Assembly (NCBI GenBank): GCA_030295235.1
Contig: AP026126.1
Span: 1,550,001-1,614,000 of the forward strand
Direction: 5' to 3'
Length of the DNA: 64,000 bases
DNA from: Fistulifera solaris
Lineage: Eukaryota > Bacillariophyta > Bacillariophyceae > Naviculales > Stauroneidaceae
Positions within the stretch are counted from its first letter, which is position 1. Each line of letters opens with the position of its first letter. Of this stretch, positions 1 to 64,000 are shown piece by piece. The notes under the pieces were generated by a model. It ran no database searches. It was not told the DNA's origin and was given only the letters and a program-made list of their open reading frames with translations. The translations under genes and the position numbers were made by a program.

Positions 1-327
1 AGTCCGTGGGGAATGAAGAAAAATGCTGAAATCTGGAATGGGCGATTCGCTCAGGTGAGTTTGCTTCGTGCTCTAATTCAAATATAATCCGAAGTCGACC
101 GTTTAACGTTTCTTTATTCCTTCGACGATTTGTCTATTTTCTTTCAGATGGCTTTCGTTATCGTTTTCCTTCAAGAACTCGTACAGGGTAAAGGAGTATT
201 TGAGGGACTTGCCCAAGGCGACCCCGTGAACTTTGCTGTTTTGGGAATCTTTGGTTTTTCTCTAGTAGGCCTGACCGCGTGGCTGGCGATTCAAGGTGAT
301 GATGATTTCGTTGCTCGGGAAATGTAA
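1..327 (+). CDS. Light-harvesting-complex superfamily protein, 3' end
   Basis: C-terminal part of a chlorophyll-binding Lhc-family protein whose 5' part lies outside the window. The first exon fragment (1-54) carries the helix signature E-I-W-N-G-R-F-A-Q. A GT-AG intron (55-147) follows, then an exon with a hydrophobic stretch, a GKGVFEG turn, a second hydrophobic helix and the acidic end GDDDFVAREM. In this family the Glu and the Asn/Arg of the ExxNGR motif bind chlorophyll and cross-link helices in the thylakoid membrane. The sequence resembles the third helix region of Lhc or RedCAP-type proteins; the subclass cannot be decided from about 80 residues. Family assignment is from the visible motif; location in the plastid is inferred from the family. 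Confidence 0.8.
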
Positions 328-2391
328 CTGGGCACGCTATATATACTTGAATCAGTTACTTAAACCATGCATTGAATATTGCTGAAGCTACTGTAACTAT
401 ACAATGCCTATCGATTAAGTACGACTAATAACTGTCACAAGTTTGAATCCGTTCAATTTCCAGCCACCCTTCCCTCCTTGCAACTTGGTATCTCCTTGTC
501 ATGAAAAGATTATCTTTTCCGTTTCATCATAGAACCTAATTTTTGAGTTTACATGCTAAGTGGGGGTTGCCGTGACGCTCTATTGCTTGTCCTTGCGTGC
601 GCTCCGTCGTCCCAATCAACAATTCTTTGTTCGGGTCGTTTGGAAAACTCAGCGGTTACTGAGATTGGTGGGCGTCACCAGAATTTTTTACTCGATCATT
701 GAACACATCCACAAAAAGATGCAGCTTGATGCTCATCATTTGCCATGCCGGAAGCACACGTTAAGCGAGATGACGACAATGCTCTGTCAAAGTGGCCATC
801 AATCCAAACTAGACTGTCATTTAGTAAAAGCTTTGAGGTTCGTTTTGTTTCTGCAATCTAGGTTTGCCAAAACTTCTGACGTGAAGCCGTGGGATCTCGA
901 CCTTCGAGCTTGATCTCGAACATTCAACTTTAAGGTTTCACTTAATCCGAAAAAGAACATTTTTACCTCCAACTCCCACTACCATTGCAAGGAACGGAAT
1001 CCGGCTTCCAAGGCGATTACTCCGTATTAGTAACGTTACCCTCAGGGCTCATCAAGGCTCTAGACTCGAGAATTAAGGCAAAAATCAGCGGGAGATACGG
1101 ACCCAGTAAATCATTTTATAGTTTAAAAACAAACTTTTCGTGTTTTGCTTTCCATACCCCTTCGTCTTTGGGCTCTAGCTAGACCTAGTACCAGGTAGAC
1201 AACTAGACAATCATTACCCCTGAGCCCTGAGTCATGATGAGGAGTGGTCATGAGTCATGAGTTATGAGCAATCATAGTCATAGCTGGTCTCGGGTCATCA
1301 GTCTTCAGTCATCAGTCATCATTCATCATTGCTTTTCTGCTAAGTTACCTGGTATAAGTTTTTTAATCGTCAGAATCTAATCTTGACATTCGACTGAATT
1401 TTCCATTTTTCATTCACATATATTTCAGTCTGACACTTCTCTGAGTAAGCTTTGGTTTTAACTCTCTAGCCTTAGTGCGCTAGAAGAGGGCCAGTCCAGA
1501 GCCCGTTTCCCAATGAGGGGGGTTCCGTTGCTTTTGCTATTATTTACTATTTGTGACTTGTGTGTTTTCCGTTTCGATGTTTCTTTTCGATGACAAGAGA
1601 TGACCATTGACAATTGACAATTGACAATGACTTGATGGCCTATACCAGATACCAGAAACAGAAACGGAGTACTAGGTAGCAGGTAGCGTAATGATCACTC
1701 TATATACCTGGTGCCTACAAAACAATATAAAGTAGTTATTCTTAGTACTTTGTAAATTGGACATTGGACACAGGACAAAGTAGTTAATTGTTAATTCGAT
1801 CTGGGGCAAAGGCCCAAGCGGAAACATTGGTCATTACTACTCCTCTTTATTATGGTAGTGTACCGCGGAGGAAGGAGAATTTATTATTATTTATTGTTAT
1901 TTACCAGGTAATACTTATTACAATTACTAATTACTTATTTCCAGGTACCCAACGAGAATATCGAAACGCGAAACGGGAAAGCAAGGCGAGAGAGGAACGA
2001 ATAACGACGAACGACGCCTCTCATTCTCTCATTACCAGGTACCTAGCAACTACAAGTAACAACGAAACGCACAAAACCCTGTTCTATGCTTGAGCTCGTT
2101 GGTCTTCGTTCTTCGGTCTTTGGGCTGCTTTATGCTTTTTTTGATGCGGCGATGTTGATGTTGAACATAAGCGGTGAAACTGTGACTTATCCATGGTCAC
2201 TGGAAACTTTAACGAGGAGTCCTTCCTTGCTTGTCACTTTTGTAATGTTTTTCTCGGTGTTGTATTCTTCACTCGTCCCTGATCGTACTTCAAAAAAGAA
2301 AAAAACAAGCAAAGCTACGAAACATTCTTTCATAATTGCAGATGTGCTCTCACTTTCATGCACCTCTTAGCTTCAAATTGACTAAAGCAAG
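328..2391. other. Gene-free, repeat-rich intergenic region
   Basis: About 2 kb with no convincing gene. It holds short simple repeats: TCATGAG/TCATCAG-type units at about 1230-1330, ACAATTG units at about 1608-1630, and four exact copies of the palindrome-like 9-mer TACCAGGTA or its complement (1189-1197, 1346-1354, 1902-1910, 2033-2041). Open frames here have no family features and use non-ATG starts. The last part is presumably the promoter of the kinase gene that starts at 2392. Confidence 0.6.
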
Positions 2392-3537
2392 ATGAGCGTA
2401 GTAGACACGACTCATGTTCAAATGTGGCCACGCAACATCGCGCATCATGTGGCGGAATGTATTTTCCGAGATGTTCAAGATATTGTTCGAAGAAGTCGTT
2501 TGAATCGAAATCTGACAGCTTTGATTGAACATCGTGAGTTGACACATATCAGAAATTTAGGGCAAGGTGCATTCTCTCATGTGAGGCTCGTATATTACCA
2601 AGGCCGAGCTTTTGCGATGAAGCACTTACGCCAAGACTTATTGAACAGACCATCCGAGTTCCGACAAGCAGCAAGTGAACTAGCCGTCGAAGGACACATG
2701 CTCGCATCTCTGTCCCACCCTAATCTGATCAAACTTCACGGATGGGCAGCTAATGGTGTCGCTTCATTCGCCAAGGGGTACCACGATAGTTTTTTCCTCC
2801 TTTTGGACCCCCTCGAAGAGACTTTGGAGGACCGTATTGAAACATGGAAACAAATCCGTCAATTTGGCACTGCTGTGCAACGTCAGGAGATGTATACACA
2901 ACAACTACGGGCCTGTGAGCAGATAGCATCGGTCTTGTGCTATTTGCATGAAAATGATATCATTTACCGTGATTTGAAACCGAGCAACTTGGGATTTTGT
3001 CGAAAAGAAATCAAGCTTTATGACCTTGGACTGAGTCGTGAGCTTCCCTATCCAGATACGCGCCAATCATTTCAAATGTCGGGAAGAGTCGGAACTCAAC
3101 GGTATATGGCTCCGGAAGTTGCGTGTCACGAAGCTTACAACGTTTCCGCAGATGTTTATTCATGGGCCATGGTTTGTTACGAGATTCTTACTTTAGAGAG
3201 ACCCTACGACCGCTTCAGCCGCGAAATGCACGACACTCTTGTGTGCAAACAGGGTGTTCGGCCCGACTGGCCGCCTATGAGTCCAGAGTATTGGTATTTA
3301 CAGAATATCATCACCTCTGCCTGGAATCAGACACCTTGCCTTCGTCCTTGTCTGGCAAATATCTGCCACCATCTGTCACAAGAGCATGATCGCGCTTATT
3401 TGCAATTGCGGGCGGAGAGCAAAACAATCATCTCTCTCGACGAATTCTCATATCGTAAAGCTCCAATAAGAAGCGTTTCAGAATCCACAGACATATCATT
3501 AATGTCAACAGAGACCGGGTTGTATCGTGTCTTTTAG
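2392..3537 (+). CDS. Protein kinase (Ser/Thr or Tyr-kinase-like fold)
   Basis: 381-residue single-exon kinase. Visible motifs: glycine loop GQGAFS at residues 57-62, ATP lysine in FAMKHL at 77, catalytic loop YRDLKPSN at 192-199 (Asp194; the usual HRD His is Tyr), metal-binding DLG at 211-213 in place of DFG, activation-segment APE at 240-242, and the F-helix region DVYSWAM at about 254-260. A 50-residue N-terminal region precedes the kinase fold and a Ser-rich tail follows it. All catalytic residues are present, so it is probably active. The closest relative in the window is the minus-strand kinase at 6948-8283, which shares the N-terminal WP-x-x-I block and the long insert before the catalytic loop. 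The lysine in DLKPSN favours Ser/Thr specificity. Substrate unknown. Confidence 0.9.
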   Translation: MSVVDTTHVQMWPRNIAHHVAECIFRDVQDIVRRSRLNRNLTALIEHRELTHIRNLGQGAFSHVRLVYYQGRAFAMKHLRQDLLNRPSEFRQAASELAVEGHMLASLSHPNLIKLHGWAANGVASFAKGYHDSFFLLLDPLEETLEDRIETWKQIRQFGTAVQRQEMYTQQLRACEQIASVLCYLHENDIIYRDLKPSNLGFCRKEIKLYDLGLSRELPYPDTRQSFQMSGRVGTQRYMAPEVACHEAYNVSADVYSWAMVCYEILTLERPYDRFSREMHDTLVCKQGVRPDWPPMSPEYWYLQNIITSAWNQTPCLRPCLANICHHLSQEHDRAYLQLRAESKTIISLDEFSYRKAPIRSVSESTDISLMSTETGLYRVF

Positions 3538-3939
3538 ATGGGATTGCAGGCCGTTTCGTATTGCTAATCTGTAGATACGTATTTCAAAGACAACATTTTT
3601 AAAATAATAATCGAACGATCTTTTCATAAGATACCACTTGAGAAAATTCTGTTAACTGAATTGCTAATTATTATTATCGCATTTTACATGTTGCTTTTCT
3701 AGAGTAGTCGTATTTTTGACGGCGCCTTAGCTAGGGAGAGTCTCACAAAATCATCCAGACCTAGCCCCACCGTTCGGTATCCAAACAAATGGAACACTGT
3801 GCACAGTGCGACACATCCAAATCGACAACAAACGGCACCTCACCGTTGCACGAAACAAACAACAACAACCTACTATCACTATTCATTATCCTATTATAGT
3901 ATCGGTCGTATTTATTTCATCTTTATTTATTCACCGGAA
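3538..3939. other. Intergenic, kinase 3' to E2 5'
   Basis: About 400 bp without a gene. An open frame continues upstream of the E2 start (from 3799) but is rich in Tyr/Thr/His with no family similarity, so it is read as 5' UTR and promoter. Confidence 0.5.
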
Positions 3940-4553
3940 ATGGTTTCTCACTCGCTAGCTGCCGCGAAACGTTTGCGCAAAGAGCTGCAAGTCTTGCAAA
4001 AGTCTCCTGACGACGCCGACATTCTGCTAGAACATAATCCTGACAATTTACTGCAATGGAAAGCATGGATTCGCGGACCTGTAGAAACTCCCTATGAAGG
4101 AGGGGATTTTGAACTAGACATTCGTTGCGGAACCGATTACCCTCTCGCTCCCCCCTTCTATCAAATTCGTAACGAAAGTGAGTGTGGTCATCGAACACGG
4201 ATTTTTTTGTTATATCTTTCGTCCTTGTCTTGATGCTGACGTTTTTTTCTTTCTAACAATTCCGGTAATACCAGATTTTTCATCCTAACGTTCATTTTCG
4301 GACCGGTGATATTTGTCTCGATATTTTAAAGAAAGAATGGAGTCCTGCTTGGGGCTTGCAAGCAGCATGTCGCGCCGTTTTGGCTCTGCTGAGCGATCCA
4401 GACCCGGATCGTCCTCTGAACTGCGATGCTGGGAATATGCTGCGTGGAAATGCTGATGTAATGGCTTATGAGGATACAGCCGCTTTTTATACGGTCGAGA
4501 ATGCTCAGTTTCTGTCGTGGCCAGTGAAAGCAGAATCGAAGAAAAAGTCATGA
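3940..4553 (+). CDS. PEX4: Ubiquitin-conjugating enzyme E2, PEX4-like
   Basis: Two exons (3940-4177, 4275-4553) with a 97-nt GT-AG intron. The product is about 171 residues, the size of one UBC domain. It carries the E2 proline-rich stretch DYPLAPP, the HPN motif in IFHPNVHF, the active-site Cys in TGDICLDIL, and WSPAWGLQ followed by PDRPLNCDAGNMLR. The last block is characteristic of PEX4/UBC10-type E2s, which mono-ubiquitinate the PTS1 receptor PEX5 at the peroxisome for recycling. The frame breaks at a run of six C (4150-4155). One C fewer restores the expected transition from APP to the strand leading into TKIFHPNVH across the intron, so a sequence error is likely. Assignment to PEX4 rather than another E2 is a motif-level judgement. 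Confidence 0.8.
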
Positions 4554-5437
4554 TTCGACGCGTGTACTTAAATTTCAGGACACTTGTTTTAGTATATTCA
4601 ATGCACATCGCGGGAACCCCGGCTTTGTTTGATATGAGCAATATCAAGTATCATGAATTGAATCATTCTATCTTCAATGAATTGAGCTCTTAGTAATTTG
4701 TCGTCATGATGAATTATCCTTTATTGTTGATTGCGAGCAGTCGCAGCTGTTATTGTTCAAAGGTCTTTGAAACATGCAATACTATGATTATCCTGATTTT
4801 ATTTGTTTCTCCATTGTGTTAGTAGTAGTTCGAAGAACAAACAGACGTGTGACAGGGTGCTGAAGACAATATAATCCGACTATTTCTCTATCGTCTCAGA
4901 CTAATTCGTGAATATAATAATTCACGATGTGTTCTTTCCCTTCTCATCGTATCTGTATGGTTGTCATTGAAACATGTCTTGGTGATTTTTTTTCGAAAAT
5001 TGTCGGGATGGATGAAAAAGTGAGACAAGCCAGCTGAGTCGAGTCGTCGAGTCGCAGAGTGTGAGTCCCATGTCGGACGTCGGACGTCCACGTCTGAACG
5101 AAAGGTGCGCACTTTCCCCTGTTCCAACGGACATGGAGACAGGTACAAAGAGTAAGCAACCCTCTCTCGCGAAAAGGCATCCGTGGCAAAGACAAGCGAA
5201 AAAATCCACGCAAAAGTGACGTTGCACTCTTGTGAGCCACCAAATTTTAGTACGCCGGTAAAGAAATAGGTTATGAGCTATTTAGCTCTGCAGGCATCCA
5301 TCCATTTCGTCGCGGTTCGTTGAGCGTCGACTTGCGTCGTCGCGTATGCATCGCGTTGAATCTACGATTCCGCGCTATTTTGGCGGCTCCGCAATCGTTT
5401 CATAGTTTCGTTCAAGAACCAAACGTTAGATTTCACC
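4554..5437 (+). promoter_or_regulatory. Intergenic region with putative EFL promoter
   Basis: About 880 bp upstream of the strongly expressed elongation-factor gene. At 5072-5094 there are three closely spaced ACGT cores (GGACGT, GGACGT, CCACGT), and TGACGT lies at 5217-5222; such ACGT cores are typical bZIP-factor sites. No clear TATA box was identified. Short minus-strand open frames across this region show no protein features. Promoter role is inferred from position. Confidence 0.4.
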
Positions 5438-6795
5438 ATGTCGAAAGAACACTTGTCAGTAGTTGTTTGCGGTCACGTCGATGCCGGAAAGTCGACCACT
5501 TGCGGTCACTTGATTTTCAAGTGCGGAGGTATCCCGGAGCGTGAGATGAAGAAGCTCCAGGACCTCGCTGAAGAGAAGGGAAAGGCCTCCTTCGGTTTCG
5601 CTTACTACCTTGATACATGCAAGGAGGAACGTGAGCGTGGTGTCACCATTCAGTGCAACACCAAGGAGTTTTTCACTGAGAAGTACCACTACACCATTGT
5701 CGATGCCCCCGGTCACAAGGATTACATCAAGAACATGATCACCGGTTCCGCCACCGCTGATGTCGGTTTGTTGCTCGTCCCCGCCGAGAAGGGTGGTTTC
5801 GAGGCTGCCATTGCTAAGGCTGACCCCAAGATGGGTGTTGAGGAAGGACAGACTCGTCAGCATGCCCGTCTTCTCTACCTCCTCGGTGTTGACCAACTCA
5901 TCGTTGGTATCAACAAGATGGACTCGTGCAACTGGTCCGAGGAACGTTTCAACGAAATTAAGGAGGAGTTCATTAAGATGCTTCAGCTCATTGGTTTCAA
6001 GCCCAAGAAGGTCCCCTTCATCCCTTACTCTGGATTCAACGGAGACAACTTGGTTGCCAAGTCCGATAAGTGCCCCTGGTACAAGGGATGGGAAGCCAAC
6101 CGATCCCCCAAGGAAAAGATCACTGGTTTCACCCTTGTTGAGTGCTTGGACAACTTCATCGTCCCCCCTCAGCGATTCCCTGACCTTCCGGTCCGTCTCC
6201 CCATTTCCAACATCTACAACATTAAGGGTGTTGGTCAGATCATCTGCGGTACCGTCGAACAGGGAACTCTCAAGCCCGGTGATATTGTTGGTATCGTCCC
6301 CTCGGGTCTCAAGGGAAAGAAGATCTTCTCCATCGAACAGCACCGTAAGACCCTCGAATCCGCTGGACCCGGTAACTCCGTTGGTCTATCCATCAAGGGT
6401 ATTGCCAAGGATGAGAAGGTCAACCCAGGTGACATTATCTACGTCGAGAAGGAGGGTGAACTCAAGCCCGTCAAGACCTTCTGTGCACTTGTTGCCGTTC
6501 AGGAGCACCCTGGTGTCCTCAAGCCCGGTTACGCCCCCGTTGTCTTTTGCCGTACCGCCAAGGTTGCGTGCAAGATGACCAAGATCTTGTGGAAGCAGTC
6601 CAAGAAGACCGGTGGAACCAAGGTCGACAACCCCCGGATCTTTCCCAGTTCGAGTCCGCCGAGGTTGAATTCGAGCCCACTGCTCCTCTTTTCGTTGAGC
6701 CTTTCGAGACATGCGCGGCTCTCGGACGTATTGCTGTGATGGATTCCAACCGACTGAAGATGCTTGGAAAGGTCACCAGTGTGTCCAACGCATAA
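5438..6795 (+). CDS. EFL: Elongation factor EF-1alpha family, EFL type
   Basis: GTPase that delivers aminoacyl-tRNA to the cytosolic ribosome; about 452 residues, single exon, start in the context CACCATGTCG. G1 GHVDAGKST is at residues 12-20, G3 DAPGHKD at 89-95 and G4 NKMD at 159-162, followed by two beta-barrel domains. Compared with canonical EF-1alpha there is a longer insert after FEAAIAK (a [15 protein letters not shown] block) and a C-terminal [16 protein letters not shown] region. Both fit the elongation-factor-like (EFL) paralogue found patchily in algae. The frame breaks at a C5 run (6630-6634); six C would read [10 protein letters not shown], which the downstream frame continues to the end. 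Codon use is strongly biased to C-ending codons, as expected for a highly expressed gene. Confidence 0.88.
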
Positions 6796-6947
6796 TAATA
6801 GGTTACAATGAAAAAGCTGAATACTAAGAATCTTGTGTATCCTATTCATTTTGAAGTGAATGTCAGTAGTCCTATTAGCATGTCACAAATCGACAACGAT
6901 TATGCGCACTTAGTTTAATATAAACATTAACAAAGCAACAACATACT

Positions 6948-8283
6948 TTAACCCCAGCTTTCGTTAGTCATTGCCGTCGAGCTAGTGCAGCTCGACGACG
7001 TCCGACTAGGAGCTTGTCGACCCGCTCGATCATGTTGTGATGCCCTCTGTTGAAACTGGTTGCTTTTCATGAGCTCCAGAACCAGCTGCATTTGCTGATG
7101 TTCAAGAATTTGCACATCATGACGCACCGCTGCGATGGATGGCCTCATGTGTGGCATCTGATGCCACGCCTGTTGTAAAATGGCTTGAAAGGGAGTAGCC
7201 ACGAAGCCGCCATGGTGATTCAATGGAGGCCGTGCCCCCATTCCACAGACCATTTGAGAATGCATGTCACGGGTCCAGCCCGAAAAAGGCTTAGTGAGTG
7301 CCATTATCTCGTAAGCCACCATGGCCCAGGAATATACATCCGCAGCGACATTGTAAGGCTGGAGACAAGCGACTTCGACGGCCATATATCGGAGAGTACC
7401 GATTTTACCAGACATGAGGAAAGGTTCATCGAGTGATGGAGTAGGAAGTTCCCGGCTCAGACCAAAATCGAAAAGTTGAACACGGTTGTTCAAAAAGCCA
7501 ATGTTGCTTGCTGAACGAGAGAGATTTGCGGTGAGTTTCATTTGATAGTTCAAGAAAAGACGTTCGTTTTGTAAAAAAAACTTACGTTTGAGATCACGAT
7601 ATATTACGCGGTGTTCGTGAAGATAGGCAAGGGCAGACGCGATCTCCCCCACAAATGCGTAGCTTTTCCAGATACATTTCTTCTTGGTGTTTGATGTGAA
7701 ACAAGTGAATTTCTGTTGCCATTTGATCCAAAGGACTGTTATAACCCGGATTGATCCGCCTCCAGAAGTCTAGGATGCCATATTGCAGCGGTCGGGAGAC
7801 GGCTTGATTGATGGTACGACTTTGCGTTTCCCACTTTTCCAGCCGTTGCTCTAGAGTCTCATCTAAACAATCCAAGAGCAAGAAGAAACTGTCGTTTCGA
7901 CCTTGAGCAAAAGAATGAACGCCGCTGACTGCCCAGCCTCTAATTGTGATGATATTTGGGTGATCAAACGCTGCTAGCATATGCGCTTCCAAGGCAAGTT
8001 CACCAGCGGCAAGACGAAAGTTTTCTGGTTGATCCAATAACTCTCGCTTGAGATATTTGATCGCTACTCTGCGTCCTCCACCCAATTGCACTTCGTGTAC
8101 TTCGGAGAAGGAACCGGCTCCTAGTAATTTACCTATTTGGATGTCTTTTTTTTCAACGAGAGCGATGCAATTGTTTTTGCGAGCCAGTCGACTGGTGCGG
8201 ATCATGGCCTCGACATCGGCGCGAATGCTTTCCGAGACTCTTCGTGTGATTTGTTTTGGCCAAGGCGGCTCCATGGTGCTCAT
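6948..8283 (-). CDS. Protein kinase, paralogue of the 2392 kinase
   Basis: Two exons on the minus strand (8283-7586, 7510-6948) with a 75-nt GT-AG intron (7511-7585) that falls inside the catalytic loop; splicing gives YRDLKPSNIG. Product about 419 residues. Motifs: GAGSFSEV glycine loop, VAIK lysine, YRD catalytic Asp, canonical DFG in FDFGLSREL, and the DVYSWAM helix. The activation-segment APE motif reads AVE, losing the conserved Pro. The frame breaks at a run of five C on the plus strand (7646-7650); four would align RICGEIASALAYL with RACEQIASVLCYL of the paralogue. The C-tail is rich in Gln, Arg and Ser. Same family as the kinase at 2392; the two are arranged in inverted orientation about 3.4 kb apart. 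Confidence 0.87.
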
Positions 8284-8989
8284 TTAGAACTTTTGTCCAA
8301 GCGGATCAAAGATGATGCGACGATTGTTTGCAGCAACAAATAGTAGATAATAAAGGCTCTCATGGTCTCGCATCATTTATTTTTTTCATTATTTTGTGGT
8401 TTCATGATTACATTTTCGAACTATGCGACCAAAAGTACAAGGGGGAGGAACTTTTCGCACACCAAGGAGTCATAAGGAACACTACTGTACTGTTGAACCG
8501 GGACACAAAAGAGAGAGGCATAAACAAAACGCTCAGGGCCATTGTGACCTCAATTGCGCAGTACTGAGCTCATGTTTGGCAGTCTTGCACCTACATCGGC
8601 TTTTATGCGAACTCCAGCCATGCTAAACATCAAAAGCACGCCTTGTGGAATGATCAGTTTCGATTCAATAACTGATCAAGTCAACATTTCAAAAGTGGTG
8701 TGGTTCCGCTTTCAACGTCGTGTAATCGCTTAAGGATTTTGGGACTTGTGGTTGGTCCATTTGATTTGGAAGTTGTTCGCCTTTCTCATAAACTTAATGA
8801 CTTTTGGAACGCCGTGTGGCTTATTAGTGAAACCAATCATAGATCGTTTGATTTTTAGAATGGTTTACTACTATGGCAGCATTTGAAACCAGCACTTATC
8901 AAGAGCAATGCTGTTTCTTACGCACTAATCCGCAACAGTGCGAGAAGTCTGATACAAGCTTACCATTGCTTCAACCCACATTAGTCCAT
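8284..8989. other. Intergenic, no gene seen
   Basis: About 700 bp between the 5' end of the minus-strand kinase and the 3' end of the PEX11-like gene. The short plus-strand open frames lack family features. It presumably holds the kinase promoter at its left end. Confidence 0.5.
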
Positions 8990-9777
8990 TTACAGCCTTC
9001 GACGGAAGCCAGGGCTTGGTGTCCCAGTTAGGAAGAGACCAGTGGATCGCTGGGAGCAAAAACAGAGCATTTCGGAGAAGTTGTAATCGAAGGTGGGTTT
9101 TCTTTTTTCCGTTTTCTCTTCACTTTGAAGGACCGAGCATTGGGCTGCATCGGCAAGAATGTAAAGCAACCAGAAGCGGCAGCTGATGGCAGAAAATTTT
9201 GATGCTTTTTGAGAAACATCGGGTGTCTGCATACGCGTTGGAAGCATCCAAAGAACATAAGCTACCATTTCGAGAGGATAATACCCGATCATACTCCACG
9301 AAAGGCAGCGTCCCATCCACGTCGTAAATTTTGGCCGGCTCAACGAAACACTAGTCCAGCTTCCAGTTATTGCGGCTTCTACAGCCGTTGGCAGTTCTAA
9401 CAAACGCGTCGCGTAACGGGCAAAGCTCAATTCTGTCGAAAGTTTGGACAATGCTGCCGATGCTGTTGCTTTCTTCGCATCGAGTGCTACAGTAGAGGCC
9501 AACCACAGAGTCCACTGAAGTGCTTTGAGGAGTCTATCCTGATGGAAAGGCGACGTCTGCAAAAACCGCACATAGAACTTTAGCCACCGCAGGAGGACAT
9601 CCTTGTATTTCTGAAGTACCGTCGGTATCGTAAGCAATGTAGGGGCTGCTTTTCTTTTGACTGCGGATCGTCGTCTTCGTCGCTTGACGCAGCAATCAAC
9701 AACGGGTCGGTGGAAGAATCATCGTCAACGACGGTGTCCTTCTTTGTGTCCCCATCACCCATACTACGTTTGTGCAT
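8990..9777 (-). CDS. PEX11: Peroxisomal membrane protein PEX11-like
   Basis: Core open frame 9637-8990 (215 residues). It has features of the PEX11 family, which elongates and divides peroxisomes: an N-terminal DRLLKALQWTLWLAS amphipathic segment, then SKLSTELSFARYATRLLELP, a hydrophobic segment LEMVAYVLWMLP, and a C-terminal KASKFSAISCRFWLLYILADAAQ stretch similar to the family's final membrane-associated helix. A second frame upstream (9777 to about 9645) encodes an acidic N-terminus (MHKRSMGDGD...). It joins the core if the G4 run at 9642-9645 is really five, giving about 262 residues. The family call rests on pattern rather than catalytic motifs, so it is less certain than for the other peroxins. 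Confidence 0.6.
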
Positions 9778-10566
9778 CTTTGACCGTCTTCTGTGAAATC
9801 AAATGCATATCATTAGTCGGTGGTTTGACATTGAAAGTCCAGTCGACATGAATATGATGCTCGGTCCAGAAAAGAAATGAGAAGCGCGTCGATGACACCT
9901 CGTCCTCGGTCGTCTGCCCTCGGACAATTTGTCTCGTGACCGAATTATCTAGTCATGAGTCGTCGTAATAGAAATTCACACATTGACACAATAAAGATAA
10001 AAAATAACGCGATAGAAAACATTGGTAAGTCTTCTCGAACCGCTGCTAGCAATCATCAATTTAACGAGATCATCAGCAAAGTAACAATCGGTTGGTCAGG
10101 CATGGATGCAGAAGCAGAATAACGCTTCATTGAAAAATGATGAGTTCGGTCAATTATTTCCGGGACTGGATTTCAATTGAGGAGGAGTGTCGCCTACACT
10201 TCTGAAGATAGTGAAACCTCACCGTGTCACACTGTCCTATGTACCAGTACCTTGAAACTTGAAACGCTTGAGTGGCCATCTGAGTATCATTATCATGCCG
10301 ACTGTGTTGTAAATAGCTTTCGCCGTTCGTCGCGTACGGTACTCATATTTAGACCAATTTTTGATTATTTAGACGATTTGTCGAGTACCTGAGGTCATAG
10401 TTGATTGTAGTGCGTCTTGACCAAGACCGTGTATCTCACATCTTCCATCCTACCGGCGTTCTGCACGAAAAAAAAGAGGGGAAACGTCCTTTTACAAGGC
10501 AAACGCTTCTCTCTTGCGCCCTGCAACCAGACAAAGAATCTATAAATACTTCATGGAAAGAGGAAT
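9778..10566. other. Divergent intergenic region
   Basis: About 790 bp between the PEX11-like gene (minus) and the Ser-rich gene (plus), probably holding both promoters. A segment at about 10155-10195 (TTTCCGGGACTGG then GTGTCGCCTACA) resembles one at about 24978-25028. No coding or RNA gene recognised. Confidence 0.5.
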
Positions 10567-13500
10567 ATGGTGATCCCAATGAGACCGGGCTCTAGAGGAG
10601 TATCCTCGAGGCCGCCCTTGTATTCACAACTATTTCATGCCAGGAATCGGACGGATTTGATTGATTTGACCAGTATGGAAGAAGAAGCCGCACCAGATGA
10701 AAGTAGAGGGTGTGTCGCGTTCAGTCAAGACGCAGTGGAAACCGTTCGGGAAGACTCACGCCGTTTATCCTGGACTGGTGGTTATCCTTCGGAAATTCAC
10801 GTCACATCCCCCCGAGAGAATCTTTCTTGCGCACAACCTCGGAAAGCAGGAAGCCCGCGCATTGACAACAGCGATATACAGTCGCATGGGCATAACGCAC
10901 AGAGAACGGAATATGGATGGTCAGCTCATGATTATCCCTCCGTTGTGAATGTGACCGTCATTGATGATGTTTCAGAAATGGGTTTTCAAAGCCAGAATGG
11001 AGATCAGATGAGTGCTAAAGAGAGTGTTGCATCGAGACCAATAGTCGTGCGCTCTCAGGCCTATTTTCAGAACCAGCAAAGTAAGCCTACATCTGGTGAA
11101 TCGCATATAACAGCTGGCGATATGCTCTCAAGAATGAAAGCAATAACAAATCGTATGAAAGCAGAGTCTTTGATTGTAAGAGGAATTGGTGTTGAAAATG
11201 GTCAAACACAGTCGCAAACTTCGTCCACTGTTGTGACGGGCCATGCTATTGTTGACGGCACGGAAATTCGTCGCGATCATCGCGATGACTTACCTCTGGA
11301 GGTAAACATCAAAGAAAGGAATGATCCCCGAGATGGAGTTCATGTGGTTCCGCCTACTTATAATGCAGTAAAGAGTATTGATACCATTCCCGGGGAAGTC
11401 AATGTATCATTGAATACGAGCACTGCGTTGAGTTATGCTCAAGCAATCTATCAACCAAGCGATATTGTGTGCGGAGACGGTGGCAAAGAAAGCCAGGAAA
11501 TTGAGGACTCGAGAGATCTACAGACTTCTCGGTCGTCGCAATCCTCCCGATCTTCTAAATCAGCGTTTCTACGATCTTTGAGTCGTCGACTAAGTGAAAA
11601 GTTGAAACGCAACGGCACAGCTAGTAAAGGCTTTGAGTCACTGACACAATCACTCAGTGAACCATTTGTCGCTCCTGCGGCAGAGCAGGCTGTTCGTGTC
11701 CGAGATATTGAATCACTAGGCTTGGGCAGTCCCGAAATCATCGACCTTAACGATTATGAAGATAACAACGCTCCGCTTACAAAAGCCGAGTCCGCACCAA
11801 CGGGTGTGGTGGAGAGCAAAAACGAAATGGTGTACGATCGCGACGATAATCCGCCGGCACAAGAAAGCGACGATCAGGCTGCTACAGCAGAGGATCCGGT
11901 AACGAAGAAACCGAGCGAGTTGGTCGAAGAAAAAAGTGACTGCGTCGAAGCGACAGAAAATATTGAAGTAAAGCCTGCTGACGGGGGCACTGAAAAAGAG
12001 TGCAACGAAGTCAATGGTTGTGACATTGGAGACGAAAAATCTCTCGACGTTGACCCTGATGCTTCCGAATCAGATACGAAAACCATTACTCCTATTGCTC
12101 GCGGTAGAGAGCGCTCCCGTTTGTCAAGAGCTACCCGCAAAAGAAAAATTACGGGACGCTCATTTTCGAGTTCTCGGGACATGAATCCTTTGGCAACAAT
12201 TCAGGGAGCGGTTCCCATCTCAGTCACAAACACAGAGAAAGACGCCAACAAGATCAATTCCAAAGATCTCCTGGATCAATTCAATTATCTGAAGACTGAA
12301 GAGCTTTTTATTGAAAAAACGTCGGAAGAAAAGACTCATCCCAACAAGGAAGTCACATTCGACGTACTTAGTCATGCTGATCGTGAAGAATCGCAGAATC
12401 ACAACGCGAATGTAAACAGCAAAAAAAACGATTGTAGCCATTCCGAGCGAAAGAAAAGACACAGAAGATTTTATTACTTTTGATTCGAGTACCTTTAACA
12501 AGAATGACGATCACTTTCCGAACGTCAAAAAGACGAATGTTTAAAAGACGAATGCTTAAAAGGTCGAAAAACTCAGCCTCGCTCATTGAAACTCAATGCG
12601 AGTGACTATGAAATGACGTCAAGTGGAAGTTCAACATGCGAAGTGGAAGTCGAGGATCTGTACGTCAGTTCAAGTAATTCCGACGAAGGAAAAGCGACTA
12701 GAGCCGCTTCGATGAAGAATCTCATACAAGGCCGTTCGTCCGAAGAAGGGGGAAGATATGGGCTCAGTCTTGTACACAAACTCGTCTGAGTCAGACCTGG
12801 AGCCAGATTACGATATTTACGATCAATGTGTAATGCCTTTTATTCCAAGCTTTCTAGACACAGCTTGTGCCTGGCTTGATGGTGAAGACTATGGAATACG
12901 CCCTCAGCAAGCAGCTCAATCGCGCCTATATAAACTCCAGAAAAACAAAAACAAGAAGATTATTGGACAGAGAACGAACAGCGACAAGAACAGTCGATCC
13001 GAGAACAAGACGAGTAGTAACTCGAAGGGTGCGAAGAACTTAAATTTACGCGAAGTATCAAGATTCGCAAGGCCAAGAAAAATGGTTGATCCCAAGACGG
13101 AAGTAAGACAAATCAAAGGCAAATCCAACAAATCGCCGCAAACAACATTACCACGACATCAAGCGTCAGCTATAGAGTCACAAACAAAGGATGTCGGTGA
13201 GGGAGGTGACCAGTCGGTGGGCAGAGACGAGTTGAAGCCGGAACAACTGAACAACGCTGTTGAGCCAGTTCGTTTCACTTTTTCAGATGGCAAGAGGAAA
13301 ACGAAACCGTCCGAAGAGAGTGCCAGTCCTTCTGATACTCTTGAACTAAAAACTCTCAAACGAAATCCATCCTTTGAACCTCAACCTACAAGTCCGACGG
13401 ACGAGAGAAATGAAAATACCCAAATGGATGTGCGAGGAGGCCAAGAATCGCCATTTCGCAAGAAGCTCCAAGAAAGGATGGAAAGTATCAAGTGTCGCGA

Positions 13501-14608
13501 TCCGATAGGGGATGGAGAAAAGTCTTTTGTATCAAACAACAACTCCAAATCAAAAATCTCTTCGCATCTTTCCAAACAGCAGTCGCCGTTGCGCGTACCC
13601 CAGGATCCTCCTCCTAGTCTTTCACCAAAGGCACTTCAATCGAGCGACGTTCTGCGTTCACCAAAGCAAGCTGAGATAGTTAAGATAAGTCCCAAAACGA
13701 AGCCCAGTGAAGAAGAGAGAATAAGTTCAGTAAACATGCATGCTAGCCGCTCCAGCCATTTGCCCGGAACGGCATCATCTCCCTGTTCAGGACAAGCAAA
13801 TGGCTACGTTCCGAGACGGCAGACTAATTGTAACCGAAGCGCTCCCCACTTCTCATACGAAAACAAATCGGCAGATTGGAAGCTACAGAGAGTCTTTACA
13901 ATCTCCTCCTCAAGGGGCCAGCAACGAACGCCCGTTTGATGAGTTTGCTCCAAATAAAAGCAAAGTTGCCGACGCGTGTATCGGTGACAAGCTTCGCGAT
14001 CAGAACTCCAAGACTCTTACGAGTGCAGCTGGTGGCCCGGAAACATTGCAGGGCATTCGGGCACGGCGTCGCTTGATAGAGCAAAAGCAATATGCCTCAT
14101 CGTCACGCAATCGTACTTTATACCAAGAACGTCACGACAAACTGGTCGCTCAGGAGCAAACACTTAGGGCTGGTAAAGCAAACCAATCTGACTCCGTCTC
14201 ACCTCGAACGTCTAGCGAGCACAGGGAGGACGAGCAAGCAAAAGGAAGGCAAGCTCGTTCTCGATCACCTTCCAATCGCAATGAAAGGGCCGCGTACAGC
14301 AATGCAACGCTACTAGCAAGAATGGGCAGGAGAATTCGACAGAGTGCGAGGCACCTATCGATATAATTGATGTAGAGTTGATGGCTTCCTTTGCGGAAAT
14401 AATTGAGAACGAGCGAAATGCAGCCCTAGAGCTTGTGGAAAAGCTTCGTCAACGCGCTTCTTCACTGCAAAAGCGCCACAGGGTTCGCAATCGGCATCCT
14501 CAAAACAACGACGGATTTCAAGAACAAGACATACCCTTTAACGATTCTGGCACTTCAAGTCGTAGACAGGAATGGGAAGGACATGGTTATAGCATATCAG
14601 CAGCGTAA
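10567..14608 (+). CDS. Large Ser-rich low-complexity protein, frame-broken
   Basis: A near-continuous coding region of about 1,340 codons split over several frames: 10567-12483, then about 12430-12790, 12758-13939, about 13800-14366 and about 14330-14608. Each break is bridged by protein-like sequence in the next frame. One sits in a G5 run (12748-12752), where four G would give EEGEDMGSVLYTN; another lies near an A8 run at about 12420-12428. Composition is rich in Ser, Asp, Glu, Lys and Arg, with Ser/Arg clusters (SRSSQSSRSSKS) and basic patches, suggesting a disordered scaffold or nuclear protein. The last part (IIENERNAALELVEKLRQRASSLQ region) is likely coiled coil. No known domain recognised. 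It could be two genes, but no start or stop context supports a split. Confidence 0.55.
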
Positions 14609-14737
14609 GAATTCTTACAATAATAATCATCAATCATACAATTCTGATATTGTGAATGGAGACAGTGGATAGGAGGGAGCGTTCAACGGACAATTGTCAT
14701 AAAAGTAGGTAACAGACAACTTTATTTATCGATACCA

Positions 14738-16015
14738 TCACTCTATCTTTCGGGTGGAAATACCCGTCGGTGTAGGAGGAACGCGAAGGGTTCCCCAAAA
14801 TGCGTCACAAAACGTAAATATTTGCCCGTAGTTGTAGATGTAATGAGTGTGGTGCATCGTGTGATACTTCGATCCCATGATGGGGTCAATATTCCAATCC
14901 ATAGCATCATGGATGTAGGTCGCCCAGACCGCGGTGAAGAACAGCAATATCAAATGTGTGAGATAGTGGCAAGGGCAAACCAATCCTGCTAAAACATACG
15001 GCGATGCTTGAAGCATCCCATCCAATGGATGGAACGCAATACTCGCCCACGGCGTCAACGTTTCCGCTTTATTGTATTTGTGATGCGGCATATGGACATG
15101 CTTGTATAACCACTTGTTTGTATGCAGAGTTCGGTGAACCCAGTAAATACCAATTTCCACCATGGCCATGTAAAGCAGAAAGTAAAAAGCATACCAGCCC
15201 CAACCTCCGATCTCTTGCACCGTGAAGTAACTGGCGGTAAAGCCCTTTTCAATGAGAAATTCGTCAATCACGGGCAGCATGACATAGATAATCATACTGG
15301 TTTGCGCCATAACAATTTGATCCAGTATAGTCGCCAAAGAGGGACGCTTACGCTTCGCAAATATTTCCTCCGATATGGGATGAATGTAGCAAAAGTAGTG
15401 AAAGACCGAGGCCGTGCCATAGTAAACAATGATCCCCGCAATCAAGTTGCGTAAATAGCACAAAAGATAATGAGACCACTCCAATGAATTTGAAACATAA
15501 GGCACCAGCTCTTGGGTAAGTCGAGCGGAAAAGGCAGTGGGTAGGAAAATGGAATTGAGATAAGCATTTAGATTGCGGCAGGGCTGCTGGAGTGGCTCGT
15601 TGTCAAGGAATGCCGCGTAGATGGATGAATAGGAAACGCCATTGTGAATGAACTCTGTTTCGGGTGTCGCTATACGCTCTAACCATTTAACACCAGGAAA
15701 CGGAACTGATTATTGTCAACGAAAATGCATAGCATAAACGAAGGAAAAAGGCCAAAATTCCCAAAACAAAAACAGAATGTGAGAAAAGGTCGATGTAAAT
15801 TCCCGAAAAGTCGATCAGAATTCTTTTCAGTCCTAGATGCCTCGGATTCGCATTTCGCACATACCATCGGCCGGCAAATTCATCAAATCAGAGAGCCATG
15901 GTGTTACTTGGATGAGGTCGGCCAGTATATTCTGTTCAAACAAAGCTGCTGCGACAAGACTAGTTACACTGGCAAGCGTGAAAACCTGCAGTGATCGTCG
16001 AATGCGAATCATCAT
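14738..16015 (-). CDS. ERG3: Sterol C5(6)-desaturase (fatty acid hydroxylase superfamily)
   Basis: Two exons (16015-15865, 15705-14738) with a 159-nt GT-AG intron; 372 residues. Membrane di-iron oxidase with the three His clusters WVHRTLH, HMPHH and HTMHHTH, plus TPWASIAFHPLDGMLQASPY, which is diagnostic of ERG3/STE1 sterol C5-desaturases. It introduces the C5-C6 double bond of delta-7 sterols in the ER. The N-terminus has a signal anchor (RRSLQVFTLASVTSLVAAALF), and several hydrophobic segments precede the His boxes. The splice joins PAD to VPFPGVKWLERI without a frame break, and the whole gene is intact. It is divergently arranged with the thioredoxin gene. Confidence 0.9.
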
Positions 16016-16523
16016 GGTTTCACTTGGCAGTCAATGAACACCGAGTTCGGTTTCGGGTTGTTTCTTACAATGCCAATAGAGAAAGGGCGAGGCGTTGTGT
16101 TTAGTGCGAGTTGCGTGCGGTCGTGGTCCTGCGGTCCATGCTTGAATTCTGTGCGACCACGCCCCTCCACGGACGAAACGTCTTTCCGGCACTGATTGTT
16201 TAGAAGCGTGACCGAAATTGATTATCAACGGAAATGGTGCAATTCGATCATCCTTTGTGCAGCTACTACGTACCAACATTTGTGTCCTACCGGTGTGTCT
16301 TATAGTGCGTAAATAATAATAGTGTACACCCGACGAGAGGGGGAAAAGGATAGGGCTAAGAACTTTCTGTTCTGTTCCATTTCCGAGGTTCGCCGAAACG
16401 ACCGTCTCCGTTTCGGCAAAAAAAAGAAATCCGAGACACGAGACACCATTCCGTCATTGAAAGCAATTGTAGGGATTCTAATTCACCAATTTCGCTTTAC
16501 AACTCTTGATCGTAAGGCGGAAC
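16016..16523. promoter_or_regulatory. Divergent promoter region with perfect inverted repeat
   Basis: About 500 bp between the divergent sterol desaturase and thioredoxin genes. At 16392-16417 a perfect 9-bp inverted repeat (GCCGAAACG / CGTTTCGGC) flanks an 8-base loop, about 107 bp before the thioredoxin start. It could be a factor-binding site or a 5' UTR hairpin. No coding gene seen. Confidence 0.45.
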
Positions 16524-17143
16524 ATGCGTGCACCAATGAAAACGTTTCTTGTTTGGAGCCCACTGCTCCTGTGCTTTGTTTTGAAGGCGCAAGCCTTTCA
16601 ACATTGTGGTTTCGTTCAAACTTTGAGAACTTTTTCGACGGCCCGGCCCGTGTCATTCACGGTTTCGGATCTTGAATTGGATGACTACCGTGATTATGAA
16701 ACAGTAAAAAGCCATCTGGTCCATTCGAAACATGCAGAACAAATTGCTGGGGTGTACAGAATTCTGAGCAAGACGCAATATGTAAACTTTTGACGTCGGT
16801 GGGAACGAACAAAATCGTTGTACTGAAAATATTCGCTCCTTGGTGCCGCGCTTGCAAGGCTCTGGCGCCCAAGTTCTCGCAAATAACCCAAGATGAGAAA
16901 TACAACAACAACTTGCCCATTGTTTGGGCCGAATTGAGTGTACAGTACAACAAAGAACTTGTCGTCGATGAACTCGCGGTAGACGCCCTTCCTACGGTAC
17001 AATTTTATGTGGATGGAAGACTCGAAGATAGCTTTGCGTGTGGGCCGACCAAGCGTGTGTTACTCAAGCGCAGACTCGCCCAGATGATCAATGCCAACGT
17101 CGACGCGCAAACACGACAACTTAAACTACGCTCCTCAGCCTAG
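16524..17143 (+). CDS. Plastid-type thioredoxin-like protein
   Basis: About 206 residues. The N-terminus MRAPMKTFLVWSPLLLCFVL ends in KAQA|FQ, an AxA|F site like the diatom ASAFAP plastid-import motif, so it is probably a bipartite plastid precursor. The mature part is a thioredoxin fold: KIVVLKIFAPW, active site WCRAC (both Cys present; Arg-Ala between them is non-standard), cis-Pro in DALPTVQFYVDGR, and a basic C-terminus. The frame breaks at a G4 run (16749-16752). Five G would align VQNSEQDAICKLLTSVG with the matching LQNKEQHAELMKSVG of the next gene. It is a tandem paralogue of the fused gene starting at 17982 and lacks the extra domains. Confidence 0.8.
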
Positions 17144-17981
17144 TTGTTCACGCCCCTTTCAACTGCTATAGCAATTTACTTTTAGATTTTAAACTGACGA
17201 CCACGAAGCTTTTGTAGACTATTTGATTCATTTTGTGAGATCTTGAGTTCAATCGCCAGATTCATTTCAACCATTTTCTGTGATTTTAGCATCCCCTGCG
17301 GATAGTTTTATCGCACTCCTCTAGGTTAGACTTGCGCACAGATAGACGAGAGAGTCAAAAATTATCTTGATTTTCCGATGATTTCACTCCTGGCGACAAC
17401 TGTTCAAGTCACAGAAGGGTCAAAAACATAAAACCAGCTGTCGACGTCAGCATTGTGACCGTTGACCGTTGTGTCGCTTTGAAGATTTGAAGTAGGCATA
17501 CGGTACACAAACGACAATCGATCGAAGTCCACACTACTTTTGGTAGGATACTTGAGAGAGGAATGCTTTTCTTTACCCTAGCTGGTAGTACCCTTCCACG
17601 TAAGCAAGTAGGCTCACGTAGTACGATTAACGCATGGTGTTTCGGCAGACAGACGTGTTCGGGTACCGTTCACCCACGAAACAAGCACTCCTATTACCGG
17701 TACTCATACTGCGGAGTTGTTCGTGGAGGAGAGGCGAACGTTTAACCAAGAAGTCTTTTCCCTATTTTTTGGGCGATGCTTCACCTCCATCAGTCTCTCT
17801 CTTTGGCATTACCTCCAATCTTTGTTTCTCTTTGCTTTTCCAACGAAAGCTTGGCTGTACTTCATAGCGCGCCCTAAAGCCGTTCAAGGTGATCTATTGA
17901 TTTAAACGCACCTCTATCGGCCAAAGTTTCTCTTTGCAAAGCAACACAAATTGATCCTGTTGAAAAGACCGTTACAACAAT
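17144..17981. other. Intergenic between tandem thioredoxin genes
   Basis: About 840 bp. Short open frames have no recognisable protein features. It likely contains the terminator of the first thioredoxin gene and the promoter of the second. Confidence 0.5.
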
Positions 17982-19960
17982 ATGCGTCTCGCTTGCTATT
18001 ATTCACTTTTGCTAGCAAGTACTTCCGTATGGTCTTTTTCGGTCACACGAAGTCCTGTATTCTCTGCTATCGCACCTCATCGCCCGCATTCTTTAACCTC
18101 GTCGTCCCTACATCCGTATACGTCATTGGCTGTCTCGACGTCGTCGCATCCGAGTTCGACGTTCGCTCCGGAACTGGGCAGTGACGGTCTGTTTCATTTA
18201 CAAAACAAAGAGCAGCATGCGGAGCTCATGAAATCAGTCGGACAGGACAAGATTGTCGTACTGAAAGTCTACGCTCCCTGGTGCCGAGCTTGTAAGGCTC
18301 TCGAAGCAAAATTTTTACAAGTTCGACACGACCCGAAATATAGTAACCTTCCAATTGTCTGGGCGGATTTAACAATTCAACACAACAAGGAATTTATCAA
18401 GCAGTTGGGTGTGCTGGCGTTACCTACGGTTCAGTTTTATGTACAGGGTCGTCTGATTGATACATTCGCTTGCGGTCCATCGAAAGTGCCGATATTGAAA
18501 CGTAAACTTGCTTCGACAGTCAATAAGCACGTCGATCCAGCTACGATGCAGTTGAAACCTTTAGATATGAGTGCAATAGAGCTATCATATCAAGAGGGCA
18601 GCTATGAGGGAGTTGATATGGACTCGGAGCAAGCAGACGACGTAACAGTGACGACTCCGGCAGCAACCAGTCCCAAGGCTTTGTTGAAATCACCCTACCG
18701 ACCTGCACCCGCGGCTTTTGCAAAAGTCGATCTCGATGCTGAACTATCAGCTGAAGATCGCAAACACATGGAATCAATCCCATACTTTTCGGAACTTTCT
18801 CTGGCAGATCGTGACGAGGTTGCGGAAAAAGCAACCCTGGTCACTTTTGCACCAGGCAGTATCATTCTCCGAGAAGGAACACCTGGCAATTCCTTCTATA
18901 TGCTCAGCTCAGGATCCGTGGAAATTTGTCAAGCTGCGACGTATTTATCTGATCCGCTCGTTTCACCACCTCCTTCCTATCTAGGAACGGTCATTAACGT
19001 TCTAGAAAATCCAGGAGACTACTTTGGCGAACGAGCCTTGCTAACTGGTGAGCCACGCGCTGCAAGTATTCGAGCAAGCGACCAAGAGACAAAAGTGTGG
19101 GTATGGGACAAAAGGATTTTCCAGCTAGTTCGGTTTTATCAGGACGAACAAAGTTCGCCTCAGCGCGCAACGTTTCAGTGGACGACAAGTACGGTCTCAG
19201 TGTCGTTTCGTTGCAATCCGATACCGCCGATTGGCAACAGCGTACTGTCAACGTTGCCAATCAGGTACGTGGAAGCACAAACTCGCCCTACATTATTCGC
19301 GGAGTAGATACAGATGATGATGTAGAATACGATGAAGAGGTGCTGACAAGCTCATCGAATGAATTTGCGGTGAAAAGAAGCGACGAAGTCATTTTGTCAC
19401 TGTTGTCGAAGTTCAAGATGGTGCGCTCGATACGCAATTGTTTGAACTATTTAGTTAAAACACGGGCGACCTGGGGTGATTCAGGGAATCGCATACGGCG
19501 CTCTTTGTTAGTGTCGCGACTGACGCCTGCACAGCGGGCCGAATTCGCGGAGGCTTTTGAATTTTCGGATGCCAACGGCGACGGGCAGATTGAACTGCAG
19601 GAATTGAAGCGAATTGTTTACAGCATGAACAGTGGAGAAGAGGGAGAAAACGAAGCATTGGACCAGGAATTGCAAGTCGCAATTGAAAGAAACAGCGCAG
19701 GACCGGCCGTGTTAGATTATACCGATTTTATGGGCATCATGGCAGAATCTGAATTTTACTTCCTTTTCAACGACATTTTTGCTTCGCTCGATACGAACAA
19801 TTCTGGTTATGTGAAAGCGATGGACCTCGATCGAGTACTATCTGGAGTCCGCGATCTGATCAGTGATGACCGAAACAGTATCATTGACGTGGAAGATCAA
19901 GACATGCTGATCGACTACGAGCAATTTACACGCATGTTACTAGGTACAAGTCTGCAATGA
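17982..19960 (+). CDS. Thioredoxin / cyclic-nucleotide-binding / EF-hand fusion
   Basis: About 659 residues in three modules. (1) An N-terminal hydrophobic leader (MRLACYYSLLLASTSVWSFS) and Ser/His-rich region, probably organelle targeting, then a thioredoxin fold with APWCRACKAL and cis-Pro LALPTVQFYVQGR. (2) At about 270-390, a cNMP-binding beta-roll: ILREGTPGNSFYMLSSGSVEI, then the phosphate-binding cassette PGDYFGERALLTGEPRAASI with its Glu and Arg. (3) EF-hands: a canonical loop DANGDGQIELQE, and a second, DTNNSGYVKAMD. The frame changes between the cNMP module and the EF region near 19130, inside the domain, and no plausible separate start exists for the second part. One fused protein is therefore the simplest reading. 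It would couple Ca2+ and cyclic-nucleotide sensing to disulfide chemistry; that role is inferred. Confidence 0.72.
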
Positions 19961-20405
19961 GGTACATGACGTATCGTGTTGAAGAACTACCACATCTTTG
20001 GCAATGAGGCACATGTCACATTTTCCCACTTAACAACGACGCACGCCGCTTGCAAACATTAATCAATACAAAGCGCTCTTTCATATCATCGAACGTCTTT
20101 GAATCTAGATAATTGGAACCATCAATGAGACCCGTAGGCCTCGGACTCGAAGGGAGTTAAGAAATACCGGTAGACGTAAATCCTTGGAACTGGGATGAAA
20201 TATTGAAACTTGGAACCCTTTCTCAGTACCGGAACGACGTGATGTCCTTTATTCATTCGTGTGCTTCGATGACGTATAGTCCAGTACTGTTTGCCCCCAG
20301 TGAAAAAGGACGCGAAATGAAGAAACAAACGTTTGCCTCGTTTTTGGGTTGCAACTTTTATTACAGTATTATTTATTTATTTGTCATTGATTACTTGTGA
20401 AACCG
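19961..20405. other. Intergenic, no gene seen
   Basis: About 445 bp between the fusion gene and the DUF3119 gene. Contains AT-rich stretches near 20340-20395 just before the next start. No RNA or protein gene recognised. Confidence 0.45.
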
Positions 20406-21155
20406 ATGAGCATCATGAAAGCATCATCTACAATTATTTGTCTCTACTTTCTAGTGGCACCTACTTCGTGGGCTTGGGTGAATCATCCCAAAACAGGCAG
20501 TCAAGTACCTGTAGTTCGATCGTCGTTCAACACGAAATCTTCCCCCACGCGCTTGAATGGATTCTTGGAAGACATTTTCAGCAAGGCGCAATCTTTCGGA
20601 AAGAAAAACGTCGTGGAAGCTATTGAACCTCCCCAATACGACCCTGTTACGATTGAACCTGACTTTCGTGTCGCGGCTTTGTTCTTAGGGTCTGGCATCC
20701 TCTTGGACACCATCCCTTACATTCAGTTGACGCTCGGCCCTCTTGTCACGCTTTTGGGACTCCTCTTTCTGGTGCAAACATTTCGCATTCGTTTTGTTCT
20801 TAATGAAGACAATGCTTTGGAACTACTAACCGTGAATCCCTTTACCGGCGAGACGAAGGATTCGGGAGAGAACGTCGTGGTGGGCGGAGCCAATGTTTGG
20901 GCGACTTCGTCAATTGTGAACTACGACTTCTTTCCTCCTATCGACAGTTCCCCAGTTGGACCTATTCTGGTGTATTTTAAGGAGACGCAAACACCTTCCG
21001 AAACTTGGAATCAAGGTCCTGGTGCCAAAGCCAATGATCCGGAGAAAATTGCGGCTGGCGAAGCTGTAGCTGGACAAGTGCATTTCTTCCCGGCCGTTTG
21101 CAAGTCAGAGCAGCTGCGGGACGAGTTTGTGAAGCGACAGGTTGCTAAGCTTTAG
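20406..21155 (+). CDS. DUF3119 family protein, plastid precursor
   Basis: 249 residues from ATG 20406; an in-frame GTG lies 9 bases earlier. The N-terminus (MSIMKASSTIICLYFLVAPT) ends in SWAWV, a signal peptide plus aromatic residue as in plastid precursors. The core has two adjacent hydrophobic helices (LFLGSGILLDTIPYIQLTL, LVTLLGLLFLVQTF), then a soluble part with VNYDFFPP, PILVYFKE and VHFFPAVCKSEQLRDEF. This order matches DUF3119, conserved in cyanobacteria and plastids; its function is not established. Frame intact. Confidence 0.75.
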   Translation: MSIMKASSTIICLYFLVAPTSWAWVNHPKTGSQVPVVRSSFNTKSSPTRLNGFLEDIFSKAQSFGKKNVVEAIEPPQYDPVTIEPDFRVAALFLGSGILLDTIPYIQLTLGPLVTLLGLLFLVQTFRIRFVLNEDNALELLTVNPFTGETKDSGENVVVGGANVWATSSIVNYDFFPPIDSSPVGPILVYFKETQTPSETWNQGPGAKANDPEKIAAGEAVAGQVHFFPAVCKSEQLRDEFVKRQVAKL

Positions 21156-21553
21156 TTGAAAGGCATTGCGTCTATTTTCTTTAGAAGCTTTTTGGTGCGA
21201 ATGAATAGAACTAGGGTAAAATTGAATGGCGCACCGGTATCCATATTGAGTACTCAATACTATCTTGTATGCGATTTCGGAGAATTATGTCGTTTGATAA
21301 CTAATGCATCACATTTTGGACAGTGACGATTGTGAACCGGTTGCGTGGAAGTGACACTTTTCCAGCTGCCGGAGGGTTGCCAATGGTGGCGAAGGGAAGA
21401 TCCATCAAAAGGTTCTTCTTCTCTCTGTCGCGGTCGTGAAGATGCAATAACTGCGCTATTGCACTTTTTATAATCGCCCTGTTTCATTGCTGTTATCATC
21501 CATTCCGCACAAAGTGAATTTGATAAGCAAGCGACATAAGATTATTGCTCAAA
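21156..21553. other. Intergenic, no gene seen
   Basis: About 400 bp before the 2-oxoglutarate dehydrogenase start; presumably promoter. A minus-strand open frame of 79 codons has no family features. Confidence 0.45.
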
Positions 21554-24500
21554 ATGTCATCGGCACGCCAATTATTGACACACTTGTATCGATACCGCAG
21601 CAAGACATTATTGATACGAAGCACACAACGATGGAAGAGTAGTACGGCGGCTGCCACACTTCATGAGCATGAAACGTTTTTGACCGGAACCAGCTCACTC
21701 TATGCAGAGCAAATGTACGAATCGTATTTAAGTAATCCGGAGAATGTCTCACCCTCTTGGCGCAAGTACTTTGAAAACTTGGAATCGGGGGTGCCGTACA
21801 ATGCCTCCGATTTCTCTTCACCGACGGCCGCTACGCGCAGTAAAGCAGCCGTCACGCAACCAGCACCGGATTTAGGAGCCCCTTCCGATTCGTTGGGTGT
21901 GGCGCACTTGATTAGAGCCTATCAAGCGAACGGTCACATGGCCGCCCGCTTGGATCCTCTGGGCGTCCACGCCCCGGAAGCCTTTCCCTGTCGACCTTCT
22001 AATTTAATGGATCTGAGTCCCTACGGAGGATACCCTCCCGAGCTCACACCCGAGTATCACGGATTTACGGAAGCGGATTTGGATCGGAAAATGAATTTCC
22101 GCGGAACGAGTTCGGGAGGTAACAAAGGATACTTGGAAGATTTGGCGAATAGTCCCAACAAAGTGACGTTGCGAATGATTCTGAACGAGCTTCGAAAGAC
22201 CTATTGTGGTTCTCTTGGCGTGGAATATATTCATATCGGTAATCAGGACAAGATGAACTGGATTCGTGAGCGGATTGAGAACCCTCGTTGGAATAAGTAC
22301 GATAAGGAGAAGAAGCAACACATCTACGAACGACTGTGTTTTGCTGACTTTTTCGAAAATTTTCTGGCTCAAAAATTCAACACGACAAAGCGCTTTGGTC
22401 TCGATGGTGGAGAAGCTATTGTGCCGGGTTTGAAGGACGCAATTGATCGTGCCAGTGAATTGGGCGCGCATTCATTCGTCATCGGTATGCCTCATCGTGG
22501 TCGATTAAATGTGCTCGCCAACGTCATGCGCAAGCCCATGCCCTTGATCTTTTCCGAGTTCCAAGGGACGCATTACGATGTGAAAGATCATTTTGATGAT
22601 AGCGACAAAGAACGCACATGGGGAATTTCAGGAGATGTCAAGTATCACTTGGGTTCGTCCATGGATCGCACCTATCCCGACGGTCGTAAGATTCATTTGA
22701 GCTTGGTTGCAAATCCATCACATTTGGAATGTGTGAATCCGGTTGTAAGTATTGATGAAGACTGCCAGTCTGGCGTTAAGAATTGTTTCAAGATGATCAT
22801 CTTATACTATTTCATCAATAGGTGGCAGGAAAAACGCGTGCGAAGCAATACTATTGCGGTAACACGGCTGATGATAAGAGAAATTGCGTTCCTATTCTTC
22901 TGCACGGTGATGCGGCGTTTGCGGGACAAGGAGTTGTGTATGAGACAATGCAGCTTGCGAATGTTCCTGACTTTAACGTTGGAGGCACGATTCACGTCGT
23001 TGTTAACAATCAGATTGGTTTTACCACCAATCCTGTTCATTCGAGAAGTACGCCTTACTGCTCAGATATTGGCAAAGCTTTCGGCTGTCCTATCTTTCAT
23101 TGCAATGGAGATGATCCACTAGCAGTGTCGGCTGCTCTTGAAACGGCAGTTGAGTATCGCCATGAATGGGGAGGCGATGTCATCATCGACATGATCTGTT
23201 ACCGACGAAATGGACACAACGAATTGGATCAACCTGCATTCACTCAGCCAAAACTCTATCAAGCGATTTCAAAGCACCCCTCAACATTGAAAATTTTCGA
23301 AAAGAAACTGCTCGATGAAGGTACACTTACTCAGGAAGAATGTGATGAGATCAAGAAGTACGTTCAAGACAACTACGAGAAAGATTTCGAAGCCAGCAAG
23401 ACATACCGCAAGAGCGAAACTGACTGGTTAAGTAGCCGCTGGTCTGGATTCAAGGGACCTTCGCAGCTAAGTCGTATTCGTCAAACTGGAGTTGAAATTG
23501 AAACGCTACGAAAGATTGGTATTGGTGCTGGAACCGTTCCGGAAGGATTTAAGCTCCATAGACAAATGGAAAAGATCTTTAAAGCCCGACGAGAAATGGC
23601 AGAGAAAGGCGAAGGAATCGACTGGGGCACTGCGGAAGCTATGGCTTTTGGATCTCTGCTTATCGAAGGCAACCATGTCCGGATTACCGGGCAAGATGTG
23701 CAGCGTGGTACATTTAGTCACCGTCACGCAGTCGTGATAGATCAAAAGACCGAGCAAGAGTATGCCCCTTTGAATCACTTGGCACAGGAGACGGACCCAG
23801 GTGCACCGATGGAGGTTTTATCTAGAAAGGACACGCAGGCTGGGTTCACATGCCGAAACTCTATTCTCAGTGAATTTGCTGTCCTTGGTTTCGAGCATGG
23901 ATACAGTCTTGAAAACCCAAATGCTTTGATTCTATGGGAAGCCCAGTTTGGTGACTTTGTAAATGGTGCCCAAGTCATGATTGATCAGTTCATCAGTGCG
24001 GGTGAAGATAAGTGGTTGCGTCAAAGCGGCCTCGTGATGCTACTTCCTCATGGGTACGACGGACAAGGGGCAGAACATTCGTCCTGTCGCCTAGAGCGCT
24101 TTCTGCAGCAAGTCGATGAAGACATCCATTATGTTCCTCGCCTAGCTCATGATGAACGCATGCAAATCCAGCGATGCAACTGGCAAGTTGTAAACTGCAC
24201 GACGCCAGCCAACTATTTTCACGTCCTTCGTCGTCAAATCCATCGTGATTTCCGCAAGCCACTCATTGTAGCAGCGCCCAAGAACCTGCTGCGCCACAAG
24301 CGTTGCGTGAGTACGTTAGAGGATATGGGACCTGGAACCATGTTCCGATATGTATACGACGAAGTTGATGAGTCCATCAACGCGAATGCTGAAAATGTTA
24401 CCAAAGTTGTATTCTGTACCGGTCAGATCTACTATGAGCTATTGGCAGAGAGAGAAAACCGTGGGGTGAATGACGTGGCTCTTGTCCGTATAGAGCAATT

Positions 24501-24786
24501 GGCCCCATTCCCATTTGACCATGTTGCAGAGAACGTCAAACGTTATCCCAATGCGGAGGTTGTATGGGCGCAACATGAGCCTAAAAACATGGGTGCTTAC
24601 AACTATTGCAATCCACGCATCATGACTGCGACGCGAGTGTTGAATGAGAATGAAAAGCGAGCTCGATATGTAGGTCGAAAAGTCAGCGCTGCACCGGCAA
24701 CCGGTATGACTAAGATCCACCAGATGGAGCACCAAGCCATTCTTAACGGCGTATTCGGAGAGAAAAATGCCACCGATAAGATGTAG
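21554..24786 (+). CDS. OGDH: 2-oxoglutarate dehydrogenase E1 component, mitochondrial
   Basis: Two exons (21554-22744, 22822-24786) with a 77-nt GT-AG intron; 1,051 residues, the family's usual length. It is the thiamine-diphosphate-dependent decarboxylase of the TCA-cycle 2-oxoglutarate dehydrogenase complex. An Arg/Ser-rich presequence (MSSARQLLTHLYRYRSKTLL) is followed by the E1 N-terminal block SYLSNPENVSPSWRKYFENL. Next come GMPHRGRLNVLANV, the TPP region HGDAAFAGQGVVYETMQLAN with NNQIGFTT, the transketolase-like pyrimidine domain (FSHRHAVVIDQ, LPHGYDGQGAEHSS) and the C-terminal E1 domain. Splicing gives NPVV-AGKTRAKQ, as expected. No frame break. Confidence 0.96.
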
Positions 24787-25270
24787 AAAACGTTGTGAAT
24801 TTCAAACTGTACTTAGGTTGAGATGGATCATAGAATGATAAGGATTAAGAACGGTTGTAAGAAACAACGCATCGATGGTCTCTCTAAGTATCTTTATCAA
24901 CTACCGGTCTGTGAATAGTATTAGTGAACGAATTCCATAGTCTAGATAATGACGGTCCCTTGATTAGGATAATAGTTTAATTTCCGGGACTGATTCTCGG
25001 TTGAATCGGAGAGAGAGAGTCGTCTACAATTTACGCAATATTGTGTACGACACTGCGCTCGTATACCAAGTAGCATTCATCTTTCAAAATTTTCAAAATT
25101 TTCTTGCAGCCTTACAATTAACTCTTATTGATACCATTACCGAGACAAATGCGTCCGAATCTATTATTCTTTTGCTCTGTATATCCTTCCTCGAAGCGGC
25201 CGTGCGGCTGCCGAAGTTTGACCTTGGCGGCAGCGACAAACAAAGGATCAAACTTGACCTCGCTGGTCGA
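24787..25270. other. Intergenic with open frame extending from next gene
   Basis: About 480 bp between OGDH and the first ATG of the next gene. The reading frame of that gene is open back to 25001 but without ATG, so an upstream exon or intron is possible; an acceptor-like TTTTCTTGCAG ends at 25109. A short similarity to 10155-10195 lies at about 24978-25028. Confidence 0.4.
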
Positions 25271-25984
25271 ATGATGACAATCATTGTCGGTCCACCCAAG
25301 CCGTCTGAATCGTCAAGAGGTCCTCTCGTTGAAATAGAAGACCTTCCTGTCTCGGCTGCTATTGCTGCGGATTTTGATTTGAGTCAGCAAATAAGACCAG
25401 TGAAATGGTTGGGAATCGTTTGCTGGGCACCGAAACGAGAGCCCCGGATGATTGCCATGGTAGAACGCGACAAAGACGGCAGCAGAGCTGTGCAAGTGCA
25501 AGCTCCTTTGAGAAAAAAGTTTTCTTGCCATGCTCGTTATGCCGATAATCAACCTGCGGAAATCACTCTGAAAGTGGCTCCTCATTCACGACTTCGAACG
25601 GAGTGGTGCTTTGTCGATACACCTTCTTTTCCAAAGGCTTCCAGCGAAACAAACCCAAATTGGTGGATCCCCGATGTATCAGTTTCAGCGACAGGGCGCC
25701 TGAATTCCAATTGGCAGACTTGTGCTTACGACCGTGACAGTCGAAATGTTCAACTAAGACTCACGGTACGAAGAAACTTGGGATGGACGTTTTTGGGAAG
25801 GAACTTCCACGAGTCACCCGAGACATGGTGCTCTTTCCAAATAGATGGATCTTATCATCCGATGTACGCTACAAGTGCTATATTGTCAGGACAAGTAGAA
25901 GATGTATCATCGTGGGGATTGTGTTTGCGACACTTTGTCGCATCCAGTCGGATGTGGCCTGCCTCTCTACGATGGAAACCCTGA
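25271..25984 (+). CDS. Unknown beta-rich protein
   Basis: 237 residues from the first ATG (the frame is open from 25001). Not recognised. The sequence alternates hydrophobic and polar residues over many short stretches (for example MIAMVERD, AVQVQAPL, EITLKVAP, VQLRLTVRRN), suggesting a beta-sandwich or beta-barrel, with several Trp-containing turns such as NPNWWIPDVSVSA and ETWCSFQIDGSY. No signal peptide is seen from this start. It converges with the HAD-like gene, leaving about 40 bp between stops. Confidence 0.55.
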   Translation: MMTIIVGPPKPSESSRGPLVEIEDLPVSAAIAADFDLSQQIRPVKWLGIVCWAPKREPRMIAMVERDKDGSRAVQVQAPLRKKFSCHARYADNQPAEITLKVAPHSRLRTEWCFVDTPSFPKASSETNPNWWIPDVSVSATGRLNSNWQTCAYDRDSRNVQLRLTVRRNLGWTFLGRNFHESPETWCSFQIDGSYHPMYATSAILSGQVEDVSSWGLCLRHFVASSRMWPASLRWKP

Positions 25985-26023
25985 AAATTGTCATAATTAA
26001 TTGTCTTTGGTGCTACTTTTATA

Positions 26024-27007
26024 TCACCTGCTGTCGTATCTTTGCTTTGATTCGGCGAGCTGTTCGAGAAACCAGTTTGAATTCTGTAGAGGCGCCAAGG
26101 TCCGAACAGGCATCAGATGGACGCCTTCTTCGGGACACGGCACAAATTTGTCATGTTTCCGAACTCCCGCGATGCTATAGTTGGGTAGCATTGGAAAAAT
26201 ATTATCATCGAAAAGAACATGATACTCTTCATGGCTGTCCCAGACGGGTTTACCTCCTTCGGGACGAAAGCCGTGCTTCTCCCAGTGGTGATAATCATCC
26301 TGAATACCACAAATCGCAAATTGTCGTAAATGCTGTAAAACTTGCTCGTCGCCTTTTGCCACAACTTCACCCTTATTAGTTTTTAATCCAAAGATATCAT
26401 TTTCCCAGTAGCCCTTCAAAAATTGGTCGGGGCGATTCCAAACAAACGGCTCGTGAACAAAATCCGGATAGCTTGGATGTTTTCCTTGCGCAAAGGCCGT
26501 GACGGCTTCTGCAATGTAAGCTAAATCATGTCCCATTGTTCGAAAAACTAGGCGTACGGGCGTCGCATGAGACGACAGAGCCAACAAGGTGGCAAACAGG
26601 GCCGGTAAAACATGCGCGAAACATCCTTCGCTGGGCGGAACCGCAAGTTGGCTTATCGCCGATCGATACACGGCACCATCGTGATGTAAGAATGTCTTGG
26701 ATTTGTGTTTGAACGCTGTTCGGTAATACGGAGCCGCATTCGGGGGCCATGACGACTCGAGCCACAAAGCGGGGGTGCCTTCAGTACTCTGCAAAGGAAC
26801 TCCATTCCACCAATGTGTCGGTACAAAGCTCGCTATGTCGGCAACACTATCCGGCACGTGAACAAAGGCCGATTTGGCAATGATTTTATGCCAGCAGTCC
26901 TCCACAGAATCGCCTCCAGCGATATCTCCTAGTAAAATTGTCTCGTTAATGTCAAAATGAACCACAATGGGCCGGCTTGTGACAAAAATAGATTTCATCT
27001 TACGCAA
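26024..27007 (-). CDS. HAD-like hydrolase fold protein of unknown substrate
   Basis: 327 residues, intact. An N-terminal IVVHFDINETILLGD has the layout of HAD motif I, but with Asp-Ile-Asn where phosphatases have Asp-x-Asp. The nucleophile Asp is kept and the acid/base Asp is replaced by Asn. RLVFRTMGHDL could be motif II, and HVLFDDNIFP resembles the acidic motif IV. Between them lies a large cap with WPPNAAPYYRTAF and PDFVHEPFVWNRPDQF. The Asn change suggests altered or lost phosphohydrolase chemistry. The fold is inferred from motif spacing. Confidence 0.65.
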   Translation of the reverse strand: MRKMKSIFVTSRPIVVHFDINETILLGDIAGGDSVEDCWHKIIAKSAFVHVPDSVADIASFVPTHWWNGVPLQSTEGTPALWLESSWPPNAAPYYRTAFKHKSKTFLHHDGAVYRSAISQLAVPPSEGCFAHVLPALFATLLALSSHATPVRLVFRTMGHDLAYIAEAVTAFAQGKHPSYPDFVHEPFVWNRPDQFLKGYWENDIFGLKTNKGEVVAKGDEQVLQHLRQFAICGIQDDYHHWEKHGFRPEGGKPVWDSHEEYHVLFDDNIFPMLPNYSIAGVRKHDKFVPCPEEGVHLMPVRTLAPLQNSNWFLEQLAESKQRYDSR

Positions 27008-27581
27008 CTTGAATGACAGCGTTTCTTCGTGTCTACAGGTCCTACTGATTGTGATGCATTGATTAAGTCGATGAGTACTCCGTTATTTACAATGAAGATT
27101 AGCTTGCATAATGAATTTGAGAAAAAAATGCAACGAGAAGTAATACTCCACTCATGATTCAAGACTGACAGCCAGTCTTGCCAAAGCTATTGTTAATAGC
27201 AAAGTCAACGATCTTGGTAATCTTCGGCGCTGTTCATCGAGCAATACATTGCATGGCTAGCTAAAATAGATTTTAGCAGCAACTACGACATCTATTTGCG
27301 AGAATGGTTGATGATAGCCTGTGCAATAAACGCAGAACAGTTAGTGTATATTTTTTCTGACGACTCGTGACTGCAATGCAGTCGTGGTAATTTTGAGAAG
27401 TACGTAGTACTCCGTAGTAATTTGAAGGCAGCTGCATTCAAAGTTCCCTCCAATTGTTCGGGAGTTTCTTATTTTGTCGTTTAAAAGATTGCATTTGTCA
27501 TCATTACTACGTATTAACAATTATCCTCCATTTCTTCGCATTATAATCATTGATTATTGTCACAATATCGCAATCGGCTTC
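27008..27581. other. Divergent intergenic region with palindrome
   Basis: About 570 bp between the HAD-like gene and the urea transporter. Contains the near-palindrome GACTGCAATGCAGTC (27369-27383), related to one at about 43949-43963, and AGTACTCCGTAGTAAT just after it. No gene seen. Confidence 0.45.
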
Positions 27582-28650
27582 ATGTTGCGACAAGCGCTCC
27601 GAATTCGCGGTTCGTGGCGATCATCATTCGTTCCTCGTCACGTTCGATCGTTTGGATCTACGTCTCCTGCGCCCAAGGATCATGACGATGACAAAGGGAA
27701 TAATCGCTGGACGAATCAACAAGAATTTTTAACAAAAGATCTCATGAACAAGTCATTGTTGGGAGTCGGTCAAGTCATTTTCCTCAACAATCCTCAATCC
27801 GGTATGATTCTTCTCGGCGCACTGGCTTACGGAAACCCCTTTCTGGCCTCCATGGCAACATTCGGAAGTATTGTCAGCACCTCCACGGCTCATTTCGCGG
27901 GTCTCGATCGCGATAAACTACAAGCGGGTCTGTATGGATACAATGGTTGCTTGGTGGGCTGTGCCAGTGCCGTTTTTGTCGATCAGGCGTTCCTCGCTAC
28001 CACGGTCGGAGCACTCCTGTGTCCGTTTGTCGGCGTGGCCTTGGACAAGGGCGTACGTACGACGCCGCAGTGGACACTGGCATTCAATTGTGTGACGCTT
28101 TCCATGTTATTACGAACCAAGCCACTGCAAGTCGCTGGTAGTGACGGAGATACGAGTGTCGTCGAGACGGTGTCTGTTTCCGTCATGAATTTGTTGTCGG
28201 GTCCACTCAAGGGTATTTCGCAGATTTTTGTCGTGGAATCTTCATTATCTGGCTTGGCAATCCTCGGAGGAATTGCTTTGTATTCGCCACTACTCGCCGC
28301 GCACGCAATCATGGGGTCGACGGTGGGGACTCTGACCGGTGCAGTTTTGTCGGCTCCGAGTCCGGAATTGGCCATGGGTTTGTGGGGATTCAACTCCGCT
28401 CTCACCAGTATGGCCATTGGGGTCTTTTTTTGTTCCGAGTCGAGAATCGACCGTCTTGTCAGTGGGTGGTGCTGTCGCTACGGCTGTATTATTCGGAGCA
28501 ATGAAGACGGTCATGGGGGATGCTCTGGGAGCTCCAGCCTTGACATTGCCGTTTTGTGCAACCGCAACGGGTTGTTATTGGCTTTCAGGGAATGTTCCTG
28601 GCTTGATGTTGGCAAAGGATCCTCATTCTCCAGAGAAGAATAAGCTGTAA
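27582..28650 (+). CDS. Urea transporter (UT/SLC14 family), possibly mitochondrial
   Basis: About 355 residues. It shows the UT family's two-fold repeated structure: GVGQVIFLNNPQSGMILLGAL and its counterpart GISQIFVVESSLSGLAILGGI. The internal helices GLYGYNGCLVGCASAVF and MGLWGFNSALTSMAIG follow, and the second repeat has the signature APALTLPFCATA (LPxxT/LPF-type). These are channel-like passive urea transporters. The N-terminus (MLRQALRIRGSWRSSFVPRH) is Arg/Ser-rich without acids, like a mitochondrial presequence. The frame breaks at a T7 run (28425-28431); six T would give GVFFVPSRESTVLSVGG. Start chosen at the ATG giving the basic leader. Confidence 0.82.
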
Positions 28651-28814
28651 AAGTAAATTGACAAGTCATTTCAATCAAATGTGATTCTACACTTAGAATA
28701 ATATCTACGTAAGAGTAGATCGAGGGATACGCGAATACAACATCGCATTCAAAGGACCGCAAGCATGCTTTGAAAGAATCCCCGATGTGGCGAGGATCAA
28801 TCACTCAAACAATT

Positions 28815-29452
28815 TCAGCGGTCCCCACGGAGTTTCTGCAAAGCGCACTGACGAAGGCGAAAGCGCATCTTGGTAGCGTTTTTGAAATGGCTAATCTTTA
28901 CGGCAGGACTCGAAAACAAATCCAATTCACACGGATGAATAGGAGAATAGTTGTAGATGTCGATCTCCTTCGCCAGACGGTATCGCATGCGGCGTGAAAG
29001 GCTGGGACTCAATAGCTGTTCGAGAAGAGCGCAACGATCCGCATCCATTTTTCGCAATTTGACGGACTTTGGTTTGTCTTTTTTGGCTTTCTGACGATTG
29101 CCTTCCGCCAGCTTCCCGTCGCGCTTTGCAAAGAATCTTGATGCATGTGATTTGAAGTCTTGCTGGACGATGGGAGAAACAATCGTGGGGAGGTCCGCCA
29201 TGCTGGAAGGATACAGAAAAACAATGATGGGTCTCGGGTAGCGGTACTTCAACAATACGAATTCAAAGGCTCTCGACAGAAGGCTTTGATTAGTCGAAGC
29301 TGCTTTGCTGTGCAATTACGAATGACTGCGCTTGAAAATGAATTCATGGCCCTCGATGTGTTGGGATCCTTCATTTCCAACTTGAAAACGTTTTGTTTTC
29401 TCCCTTCTCGATCGGCATCCATCTTGTTGGAAATCCTAAGAAATTGATCCAA
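28815..29452 (-). CDS. Small basic unknown protein, two exons
   Basis: Two exons (29452-29259, 29202-28815) joined by a 56-nt GT-AG intron give a frame of 193 residues without a break. Not recognised. It is Lys/Arg-rich (KRDGKLAEGNRQKAKKDKPK and a C-terminal KMRFRLRQCALQKLRGDR) with a helical SLSRRMRYRLAKEID region. The composition would fit a ribosome- or RNA-associated protein, but no family motif is visible. The intron is short, so exon structure is tentative; ATG 29201 inside exon 2 is an alternative start. Confidence 0.45.
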
Positions 29453-29970
29453 TCCTCTCTATAGATCGTAGAGTAAACATTTTGGCGAGGACGTGACGGG
29501 CGTGTCTGAATGTCGCAATACCTAGTATCCATAATTGCTGTTATATATACACGAAGAAAGCATTTCGTGTCGTACCAGGTATCTTACAGGAAAATTCCTA
29601 ACAAAAATGGTTCGCGGTCGCGCGCGCTCCGGCCACCAGAACCGTTCGAAAATACACTCTTCGACTGTGTAGTACCAAACTCAAAACATGCCGCACGCGG
29701 CCCTTCGTGACAAACCGACTGCGCAGCGCACCCCGCCCCCGTCAGCGACGGGAAAATAAAACGAAAGGAAAGAAGCAACTTATTGACTTGTTGGAGCTGG
29801 AATACAGCAACCGTTCATTCATACGAAATTATAGTAGTAGTCATCAATCAGACGAAGGATTATTGCGACATCTTCAAAAAATACGCGGTCAATAGGGACA
29901 CAAGGCGACAAACGAATCATCATCGGCATTTCCTGGTGAATACTTTTGTCAACCATCTTCATTTGCCAAA
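29453..29970. other. Divergent intergenic region
   Basis: About 520 bp between the small basic gene and the WW gene; probably both promoters. Holds one TACCAGGTA copy (29573-29581). Plus-strand open frames here lack family features. Confidence 0.45.
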
Positions 29971-32643
29971 ATGGGCAACCAACCTTCTTCTCAGCAATCA
30001 GAGTCATACGTTGGTGAATCTTCAAAAAGTAGCGAAGGAACGCCTATCCCTCCGACTGCAAGAGATGATAAGGAACGCTTTCGCTCTTTTCCTGGGTCAG
30101 CGCTCTTGGAGAAAACATTTTGCGGAAGTATCGACACGACAGATCCATCCGAATACCAGAACCAGTCCATTGCAACTCGCCTCCTGCACAAAGCCGATGT
30201 CATGTGTATACGATCACCGAGAAATTACGACGTCGGCTCGCCGGTGAATCAATGGGTAGACGAAGATAATGATATAGTACTCGAACACAGTGGCAAGAAA
30301 CCATCGATTTCATCGGCACTTTTGGCCAGGGCGTTGGTAAACGAAGTAACCGACAATCCAAAAACAATGAATCCTGCACAAATGGCTGCTCGTGAGAGAA
30401 AACTTTTAAAAGCACAGCAAGCAGCTCGAAATGGGCCGGCGATGCACAAGCCGATCGGAAAGATCGGTGCGGGGGTCGGTCCGCCCAGTGTTCTCAACAG
30501 TGTCGCGTACGCATTGACGGGTCAGAATAGCATGCTATGTATTGGAAATAGTCAGGTGGTGGATGATGTTGTCGTGAGTAGTGCCTTGCAAGATGCGTTC
30601 GGTGAACACGGGGGAAGATCAGGGGCAGGTGAAGGCAGCCATTTGGCGCTGGAAGAAGCCTTGCACGATAAAAGTCTGTTCGTTGTTACGATTGCGTTAT
30701 GCCTGAGCCGTCGTTCCGAGGATGTAGGACATCCAGATTCTATTACTCGACAAAGTGCTTTTGATTTCAATGAGGTGCAAGATCGAGAATACAAGTATGT
30801 CAGCTCAACGGATGCTATGGGCTGGCGTGCTGGCGGGGGTGAAAGGGGAGGACCGACAAAAATACCAGGGACATCCAATCTGTCACCAGCACAACCAGAA
30901 CCAGGCGTGGTGAAGAAGCCTCATCGTGATGATCTTCATTTGCCCATAATACATTTGGACTGTGGATCTGCTGAAGGTGTTGACCAAGTAATTCATTCGT
31001 TGGCGAGCGGAGATATATTTATACCACACATGGCGGTCCTACCAGATTCGTTGGCAGTGCACGGGAGCCCTCTGCCGGATTTAATGTTGAGATGGCAATG
31101 CGACCGAAACGAGGATGTTCCAGTTGATGAGTGGCACAATTGGTGCCTGGAGTTCATTCACAACCAAATATACGAATATTTTCATCAAACAACCGTTCGG
31201 CCGATATGGATGCCTCGACCTTTTAATGTTACACTGGCAAAGGCGGTGCGATGGAGAACTGTGAAACATATGAATCGTTATTTTAGTCTGACTGAACAAG
31301 TGCTGGAACGTTGGAGAGAAAACGGTCCTCAATATTTGGACCCACATTCTTCTAATTCAGGCGGAGGCCCTTCGGCAGATGAAATCGCTCGCCCGCATGG
31401 TATTTACCTATGGCGAAGAGTCAACGGTGTAACACAACCAACAAACTACTTCGCGCCGAATTTTGACCCTCCATACACTACGAAAATGACGAGGTGCTTA
31501 CTTGAAACGGTATTATCGAAGAGCTGGGATTCCCAGCGACGAGAGTGGTCAAACCGTCCTCTTCCAGTCATTCTTTCTCCCACTGGTTTATTACAGGCTG
31601 CATGTGGGTGCACAGAAGTCGGTGGATTCGTCGCACAAGAAGTGACCAACAAGTCTTCACCCACCGTTCCGGCTTCATTTTCCTCAAAGTCAATGCCTCA
31701 AGTCAAGCCTCTTTCTTCTCCATTGACGGAACACTCAAGTGAGACACATAGATCGGATGGCATCGCCGACGAGAAGAAAAACGACGACATTCCACTATCA
31801 GAGGAAGTTGTATCTATTTCAAGAAAATCCCAGCCCAGGCAATCCCTTTCCAGTACATTAGACGAACCTGATGTCTCGGGCAATTTTTCTGTAGCACCAT
31901 CGGGCACGACTGTAATGCACCGAAACCTTTCTCACCAACAAGTTGAAATCACGGACAAGCGTTTGTTCTCTGACGATGATTGGGACGCAGCTCACACACA
32001 AGTGGCAGATCCGCCAGGAGAGAAGGTATGTATTGTTAAAGATTTGCACTGAAGTTTCTTTTGTTGCGTAGCTTAACATTGCGTGTTTTACTCATTGCAG
32101 GTTACGGCGAGTCCACAGGGTCATACAAGCTTCCAAAGTGAATTTCCCTCAGGCCAAATGAAAGCAAAAGATTTTCGGTTGAGCGGAGCGAAAGAGGCCA
32201 ACGGGTCTCTCCGTAAGTCTTCACACTACAAGATGCAGCTGAGCCCTCCTGGACAAAGTTACAATCAAGCTGTTTCACCGAAAGTGGATTCTAGTGATTC
32301 TTATAGTTCCTTGGCTTATTCTGTCGGCAACTCATCGGGCCACACAGGCATCGTATCTGGGTATACATCAAATATCGGTCAGTATTACGCAGATACACCT
32401 CCATCACGGAGGTCATCGGCGCTGGCTAAGTCTATATCATCAGAAGAGGAATACTCTATTCAGGAGTCCAGCAGTAGCTTGTCCGTTGTTCCTACCGATG
32501 AAGAGCTATATGCTATAGGGTGGGCAAAAGCTTTGGATCCAAAGAGTGGAAATTTCTACTATTTCACACTGGACCGGAAGAAAATCATGTGGGACAACCC
32601 GCTACCCAGGATGTCTGTCAGGGGAAGTATCAGAGGTGTATAG
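29971..32643 (+). CDS. WW-domain protein with N-myristoylation site
   Basis: Two exons (29971-32025, 32101-32643) with a 75-nt GT-AG intron; 865 residues, intact. It starts MGNQPSSQQ, an N-myristoylation consensus (Gly2, Ser6). The middle carries a globular region (about 330-540) with LPIIHLDCGSAEGVDQVI, FIPHMAVLPDSL and WHNWCLEFIHNQIYEYFH, which I do not recognise. The C-terminal part is Ser-rich and disordered and ends in a WW domain (about 826-855): GWAKALDPKSGNFYYF followed by the second Trp in IMWDNPLP. WW domains bind proline-rich peptides. The protein is likely a membrane-tethered adaptor, which is an inference from the two end motifs. Confidence 0.8.
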
Positions 32644-32821
32644 TGTCGCCTACTCGTGGCAGTTATGTAAAGGTATAAATTTATTGTAAAGACTGTCAAG
32701 TTTTGTGTCTAGTTTCCCTTATCGTTCGCGTGAAAGCGCTTAAACGTTTTCAATCGTTTTATGCGGCTGTTGCACCCAAACTTAACTTCTAGCTGACACC
32801 TACACTTCTCGCAGTAATTCA

Positions 32822-33349
32822 TCAAGACGGTTTGCTCTCGAAGTTGATTGCAATGGTATTGTTCTTTACATCTCTCTGAACAACGACAATAATGTTTTCA
32901 TAGTTTGGCGGAAGCCGACTAATTCCTGACAATGACTGATATATGTCTTCTGGTAATCTATCATGTCCGAATTGTCGGGATAAATCAGAGTTTATCTTTA
33001 CGTCGTCCTCGCATGGGCCAGACGTCTCTGTATTATTTTGGTAGGGGCTAATGGTGTTTTCATGTTGTTGCTCTGGAACGGCCTTTCCAAGGAACGAGCG
33101 GCTCTTTGGGGCGTATCTATTCAGAATAAGTTTCTCCTCCACATCCCTTCTATTGTTGTTTGATTGCCCTATTACTGAACGCTCCTCGTCACTAGGTAAG
33201 TAAAGGCTTCTCTGTTTGGGACGAGTTGTAGCTTTTGAATTCACATCGTTCTCCGCGCTTTCTCCTCCGCTGCCGCAAGTGAACAAGTTCGCGACCTGTT
33301 GTAATTCGGGCAGCTCGAAAGTGTGCCATATTCCTGTCATAATCTTCAC
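32822..33349 (-). CDS. Hypothetical protein
   Basis: 175-residue open frame on the minus strand, convergent with the WW gene (about 180 bp between stops). Not recognised. Polar, with Asn, Asp and Arg clusters, and a C-terminal hydrophobic stretch NYENIIVVVQRDVKNNTIAI. A second Met in the same frame (MTGIWH) is an alternative start. Support is the length of the open frame and its non-repetitive composition only. Confidence 0.4.
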   Translation of the reverse strand: MKIMTGIWHTFELPELQQVANLFTCGSGGESAENDVNSKATTRPKQRSLYLPSDEERSVIGQSNNNRRDVEEKLILNRYAPKSRSFLGKAVPEQQHENTISPYQNNTETSGPCEDDVKINSDLSRQFGHDRLPEDIYQSLSGISRLPPNYENIIVVVQRDVKNNTIAINFESKPS

Positions 33350-33770
33350 TTAATTTAAAGTCTAAAACGCGGTTCATATAACGGAATATTTCTTCGATTT
33401 ATTGTCGTGTCGTTCCTCTTTTTTTACTGAAAGCCAATTGCGCAACTTAAGAGGCAGGCTGTCTCCTTTTCATGGAGCAATTTGTGACGAAGATAAGGTA
33501 CAGAGGCGAGCGAGATGCCGCGAACGGACGTTACATAGGAGAGTTTTTCCTATTGGCGAGAAATACTACGATGACAACTAGCCGTTGATTATCCAAACGG
33601 TATTCAAAAGTACTAAGATCAGACAGACGTTGATTTCGCTGATCGAAACAACAAAATACTCGGTATTTTGGACGAAAAAACTGTGGGAGAGAACAACAAC
33701 CATCGGCCGCCTTCGCCTTTAGATCCGTAGTTACTATTATCAATTTTCAGCAGTCGATTCAATCTTACCA

Positions 33771-35988
33771 ATGAAGCTGGGTTCAAGGAAGAAGCTTTTA
33801 GGAGCTGTCCTCTTTCGGATGAGTAAGAAACGGCATGAACGGGGTTCGCAAGCGAGAAGCCATGAATGCCAATCAAGAGATGAAGTTTCTACATCGGAAG
33901 ACAGACTCTCCATTGACGATGGCCATCGAAATCTTTCAAGGGAAAGGGAAAATGCGGAAGGAAGGCACATGTCCGCAAAGGAGCAACAGCTGAAAAAATA
34001 TCGCATAAACGTCGTAAAGTCGCCCTGTAATTTAGACGACGACGACGACAGAAACGAAAATCGCGACGAGCGAGTGAGCAAGGACAAAGGGCTGCACACT
34101 AGTAGACCTATAAGATCTTCGAATAGTCCACAACGATCTGAGCACAATTTACGAATTCAGCAATCAAGAGGAGACGAGAAACGAATTGACAAGGAGAAGT
34201 GGTCAAAGGCATCATCGTTTCCGTCTGATGGCCTATCAACTTCGAGGTCCACACAAGATGAAATTGGCTGCTTCACTAGTAGCAGTCGAAGTCAATATCA
34301 GGAAGAAAGAGATATATCTGTTGATGATGAGGAATTATCTTTTCGGGGCGGTTATCTGGGAAAGGACCCAAGAGGGTCTAACATAGCAGAATACGAAAAT
34401 TCCAGTGAAGGAGAATGCCCACACGAAGACGAAATACCGTCGAGAAGGATGAGAGCAACGAGAAGCATTTCTAAGAGAAAATGCAGTTCGACAGTGAAGC
34501 TCGTGAAGTACATGTCTCACCGTGAGGGGGGCTGAAAAAGGATTTGAGGTGTTGCTGGAAGATTTTCGCAAATTTGTTACTTATTGCACGGTTGACATAG
34601 GAGCGACAGAGAATAGAGCGAGCGAAGAATCAGCAAATCGAAACACAATATCAAATCGAGAATCACAGCAAGGTGCAACCGCAGGGAATGTTCTACAGAA
34701 AGAGACATCAGTTGACGACGATGATACAAGCTCAACTAGTACCAATTCAAACAATTCACGTCGCGTTCTCGTGGAAACAGTCTCATCATCGTCCTGTGTC
34801 GACAACGTTGCCGACGAAGAAAGCGAAAGCATAGCATCGGTAAAGTCCATGAAACTAGTAAAAGACGTACGCACCAGTAGCGCAAGTTCGATCAGAGGGG
34901 CGGCCCCAAGAGAGTCTTTGCCACCACCACAAGAAATTCAACTAGTAAATGTAAGTGTTGCGGTCATCTACTGGATAATAAAAACGTCAGAACGAAGCAA
35001 AGTCGATCTGATGACGGATCTGAGCGATTCAAAAGCGACATGATGAGGGTCCGCTCGGAATTATCTCGCTCCTCGTCAACAACTTCAGAAATTAAACGAA
35101 TGCTCGATCAAACCTCCCCTCAAAGCGAGATTTGCGCTCATGAGAAAAAGGGCCCGTCTCCATTGATAGTATCGTCGGGGGATGCACCATCTTCATCCTC
35201 GCCTGACACGCTCGCAGAGGCCTCGAAGCGAGTAGAAACAATCTCGGAAACCCCTATGAATATGTGCTTCAGCATGTTCTCCTCGTTTTCTACCAACAAA
35301 CACCCTGACACACAAAACAATCCGAGCGACGATGGAAAGGACGAAATATTGGAAAGCCAAGACTGTGTAGATCTAGGGAATGCAAGAAGCAATGAAGTCG
35401 AACAATCAAAAGGATATGCCACTAGAGGAGAGGAGAGGCAAGTCGTGCAATTATCGATAGTTACGGGGAAGACAACTCAGTCGCCGCTTCAACCTTAAAG
35501 CCCAACGTATCCGTAAAATCATCTGAAAGAGCATCCGAAACACCATTGAATATGTTATTTAATATGTTCTCTTCTTTTCAACGAAAAATAATTCGGAAAA
35601 GAAAGACGATGGTTTCGAAGATAAAGAGAACGTTGAAGCTCCGCAAGACAATCAAGAGAAAGACAGGGTTGAAGCCAGCAGACTCAATGAGATTGGATTT
35701 CTTGGAGAAGACATTAGGCGTGCAGCAAAAGAAAAGATGGTAGCTATAGGAAGAATTCCGGCTATTGCTCGTCCGCCCCTGCCCTGTTCGTCAAAGAAAC
35801 TAGCCTCTCGCTACGTTACTTACCCGGTAGAGAGAGTAGATTCGCATTCCACTTTGCGGTCTTGCCCTCCTCGACTGTCAAGTGACGTGTCTCATCATCA
35901 ATCAAAGAGAGCGAAATCGGTGCTAATACTATCGCCTTCTTCAATAAGCCAAAGGAACGACAACGGTTGGAATCGTTGCGAGGTGTAA
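33771..35988 (+). CDS. Ser/Arg-rich disordered protein with internal repeat, frame-broken
   Basis: Coding region of about 720 codons in several frames. The first frame (33771-34535) changes at a G6 run (34526-34531); five G would read HREGAEKGFEVLLEDF. A short intron (34951-34997, GTAAGT...AAG) or another frame change follows. A further change lies near 35450, and another at a T4 run (35575-35578). The last is supported by an internal repeat: SETPMNMCFSMFSSFST in the first copy and SETPLNMLFNMFSSF then STK in the second. Rich in Ser, Arg, Glu and Asp; no catalytic domain. The C-terminal part has VAIGRIPAIARPPLP. Not recognised; probably a regulatory or scaffold protein. Confidence 0.5.
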
Positions 35989-36208
35989 GTTGATACGCAA
36001 ATTACTCGAAAGGGGGGCTGCAGCCCCGCAAAACAATTCATAACCCTCTTATAATATGTCTGACACGATAAAAGTTTATTAATTGAACTTAATGCGTCAA
36101 GATTGTGAGTCTCTCTTCAACACCATTCATTGGCTCTCGCCATCTATACCATGCGTGATGACAATAATCGAATGATGATATCATTTTAAAAGTTAGTAAT
36201 GTACATTC

Positions 36209-36782
36209 TTAGACAACTTGTAATTGCTTAACTGCTTGCTCTTCATTTGACTGGTTCTGTGCCTGGGCATCAGTGATAACCGGCGGCTTGGAAAGCGTCA
36301 TCAAGAGCGCCCATGCGCAGGCGACTCCAAAAGTCATGAGAATGCTACTCAACGGAAGGCCGTATCGGACATCCGTAACAGTGCACGCCGAGCAAAAGCC
36401 CGCAAACACGCCAAGAGCGTAGAAGTATTCCAAATGTTCTTGCTTCCAAAGTGGAAGTAGCCAGACAGACCTTGTGTAGCGCCGTGAAGCTCAAGAAGGA
36501 GGTGATTCCGGTCGATCCACTCCATAGGAGAGCGAATGCTACAATCTGCAAGCGACCCCATGAAGCCAGTGAATACTGATGCATGAGGATATAGAAGCCT
36601 GCTACACTGAAGGTAATACCGATAAGGGCACCCATAATGAAGTGGGCAGCTTTCTGAAAGTAGCTGACTTGATTCGAGACGAAGACGGTGGGCTTTTGTT
36701 CGATCAGCGGGGTTTCGAGATCATTTTGCGAGTTGGCGCTGTCATCAAAGACAGCTGGACTGACGAACATACTGAAGCTCAT
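36209..36782 (-). CDS. Four-helix membrane protein, single-repeat member of a local family
   Basis: About 190 residues with four hydrophobic segments: HFIMGALIGITFSVAGFYIL; IVAFALLWSGSTGITSFLSF; YFYALGVFAGFCSACTV; and LPLSSILMTFGVACAWALLM. The cytosolic N-terminus is acidic (NDLETPLIEQKP). The same four-segment plan (G-x2-IG; F-x-LLWS; LE-x2-Y-x2-G; T-x-G-V-A) occurs twice each in the proteins at 41666 and 52226. The frame changes near 36445; one base fewer in a GG pair joins STLKQEHLEYFYALG. Function unknown. C-terminus is Gln/Asn-rich. Confidence 0.65.
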
Positions 36783-37384
36783 GGTTATTAACTGGAACGA
36801 ACGGTGAAGTGGTTTCGCTACGTGTTGTTTTGTGAAGGAGTTCTCTTCACTTGTGAAATGTGAAGGACAGAATTTCTTCGACCAGCAATCACCGGCGCGG
36901 CACTTGCGAGCCTGTCAGCCTTAAGTATTAGTTGAGAAAAGATATCACTATGATAATTTGTCGTCAAGAATTGTAGGTCGTCTTCGTTTTGCGAGAGTTT
37001 TGCCTTATGTAAAACACGTCCTCTGACTACATGCTTAAGTGAAATCATGAGAAAAATGCCGCGCTTCTGATTATAACGTCATGCTCGCTCGCGCGACATG
37101 TTTGTGCGTTTCTATGGTTAGCGAAGTGAGTGGAGAAGTCTTTGTGGTATTGATTCTTGATACTGAGTTATAAATATACTTAACGCTAATGCTGAAGGTT
37201 GATATTAAGCATGAACGACAAAAATGAAAACATGGACATCTCGCGAACATTTGACGACGATGATGCGTCGAATCATTTGAGTAAGAATACGCAATGTTCC
37301 ATAAACTAGATCATTAGTGTCCTTGCAAAGCTCAATAGCCCTTAATTCCGTTTCATAGCAAGAAATTAGAGTCACTCGTAAAGA
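36783..37384. other. Divergent intergenic region
   Basis: About 600 bp between the 4-helix membrane gene and the CDP-DAG synthase gene. No family features in the short minus-strand open frames. Probable promoters for both genes. Confidence 0.45.
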
Positions 37385-38220
37385 ATGAGCGTCAAAGCAT
37401 CGCAATGGTCCGATCTTCCACGTCGACTCGCCACAATTTCCATTGGTGTTCCTATTCTCTGGATTGTCTGGTCCAGCGATAAATGGAGGGTAATTTTCTT
37501 TCACGGAACCCACTTGGCAATGTGTTGGGAATGGTTGAATCTATCTGGCTGTCATTGGAGCTTTCTTTTGCTTTCATTTGGTCTCTCATTACTGGCCGAC
37601 GAATTCTTTATCGCCGCCTTTGCTAGCACGATTGCTCTGCTCAGTATAATGACTGCAGCTATCCCAGTTTCACAAACAAAAGCGGACGCCTTAATAACGG
37701 GACTGATCCTCATTTGTCTGCCTTTTCGTTCCTGGAACAACTTGGCTGAGAGCAGCTTTCGGGACACGGTTTCTCTTCTTTTGACGGTGTGGAATTGCGA
37801 CACTGGTGCTTTAGTTGTAGGTCGTCTAACGAAATCGGCTGGGTGGCAAGTTTCGTCATTTTGGCTGCAACGGATATCTCCTAGTAAGTCGGTTGGTGGA
37901 CTGGTCGGAGGTTTGCTATTTGGAACATTGACCTTCTGGAGTCTGCCGTGGTTTTGGCAGCTGATGGAGACCTTACAATTGACCACGATTGTAGTGGGTC
38001 TGCCAGTAGAAAGTCAACCTTCCTGCTACGTCTTCAAACGGGTGCTTTACTGTCGCTAGCCGCTATTCTAGGTGATGCGTGGGAATCTACGATCAAAAGA
38101 CGATACGGAGTGAAGGATTCTGGGAAGTTGCTGCCAGGGCATGGCGGGGTCTTGGATCGCTTTGACTCGAGCTTAATTGCTGTAATGATCTACCCCTTAT
38201 TATTGGGTACGAAGAGTTAG
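37385..38220 (+). CDS. cdsA: Phosphatidate cytidylyltransferase (CDP-DAG synthase)
   Basis: About 278 residues. Makes CDP-diacylglycerol from CTP and phosphatidate for phosphatidylglycerol, cardiolipin and phosphatidylinositol synthesis. Several hydrophobic helices precede the family signatures: WNCDTGALVVGR, SPSKSVGGLVGG, and the C-terminal GDAWESTIKRRYGVKDSG with LPGHGGVLDRFDS (the conserved GDL-E-S-KR-KDSG...GHGG-DR-DS block). The frame breaks at a G3 run (37996-37998); four G would read IVVGSASRKSTFLLRL. The form resembles the bacterial/plastid short type. No obvious presequence (MSVKASQWSDLPRRL). Head-to-tail convergent with the ENT gene. Confidence 0.88.
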
Positions 38221-38397
38221 AAAACCGGTCGCCATGGCTGGTGATCCATCAAGTCAGTTTACACGTTATCATTCTTTTTGGTGAAGTGGCAACTCATAGA
38301 AATGACTTTTGTGATGTAATTCAGTAGGAACTTGGTATTGTTAACAATTTGATCTTGATTACAGCTTTTTAATTCGCACATTTCAAAAAAATCAGCC

Positions 38398-40034
38398 CTA
38401 CGCGAGAAGATTTGACACGGGAAAAGACAGTAAACTACCGCCGAGAAGTCCTAACGCCACAGTGAAAGTAAGAATTTCGGACATGCGCCGATTCGTATGA
38501 CTCTCGATATTGCCGTTCGAACTTGCTATCAAAGAAGGCGCATGGGCGAATGATACTGTCAAGAGCAATCCATTGGAAACGGAAAATGCCACCTGGACGA
38601 TGAAGGAATACAAATCGCTAGCAATGTGAAAGCGAGCGCCGTAAGATGAATCGCAAGACAGAAGGAGTGGAATAAAGGCAACGCGAAGAAGGGATGCGGT
38701 TACCAATCGATGCCGAAGAAACTCTAAATATCGTCCTGCCATGAGCCGTCCCATGAAATCTCCGATGTTGAAAATGAGAAACGTTATGGGTGTGTACAGA
38801 TCATTGGCCAATCGAATATGCGAATTACATCTCCATATACTTGTCAATTCCGACGTCCAACCCGGGAAAAGTGCTAGTGTGACAACGAATGTGGTAAATA
38901 TACAAGTAGTTGGTTCTCTGACGAGCCACAAAACTTGGGCGGCACTAATTGTCACCGACTCATTGATGCCTGCAACACTGTCACGAAGCAAACCATCTGC
39001 AGCACCATAAGAATTGTGCGATGACATGTCTAGTCGCTCGTCTCTAATTGAACGGTCTTGTGAATGATGGATTTCCTCTTCATCGTCATCGGCATTGGGA
39101 AGTAACTCTACCCCAATGCGCTGTGACTCTCGTTCAAAATCGGTAGTTGTAGAGGAGTAACTCTCGACCTCCAAGCGTAGAGCATCAATCATTGAATAGC
39201 CGATCACGCACATCACAAGAACGAGTGCAGTTACAAGGAAATAGATGAACATACCCCAGTCTATGGAATAATAGTTACCACATGACTGAGCCTCACCCAA
39301 AACGCGAGTGTCAAGGCTGATTTCTCCGTCCAAGGTATGGGAACAACTGTTTTCCAGTATTCATCGGGATTCTTGGAGATAGCAGCAGCAAAGTTGGCCA
39401 ACGAAACAGCTACACCACCCAAGGACTGGCCTTGTAGAAATGGACTCATCGCCCAGCCGGGACGAGTAAAAGTTGTTGCCGCTGCAACAACTCCCGCCGA
39501 TGCCACTACGTTAATGGCTCCTGATACAATCAAGCTGAATAAAGTCCATCCAGCGATACCCGTCATGGAGATCGAGGTGACCATGATAGCCTGTACAACG
39601 AATATCACGACGTACGTTACGAAAGGAACCAGTACGAACCAAAATTTCGATGTATTTTCGTCGCATGAATCTGACCTTTGATCGTTGGGCTCTTCCGTGA
39701 GTAATCGTCGATGTCGTGTTTGCTCCCACCACCACTGTGTTAATAGAATAATTCCCATCGAAACAACGGACGAGAGTGTGAAAAGCACCACAAAGGTTGA
39801 TTCCATATGAGCCATGCAGAAGCGCGCTTGAAAATAATCCTTTGCTGAAATGAAAGCATTCCAGGGCACGAGGACTCCGATTCCCAAGAGACAGAAAACT
39901 CCCCTCAATAGTGAAACAGGTTTTACCCATTGCGTCAGCAGGAAACGAGACGACTGTTGAATTCGTTCTGTCGGAGCAAACGATGACCCCGATATTGTCG
40001 TATCTTCATGATGATTGTTGTCATCGCTAGACAT
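38398..40034 (-). CDS. Equilibrative nucleoside transporter (ENT/SLC29)
   Basis: About 545 residues. ENT signatures: GIGVLVPWNAFISAKDYF in the first membrane helix (PWN-x-FI) and MSPFLQGQSLGGVAVSLANF in helices 4-5. About 11 hydrophobic segments are present, split by an acidic cytosolic loop (LLPNADDDEEEIHHS) after helix 6. The second half has FNIGDFMGRLMAGR, the family's DxxGR motif. These proteins carry nucleosides or bases across the plasma or organelle membrane. The frame breaks at a G3 run on the plus strand (39339-39341); four would read WKTVVPHTLDGEISL. Start placed at MSSDDNN (40034); the frame is open to 40148, but the added leader is unlike the family. Confidence 0.87.
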
Positions 40035-40688
40035 ATTCAAGAATTTTTCTTGGATTTTAAAAATGGTCAGGGCATGTTGGTGTTCATATAATGTTGTTGA
40101 CAACCGTAAAGCGAAATAATCGGAAAAGGAGCAGCACTCGCCTATCACTCAGACTAGGGATGAAGCTTGAAAAGAAGGTAACTTCAGCTGGCTTTGTGTT
40201 CTACCAGGTAAACGAGAGGAACATGTAGAGCTCAGGGTAAGTCGAAACGTTACCCTTCTGATCAAGATAATTCCTCTTGGTTCGTGGACTTATGCTTTGT
40301 TATTGTCTATGTGATCGTTTGATGTTGCATGTTGCCTAAACCTCTACTGTGGAAGCGTCTCAGTAAAAAGTGGAAGTTGTGCAAGCAAGGCTGGCGAAAG
40401 GGAGGGGTTTTTACATAGCAGCTATACTTTTCAACGCCGTCGAATTTTTGGTACTATGTCATAGTATCCATAGATCTATCTATGTGATTAAAACGCGAGC
40501 CGCTCAAAGGTCGCCCGCAGGCCCATAAATAATTTTGATCAATTAACTGGAGACAAAAGACACCGGTGTCCCGCTCCACGCAAAATCCACAACAACGATG
40601 GATTTTGGAAACGACGATAAATGAGAAGTGTTCATCGATATTACTCCAGAGTACAAAACGAACAACTAGCAACTTAATAAATTATCGG
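40035..40688. other. Intergenic, no gene seen
   Basis: About 650 bp between the ENT gene (minus) and a small plus-strand open frame. Contains one TACCAGGTA copy (40202-40210). Presumed divergent promoters. Confidence 0.4.
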
Positions 40689-41060
40689 ATGGCTCCAAAG
40701 TGCCGAGAGTATCGATTAGAAACAGATGAATTAGCGGATGAACACGATTCTCGCGGACCAGCAGTAGTACACGGCTTAGTTTACTCGAGTAACAGCGATA
40801 ACCGGCTTCCAACCGTCGGCATGTTCGAATGGGAGACCGAAGACGACGAGAGGAGCCGGATGATTTCGTCTGTCTGCTCGAAAGCTCCCTCCAGAGTCAG
40901 CGATCATAGCTCGATCGCCAAATCGTCGAGCGAGGATATAGCCGAGACACGAAAATGTCCTGACCAGGTGATCAACGAGCAGTCAAAATGGCACTTTACG
41001 TTTCCTCTTCTCGACTGTTTTTTCGACATGCCGTGTTGTGCTCGTTATTCAAGCCCATGA
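40689..41060 (+). CDS. Small hypothetical protein
   Basis: Possible 123-residue protein from ATG 40689 (the frame is open back to 40566 without ATG). Acidic and Ser-rich (ETDELADEHDS, WETEDDERSRM) with a Cys- and Phe-containing C-terminus (FPLLDCFFDMPCCARYSSP) that could be a lipid-modified or membrane-associated end. Not recognised. Support is composition and an ATG only. Confidence 0.4.
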   Translation: MAPKCREYRLETDELADEHDSRGPAVVHGLVYSSNSDNRLPTVGMFEWETEDDERSRMISSVCSKAPSRVSDHSSIAKSSSEDIAETRKCPDQVINEQSKWHFTFPLLDCFFDMPCCARYSSP

Positions 41061-41665
41061 ATACCTTCCGCGCTTTCATTCGACTTCATCACTACTTGAT
41101 AATTTGACTACAAATCGAAACGATCATCAAATCGACAAGAGCATCGGCATCATTTCCATTCACATACCCGTACAAAAAATCCACCGCTAGTTTCTGTCAT
41201 TATTATTTCCTTGGATATCGGCGCTTGATAAGTATCATGATGCTCAGCGTGCAATCCTTGCTCATCGTCCTCCGTAGGAAATGAATGATACTAAACCCCT
41301 TTTAGTCCTACCAAAATGACCGATTTTTTTTCTCCGTTGTAACCGATCTACATCCATGCCGAAATAGAGAGTTGAAACGATGAACTACTTTGTAGCTCTC
41401 TAGAGAGATTGGTGGTTCACGTCCTTCACAGGTTCACAGGCCATAGCTAATACGGAGTAGTAATAGCTACCTTAGTTGGTCTGAAAGTCGCCCGTTTTTA
41501 GTCGCAGTCACAGTCACAGAGCCGAAACGTGATCCGTTTTTCCATCCTTTTTTCTGAAATGGATCTGTCCGTTCCAACGCACACATGCCAAAAAATGGAA
41601 CAGATGTGTCTGGATTTGTATCCGCCCTCGCATAAAAGCTGGAGATTACTCGATCGAACCGTACG
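41061..41665. other. Intergenic, no gene seen
   Basis: About 600 bp. Contains CTAATACGGAGTAGTAAT at about 41448-41465; its complement shares ACTCCGTATTAG with the segment at about 1018-1030. No gene recognised. Confidence 0.4.
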
Positions 41666-42748
41666 ATGGTGTTACCTAAAACAAAAAAGGGGGAGGAATC
41701 CTTGAATGGGGGAGGAGAAACAAGAAAATCCAAGGGCGTTGACGATGATGATGATGATGATGAGGTTCAAAGAATTACTAGAATGATGAGTGAAGAGGCC
41801 GTGCTAACTAGTTGCAAACGTTACAGTCTTATTCTCGGAGCAGTAATCGGATGCTTCATACAACTATCTTGTATGGGGGCTTTCTTTGTCTATTCAAAGC
41901 TGGCACAAGGGCATCACTATTCTATGTGGGCTTTCAGCCTGATATGGTCGGCGTTCACCAGTTTAATCGGCCTCGGAATCATGATTATTCTTTCAGTAAT
42001 GTTTCGACGTGTTTCGTCGAATGAGAACGTATTGTTGCATTTGGAGCTTTATGTCTCCTCTGGTGCTGTCATCGGAGTTTGCTTCACTTGGCTTGTAAAG
42101 AATATCTGCATGGGAGTACCAGATCTTGTGTGGCAGTCATTACTGTCAATCACCTTGACAATATGTTACATTGTTGTGGCGAAACAGCTGGTTTACTATT
42201 CCGCACAAGACGAAGATACTAGTGAAGCGAACGATCTGGCGAAGCCCCTCCTCGAGAATCGGACAATTACAAGCAAAAATGACTTGTGGAAGACCCGACG
42301 TCTCGGCTACACTTTGGGCTCTTTCATTGGGTGCTTCGTCCAAACAAGCTCCTTGGCAGCACACCACATGTTTCTACAGTATCGCGATGTACTGATGCAG
42401 GCGTCAGGGCTTGGCGATTTTGCGATCGTATTGATTTGCCTCGCATGGGACATTGTGATTTGTTGTCTAGGGGTGGCCGCCCTTCTTCTTGTGCGAAAAG
42501 TAACCCATCGTCTACGCGTGCACTCGCCGACAGACGAAGAAAACAGACACTTGTTTCTGTTTGAGGCATGCTATTGTACGGGGGCTCTGTTCGGTGTTAA
42601 TGTTTGTTGGATGGCCACCGACATGATTTTGGGACTTCACGACTTGCTCTACAAAACTCTCGTGACTTTGACGATGTCGCTGCTAATTTACTTATGGAAT
42701 CAAAGAGCAGAAGCAAGTGAAGAATCTTATGAGAATCAAGAAGTTTAA
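41666..42748 (+). CDS. Eight-helix membrane protein with internal duplication
   Basis: 360 residues, intact. After an acidic N-terminus with a run of seven Asp there are two repeats of a four-helix unit, about residues 50-180 and 210-345. Each begins with an LG-x-x-IGCF(I/V)Q-type helix (LGAVIGCFIQLSCMG; LGSFIGCFVQTSSLA). Then follow a Trp-containing helix (FSLIWSAFTSLIGLG; LICLAWDIVICCLG), an L-LE-x-Y/F-E-A-C-Y helix (LHLELYVSSGAVIGV; LFEACYCTGALFGVN) and a final T-x-C/S-L helix. Same family as the proteins at 36209 and 52226. Function unknown; a transporter or sensor is possible. Confidence 0.78.
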   Translation: MVLPKTKKGEESLNGGGETRKSKGVDDDDDDDEVQRITRMMSEEAVLTSCKRYSLILGAVIGCFIQLSCMGAFFVYSKLAQGHHYSMWAFSLIWSAFTSLIGLGIMIILSVMFRRVSSNENVLLHLELYVSSGAVIGVCFTWLVKNICMGVPDLVWQSLLSITLTICYIVVAKQLVYYSAQDEDTSEANDLAKPLLENRTITSKNDLWKTRRLGYTLGSFIGCFVQTSSLAAHHMFLQYRDVLMQASGLGDFAIVLICLAWDIVICCLGVAALLLVRKVTHRLRVHSPTDEENRHLFLFEACYCTGALFGVNVCWMATDMILGLHDLLYKTLVTLTMSLLIYLWNQRAEASEESYENQEV

Positions 42749-42839
42749 ATCCGTTGCATATTAAAATACCAAACATTTCTAGAATATCCCGCCCCTTACA
42801 ATAAAATTTGACATACATTGTCTTTCCAGCAACAAGTTA

Positions 42840-43664
42840 CTACAAAGCAATTGGAACCACACTACTATACCCTCCATCTACGTAGACCGTTTGCCCTGTC
42901 ACGCCTGTCGAATCGGAGAGCCAGCTAACCACATTAGCTACTTCCTCGGCGCTGACATTCCGTCGCAACGGTGACGTGTCTTTCACGGCCTGTTGCAGCG
43001 TACTAAAGTTCCGAATCCCACCGCGAGCTGCTGCAGTAGCAATCGGACCAGCGGATACGGCGTTGACGTGCAGTTGATGCGTGGGTCCATACTCCAATGC
43101 GAGCCCTCGTACCATGGCTTCTAAAGCAGCCTTGGCTGGACCCATGGACTGATAGTTCGGAACCGCCCGGACGGCTCCCAGGTAAGTCAAGGCAACGAGT
43201 GACGAATGGTTACCCGTCATACCAATATCTGGTTTATGGATCAAATCCTGTTCTGCCAGCTCTCTGGTCAACTGTAAGAAAGAATAAGCCGAGATATGTA
43301 GTGCTTGTGAAAAGACCGGCCAACTCGATTGCGAAAGGCGGGGTTCCTGCATATCAGCGTACGCTATACTATGTACAACCGCGTCAAACGACCGATGATC
43401 TGTCAGAAGAGATGGTACATCAACTTGCAGTAATTGCGGGATAGCATCGTTGCATTCCACATTACAGGAAACTGCCCCCAGTATCCGACCAAACGAAGAA
43501 CTGCCCTTCTGTTCGATCAATTTCTGCACAGTTTTCTCAAAGCGAGCCGATTGGTAGGTGAGGATACAATCATAATTTCGACTCAGAAAAGACTGCACAC
43601 AAGCCCAAGCAATTGAGCGTTGATTTGCGACGCCCATGATGAGGGCCAATTTTCGCGATGTCAT
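42840..43664 (-). CDS. fabI: Enoyl-[acyl-carrier-protein] reductase, FabI type
   Basis: 274 residues, intact. SDR-fold enoyl reductase: N-terminal LALIMGVANQRSIAWACV is the FabI NAD-binding motif. Next come FDAVVHSIAYAD, the catalytic pair in ALTYLGAVRAVPNYQSMGPAKAAL (Tyr, six residues, Lys) and HVNAVSAGPIATAAARGGIRNF, all FabI hallmarks. The C-terminus VTGQTVYVDGGYS is the SDR ending. FabI carries out the last reduction in type II fatty acid synthesis, which in diatoms is plastidic. This protein starts directly at the Rossmann strand with no transit peptide, so either an upstream exon is missed or it acts elsewhere. Convergent with the 41666 gene. Confidence 0.87.
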   Translation of the reverse strand: MTSRKLALIMGVANQRSIAWACVQSFLSRNYDCILTYQSARFEKTVQKLIEQKGSSSFGRILGAVSCNVECNDAIPQLLQVDVPSLLTDHRSFDAVVHSIAYADMQEPRLSQSSWPVFSQALHISAYSFLQLTRELAEQDLIHKPDIGMTGNHSSLVALTYLGAVRAVPNYQSMGPAKAALEAMVRGLALEYGPTHQLHVNAVSAGPIATAAARGGIRNFSTLQQAVKDTSPLRRNVSAEEVANVVSWLSDSTGVTGQTVYVDGGYSSVVPIAL

Positions 43665-44350
43665 GCTTTTCGGTTCGATCCGAAGAATCGATCCTACTTT
43701 TATGTTTCAAGTTCTGAAAAGGCTTGCGTTACAGTGATTCATGAAGTTACTACTAGCTCTTCAATCTTCGTCAATAAAGATATCAGTATCATTCACACTC
43801 TTTCTCATTGCAGGTTTGTGGCATTTCATTCGCATTCACTCTTCATTCACCATATTTCGCAAAATGCATTCATGACTCACTCTGAGAATCAGGTCGTGGT
43901 CCCATGAGAGAGCGAGAACCAACTGTTGGACCTCATTCGTGATTCATGACTGAGATGCAGTCGTGGGGTAATACCGACAACACTTTGGGTATACAGTAAA
44001 TACCCATTGGCACGATCCGAAAGGCTTTTCGAAGTGAAGATCTAAATAACTCATCATCATCCTCTTTAAATAAAAGAATTACTCGGAGTACGTGAGAATT
44101 CTTCGGTCAATTCTGCGCCATCCAGATGCAGCCCATTTACCCGGGTTTTACGTTTGCGTCGTAGGGAAATTATTTATCGACAAAGACGGGTACCCGGATA
44201 TTGTTTTTTACCGCCATTTACTCGGTATATTTTTTTTATACAAGAGACTCATCCCTCCCCTTGCTTTGTTATTTCTTCGGTCTACCACACCATCGAGTCA
44301 AAGTGATTCTTTAATAATCCTGTCAAACGCTCCCGCAACAACGGCCCACA
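43665..44350. other. Divergent intergenic region with palindrome
   Basis: About 690 bp between FabI (minus) and the TPR gene (plus). Contains GACTGAGATGCAGTCGTGG (about 43949-43967), nearly the same as a palindrome at 27369-27387. A GGTTCGATCC string (43672-43681) resembles a tRNA B box, but no tRNA fold surrounds it. Confidence 0.45.
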
Positions 44351-45527
44351 ATGCGTTCCATGGCAGTAGCGACAGCAAGAAGATTACAACTTCGACACCA
44401 GAGACTGACAATTCGGCCATTTACGGCAGAGCAACGGACTGATTCATCAGCGACCGAAGATGCCAAGAGACGACAATCCGAAGCAAAGTTAGAAGCCAGG
44501 TTTCTGACCGCAAATAAATTCACTGACTTGCCCGACCCCCAGAAAGAAAAAGGCACTACAACAACTACAACTACGTTTACAGGAACTGCACAAAGCCGGA
44601 AATGCTCGAGCAGCGCTCAAAGTTGCCGAAGAGCTACACCAAGAGACAGAAAAACATCTCGGTGCGCATCATCCGGCCACGGCTTCCGCACGCTCGAATA
44701 TTGGGTTACAGCTCAAGCTCCTGGGAAAATGGAACGACAGTCGTAAACAATACGAACAGGCACTGAAAATTTATCGCGCGACGGTGGGTCATGATCACGC
44801 GAGCACTGCTTCCGTTCATCACAATTGGGGAACACTGTTGCGCACGCAACTGCATCTGGACGATTCTCTGAGTGCAACGGACCGCTTAAGTGTTTTGGAA
44901 ATGTCATTGGAGCACTTGGAAAAGGCGTACAAAATTCGATTGGCGGAATTGGGAGCCGAACATCCTCATACCGTGGCAAGTCGGTCGGGATGGGGCGCAT
45001 CGTTAGCGTCGCAAATATTGCAGAATTACAAACAGACAACTAAAGGGGTGTACCGTTCTATGGTTCCAGAAGAAGTGACGACCAATGGCTGGGATGCTGC
45101 AGAAGAGCACTTGCGACAAGCGTACGTCACAGCTCTGGCGAATCCACGAGGACGTGGATTGCAAAATCAAAAGACGCGCGCCAAGACAAAACGACAAAAG
45201 CCGACACAACAACAACAACTCACCACGATACAGACCTTATCGGCGGCTTCGGCCGGACAAAACCTAGCCCTCGTGTTGAAAGCACGAGCGGCGGTCTCGG
45301 GTGACAACGAACGACTGAACGAAGCGCGCGATTTGTACCGGCAGGTCCTACAAGTGCGAGAGAAGCTATTGCCAGCGGACCACCCCGATTTGTATGCGAC
45401 CAAATTTAGCTTGGCTGAACTATTACAAGCACAAGGTGACGAAGAAGCTGCCAATGCGATACGGCAGGAAATTGTGGATACTTATGACCCGCCAGAATAT
45501 GACGAGAATGACAAGAGTGCGACATGA
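44351..45527 (+). CDS. Tetratricopeptide-repeat protein, likely mitochondrial
   Basis: About 391 residues. The N-terminus MAVATARRLQLRHQRLTIRP is Arg-rich without acids, a probable mitochondrial presequence. TPR units of the kinesin-light-chain type follow: AALKVAEELHQETEKHLGA, SNIGLQLKLLGKWNDSRKQY, VGHDHASTASVHHNWGTLL, LEHLEKAYKIRLAELGAEHP, and near the end EARDLYRQVLQVREKLLP-ADHPDLYATK. The frame breaks at a C5 run (44536-44540); four C would lead into RKKKALQQLQLRLQELHKAG. TPRs mediate protein-protein binding; the partner is unknown. Stop is 88 bp from the stop of the convergent CCCH-YTH-DCD gene. Confidence 0.78.
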
Positions 45528-45615
45528 TAAAAGAGTTAATGATGAAAAATAAAAGCTACATAGACCTAAAGTATAAACTTTTTAATAATGTGCCGTGCGA
45601 GAGTAAACATCCTAA

Positions 45616-47488
45616 TTAGTCACTGCCCGTTTGTTCCTTGCGTGCGATCTTGCGTGGTGGCAAAGCGATTGGCGGAGCACGAACCGATGCGCCTTCCTGC
45701 ACACCCCGTTGGTATTCGATCATGTAATCTAACGCGCCGCATTGACTCGCGAGCAAAGTAGCAACGGCTTCTGTTTGGGCGTGAGTTAGCGCTCCAATGC
45801 GACCCTTTCCACGTGTTCTCAATACATCATTCAAGACCGGGTCTGTGTCCTCGAGAGGAGGGCACTCTAAGCTGATACGTACCCGTATTTGCACCGGGAA
45901 GGGTGAGGACGTGGCCTTAGGGTTCTTGGAAAATGCAGTCGGCTCAATATTCATCCGTGCTGGTGTGAGGGCTTCAAAGATTCCAAAAAGTAACCGGTCA
46001 GTCACATTGAACAAGAATATGGTTGCACCAGGCTGGATGTTGGAAGCTGCTGCTTTCATATGAGCCGGAAGTCCAAATATACCCCGTCCCAAACATTCGT
46101 CCATAGTATCGGAACTGCAACCAAATATAAAGCCAGGACCAGGCATTGTTGGCCAGGCAAGTTCCTCTTCCCCGGGAGCCTTAAAGTCGAGCAAGTTTTC
46201 CGGTGGATCTGCTTCGCCAGTCCACGACTCATAAAGCGTCACTAGCGGAGCATTCCAAATTGCTTTCATCAGGGATTCACCAGTCTTCCAAGACATGTCT
46301 TGACAGTATTGCGTGGTGCTTGTTGGAAGAAGAAGATCAGGCGCAACTTCGAGAGCTGTTTCAATGGAGAGCTCTGTCGTCCGGTACCAGTCGACCTGAA
46401 TTCGATAGCTGAAGCTCGCCTCACCGTGGTCAGCTGACTTATGATAAACGGCAGCAGATTTCAGCATTGCGGCACCTTGAATATGCCGGCTGTCGCTCAC
46501 AGTAAAGAACAACATGACTTGCGTCTTGGCTTCAAACAACTCATTCAGTTTCGCAGCATGTTTGTGCTGGACATACCATTCACCACGAACCGTACTAAGT
46601 GCCAAGTCGCGTTGCGTTGCCGCCCTCACAATGAAAAACGATGCTTCTGAAGGCTCCAGGATCGGAATAGGCTTTCCTCCGCCACTTGCACCTCCTTCAT
46701 AGTACTCAATCGTTGTTTGGTCGACATTTGAAAACAAGTCCTCCGAGATCTCATTTGTCAGTGTTTCCGGCTCTTGTGTTTTCTTTGGGAACTGACGTAA
46801 CTCGGCTTCACCGTGAGCGAAGTGACAGCTGTCACCTATACGATTGATAAGAAAGGATCGGTTCAGAGCTGTAAGGGACACAATTCGCGGAAGCGTCGAG
46901 TAGCACAAAACTTACCGAAAGGACATTCACCGGCCATGAAATGCTTACAGAGACTAATCTTATAAAATTCATTTGGTTTTGGTGCAGGTCGACGGGCTAC
47001 CTCCTTGTTATTTGCTTGCATCTGTGTCAGTCCGACAGAAAAATCCGCCACTAACGGTAGATCTTCTCGTGGTCGTTTGGTGTGCTTGTAGCGACAAAAG
47101 GGCCATGAATGCAAAATCCAGATCTGTAAAAAGCGCATTCCATTCGGTTCTCTTCACTGATGTGACGAAACGGACAATCTTTGATTTTACAGCGATCGCC
47201 GTGACGGCAGATAGGCATTTTACTTAGATCGTATTGATGCAAAAATTCGCACGCCGCTCCTTTCATGCAAAGATCTCGTAGCCAATGACGACACACTACT
47301 GTACGAAGACGAGGATCATGCTTTGCACTCGTCAACACGGGTTCCTCGTCGGCATTCTCGTCCGCAAAAACCGAGCCCGTTTTTCGGTAGGGTAACGGAT
47401 CGAGCGTTTCCGGAATTCCATGTTCGAGTGCATAGTTTTCAAAGTCGTATTCAATCGTATTTGCGGTAATAAAGTCTTCTGTTAGCAT
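45616..47488 (-). CDS. CPSF30-like CCCH zinc-finger protein fused to YTH and DCD domains
   Basis: Two exons (47488-46916, 46835-45616) with an 80-nt GT-AG intron inside the fourth zinc finger; about 597 residues. Four CCCH fingers: CRHWLRDLCMKGAACEFLH, CRHGDRCKIKDCPFRH, CAFYRSGFCIHGPF-CRYKH and CKHFMAGECPF-GDSCHFAH. They match the tandem fingers of polyadenylation factor CPSF30/Yth1. A YTH domain follows (SFFIVRAATQRDLALSTV, cage Trp in RGEWYVQ, FFTVSDSRHIQGAAM, second cage Trp in IQVDWYRTTEL), which would bind m6A. Last is a DCD domain: GFIFGCSSDTMDECLGRGIF, GLPAHMK, GATIFLFNVTDRLLFGIFE. The frame breaks in finger 3 at an A4 run (47096-47099); five restores FCRYKH. CPSF30-YTH is known in plants; the DCD addition is unusual. 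Confidence 0.9.
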
Positions 47489-47631
47489 CTTAAGATTCTA
47501 TCTGAATGAGAATTAATAACATTAAATAACAAAACAAATGAATACAGACAAATGCGAATGAATTTTTGTTATAAAGGTGAAGTCGTCAAAAACACAACCA
47601 CACAAATCACGATCATGGATCTCAAGAAGGT

Positions 47632-47751
47632 AAAGAACAACACCCGGGATTCCAACGTGGTCCCCCACCGTAGTACTAACCGGGCCTGACGATGCTTAAC
47701 TTCGCTGAGCAGACGGGAAGCGGTGCTGTCATCGAAGTATGGTCGTTCCTT
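47632..47751 (-). rRNA. 5S ribosomal RNA
   Basis: 120 nt on the minus strand with the conserved 5S core: ACGACCATAC at the 5' side, GAAGTTAAGC (internal control box A region), GGCCCGGTTAGTACT, GTGGGGGACC and GGAATCCCGGGTG toward the 3' side. The ends AAGGAACGAC and GTTGTTCTTT pair over ten bases (with G-U pairs), forming helix I. Upstream on the same strand are AT-rich TATTATA/AATAAATT elements. The first run of five T downstream is about 40 nt past the mature end. It stands alone between protein genes; no other rRNA gene is in the window. Confidence 0.95.
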
Positions 47752-47941
47752 CTTGTGAGGAGCAAAAGTAATTTATTATTAACTTTGTATAATACGACTC
47801 AGCTCCTAAATGCAATATCTGAGTTCTTGCCACTTGACACATATTTTGTTAGAGATTACGTTTTCGTTGACCCATAAGAATCTAGCCCTATGTTGCTATT
47901 TCGCTTTCAATAGCTTTCAACTATGTAGTATCTTAGTGTTA

Positions 47942-48938
47942 TTATCTCCGGTTATCGGGCGTGAAACTCATGTCTGCTAGTTCCAAAACCGTGGGCAGAT
48001 TTTGAATGGCCGTAAGGTACTCGAGATCATCTTCGTTCGTCTGGAAGATTTGATTCACCGAATGTTTAAACATCGGAATTATGGATGCTAACGGCTTTGT
48101 GGATGAATCGTCTTCGAACGCTGTCCCCCATCCACTTTCCTGCAGTTTGCCAAAGAAAAAACCCAAGGCGTCGCTTTCTGCGTCTTTCATCACTGGACTT
48201 TCCATTATATCCCACATTTCGTCAAACAGATGCGATCTTTCGTCACTGAAACCGTAGGCAGCAGGTGACATAATGAAGCGCAATAAGCTCCGTTTCCGTT
48301 TGGTTCCTTCTACTTGTTGTCGTATCGAAAATATCATCGCCCCGACGTCTTGTTTCGAGAAGCACTGTCGAACATCGGTATCTCCGCAATCAAATACAGC
48401 GCGTTCGACAGTGCGGATCAATGACACAATCCCAGTTTCAAAAAAAGAACTCGTACGTTTGACGTAATGCAAGTTGATGTTCCGAGGAACCTTTTTCCGG
48501 CCGCCGACTTGCCAAATAGTGAATTTGTACCGTCAACGTTAGCGATAATAGGGTATAAGAGTACAACGTTACCAGAAGACGAGTCAAGAAACGAGTGTGC
48601 AATACCTCCCATAATTCGTCTTGCTTTGCGGAATCGCCTGAATCAGCTCGTAATGCCTTCAACGCCTGTGTCGGTTCCTTGGTGGGAATTCGTTCTTCGA
48701 CAATTGTTCGAATGGTGGGTAAGAAACGACACAGCGTTCGCCTGACATCCATACGACAATTCCGCAAGCGAGTACGTCGGCCCTTCCAGTCATCTGTTTT
48801 CGTGTTATTGCTCGCACTACAATATTGATTCCAGGCCCAAGATCCCAACTGATACGCGCTGTAGGCCACCGCTGCCGTTGTCACGATGTTCGACATTGCA
48901 AATCTCCCCCTTCGTTTTTGCTGTTGCTCGTTTTCCAT
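47942..48938 (-). CDS. PEX3: Peroxin-3 (PEX3)
   Basis: About 331 residues. The N-terminus has a basic patch (KRRGRFAMSN) and a membrane helix region (IVTTAAVAYSAYQLGSWAW), as in PEX3, which anchors in the peroxisomal membrane and docks PEX19 with its cargo. The family block follows: RFLPTIRTIVEERIP, then DELWEVLHTRFLTRLLVTLYSYTLL and LTVQIHYLASR. The frame breaks at an A7 run on the plus strand (48440-48446); six would read YEFFFETGIVSLIRTVERAV. The C-terminal half continues to DLEYLTAIQNLPTVLELADM. Slightly shorter than typical PEX3. Confidence 0.85.
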
Positions 48939-49332
48939 GATTTAATAATAATAAAGTGAGAAAGATCATGTAATACCGGGCAGCTACACGATATGGTTTT
49001 GTTTATAGAAAAAATAAGAGACGATTAGCGATAAGGTCGCTGCGACGACAAGGAAAAAACGAAAAACCTCGTCCGTTTCATAGGGTACTACCAGGTACTA
49101 CCGTAGCCGGTCTACCGGTAGGTTTGTGACGTATCGTATCGGTACTTAAGGGTAGTTTCATACATATTTCAGACTGTACCGTATACTCGCCCAAGTGTAC
49201 ACAATAACGTATGATGGACTGACGGTAATATGTTGTCACCGCGAGCCGCGAGCATCGATAGCATTTTTTTTCAGACAAAGAATGGGCCTCATTGTCACGC
49301 AATAGGTAATAGAAATAGGACACAAACACATC
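48939..49332. other. Divergent intergenic region
   Basis: About 390 bp between PEX3 and alpha-mannosidase II. Contains TACCAGGTA (49089-49097) and TACCGGTA palindromes within a cluster of ACCGGT/TACC words at 49080-49150. Probably both promoters. Confidence 0.45.
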
Positions 49333-52099
49333 ATGCTCCGAAGGAGCGGAGAAACGGACCGAAAGGCAACACTATTCACTCCGGGAAGTCAGCGTAAGAG
49401 CCGATTGCGACGGAAAGCAAACGATGAAGAGATTGGACTGGTCACAACACCGTCGGACGTCGTAGAAAAGACGCCGTCCGCATCCGTCTCGCGACCCAAG
49501 AAAGTAGTCCGTCGGAAGACTAGTAATCCCACTAGGTCGAATGAGAGTATCTTGTCCATGACTTTCGCGATATTGACTCTGGTTTGTTGCTTTGCTTCAA
49601 TTATGACGGTCATGCTCTTTCTGTTAATGCACATCGAGACTCCAGATCTGCAAATGAAGGACTTATTGTATCAAGGCGAACACAGTCTTAAAGGAGTATT
49701 ACAGCGCAAAGAAAAGCAGTTAGTGGATGCCACCCAAAGCTTACTGGGTCATTCGCCGGGACTGCAGCGTGATATTCATTCAGGCCATGCCGTGCAAACC
49801 ATTCGGAAGGATGAGTCAAATGTTATTGATATGCGCGAATTGAATTATCAATTGCCATTTTCGAATGAGGATGGCGGTGTTTGGAAACAAGGTTGGGATG
49901 TTCAACCTGTTCTAGTTGATGCGGAGCACCCTTTGACGGTCTACGTCATTCCTCATAGCCATTGCGATCCGGGTTGGCTGAAAACATTTGATCAGTATTT
50001 TCAATCGCAAACCAAAAGCATCATTACCACTGTAGTGGATGCACTTGCCAAAGATAAGCGAAGAAAATTCATCTGGGCTGAAATATCATATTTTGCCTGG
50101 TGGTGGGAGGAACAAAATGAAAGTACACGACAACTGGTCAAACGGTTATTGAACGAAGGGCAACTGGAGTTTGTGACGGGCGGTTGGGTACAGCCAGACG
50201 AAGCCAATTCGGAATTGTATGCTATGGAAATACAGTTGCAGGAAGGACATACGTGGATTCGAGAGAACATAGGCGAGGAAGCTATCCCGAAATACGCATG
50301 GTCGATCGATCCCTTTGGTTATTCATCGTCGGCCGCTTGGCTCTGGCAAAAATACGGCTTTCGCGCCATGCTGATCCAGCGAGTGCATTATGCTATTAAA
50401 AAAGAGCTGGCTCGAAAGAAGCACCTTGAATTTTACTGGAGGCAAACGTGGGACGAGCATGGTGAGCACGATATTTTTACTCACGTCATGCCATTCTTCA
50501 GTTATGATATTCCGCATACTTGTGGACCCGACCCGTCTGTGTGCTGTCAATTTGACTTTAAGAGGGGGGAGAGGGCAATGTCCTTGGCGTAAGGATCCCA
50601 TTAGAGTGACGACTGAAAATGTTGCAGAGCGAGCTATGCTCCTTTGGGATCAATACAAGAAAAAAGCGGCTCTTTACCGCTCGAACACGGTGCTCGTACC
50701 TCTTGGTGACGACTTTCGTTATCAAACAGCCAAAGAAGCGGAAAGCCAATACGAAAATTACCAAATAATCTTCGACTATCTTAACAAGAATGTTCCCGGG
50801 GCCCACGTTCAGTTCGGAACTCTTTCTGACTACTTCAAAGACGTCATGGGTACTTTCGACACACCGTTGCTCAAGGGCTCATTTTTTACCTATGCTGATG
50901 TGAATGAAGATTACTGGTCTGGCTATTTCACTAGTCGTGCGTTTGATAAGGCACTCGATCGACAATTGGAGAGAGTGTTGTACGCTGCTGAAAGTATGGG
51001 AGGTTCATCGCATGAGTTACGTGGTCCTCGTCGTGAGCTGGCTTTGTTTCAGCACCATGACGGTGTAACAGGAACGGCGAAGACTAAGGTCGTGGAAGAC
51101 TATGCTCGAAGAATGTTTGGTGCCATCAATGAGACGCATGAGTGGATGTTAGCTTTCATCAAGAAATCTCAGACCACGTCGGTGAGCCGCTTTGGTGAGA
51201 CTTTGAAACCTTGCATATCTGCAAGTGAAGCACGCGATTTAAGCATAAATCATTGTTCCGGAGAAGTGCTCTTATACAATCCATTGGAATCTCCGCAGCG
51301 ATGTGCAGACACAACGATAGCAGGACGGTCATTTGCTTTAGGGTTCATACCTTGCGAAATTCCAGGAAATGTTGCTGGATCAAATACCGTCATTGAATTT
51401 GATCCCAAGACAGGGCTAATGACTGCTCCGTTTAAAGAACAATGGATGCTATGGAAAGTTAAAAGTGGAGGGGCGTATCTTTTCGTTCCAGGTACCCAAA
51501 TCCCTTACGATATGAAGAACATTACTGTCGAGAAAGAGGGCTTCGTAATCAATACAGAGAAGTGGAAACGATTCATAGTAGAAAAGGAAGTTCCCTCTGA
51601 ATATGGGACAAATGCCATCGTTATTGACTTCGTCTACGAAGTTAGCGTCGATATTGACAACGAAGAGTGGTTTGTTCGTTTTGGCGCCGATATTCAGAAC
51701 AATGGCTACTTTCACACGGATTTGAACGGCTTCAATTTTGATACACATCGTTTCAGATCTGACATGCCCATTCAAAGTCAAGTATTCCCAATGCCGACGT
51801 TAGCAAGCATCGACGACGACAACATGCGGCTAACAATCATATCGACGCACGCGCAGGGTACGGCATCTCTGGAAGATGGAACGATTGATGTATGGTTGGA
51901 CCGAAGACTACGACAAGACGATAACCGTGGGTTGGGGCAAGGCGTGCAAGATAACCGACTAACTCGGACGCGTTTTCGTGTCATTCTTGAATCAGGTGGC
52001 CATGACCACGCTGCCGAGTTTGACGTGAGCCCACTCGTCCGACGAATGTGGGATGAACTTCAGCATCCTCTTGAAATGTTTGGCCAAGTAACTTCGTAA
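49333..52099 (+). CDS. MAN2A: Golgi alpha-mannosidase II (GH38)
   Basis: About 921 residues; a type II membrane protein. A basic cytosolic tail (about 70 residues) and one membrane helix (about 75-100, TFAILTLVCCFASIMTVMLF) precede the catalytic region. GH38 motifs: VIPHSHCDPGWLKTFD (zinc ligands), WAEISYFAWWW, WSIDPFGYSSS (nucleophile Asp region), QFDFKRGRGQ...PWRKDP region and LFQHHDGVTGTAKTKVVEDY. It trims two mannoses from GlcNAcMan5GlcNAc2 in complex N-glycan maturation. The frame breaks at a G6 run (50564-50569); five would read FKRGRGQCPWRKDP. The C-terminus is shorter than in animal enzymes (about 1,140 residues), ending soon after DVSPLVRRMWDELQHPLEMF. Confidence 0.92.
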
Positions 52100-52225
52100 A
52101 ATTTTGTTGCGTGTCGACGTCCCGATCAAATCAAACCTATCCGTGGGATAAAGTTACTGCAACGTTGAGACTGCGTTGGCCTTATTAACACTTTATCTAG
52201 GCGTTGTATTTTTATCGGAGATCTT

Positions 52226-53245
52226 TTACGGCTCAAGAAATTCTTGGTCCGGCATCTCATCGCTACAGACTCGTTTTCTGGTACTGCAAGCTAGCACACA
52301 GGAAATTATCGAAGCCAAAGCAGAAATCACCCTTCCCGTCTTTTCCGCGAATACTCCCAAAAGTATCAGGACGATAAACATTCCAATCAGTATAGATTGC
52401 ATGTAATACGAATCTACCGAAAGCATAAGTTTCTTATGCTGTGACAGATTAGTAAGTTGATCTCTTGTCACGATCTGTCGCGTGCCCCACAATCCCAGTG
52501 TCGTGACTGAAACTGTTATGAAACACCAGAGGAGCAATAACGGTGGCGCTGACGTACACTTTTCATTGCTAGTACCGAGATGAAGCTCCATTAAAATGGG
52601 GAGCACGAAGAGTTGAGTGGTAGCACCGGTTAAAAGTCCTGACAAAGCTGCAATCATTCGATAGGTATTATGAAGAGATGCATCTATTGAGTCCGTGCAG
52701 TCGACGTCGCCGCGAAGACGCCGAACGCGAGCTGACGACTGAGATTGATTGAGCACAAACGCACAAAAAGATCCGTAGACAGTTAGTGTAGCCCCAACAA
52801 TCAGCGAACTTTGATGTGGTGTTGTCGTTGTATCAATCAACAACCACGTCATGGCCAGGGCTGATAACGCTCCTGCAATGTTGTAAGCCTCCATCTGAAA
52901 CAAAATTTCATCACGAGTGTTTGAGCGACGCAGGAAATATTTCTGCGCCGAAATGCCGACGAAAACTGCAATCAAAGTCAGAAAGCTCCATTCCAAGGAG
53001 AATACAATGATGGATGGGGTTGAACTGTTCAGGATACTGCCATCCCATTGAAGAATGTAAAGAAGAATTTGACTCGAGACAGCTAATATGGAGCCAGAAA
53101 TGAAGGATGCAATTTTGATAGTGGTGATGAACCTGGTTCTAGTCATTTCTTGATCGTGTGTCGACAAAAGCGGTTGCATAACTGCAACGTCTTCGCGAAT
53201 CATCTCCTCAATGAGAGGAGAGGATGTTGTCCATGGTTCTCTCAT
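52226..53245 (-). CDS. Eight-helix membrane protein with internal duplication
   Basis: 339 residues, intact, convergent with alpha-mannosidase II. Acidic N-terminus, then two four-helix units (about residues 38-170 and 195-325). Each has a first helix with S/G-rich start (IASFISGSILAVSSQILLYI; MIAALSGLLTGATTQLFVLP), a Trp-containing second helix (VFSLEWSFLTLIAVFVG; LLLLWCFITVSVTTLGLWG), a third after a polar loop (MEAYNIAGALSALAM; VDSYYMQSILIGMFIV) and a fourth. It matches the plan of the 41666 protein and the single unit at 36209. Function unknown. A CT microsatellite lies just upstream in the 5' flank. Confidence 0.75.
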   Translation of the reverse strand: MREPWTTSSPLIEEMIREDVAVMQPLLSTHDQEMTRTRFITTIKIASFISGSILAVSSQILLYILQWDGSILNSSTPSIIVFSLEWSFLTLIAVFVGISAQKYFLRRSNTRDEILFQMEAYNIAGALSALAMTWLLIDTTTTPHQSSLIVGATLTVYGSFCAFVLNQSQSSARVRRLRGDVDCTDSIDASLHNTYRMIAALSGLLTGATTQLFVLPILMELHLGTSNEKCTSAPPLLLLWCFITVSVTTLGLWGTRQIVTRDQLTNLSQHKKLMLSVDSYYMQSILIGMFIVLILLGVFAEKTGRVISALASIISCVLACSTRKRVCSDEMPDQEFLEP

Positions 53246-53275
53246 TGTCGCTCATAAGACGGAACGCATTGCATG

Positions 53276-53278
<3 letters not shown>

Positions 53279-53306
<28 letters not shown>
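53279..53306. repeat. (CT)n microsatellite
   Basis: Fourteen uninterrupted CT units about 33 bp upstream of the start of the minus-strand membrane-protein gene. On that gene's sense strand it reads (AG)n and would lie in its 5' UTR or core promoter. Confidence 0.9.
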
Positions 53307-53308
<2 letters not shown>

Positions 53309-54549
53309 TTCCGAGTTTTCTCGAAGGGGAGCGAAAAAAAGTGAATTACCACGAACGCCTTTGAACTTCGCTTGGAACAATAATTAGGACATTTCGGAGT
53401 TGAACTCGAGGACTTGGAGAAGATGTTTCACATTTATAAGTAGAGTTTTGAATGAGGAAAAATAGTGCTGCTCCGACATTTTCAAAAAAAACGCTCCATC
53501 ACGCCTCACGCCACAACAAAACGCCAATCATCACACAGGGAAAATTCGAAGATCTCTGTGCTTGGCACGGCAGTATTGCAAGGTAATAGGCCTAAAACAA
53601 ACAAAAGCAATACAATTGTACATCACGAACGTAATTTTTCATTGGTGGTATAAGAGATTGAAGCTCACGGGGAATGTTTTTTTATAATAAACGCATTTCG
53701 TTTCTCGAAACTGAATTGGAACAAAAGTATTGTTTTGTCTTTGTTTTCTTAATCTGATTATTTCTTCAATTCCATGTTCCTCGGTTCTCGCGGTTTTCCA
53801 TGATTGGGGTGTCAAATTAATATCAGTTCTTTGTCGTCTTTTTCCTGTCGGAGACAGCGAACTAATGTTCCCAAGGGCGCCAATTGTAACTAGTAGCCAT
53901 ACATAAGCCAGATAATCAGATAATTTTCCAACGACACTATAAACGTTGTGAACCAGCACAGAGTGGCTATCACTCGAGGGAGTTATGTCCCTAGCGTTAA
54001 CTTGTATTGCCTACCAAGGCAAAGTTCTCCGAATAATTGTCTCTTCACTGCCTCGGTGTCGCCGCTGCTGAGAAATCGTTACACATCTAATGTCTAATGA
54101 CATGGTGCTAACTGAAGCGTCCATTTTACTATTTTACCTGAGGGGAAGAAAACTGTAAAAGGGTGTGTGGGTTGTGTATATTGTGTGTTGTGTGCTTCTT
54201 CTTTCTCCAACCTAATGTTGTGTTGGTGGACTGCTGCCTACAATTTAAGTAATACAAAAGATCTCATTTAGGCGATTCGAAAGTAAGTTTGGGCGCAAAA
54301 AAATTTATTTAGGCACCTTTCGATCATTTGTCTTTAAATACAATTATGAACATGAATAGCGTATACAACGAAGCAGTTTTTGAATTAATGATTTTGAAAA
54401 ATATCCAGCGCGGGCCGCTACTATTCCAGCTTGCGCGAAATGTCACGCCTCCGTCACGTCTCTCACTTTTTGGAAAACACACTCGAACCGAATAAAAAAA
54501 ATCATCCATCAATTCTCGCGGAACCCCTATCCAATTCATTTACGCTAAC
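53307..54549. other. Intergenic, no gene seen
   Basis: About 1.2 kb. Contains a GT-rich tract at about 54160-54200 (TGTGTGGGTTGTGTATATTG-like) and AT-rich segments. Open frames on both strands are short and lack family features. Confidence 0.5.
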
Positions 54550-55928
54550 ATGAAGATTATTTCTCTATTATCGCTTATCTTGATTGCTCCAGTGTTCTCC
54601 TACGAGAGCCGCGTTCTGGGCGATATCGAAATGCGTTTGGGCAGCACTTCGTCGTCGGACAAAAATGAACTGGTAAGAGACGCCTGAGTTGTTGCTGATC
54701 GGCTCATACTAAGCATTGTGGTGGCGACCAGTTGACTAGCACTACTTGGCGCTTGACATGGTGGATGTTGTGGTTTATTCCTCGTGGGTGATTGCTCACT
54801 TGTGTCTTTCAATTTCATTTATCTAATTATGCCACATGAATTGTTTTCTTCAATCAGCTATTTGAGATACTTACACTAACTGTAGGTTTCCTCGACGACA
54901 AACTTAGTCGGAGTTTCGCTGACGATAGCAGAGTTGAGTTCGATAAAGTTAGTCTATCTGCCATGTCATACGATATCACAGAGGTAAACGATGGGTATGT
55001 AGCGTCAATGACGCTCACCGGTCGTGCCTTTTTTATCGAGGGAACCTCTCCTTCACAGCAAGCAGTTATTGACTTGATAGCACAAATCTTTCAGGAGGAA
55101 AATCAAGACTATCTCGCGTCTCTTATGGTCTCCAGCAACCTATTCCTACAAGATACTCAGTATGCAATTGTGCGAGTGGATGGCAATGTGGTATCAGAGA
55201 ACCGTGGGCAAGTGGGCAATAACACCTTCAGCATGGAATCGTGGGTTGTTCTGCTTGTCGGGGGTGTTACTGGCTTTCTTGTTGTTTTGACGGTTTGTCT
55301 TTTGTGGTATTGTTGCTCTTACGTGAGCTCAGAGGAGCCAGACGCTGTTGTCCGCAAGACCCCTTCAAAAGCAACCAAAAATACTACCGAAGAGGACGAG
55401 TCGCTCAACGAACAATCACAAACGCCTTCTCCAGTGCGGAGCATTTCATCGCAAGATTCTTCCGTATTCACTTACAACCCCAAGTCCTCCAAATCTGTTG
55501 ATTCCAAGACATTCGGTTCATTCTTGACTAACAACACCGGCAACGAAATCGACGTTGAAGCCTGGCAGAAAGGATCTAAGGTTCCCAAGGACAATTCAAT
55601 CTTTGGAAATGATATTTCTGCAATTGAGAATAAGAAAGATTTGTCTTTGATTGAAGAGGGCAGCGACGAAGAAAATACGCCTGATAAACGCCGACCGGGT
55701 GCATCGTACCTAACCAAGTATCCGCAGGGAAACCTGCAAGCAGCACGACAATCTGCCGGATCTCAAATCAACAGCATCAGACAATCATCTTCCTCGTCTT
55801 TATCGATTTCGTCTTCGTCGTCCCGTGCAAATAAGAGATGGAACATCGACCTGGAAGCCGACGCCGAGGAGCTCATAAATGATCTCAAGGATCTTAGCGT
55901 GCAGATCAATCGATACAGGAATGCCTAG
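54550..55928 (+). CDS. Single-pass type I membrane protein, unknown
   Basis: Two exons (54550-54672, 54858-55928) with a 185-nt GT-AG intron; 397 residues, intact. A signal peptide (MKIISLLSLILIAPVFSYES) is followed by a short extracellular domain with SMTLTGRAFFIEGTSP and YLASLMVSSNLFLQDTQYAI. One membrane helix follows (WVVLLVGGVTGFLVVLTVCL). The cytosolic tail is Ser- and Lys-rich and ends with a predicted helix (DLEADAEELINDLKDLSVQI). The layout resembles the gene that follows at 56392 (signal peptide, ectodomain, helix, Ser-rich tail) although the ectodomains differ. The family is not recognised; a surface receptor or adhesion role is possible. Confidence 0.72.
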
Positions 55929-56391
55929 TCCTTCTTTAAATTGTTCTTTTTTATAAATCATCACAGTTTACACCTTGTTTTGTATGTGTACTATATTCCA
56001 TTCGAACTAAGATAACTGAGAATCATTGTACTGCTACCATACGTAGAGCATGGAGCTACATCTCACTAAGGTTAAGAATCGTCATCGTGTTATACGGCAC
56101 TCGACGTTGTATTTATTCGACAGGAGTCGACTTATCCATACATACATACATGTATACAAACCAGCATTACTTAGGATATGTGACGTAGCTGTATTTGCGT
56201 AAACCCGTTCCGTTGATAAATTGCATCTATGTATAACATTCCTTTATGCCGCGAACAGGCTATGAACGCGTGCCCACCTTCACCTTTTCACCTCTGCCTT
56301 TTACAAGGTACATTGTACTGATCCGTGTTGCCTTTCCTAGTGAATGATCAAGCTTCATCTTTCATCAAGCCAACATTTTCTAACTTAACAA
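55929..56391. other. Intergenic, no gene seen
   Basis: About 460 bp between the two single-pass membrane genes. Contains a short CATA repeat (about 56139-56160). Likely terminator and promoter. Confidence 0.45.
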
Positions 56392-59329
56392 ATGAAAGTC
56401 AACGTTGTGACAGCGCTTACTGCAGGGTTTGCGTCCGTGTTGGGTGAGACTCAGAAAAGTGCCTTGTATCCACTGAAGCAGCGCCTAGATCAAGCTGCAA
56501 CGACCACCAGATTCAACAGGACAGATCTTCCAATTTATGAAATATCATATTCGGAAGACAGCAGCCCAAAGCTCCTTTCCCATTTCATTATCGCTCTTTT
56601 TGAAACCGATGGACAGCTTCCATTCTATCCCTCACTCTTCAACGTTGAGATGGCAGTGCAAGCTTTCGTTGAAGCGGAACTCAATTTTGTCTACGCTCCT
56701 TTCAGCCTTATCAAGGACGTGCATGCAAAGGTTGTTTCCCAGAAGAATACAGCTTCAACGCGCAATATGCGATCCTTACAGATGCGTGGTAGCGAGCTCG
56801 AGATGGAACTCAACGTGACGTTCGCGAACGAGCCATCGCCTGACATATCTGATGTTGACTTAGCGCTAAAGAATGCGATGGAAAATATGACTTACTTTCT
56901 GACTAATCTAACAAAACGAGCAGAAGGAGACCGAGAGCTAGAAAATGTGCACTCTGCATTCCGTCTGGAAATATCAGACGCCAATCCGATCCAAGAGCCA
57001 ACTGACGAAGTTGGCGGGACCGAACCGGAGGCAAAATCAAGCAATATTAGATTTATTATCCCTCTTGTTTGCGCCTTCTGTGCCGCGACGCTTTTGATTG
57101 GCCTGTTTGCTGTCCGTCGACAGCGTACTTCAATGATCAGGGAGGCTCGAGCCCGCGGATACGTTGGCGACGATGGAAACTTATATTGGGATGATGAAAG
57201 TGGCATATTCAGTTTTGAAACAGCCCTGCTCGAAACTCCCCATGAAAAAAATCTTCCAATGAAGACGTGGATTTCTGAAGGTGGTGGCATGTCAAAAGAT
57301 CTTCGTTATGGTGACGAAGACATGGGGGAAAATAGGTCTCGTTTTGGATCTCATGATGAGAGCTCGTACCAATTCACTGAGATTGCTCTCGATTCTCCCA
57401 ACCGAGGCTCTGTCATAACATCATCCATTCGCAAACATGAGTATGACACGAGCGACAAGATCAAGTCGACGAATCCAGTAGAGCCCCCACGATACGACGT
57501 TCCTGTTACGAAGAACGGACCCCGCTCGGTTTTCAGACTATTGCCAAGCCGTCCCTTTAGCGCAACTCAAACAGACAATCCTTTGACAAATACAAATGAC
57601 AACTCGTCTATTTTCCAGGCGTTGCCTCAAGTCGCTCTTGCGGTACAAATGGGTCCGACAGAGAAAGCTATCACGCCTGATTCATGCACATCATCTGTTT
57701 TTACTTTCTCCGACGAGGACGAAGGGCTCCGAGAGAATGACGTCCGCAACGACGTCATGGATAGTGTCGGCAACATTGAAGGCGTCTATCAAGCAAACTG
57801 GCAGCGTCGAAACATAGGCAATTCGGAGCACAATGTCAAGGCAGTCGACTCGTTCGATCATTTCCAAACAGACAATGCTCCTAGGAAAGAAGATCTTTCA
57901 CTATCGGGAGAACTAATTGGTCTCTCGGTTGCCGGTGTTCAGTCTAGGGATGATGTAACCTCCCAAGGTCGATCCAGAGTAAACCGTTTGATGAGGAAAG
58001 TCCCCCAAGAGACCAACTAGATGCTTTCGTTGATTCGGGATCGCATTTTCCAAGCGAGCAACCGCTACCTGAGTTGCCATCATCATCAATTATCAACCAG
58101 CGAAAGAGCATGAGCGACTCTAAGATCAGGCGAGAAAAAAAGCCCATTACCCTGCGTCCCAAGAGCTTTAGTGATTCGAAGCCGAGAAGTCGCTTATCCG
58201 GAAATTCCTATGATTGGGAAAGCGAGGACCCAACGGGCGCGAAGATGAACCTATCGCACAGTACAAACGGTTATTACGATTGGGGAGTAACACTTCGCCC
58301 AGTTAGAAGTCCATTGCAGTTCCAGAATGAATCGAGCACGCCGAATGGTGAGACCCGAAGCAGTAACGTCTACGTCAAAGATACGCCCAAAGATGGTACA
58401 GACCGTAAAAACTTCGATGCTCTTTGGGAGAATGATGAAGTGAGTTTCGTACACAAGATCGGTAGGCGCCACACAAAGTCAACGGTTGCGGATGGAACGA
58501 CTAATTATCAGAGCGAAGCCATGGATCCTACAGACTGGTCGGTTTCAACGGGAGAAGATGGAAGTTGCGCTTCGACTGAAGTAGCTGACACGACCCCTCA
58601 GACATCTGGAAAAAGAAAAGAAACTTCCTTTCCGGCTTCTTTTCCGGCTCGAAACAGAAAAGCATTGACCACCTCCAAGCCGCTAAGGCCCCTGTTAGTG
58701 TCGAGCAATCGCCGGAGTCGACAGCAACTGACGAGCAACTCGCCGAGGCAGAAGCAGAGTCACACAAGCAGCAGCTCATCAGTGATCTTGGTTGGCTAGA
58801 AGACAGAATTGCATCATCACATGGCGCTCTTGTGTCGTCGCCGGACTCTCAGGTCAACTCCACCGATCGCGAAAGTTCCCATCAACTTGGCAATGAAAGA
58901 CGCACTCTGTTACAGTCTAGCAAGGGCGATTCGATTTTAGAAGACTCACTTTCCTTTCCTTCCGGAGACCAGAGCCGATCGTTCTTTGGATCGTCTCTCG
59001 ACACTACAGCAGATCTATTGAGCCCTGGTGCCGAAAACAGCTCAGATTTGAAGGGATTGCAAAGTATTCTCTGCCGTGACTGCTTTGCACCGCCTGGCAA
59101 ACTGAAGATTATAATTCAGTCCACCAAGAACGGCCCTGCTATCCACACTGTGAAGGCTGATAGCGCTTTGACAGGCCATATCTTTCCTGGTGATTTGATT
59201 GTCAGCGTGGATGACGTTGACACACGATCTTTCACAGCAGAGCAGGTAATGAAGATGATGACTGAGAGGGCGCGTTACGAAAGAAAGATAACGGTGTTGC
59301 ATTTCGATAAGACGGAAGACTTGTATTAG
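56392..59329 (+). CDS. Single-pass membrane protein with C-terminal PDZ domain, frame-broken
   Basis: About 979 codons in three frames: 56392-58020, about 58000-58690 and about 58640-59329. A signal peptide (MKVNVVTALTAGFASVLGET) and an ectodomain of about 215 residues with N-glycosylation sites (FNRT, NVTF, NMTY, NLTK) precede a membrane helix (IRFIIPLVCAFCAATLLIGLF). A long Ser/Asp-rich tail follows, with a YVGDDGNLYWDDES motif near the membrane. The C-terminus is a PDZ fold: GKLKIIIQSTKNGPAIHTV, LTGHIFPGDLIVSVDDVDTR and EQVMKMMTERARYERKITVL. One frame break is at a C5 run (58002-58006; six would read VPPRDQLDAF); the other lies at about 58610-58690. Probably a receptor-like scaffold; the ligand is unknown. 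Confidence 0.65.
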
Positions 59330-60104
59330 TGCGACGAATCAGTTTACGCGTAGCAGCCATAGATGGCGCTGGTAACAAGAGACGCAGCAATGAAGCAATG
59401 AACCAAGTCAACTTAAATGTTATATAATTTCATTTAAAATAGTCTCGTTTTTGGTAGATGCTTTTAGTTGCGTTTGGTTGCCTGTTACCATTTAGGCGGA
59501 GATGGGAATTGAGCGATTCACAAAGCTAGAGTCATCTGCTCTCGCTACCCTCCCTAGTCAAGTCAATCTCCCATTTTGAAATTTACTGTTACCATAAGTA
59601 CGCAGTTCTTCCTTCAGCACGTCTCCCATCCATACTTTGTAATGGTTCATTGCGTGCAACCGGGACTTGACAGGGGCCGCAAATCAGTGGGCAAATGGGG
59701 AAAGAGTGAAGCGAGCAAAAAGATAACTTTGGCTTATAGTTTGGTTCTTGGTGGTTCGTTCATTCCTTAATACGTAAAAGTGAGAAACAATCAGAATGTC
59801 GGGTGACAAGCTACTTGTACACCAGTCAGGGTTTTTAGCTGTCGCGTACTCCATAGTGGAGTCTTGCAAAACAAGGTGAAGGGTCACAAGTTACAGTCAT
59901 TTTCATAAATCCCAAGAACGATTATTTGCCGGTTCCTCACAAAACACAAAATCCTTCGGATCATTCGTCCACTGGTGAAGCTGGACGAGGAACAAGAAAA
60001 ATAATTCAGACCTGGCAAAGGGCTGCACCTCCTTCTCTTGTGTCACATTCTCGGTCGGCATCGACTCGATTGCTCACAAAACTTCCGAAATTTTAACTTT
60101 CATC
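59330..60104. other. Intergenic, no gene seen
   Basis: About 775 bp. No coding family features or RNA gene recognised; its right end is presumably the promoter of the gene starting at 60105. Confidence 0.45.
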
Positions 60105-63100
60105 ATGACTGACTCGCAATCTACCAATTCAGCATCGAACAATCTAATCAACGACGATGTGATTCTTCGACAGCTACTCAAGGAACTTCCCGGAGTAAAA
60201 ACACAATTCCAGTTCAAAGGATGGCAAAAGTCATTCTTGGATCGTTATCATTATCTTTTGAGCGAAGAGGGCGTCGCCAAGGCCAGCGAAACGTACGATG
60301 AATTCCAAAAACTGGTGTTGAAGCTCATGAAGCAGATTCTGGCCTTGAAAGAATACTACGACAAGGGCGAGGTAAAACCAGAGCGAACTTCGGTGAAAGC
60401 ACTCTCTTGTATACAAGAATTGTCGAAGCAGATCATCGCAGTTACGGATGAACAAGTAAAGATGGTCCCTGGGACCGGTCAAAGAGAAAAAAGAAGCCGG
60501 ATATACAAAGTTCATGATGGGTGCTGTTCTGGTGAAAGACAACTTCAAGCAACACGGTCGTCTAGTCATGTGCGCCGAGTCGCTGGCTCGTTTCCACAAG
60601 AAAATGTCCGAATGTATCAACGACCGATTTGTGTTGGAGACAATGGAGAATTTTGGTTGGAAGCTCCAGCTTTTCTGTGATATCATGTCGGATTTAGGTC
60701 TTTACCAAGCCATGACAAAGAGTCAAGAGTTGGTTCCAGTGCCCGAGCCGCTCATTGTGATTGCTACGGAGCAAGTTTCAAACAAAGAAGAGAACCCTTT
60801 TCCAGTCAATGTATCTGAAACGGCAATTGTCATATCACCGGCCGTTGTTGAAAAGAAGCAGAGTCGTCGAGTCTGACACTGGGGGATGTCGCTGTGGAAG
60901 CGCCAATTGAAGATGAAGGACTAGATGAACATCATGCTACTAGCACATCGACTGTTAATGACATGGATGAAGAGGCACTTCGTCCCAAAATAATGCCAGG
61001 GAAACTTTCGAGTCCAATCAAATGTGAAAAGGTCGTAGCTTCAAAGACCAAGCCGGGGAGGTTGGTGATTCACGAATATCAGCCAGCACCGAGACCTGGG
61101 CTCATCGACTCACCCCGGAGAAGATTAAGAAAGTTACAGCGCTTCTATCCGAATAAACAAACAGGCAGACGCTCGGCTCCTCGAAAGCCTATCAAAATGG
61201 ATATGAGCTCCGACGATGAGTCGGAATACAGTCAATCGTCCTCCAGCGAAACAGTTAAGACTGTTCATTCCGAAGACGCAGATTACATTATGGGGATAAG
61301 CCAAGTTGACAAAACACCTACAGAAATAGAGAAATCTCCTTCGCATTCGAGAAAAGAAACGAGCGGAATGGACCTGGAAAAGTATCTCCCGAAGTCGAAA
61401 CGGCGCAGCCCAAATAATATAGTTCGCGATAAATGTGCGACGAATGCGCTAGGCGCTGATTTTGAAGACATCTCTGAGTACAGTCAATCGTCCTCCAGTG
61501 AAACAGTCATGACAGTTCAGACGGATGATGCAAATCACATTTTTGGCGACAATCGGTCCCAAAAAATATCGCCCAAGATAGAGGGCAAACTAAAAGGTGC
61601 TACCTCTTTGAGCCAAACAAATGAGATGGGATCAACTACCTCTCTGTCAGATTATCTTTCGCCATCCTCGGAATCAAAACGACAACCAAGAAATAGGCAA
61701 GCACCAGCACCTGCCTTAAGCTCCGAACATGCACGCGTAACTAATGAAGGGCCGCCTAATTCACCTAATGAAGAGATGGCGCGAAATGGAGTTGGACCAT
61801 CAAAAGCGAAGCATTTGATGCCAGGGCCCCCAGTCAAATCCAGCCAGGAATATTTCAGATAGAATGAACCAGACTTCAGAGAAACCGAAAGAGAGGGAAA
61901 TAGCATTGATCAAGGACGAACCGCAAAACCAGGGCAGAAATCCGTCAAGCAAATCGCAGCTGCTCGGGAGTGGAGACAGTACGCCAATTCTCGGCAAAGG
62001 AGATGAAAGCATAACTAGGAATAATGGGGGAAGGAACGCTGTGAAACATGAGCCATCTCCCTTTCCAGAAGATCTAGAGTCGGAAAAGCACGATGACAAC
62101 AAACACGTCCATGGACAGGGGAAATCAAAAACAGTTCCACAACGTAAACAAAAGTCAGACCCGCAGAGTCCCGCATTTGCTTCTAGTCCACGTAACGTTA
62201 CTACACCAAAAATGGAGAGTAAGAAGGATGTTCGAGACGGAGACACCGCTGAGAACCGGCCGGAAAGTTCTGGAACAGGCAAAACCAAGAAGCGCAACGA
62301 CCAACGTGAAACAGACTTACAGAACAGTGACACGAGCAAGAAATCTGACATAAAAACCGAGCGCTCTCCATCGCAGCCCCCTAGAAAGGTAAAGGAAAAG
62401 CCGGATATTGCTGACGATTCGCAGCCGTTGACCCAGAAGCCCAAAGCAACGGCGAAAATCCCCCCGCCGTCACCGCGATCCACAAAAACGACAATAAAGA
62501 AACTGCAGCCAAAAGTACTGACCTTGGTCAAATGAAGCAGAAACATGGGGGCGACAGCGAAAGGAAAAACTTAGAGACGATTATAGTTGTCGCTGCCGAA
62601 GAGTCTTATCCGTCATCCCCTGAGAGAAAGCAACTGGCAGCCCAGGTTCTGCAACATGTCCTTTCCTGTCTTACAGCTCGGGAATTCGTTCTAGGAGACG
62701 AAGTTTATAAGCACAACGTCCATGTTGTCAAAACACGAGAAGATTTCGGCAACGCCGATGCTTCAGGTGAAGGAACTTTACTGAGAAGAAATGTTTTGTT
62801 AGATACTGTGATGGCCGCCGCTGACTGCTACGTAGTGATTTCACCTGATCACAATTACTCTATCCCACTGATGAGACAATTCGATAAACAGGCCTATATT
62901 GCAAAGTGCGCTGGAATCGTGAATTATTCCTCCAATCCATGGTGCGAAATGCGCGGTGCCGTCGCCATCTCAATGATGTGCCACGAACTGGGTTGCCTTC
63001 CTGTATCTTCATTCTGTTGTATTCCTGAAGCCAGTGAGCTTGCTGGAAGAGGAAGAATAGAAAAAGACAATGATTTCGCTCCACAGCTACCACAAATGCT

Positions 63101-63167
63101 GAATGAATTAGAGTGGACAGCAGTTGCCTTTAAAAAGCAGCGCTCTATCGTAGGAGTTCCATTCTAA
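60105..63167 (+). CDS. Helical N-terminus, long disordered middle, flavodoxin-like C-terminus; frame-broken
   Basis: About 1,020 codons running through several frames. Breaks near 60470 (CCC before TGGG), at an A4 run (60851-60854; five would read VVEKEAESSSL), at a C5 run (61827-61831; four would read MPGPQSNPARNIS) and near 62489. Every junction is bridged by coding-like sequence, and the net shift is zero. The N-terminal 210 residues are helical (FLDRYHYLLSEEGVAKASE; FMMGAVLVKDNFKQHGRLV) and not recognised. The middle is Ser, Lys and Pro-rich with a duplicated SEYSQSSSSETV unit. The last 210 residues look like an NADPH-dependent FMN reductase fold. An alternative is two genes, the second starting at ATG 62532. 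Confidence 0.5.
62532..63167 (+). other. Flavodoxin-like / FMN_red domain region
   Basis: Intact 211-codon frame, either a domain of the preceding protein or a separate gene with its own ATG. Features: ETIIVVAAEES as first strand, then DTVMAAADCYVVISPDHNYSIP, which is the flavin-ring loop of NADPH-dependent FMN/quinone reductases (usual form PEYN-x-S-x-P). GAVAISMMCHELGCLPVSSF matches the following strand-helix. The first loop lacks the usual Ser/Arg-rich phosphate-binding motif, so FMN binding is uncertain. Confidence 0.55.
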
Positions 63168-63252
63168 AGCTCTGTCAATTTTTGTAAGAAAATATAATAT
63201 ATACGTGAGTTTTTAACTCTGACATGAGACTTCTATGTAATCGGCACCAACT

Positions 63253-64000
63253 TTATCCCAAAAGACTCAGTTTGCCTTCTAGTTGCAAAAGCGCTGGGAA
63301 TACCTCAACGCGTTCTTGAACAATGTTCCGTAGTGTCTGAAGCTGCTCGGGAGATCTAATCCGCCCAGTTCGTAGTAAAATCGATAACCAGGTACTGCAC
63401 AGATATTCGGCACGACTTGGTTTCAAGGCAAGTCTACTGGTCAAAGCAGTCAAAAGTACAGATAGCAAGTCTGAGGCCATCGTCCCACACGTAGTCTCAA
63501 TGACTTTTGCGTCCTTGACACTCAAAGCCAGTTCTAGCAACCCATCGTCTCCAGATTGTAAGGCTTGCTGCAAAAGCTGAGACAATGATTCCGTTGTAGC
63601 CTTTTTCGGTTGAAAAGAAGACGCCAAATCACCACCATCCACGTCCATATTCTCGGATTCATTTTCTCTTTCCGACCCTTCATCGTCCTCGTCGAGTACT
63701 TTTTGTAGTTGCTCTAATCTTTCGGCGATCGTAGGGCCCTCTTCCTCCTCCTCGTCATTTTCGCCTTCGCCTTCCTCGATTTTTTGTCGTTTTGCTGACA
63801 CTTCTTTTATTTGACGAGCGTCGCCTCCGGCTTGTCCAGGACCCAAAACCACTGCTTTTCTTTTTTCTCTTGCGACTGGGTCGTCAACATCCATTATTTT
63901 AGTTTCTTCCCAGTTGACAACAAACGTTTCGTCAGATGCCGACGCACTATCAAGGTCGAGTCTCCGAACTTGAAGAATTCCTTTCTGCATAATGGCCCAA
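63253..64000 (-). CDS. UTP12-domain protein (U3 snoRNP, UTP5/WDR43-like), partial
   Basis: C-terminal 245 or more residues; the frame is open past the right window edge, so the 5' part (probably WD40 repeats) is missing. An acidic Lys/Glu-rich linker (KRQKIEEGEGENDEEEEEGP) precedes a helical repeat: LSQLLQQALQSGDDGLLELAL, VIETTCGTMASDLLSVLLTAL and RLALKPSRAEYLCSTWLSILL. This is the pattern of the Utp12 domain of small-subunit processome proteins acting in nucleolar pre-18S rRNA processing. UTP5/WDR43 is favoured by the length of the acidic linker and by the end position, but UTP12/UTP13 relatives are not excluded. Convergent with the flavodoxin-like frame. Confidence 0.75.
   Translation of the reverse strand, partial: WAIMQKGILQVRRLDLDSASASDETFVVNWEETKIMDVDDPVAREKRKAVVLGPGQAGGDARQIKEVSAKRQKIEEGEGENDEEEEEGPTIAERLEQLQKVLDEDDEGSERENESENMDVDGGDLASSFQPKKATTESLSQLLQQALQSGDDGLLELALSVKDAKVIETTCGTMASDLLSVLLTALTSRLALKPSRAEYLCSTWLSILLRTGRIRSPEQLQTLRNIVQERVEVFPALLQLEGKLSLLG

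What the first reader, a model, noticed from the sequence alone, without database searches (positions are those of the whole stretch)
17982..19960. Fusion of thioredoxin, cyclic-nucleotide-binding and EF-hand modules next to a stand-alone thioredoxin paralogue
One coding region carries a WCRAC thioredoxin fold, a cNMP-binding cassette with PGDYFGERALLTGEPRAAS, and at least two EF-hand loops. Such a protein could transmit Ca2+ and cyclic-nucleotide signals to disulfide targets, perhaps in the plastid. I do not know this combination as a described protein. The neighbour at 16524 has only the thioredoxin, suggesting duplication followed by domain gain.
Basis: partly seen in the sequence, partly recalled or inferred. 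Interest (0 to 1): 0.75.

Follow-up and report, generated by a model that had tools for sequence, protein, structure and literature searches.

The report
Plastid thioredoxin fused to signal sensors
A diatom gene appears to encode one protein that joins a disulfide-exchanging enzyme to a cyclic-nucleotide sensor and a calcium sensor, probably in the chloroplast, so two cell signals might directly steer chloroplast redox control.

Summary
Window 17982-19960 encodes a thioredoxin domain, a cyclic-nucleotide-binding domain (CNBD) and a calmodulin-like EF-hand module with two canonical loops.

The homoeologous copy on contig C5 decides most of it. Before the swap 19 of 19 changed codons are silent in frame 1 only; after it 12 of 12 are silent in frame 2 only. 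There is no gap between the copies at the swap, and CNBD and EF parts hardly change. Selection thus sees one protein of about 659 residues in both subgenomes. The swap is probably an assembly error shared by both copies; an unrelated GH38 gene in the window has a similar shared break. Recoding or a tiny intron is not excluded.

The leader resembles a diatom plastid presequence. Best mechanism: a calredoxin-like plastid thioredoxin gated by Ca2+ and also by a cyclic nucleotide. Location, ligands and gating are inferred. The neighbour at 16524 is a tandem Trx paralogue; the direction of change could not be tested. My literature searches showed no paper on the triple combination.

The parts
17982..18035 (+). 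Start of the fusion protein: signal-peptide-like first 18 residues, followed by Phe (SVWS|FS)
   Evidence: Hydrophobic stretch LACYYSLLLAS, no acidic residue in the first 60; plastid-import rule recalled; no predictor run
18036..18160 (+). Presumed transit peptide, rich in Ser/Thr
   Evidence: Composition; least conserved part between homoeologues, dN/dS about 0.5 for 17982-18160
18219..18470 (+). Thioredoxin domain; WCRAC at 18279-18293
   Evidence: PF00085 residues 80-163; WCRAC at residue 100; 17 synonymous and 5 nonsynonymous differences over 18189-18560
18840..19124 (+). Cyclic-nucleotide-binding domain (extent from the ORF1 reading); phosphate-binding cassette at 19011-19067
   Evidence: PF00027 residues 287-381; nearest solved relatives include PKG and PKA regulatory domains; 22 synonymous and 0 nonsynonymous differences over 18765-19094
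19095..19114 (+). Place where the selected reading frame changes; shared by both homoeologues
   Evidence: Phase likelihood, 2-unit interval 19095-19114; codon counts on either side
19112..19516 (+). End of the CNBD and linker to the EF module (ORF2 frame)
   Evidence: 21 synonymous and 5 nonsynonymous differences; no family match found apart from the EF-hands
19517..19957 (+). Calmodulin-like EF-hand module; canonical loops at 19568-19603 and 19790-19825; stop 19958-19960
   Evidence: Pfam EF-hand models, calmodulin alignment, loops, 26 synonymous and 1 nonsynonymous differences
16524..17143 (+). Tandem paralogue: leader plus thioredoxin only; frame broken at a T run in this copy, open on C5
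   Evidence: PF00085, alignment with C5, 64% identity of the Trx domains

Best explanation
One nuclear gene of a diatom-like genome with paired subgenomes makes a protein of about 659 residues: plastid presequence, thioredoxin (WCRAC), cyclic-nucleotide-binding domain, linker, calmodulin-like EF-hand module. The frame change at 19095-19114 is most likely an assembly error shared by both homoeologous copies, not a property of the gene. The protein most likely works as a calredoxin-like stromal thioredoxin: Ca2+ on the EF module and cAMP or cGMP on the CNBD change its conformation and so the access of the WCRAC site to plastid disulfide targets, with peroxiredoxin as first candidate. Shown here: the domains, their signature residues, and continuous coding under purifying selection in both subgenomes. 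Inferred: plastid location, ligand binding, gating, targets.
For: Domains over Pfam cut-offs. Substitutions: 10 of 10 from 18950 to 19096 on third positions of frame 1, 13 of 13 from 19114 to 19306 on third positions of frame 2; changed codons 19 of 19 silent in frame 1 before the junction and 12 of 12 silent in frame 2 after it; likelihood -62.75 with the switch, -84.59 and -89.09 without. Cassette and EF loops intact. In the genome-wide lists (82 Trx and 55 CNBD matches, lower bounds) only this C5/C6 locus pair has both within 5 kb. A shared frame break inside the GH38 domain of an unrelated gene and single-copy 1-nt gaps in coding-like stretches favour an assembly error. Analogy: calredoxin, a Ca2+-dependent EF-hand thioredoxin of the chloroplast (PMC4911631, PMC10602609, passages); stromal Ca2+ signals and EF-hand plastid proteins in diatoms (PMC11663583, passages).
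Against: The window as assembled does not hold one open frame, and the break is in both copies, which a random error would not explain; it has to be systematic. No cDNA, no orthologue from another species. No plastid cyclase found (six loci fetched of 72 cyclase-domain matches; inconclusive). Best PDB relatives of the Trx domain are PDI domains. Structure models gave no inter-domain information.
Confidence: 0.5

Rival explanations
1. Same single protein, but the frame change is real: -1 recoding at translation, or a very short intron (14 or 20 nt with GT...AG ends fit), joins the frames.
For: The break is identical in both homoeologues with no gap. Excision of 14 nt keeps most of the PF00027 score (58.8 bits against 62.1 for the best join).
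Against: The 20-nt excision scores lowest (52.8); introns that short are not known to me in diatoms (recalled); no canonical slippery heptamer is visible, and one of its bases differs between the copies (19114); a shared break also occurs in an unrelated GH38 gene, where special recoding is less expected.
Confidence: 0.1
2. One protein, but not a two-messenger plastid thioredoxin: the leader routes it elsewhere (for instance the secretory system), or one or both sensor domains only hold structure.
For: Best PDB relatives of the Trx domain are PDI domains; a signal-peptide-like start alone would also fit secretion; only two of four EF loops are canonical.
Against: Phe after the presumed cleavage site and a Ser/Thr-rich stretch without acidic residues; 0 and 1 nonsynonymous differences in CNBD and EF parts; cassette Glu and Arg retained; active site WCRAC, not the PDI motif (recalled).
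Confidence: 0.3
3. Two genes: a Trx-CNBD protein ending at 19307, and an EF-hand protein starting at the ATG at 19103 of the other frame.
For: ORF2 has an in-frame ATG at 19103, the next at 19418; ORF1 is open to 19307.
Against: In ORF1's tail (19113-19304) 12 of 12 changed codons are nonsynonymous, so it is not a selected product, while ORF2's frame is silent at 12 of 12. The presumed separate protein would begin with the last residues of the CNBD, and its promoter and leader would lie inside the CNBD.
Confidence: 0.04
4. A decaying gene: real frame breaks in both copies (one in C6, two in C5).
For: Breaks are present in the assembly of both copies.
Against: Parts after the breaks remain under strong purifying selection.
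Confidence: 0.04

Closest known systems
Calredoxin (CRX) of Chlamydomonas reinhardtii (PMC4911631, PMC10602609; abstract starts and passages seen)
   Same: EF-hands joined to a thioredoxin in one protein, chloroplast, proposed decoder of stromal Ca2+ for redox control
   Different: Calredoxin has four functional EF-hands before the Trx (order recalled) and no CNBD; here the Trx is first, a CNBD lies between, and two of four EF loops look degenerate. CRX is described as conserved in green algae.
PKA regulatory subunit and PKG cyclic-nucleotide-binding domains
   Same: CNBD with phosphate-binding cassette; nearest solved relatives include apicomplexan PKG and yeast and mammalian PKA-R
   Different: No kinase and no kinase-inhibitor segment was found by Pfam in ORF1; an insertion of about 20 residues sits in the middle of the domain (profile matched as 2-32 and 43-83)
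Diatom and ochrophyte plastid proteins with added EF-hands: KEA3, DSP1, Tic20-EF (PMC11663583, PMC5462543; passages)
   Same: Known plastid proteins carrying Ca2+-binding EF-hands
   Different: The passages read mention neither thioredoxin nor CNBD in these proteins; in the Tic20 case the EF-hand is N-terminal
Chloroplast thioredoxin-like proteins (TrxL2/ACHT type)
   Same: TrxL2-1 (6lyx, chloroplastic) is among the matches of the Trx domain (E 1.7e-7); a further Cys after the cis-Pro side, FACGP, recalls that group (recalled)
   Different: Ranks below PDI domains and plain thioredoxins; no sensor domains

Membership tests
Thioredoxin family | PF00085 over the curated cut-off | tested here: met
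   45.4 bits, cut-off 23.5
Thioredoxin family | Redox pair WCxxC and Pro before the next strand (ALPT) | tested here: met
   WCRAC at residue 100, ALPT at 146; the classical WCGPC is not present
Thioredoxin family | Disulfide reductase activity | not testable with these tools
   Needs protein
Cyclic-nucleotide-binding domain | PF00027 over cut-off with the Gly-Glu and Arg of the cassette | tested here: met
   55.8 bits; FGE...PRAAS in line with PKG and PKA
Cyclic-nucleotide-binding domain | Binds cAMP or cGMP | not testable with these tools
   Needs protein
EF-hand (calmodulin-like) | EF-hand models over cut-off, canonical loops | tested here: met
   two canonical loops, the other two look degenerate by eye
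Calredoxin | EF-hands and thioredoxin in one polypeptide | tested here: met
   Codon evidence for one protein; no cDNA
Calredoxin | Only EF-hands plus Trx, EF-hands N-terminal (order recalled) | tested here: not met
   Trx is N-terminal, a CNBD is added
Calredoxin | Four functional EF-hands | tested here: inconclusive
   Four-hand alignment to calmodulin, two canonical loops
Calredoxin | Chloroplast location | tested here: inconclusive
   Leader composition only
Calredoxin | Ca2+-dependent activity, target PRX1 | not testable with these tools
   Needs protein

The most novel reading that the evidence does not exclude
A plastid thioredoxin gated by two second messengers, Ca2+ and a cyclic nucleotide, in one polypeptide: cyclic-nucleotide signalling would then act inside a diatom plastid and directly on disulfide targets.
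Probability: 0.35. Interest if true: 0.8.

Novelty: new variant of a known kind. Interest (0 to 1): 0.58.

Why it matters
Direct links from second messengers to plastid disulfide control seem few; the example I found, calredoxin, senses Ca2+ only. Stromal Ca2+ signals in diatoms are now measured (PMC11663583, passages), while what reads them is little known. A thioredoxin carrying both a Ca2+ and a cyclic-nucleotide sensor would be a direct, testable reader of such signals and would raise the question of cyclic nucleotides inside a complex plastid.

Tried and rejected
Separate EF-hand gene: rejected on codon evidence. Stop at 19305-19307 as a refuter: wrong frame there. Relatives outside this genome: viral contigs, 7 stretches matched a pattern, none a relative; genome contigs, 42 stretches, one weak Phycisphaerae match to query residues 31-68. 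I found no diatom relative, and the collections I could use are of viruses and prokaryotes, so the age and spread of the fusion and the direction of the duplication stay open. Plastid cyclase: six loci fetched of 72 matches; the open frames listed showed no clear plastid leader by eye; inconclusive. Structure: Trx-CNBD piece mean pLDDT 43.7, with only its first 136 residues (Trx) above 50; EF half 36.9; no fold search was made with these models. NCBIfam: only matches below its cut-offs. PADLOC, PHROGs and Rfam were not used. Literature: three searches for the combination found 0 papers; a fourth found one on the Toxoplasma conoid, seen in the listing only; searches on Fistulifera thioredoxin, diatom ACHT, diatom EF-hand with thioredoxin, and diatom cAMP showed nothing on this architecture in titles and abstract starts. 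The library lacks most subscription papers. The phase model has parameters set by hand.

Full report
Source. Contig C5 carries a second, collinear copy; the main aligned blocks are 80.8-90.2% identical. Many family matches come in pairs on neighbouring contig numbers. This fits an allodiploid diatom such as Fistulifera solaris, described as 42 homoeologous chromosome pairs with GC near 45% (PMC5935921, passages). The species is my inference.

Observation. ORF1 (17982-19307, 441 aa) holds a thioredoxin and a cyclic-nucleotide-binding domain, ORF2 (19097-19960, 287 aa) an EF-hand module, all over Pfam's cut-offs. By sequence the CNBD resembles PKG and PKA regulatory domains and keeps the cassette FGERALLTGEPRAAS. 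The EF half aligns with calmodulin over all four EF-hands. Two loops are canonical; the other two look degenerate by eye. The Trx site is WCRAC; its best PDB relatives are PDI domains and thioredoxins, with chloroplast TrxL2-1 lower in the list.

One protein or two. The two ORFs overlap in different frames. The alignment with C5 has no gap from 18313 to 19960, so both copies share the change of frame. Of the substitutions from 18950 to 19096, 10 of 10 fall on third positions of frame 1; from 19114 to 19306, 13 of 13 fall on third positions of frame 2. By codons: in 18798-19094, 19 of 19 changed codons are silent in frame 1, whereas in frame 2 (18800-19096) 0 of 17 are silent and 4 codons are stops. 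In 19112-19303, 12 of 12 are silent in frame 2, whereas in frame 1 12 of 12 change the residue. A phase model with hand-set parameters puts the switch at 19097-19112 (2-unit interval 19095-19114), with likelihood -62.75 against -84.59 and -89.09 for one frame throughout. Synonymous/nonsynonymous differences are 7/10 in the leader, 17/5 in Trx, 7/4 in the linker before the CNBD, 22/0 in the CNBD part, 21/5 after it and 26/1 in the EF part. Selection thus sees one continuous coding sequence, and ORF1's tail to 19307 is not a selected product.

Why the frame changes. A mutation older than the split of the subgenomes would have freed the EF half from selection, which is not seen. Two independent mutations at one place are unlikely. 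That leaves a shared assembly error, recoding, or a tiny intron. One search found 7 non-triplet gaps between the copies in coding-like stretches, 5 of them in homopolymer runs. One (18312) breaks the Trx domain of the C5 fusion copy; another 1-nt gap, near 16787, breaks the stand-alone Trx gene of the window. In the phase model three other places have a near-direct switch. Two of them (36446, 60485-60487) come with a 1-nt gap between the copies. The third lies in a GH38 mannosidase gene, somewhere in 50560-50616, a stretch that begins with a run of six G at 50564-50569. It has no gap, so it is shared by both copies. PF01074 is there split into profile positions 1-187 and 185-270 in two frames. 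Shared breaks therefore also hit an unrelated conserved enzyme, which favours the assembly. This control is one gene, and its exact place is not pinned. Four trial joins of the fusion gene scored 62.1, 59.4, 58.8 and 52.8 bits against PF00027, the unjoined frame 60.1. The best join restores a D-K-x-x-F end to the domain, but the margin is small.

Setting. The leader has a short hydrophobic start, Phe after SVWS, and a Ser/Thr-rich stretch without acidic residues in the first 60, as expected for diatom plastid import (rule recalled; the ASAFAP motif is also named in PMC5462543, passages). The Trx-only neighbour and the DUF3119 gene downstream have leaders of similar look, though less free of acidic residues. 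Neighbour and fusion share 59% identity over residues 57-193 and 64% over the Trx domain, so they are tandem duplicates. A search with ORF2 found only itself and C5 (7 candidates scored). Of 82 Trx and 55 CNBD matches, only this locus pair has both within 5 kb; the next nearest pair is 7.5 kb apart on C16 (counts are lower bounds). Cyclase domains are numerous (72 matches), so cyclic nucleotides are probably made in the cell; a plastid source was not found.

Mechanism. Calredoxin shows that an EF-hand module can switch a plastid thioredoxin with Ca2+ and act on PRX1 and NTRC (PMC4911631, PMC10602609; passages). Diatom plastids show stromal Ca2+ signals in high light and oxidative stress, and other diatom plastid proteins carry EF-hands (PMC11663583, passages). 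The protein here has the same two kinds of part in another order, with a CNBD between them. The simplest reading is that both sensors set the availability of the WCRAC site. Ala in PRAAS, where PKG has Thr in PRTAS, hints at cAMP rather than cGMP (rule recalled). Gating, ligands, targets and location are inference.

Novelty. Searches for the triple combination in the held papers found none describing it; eukaryote protein databases could not be searched. I class it as a new variant of a known kind, a Ca2+-regulated plastid thioredoxin with an added CNBD, working like calredoxin but not filed as a member, since domain order and content differ.

Noticed in passing
window 50560-50616: GH38 mannosidase gene whose catalytic-domain profile is split over two frames in both homoeologues without a gap, at or near a run of six G; looks like a shared assembly error.
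   Followed up: partly
window 27186-27388: A stretch of about 200 bases that occurs once here matches several places about 220 bases apart on C5: a tandem array expanded in one homoeologue.
   Followed up: no
window 20397-21155: DUF3119 protein (PF11317) with a plastid-like leader directly downstream.
   Followed up: no
L044 8-808: Open frame made of a repeated unit like IQKFCGGWSRNSGPSVF upstream of a cyclase gene on C5.
   Followed up: no
G000, contigs C3, C4, C25, C26 and others: Many cyclase-domain (PF00211) matches, 72 in the listing, several in local clusters.
   Followed up: partly
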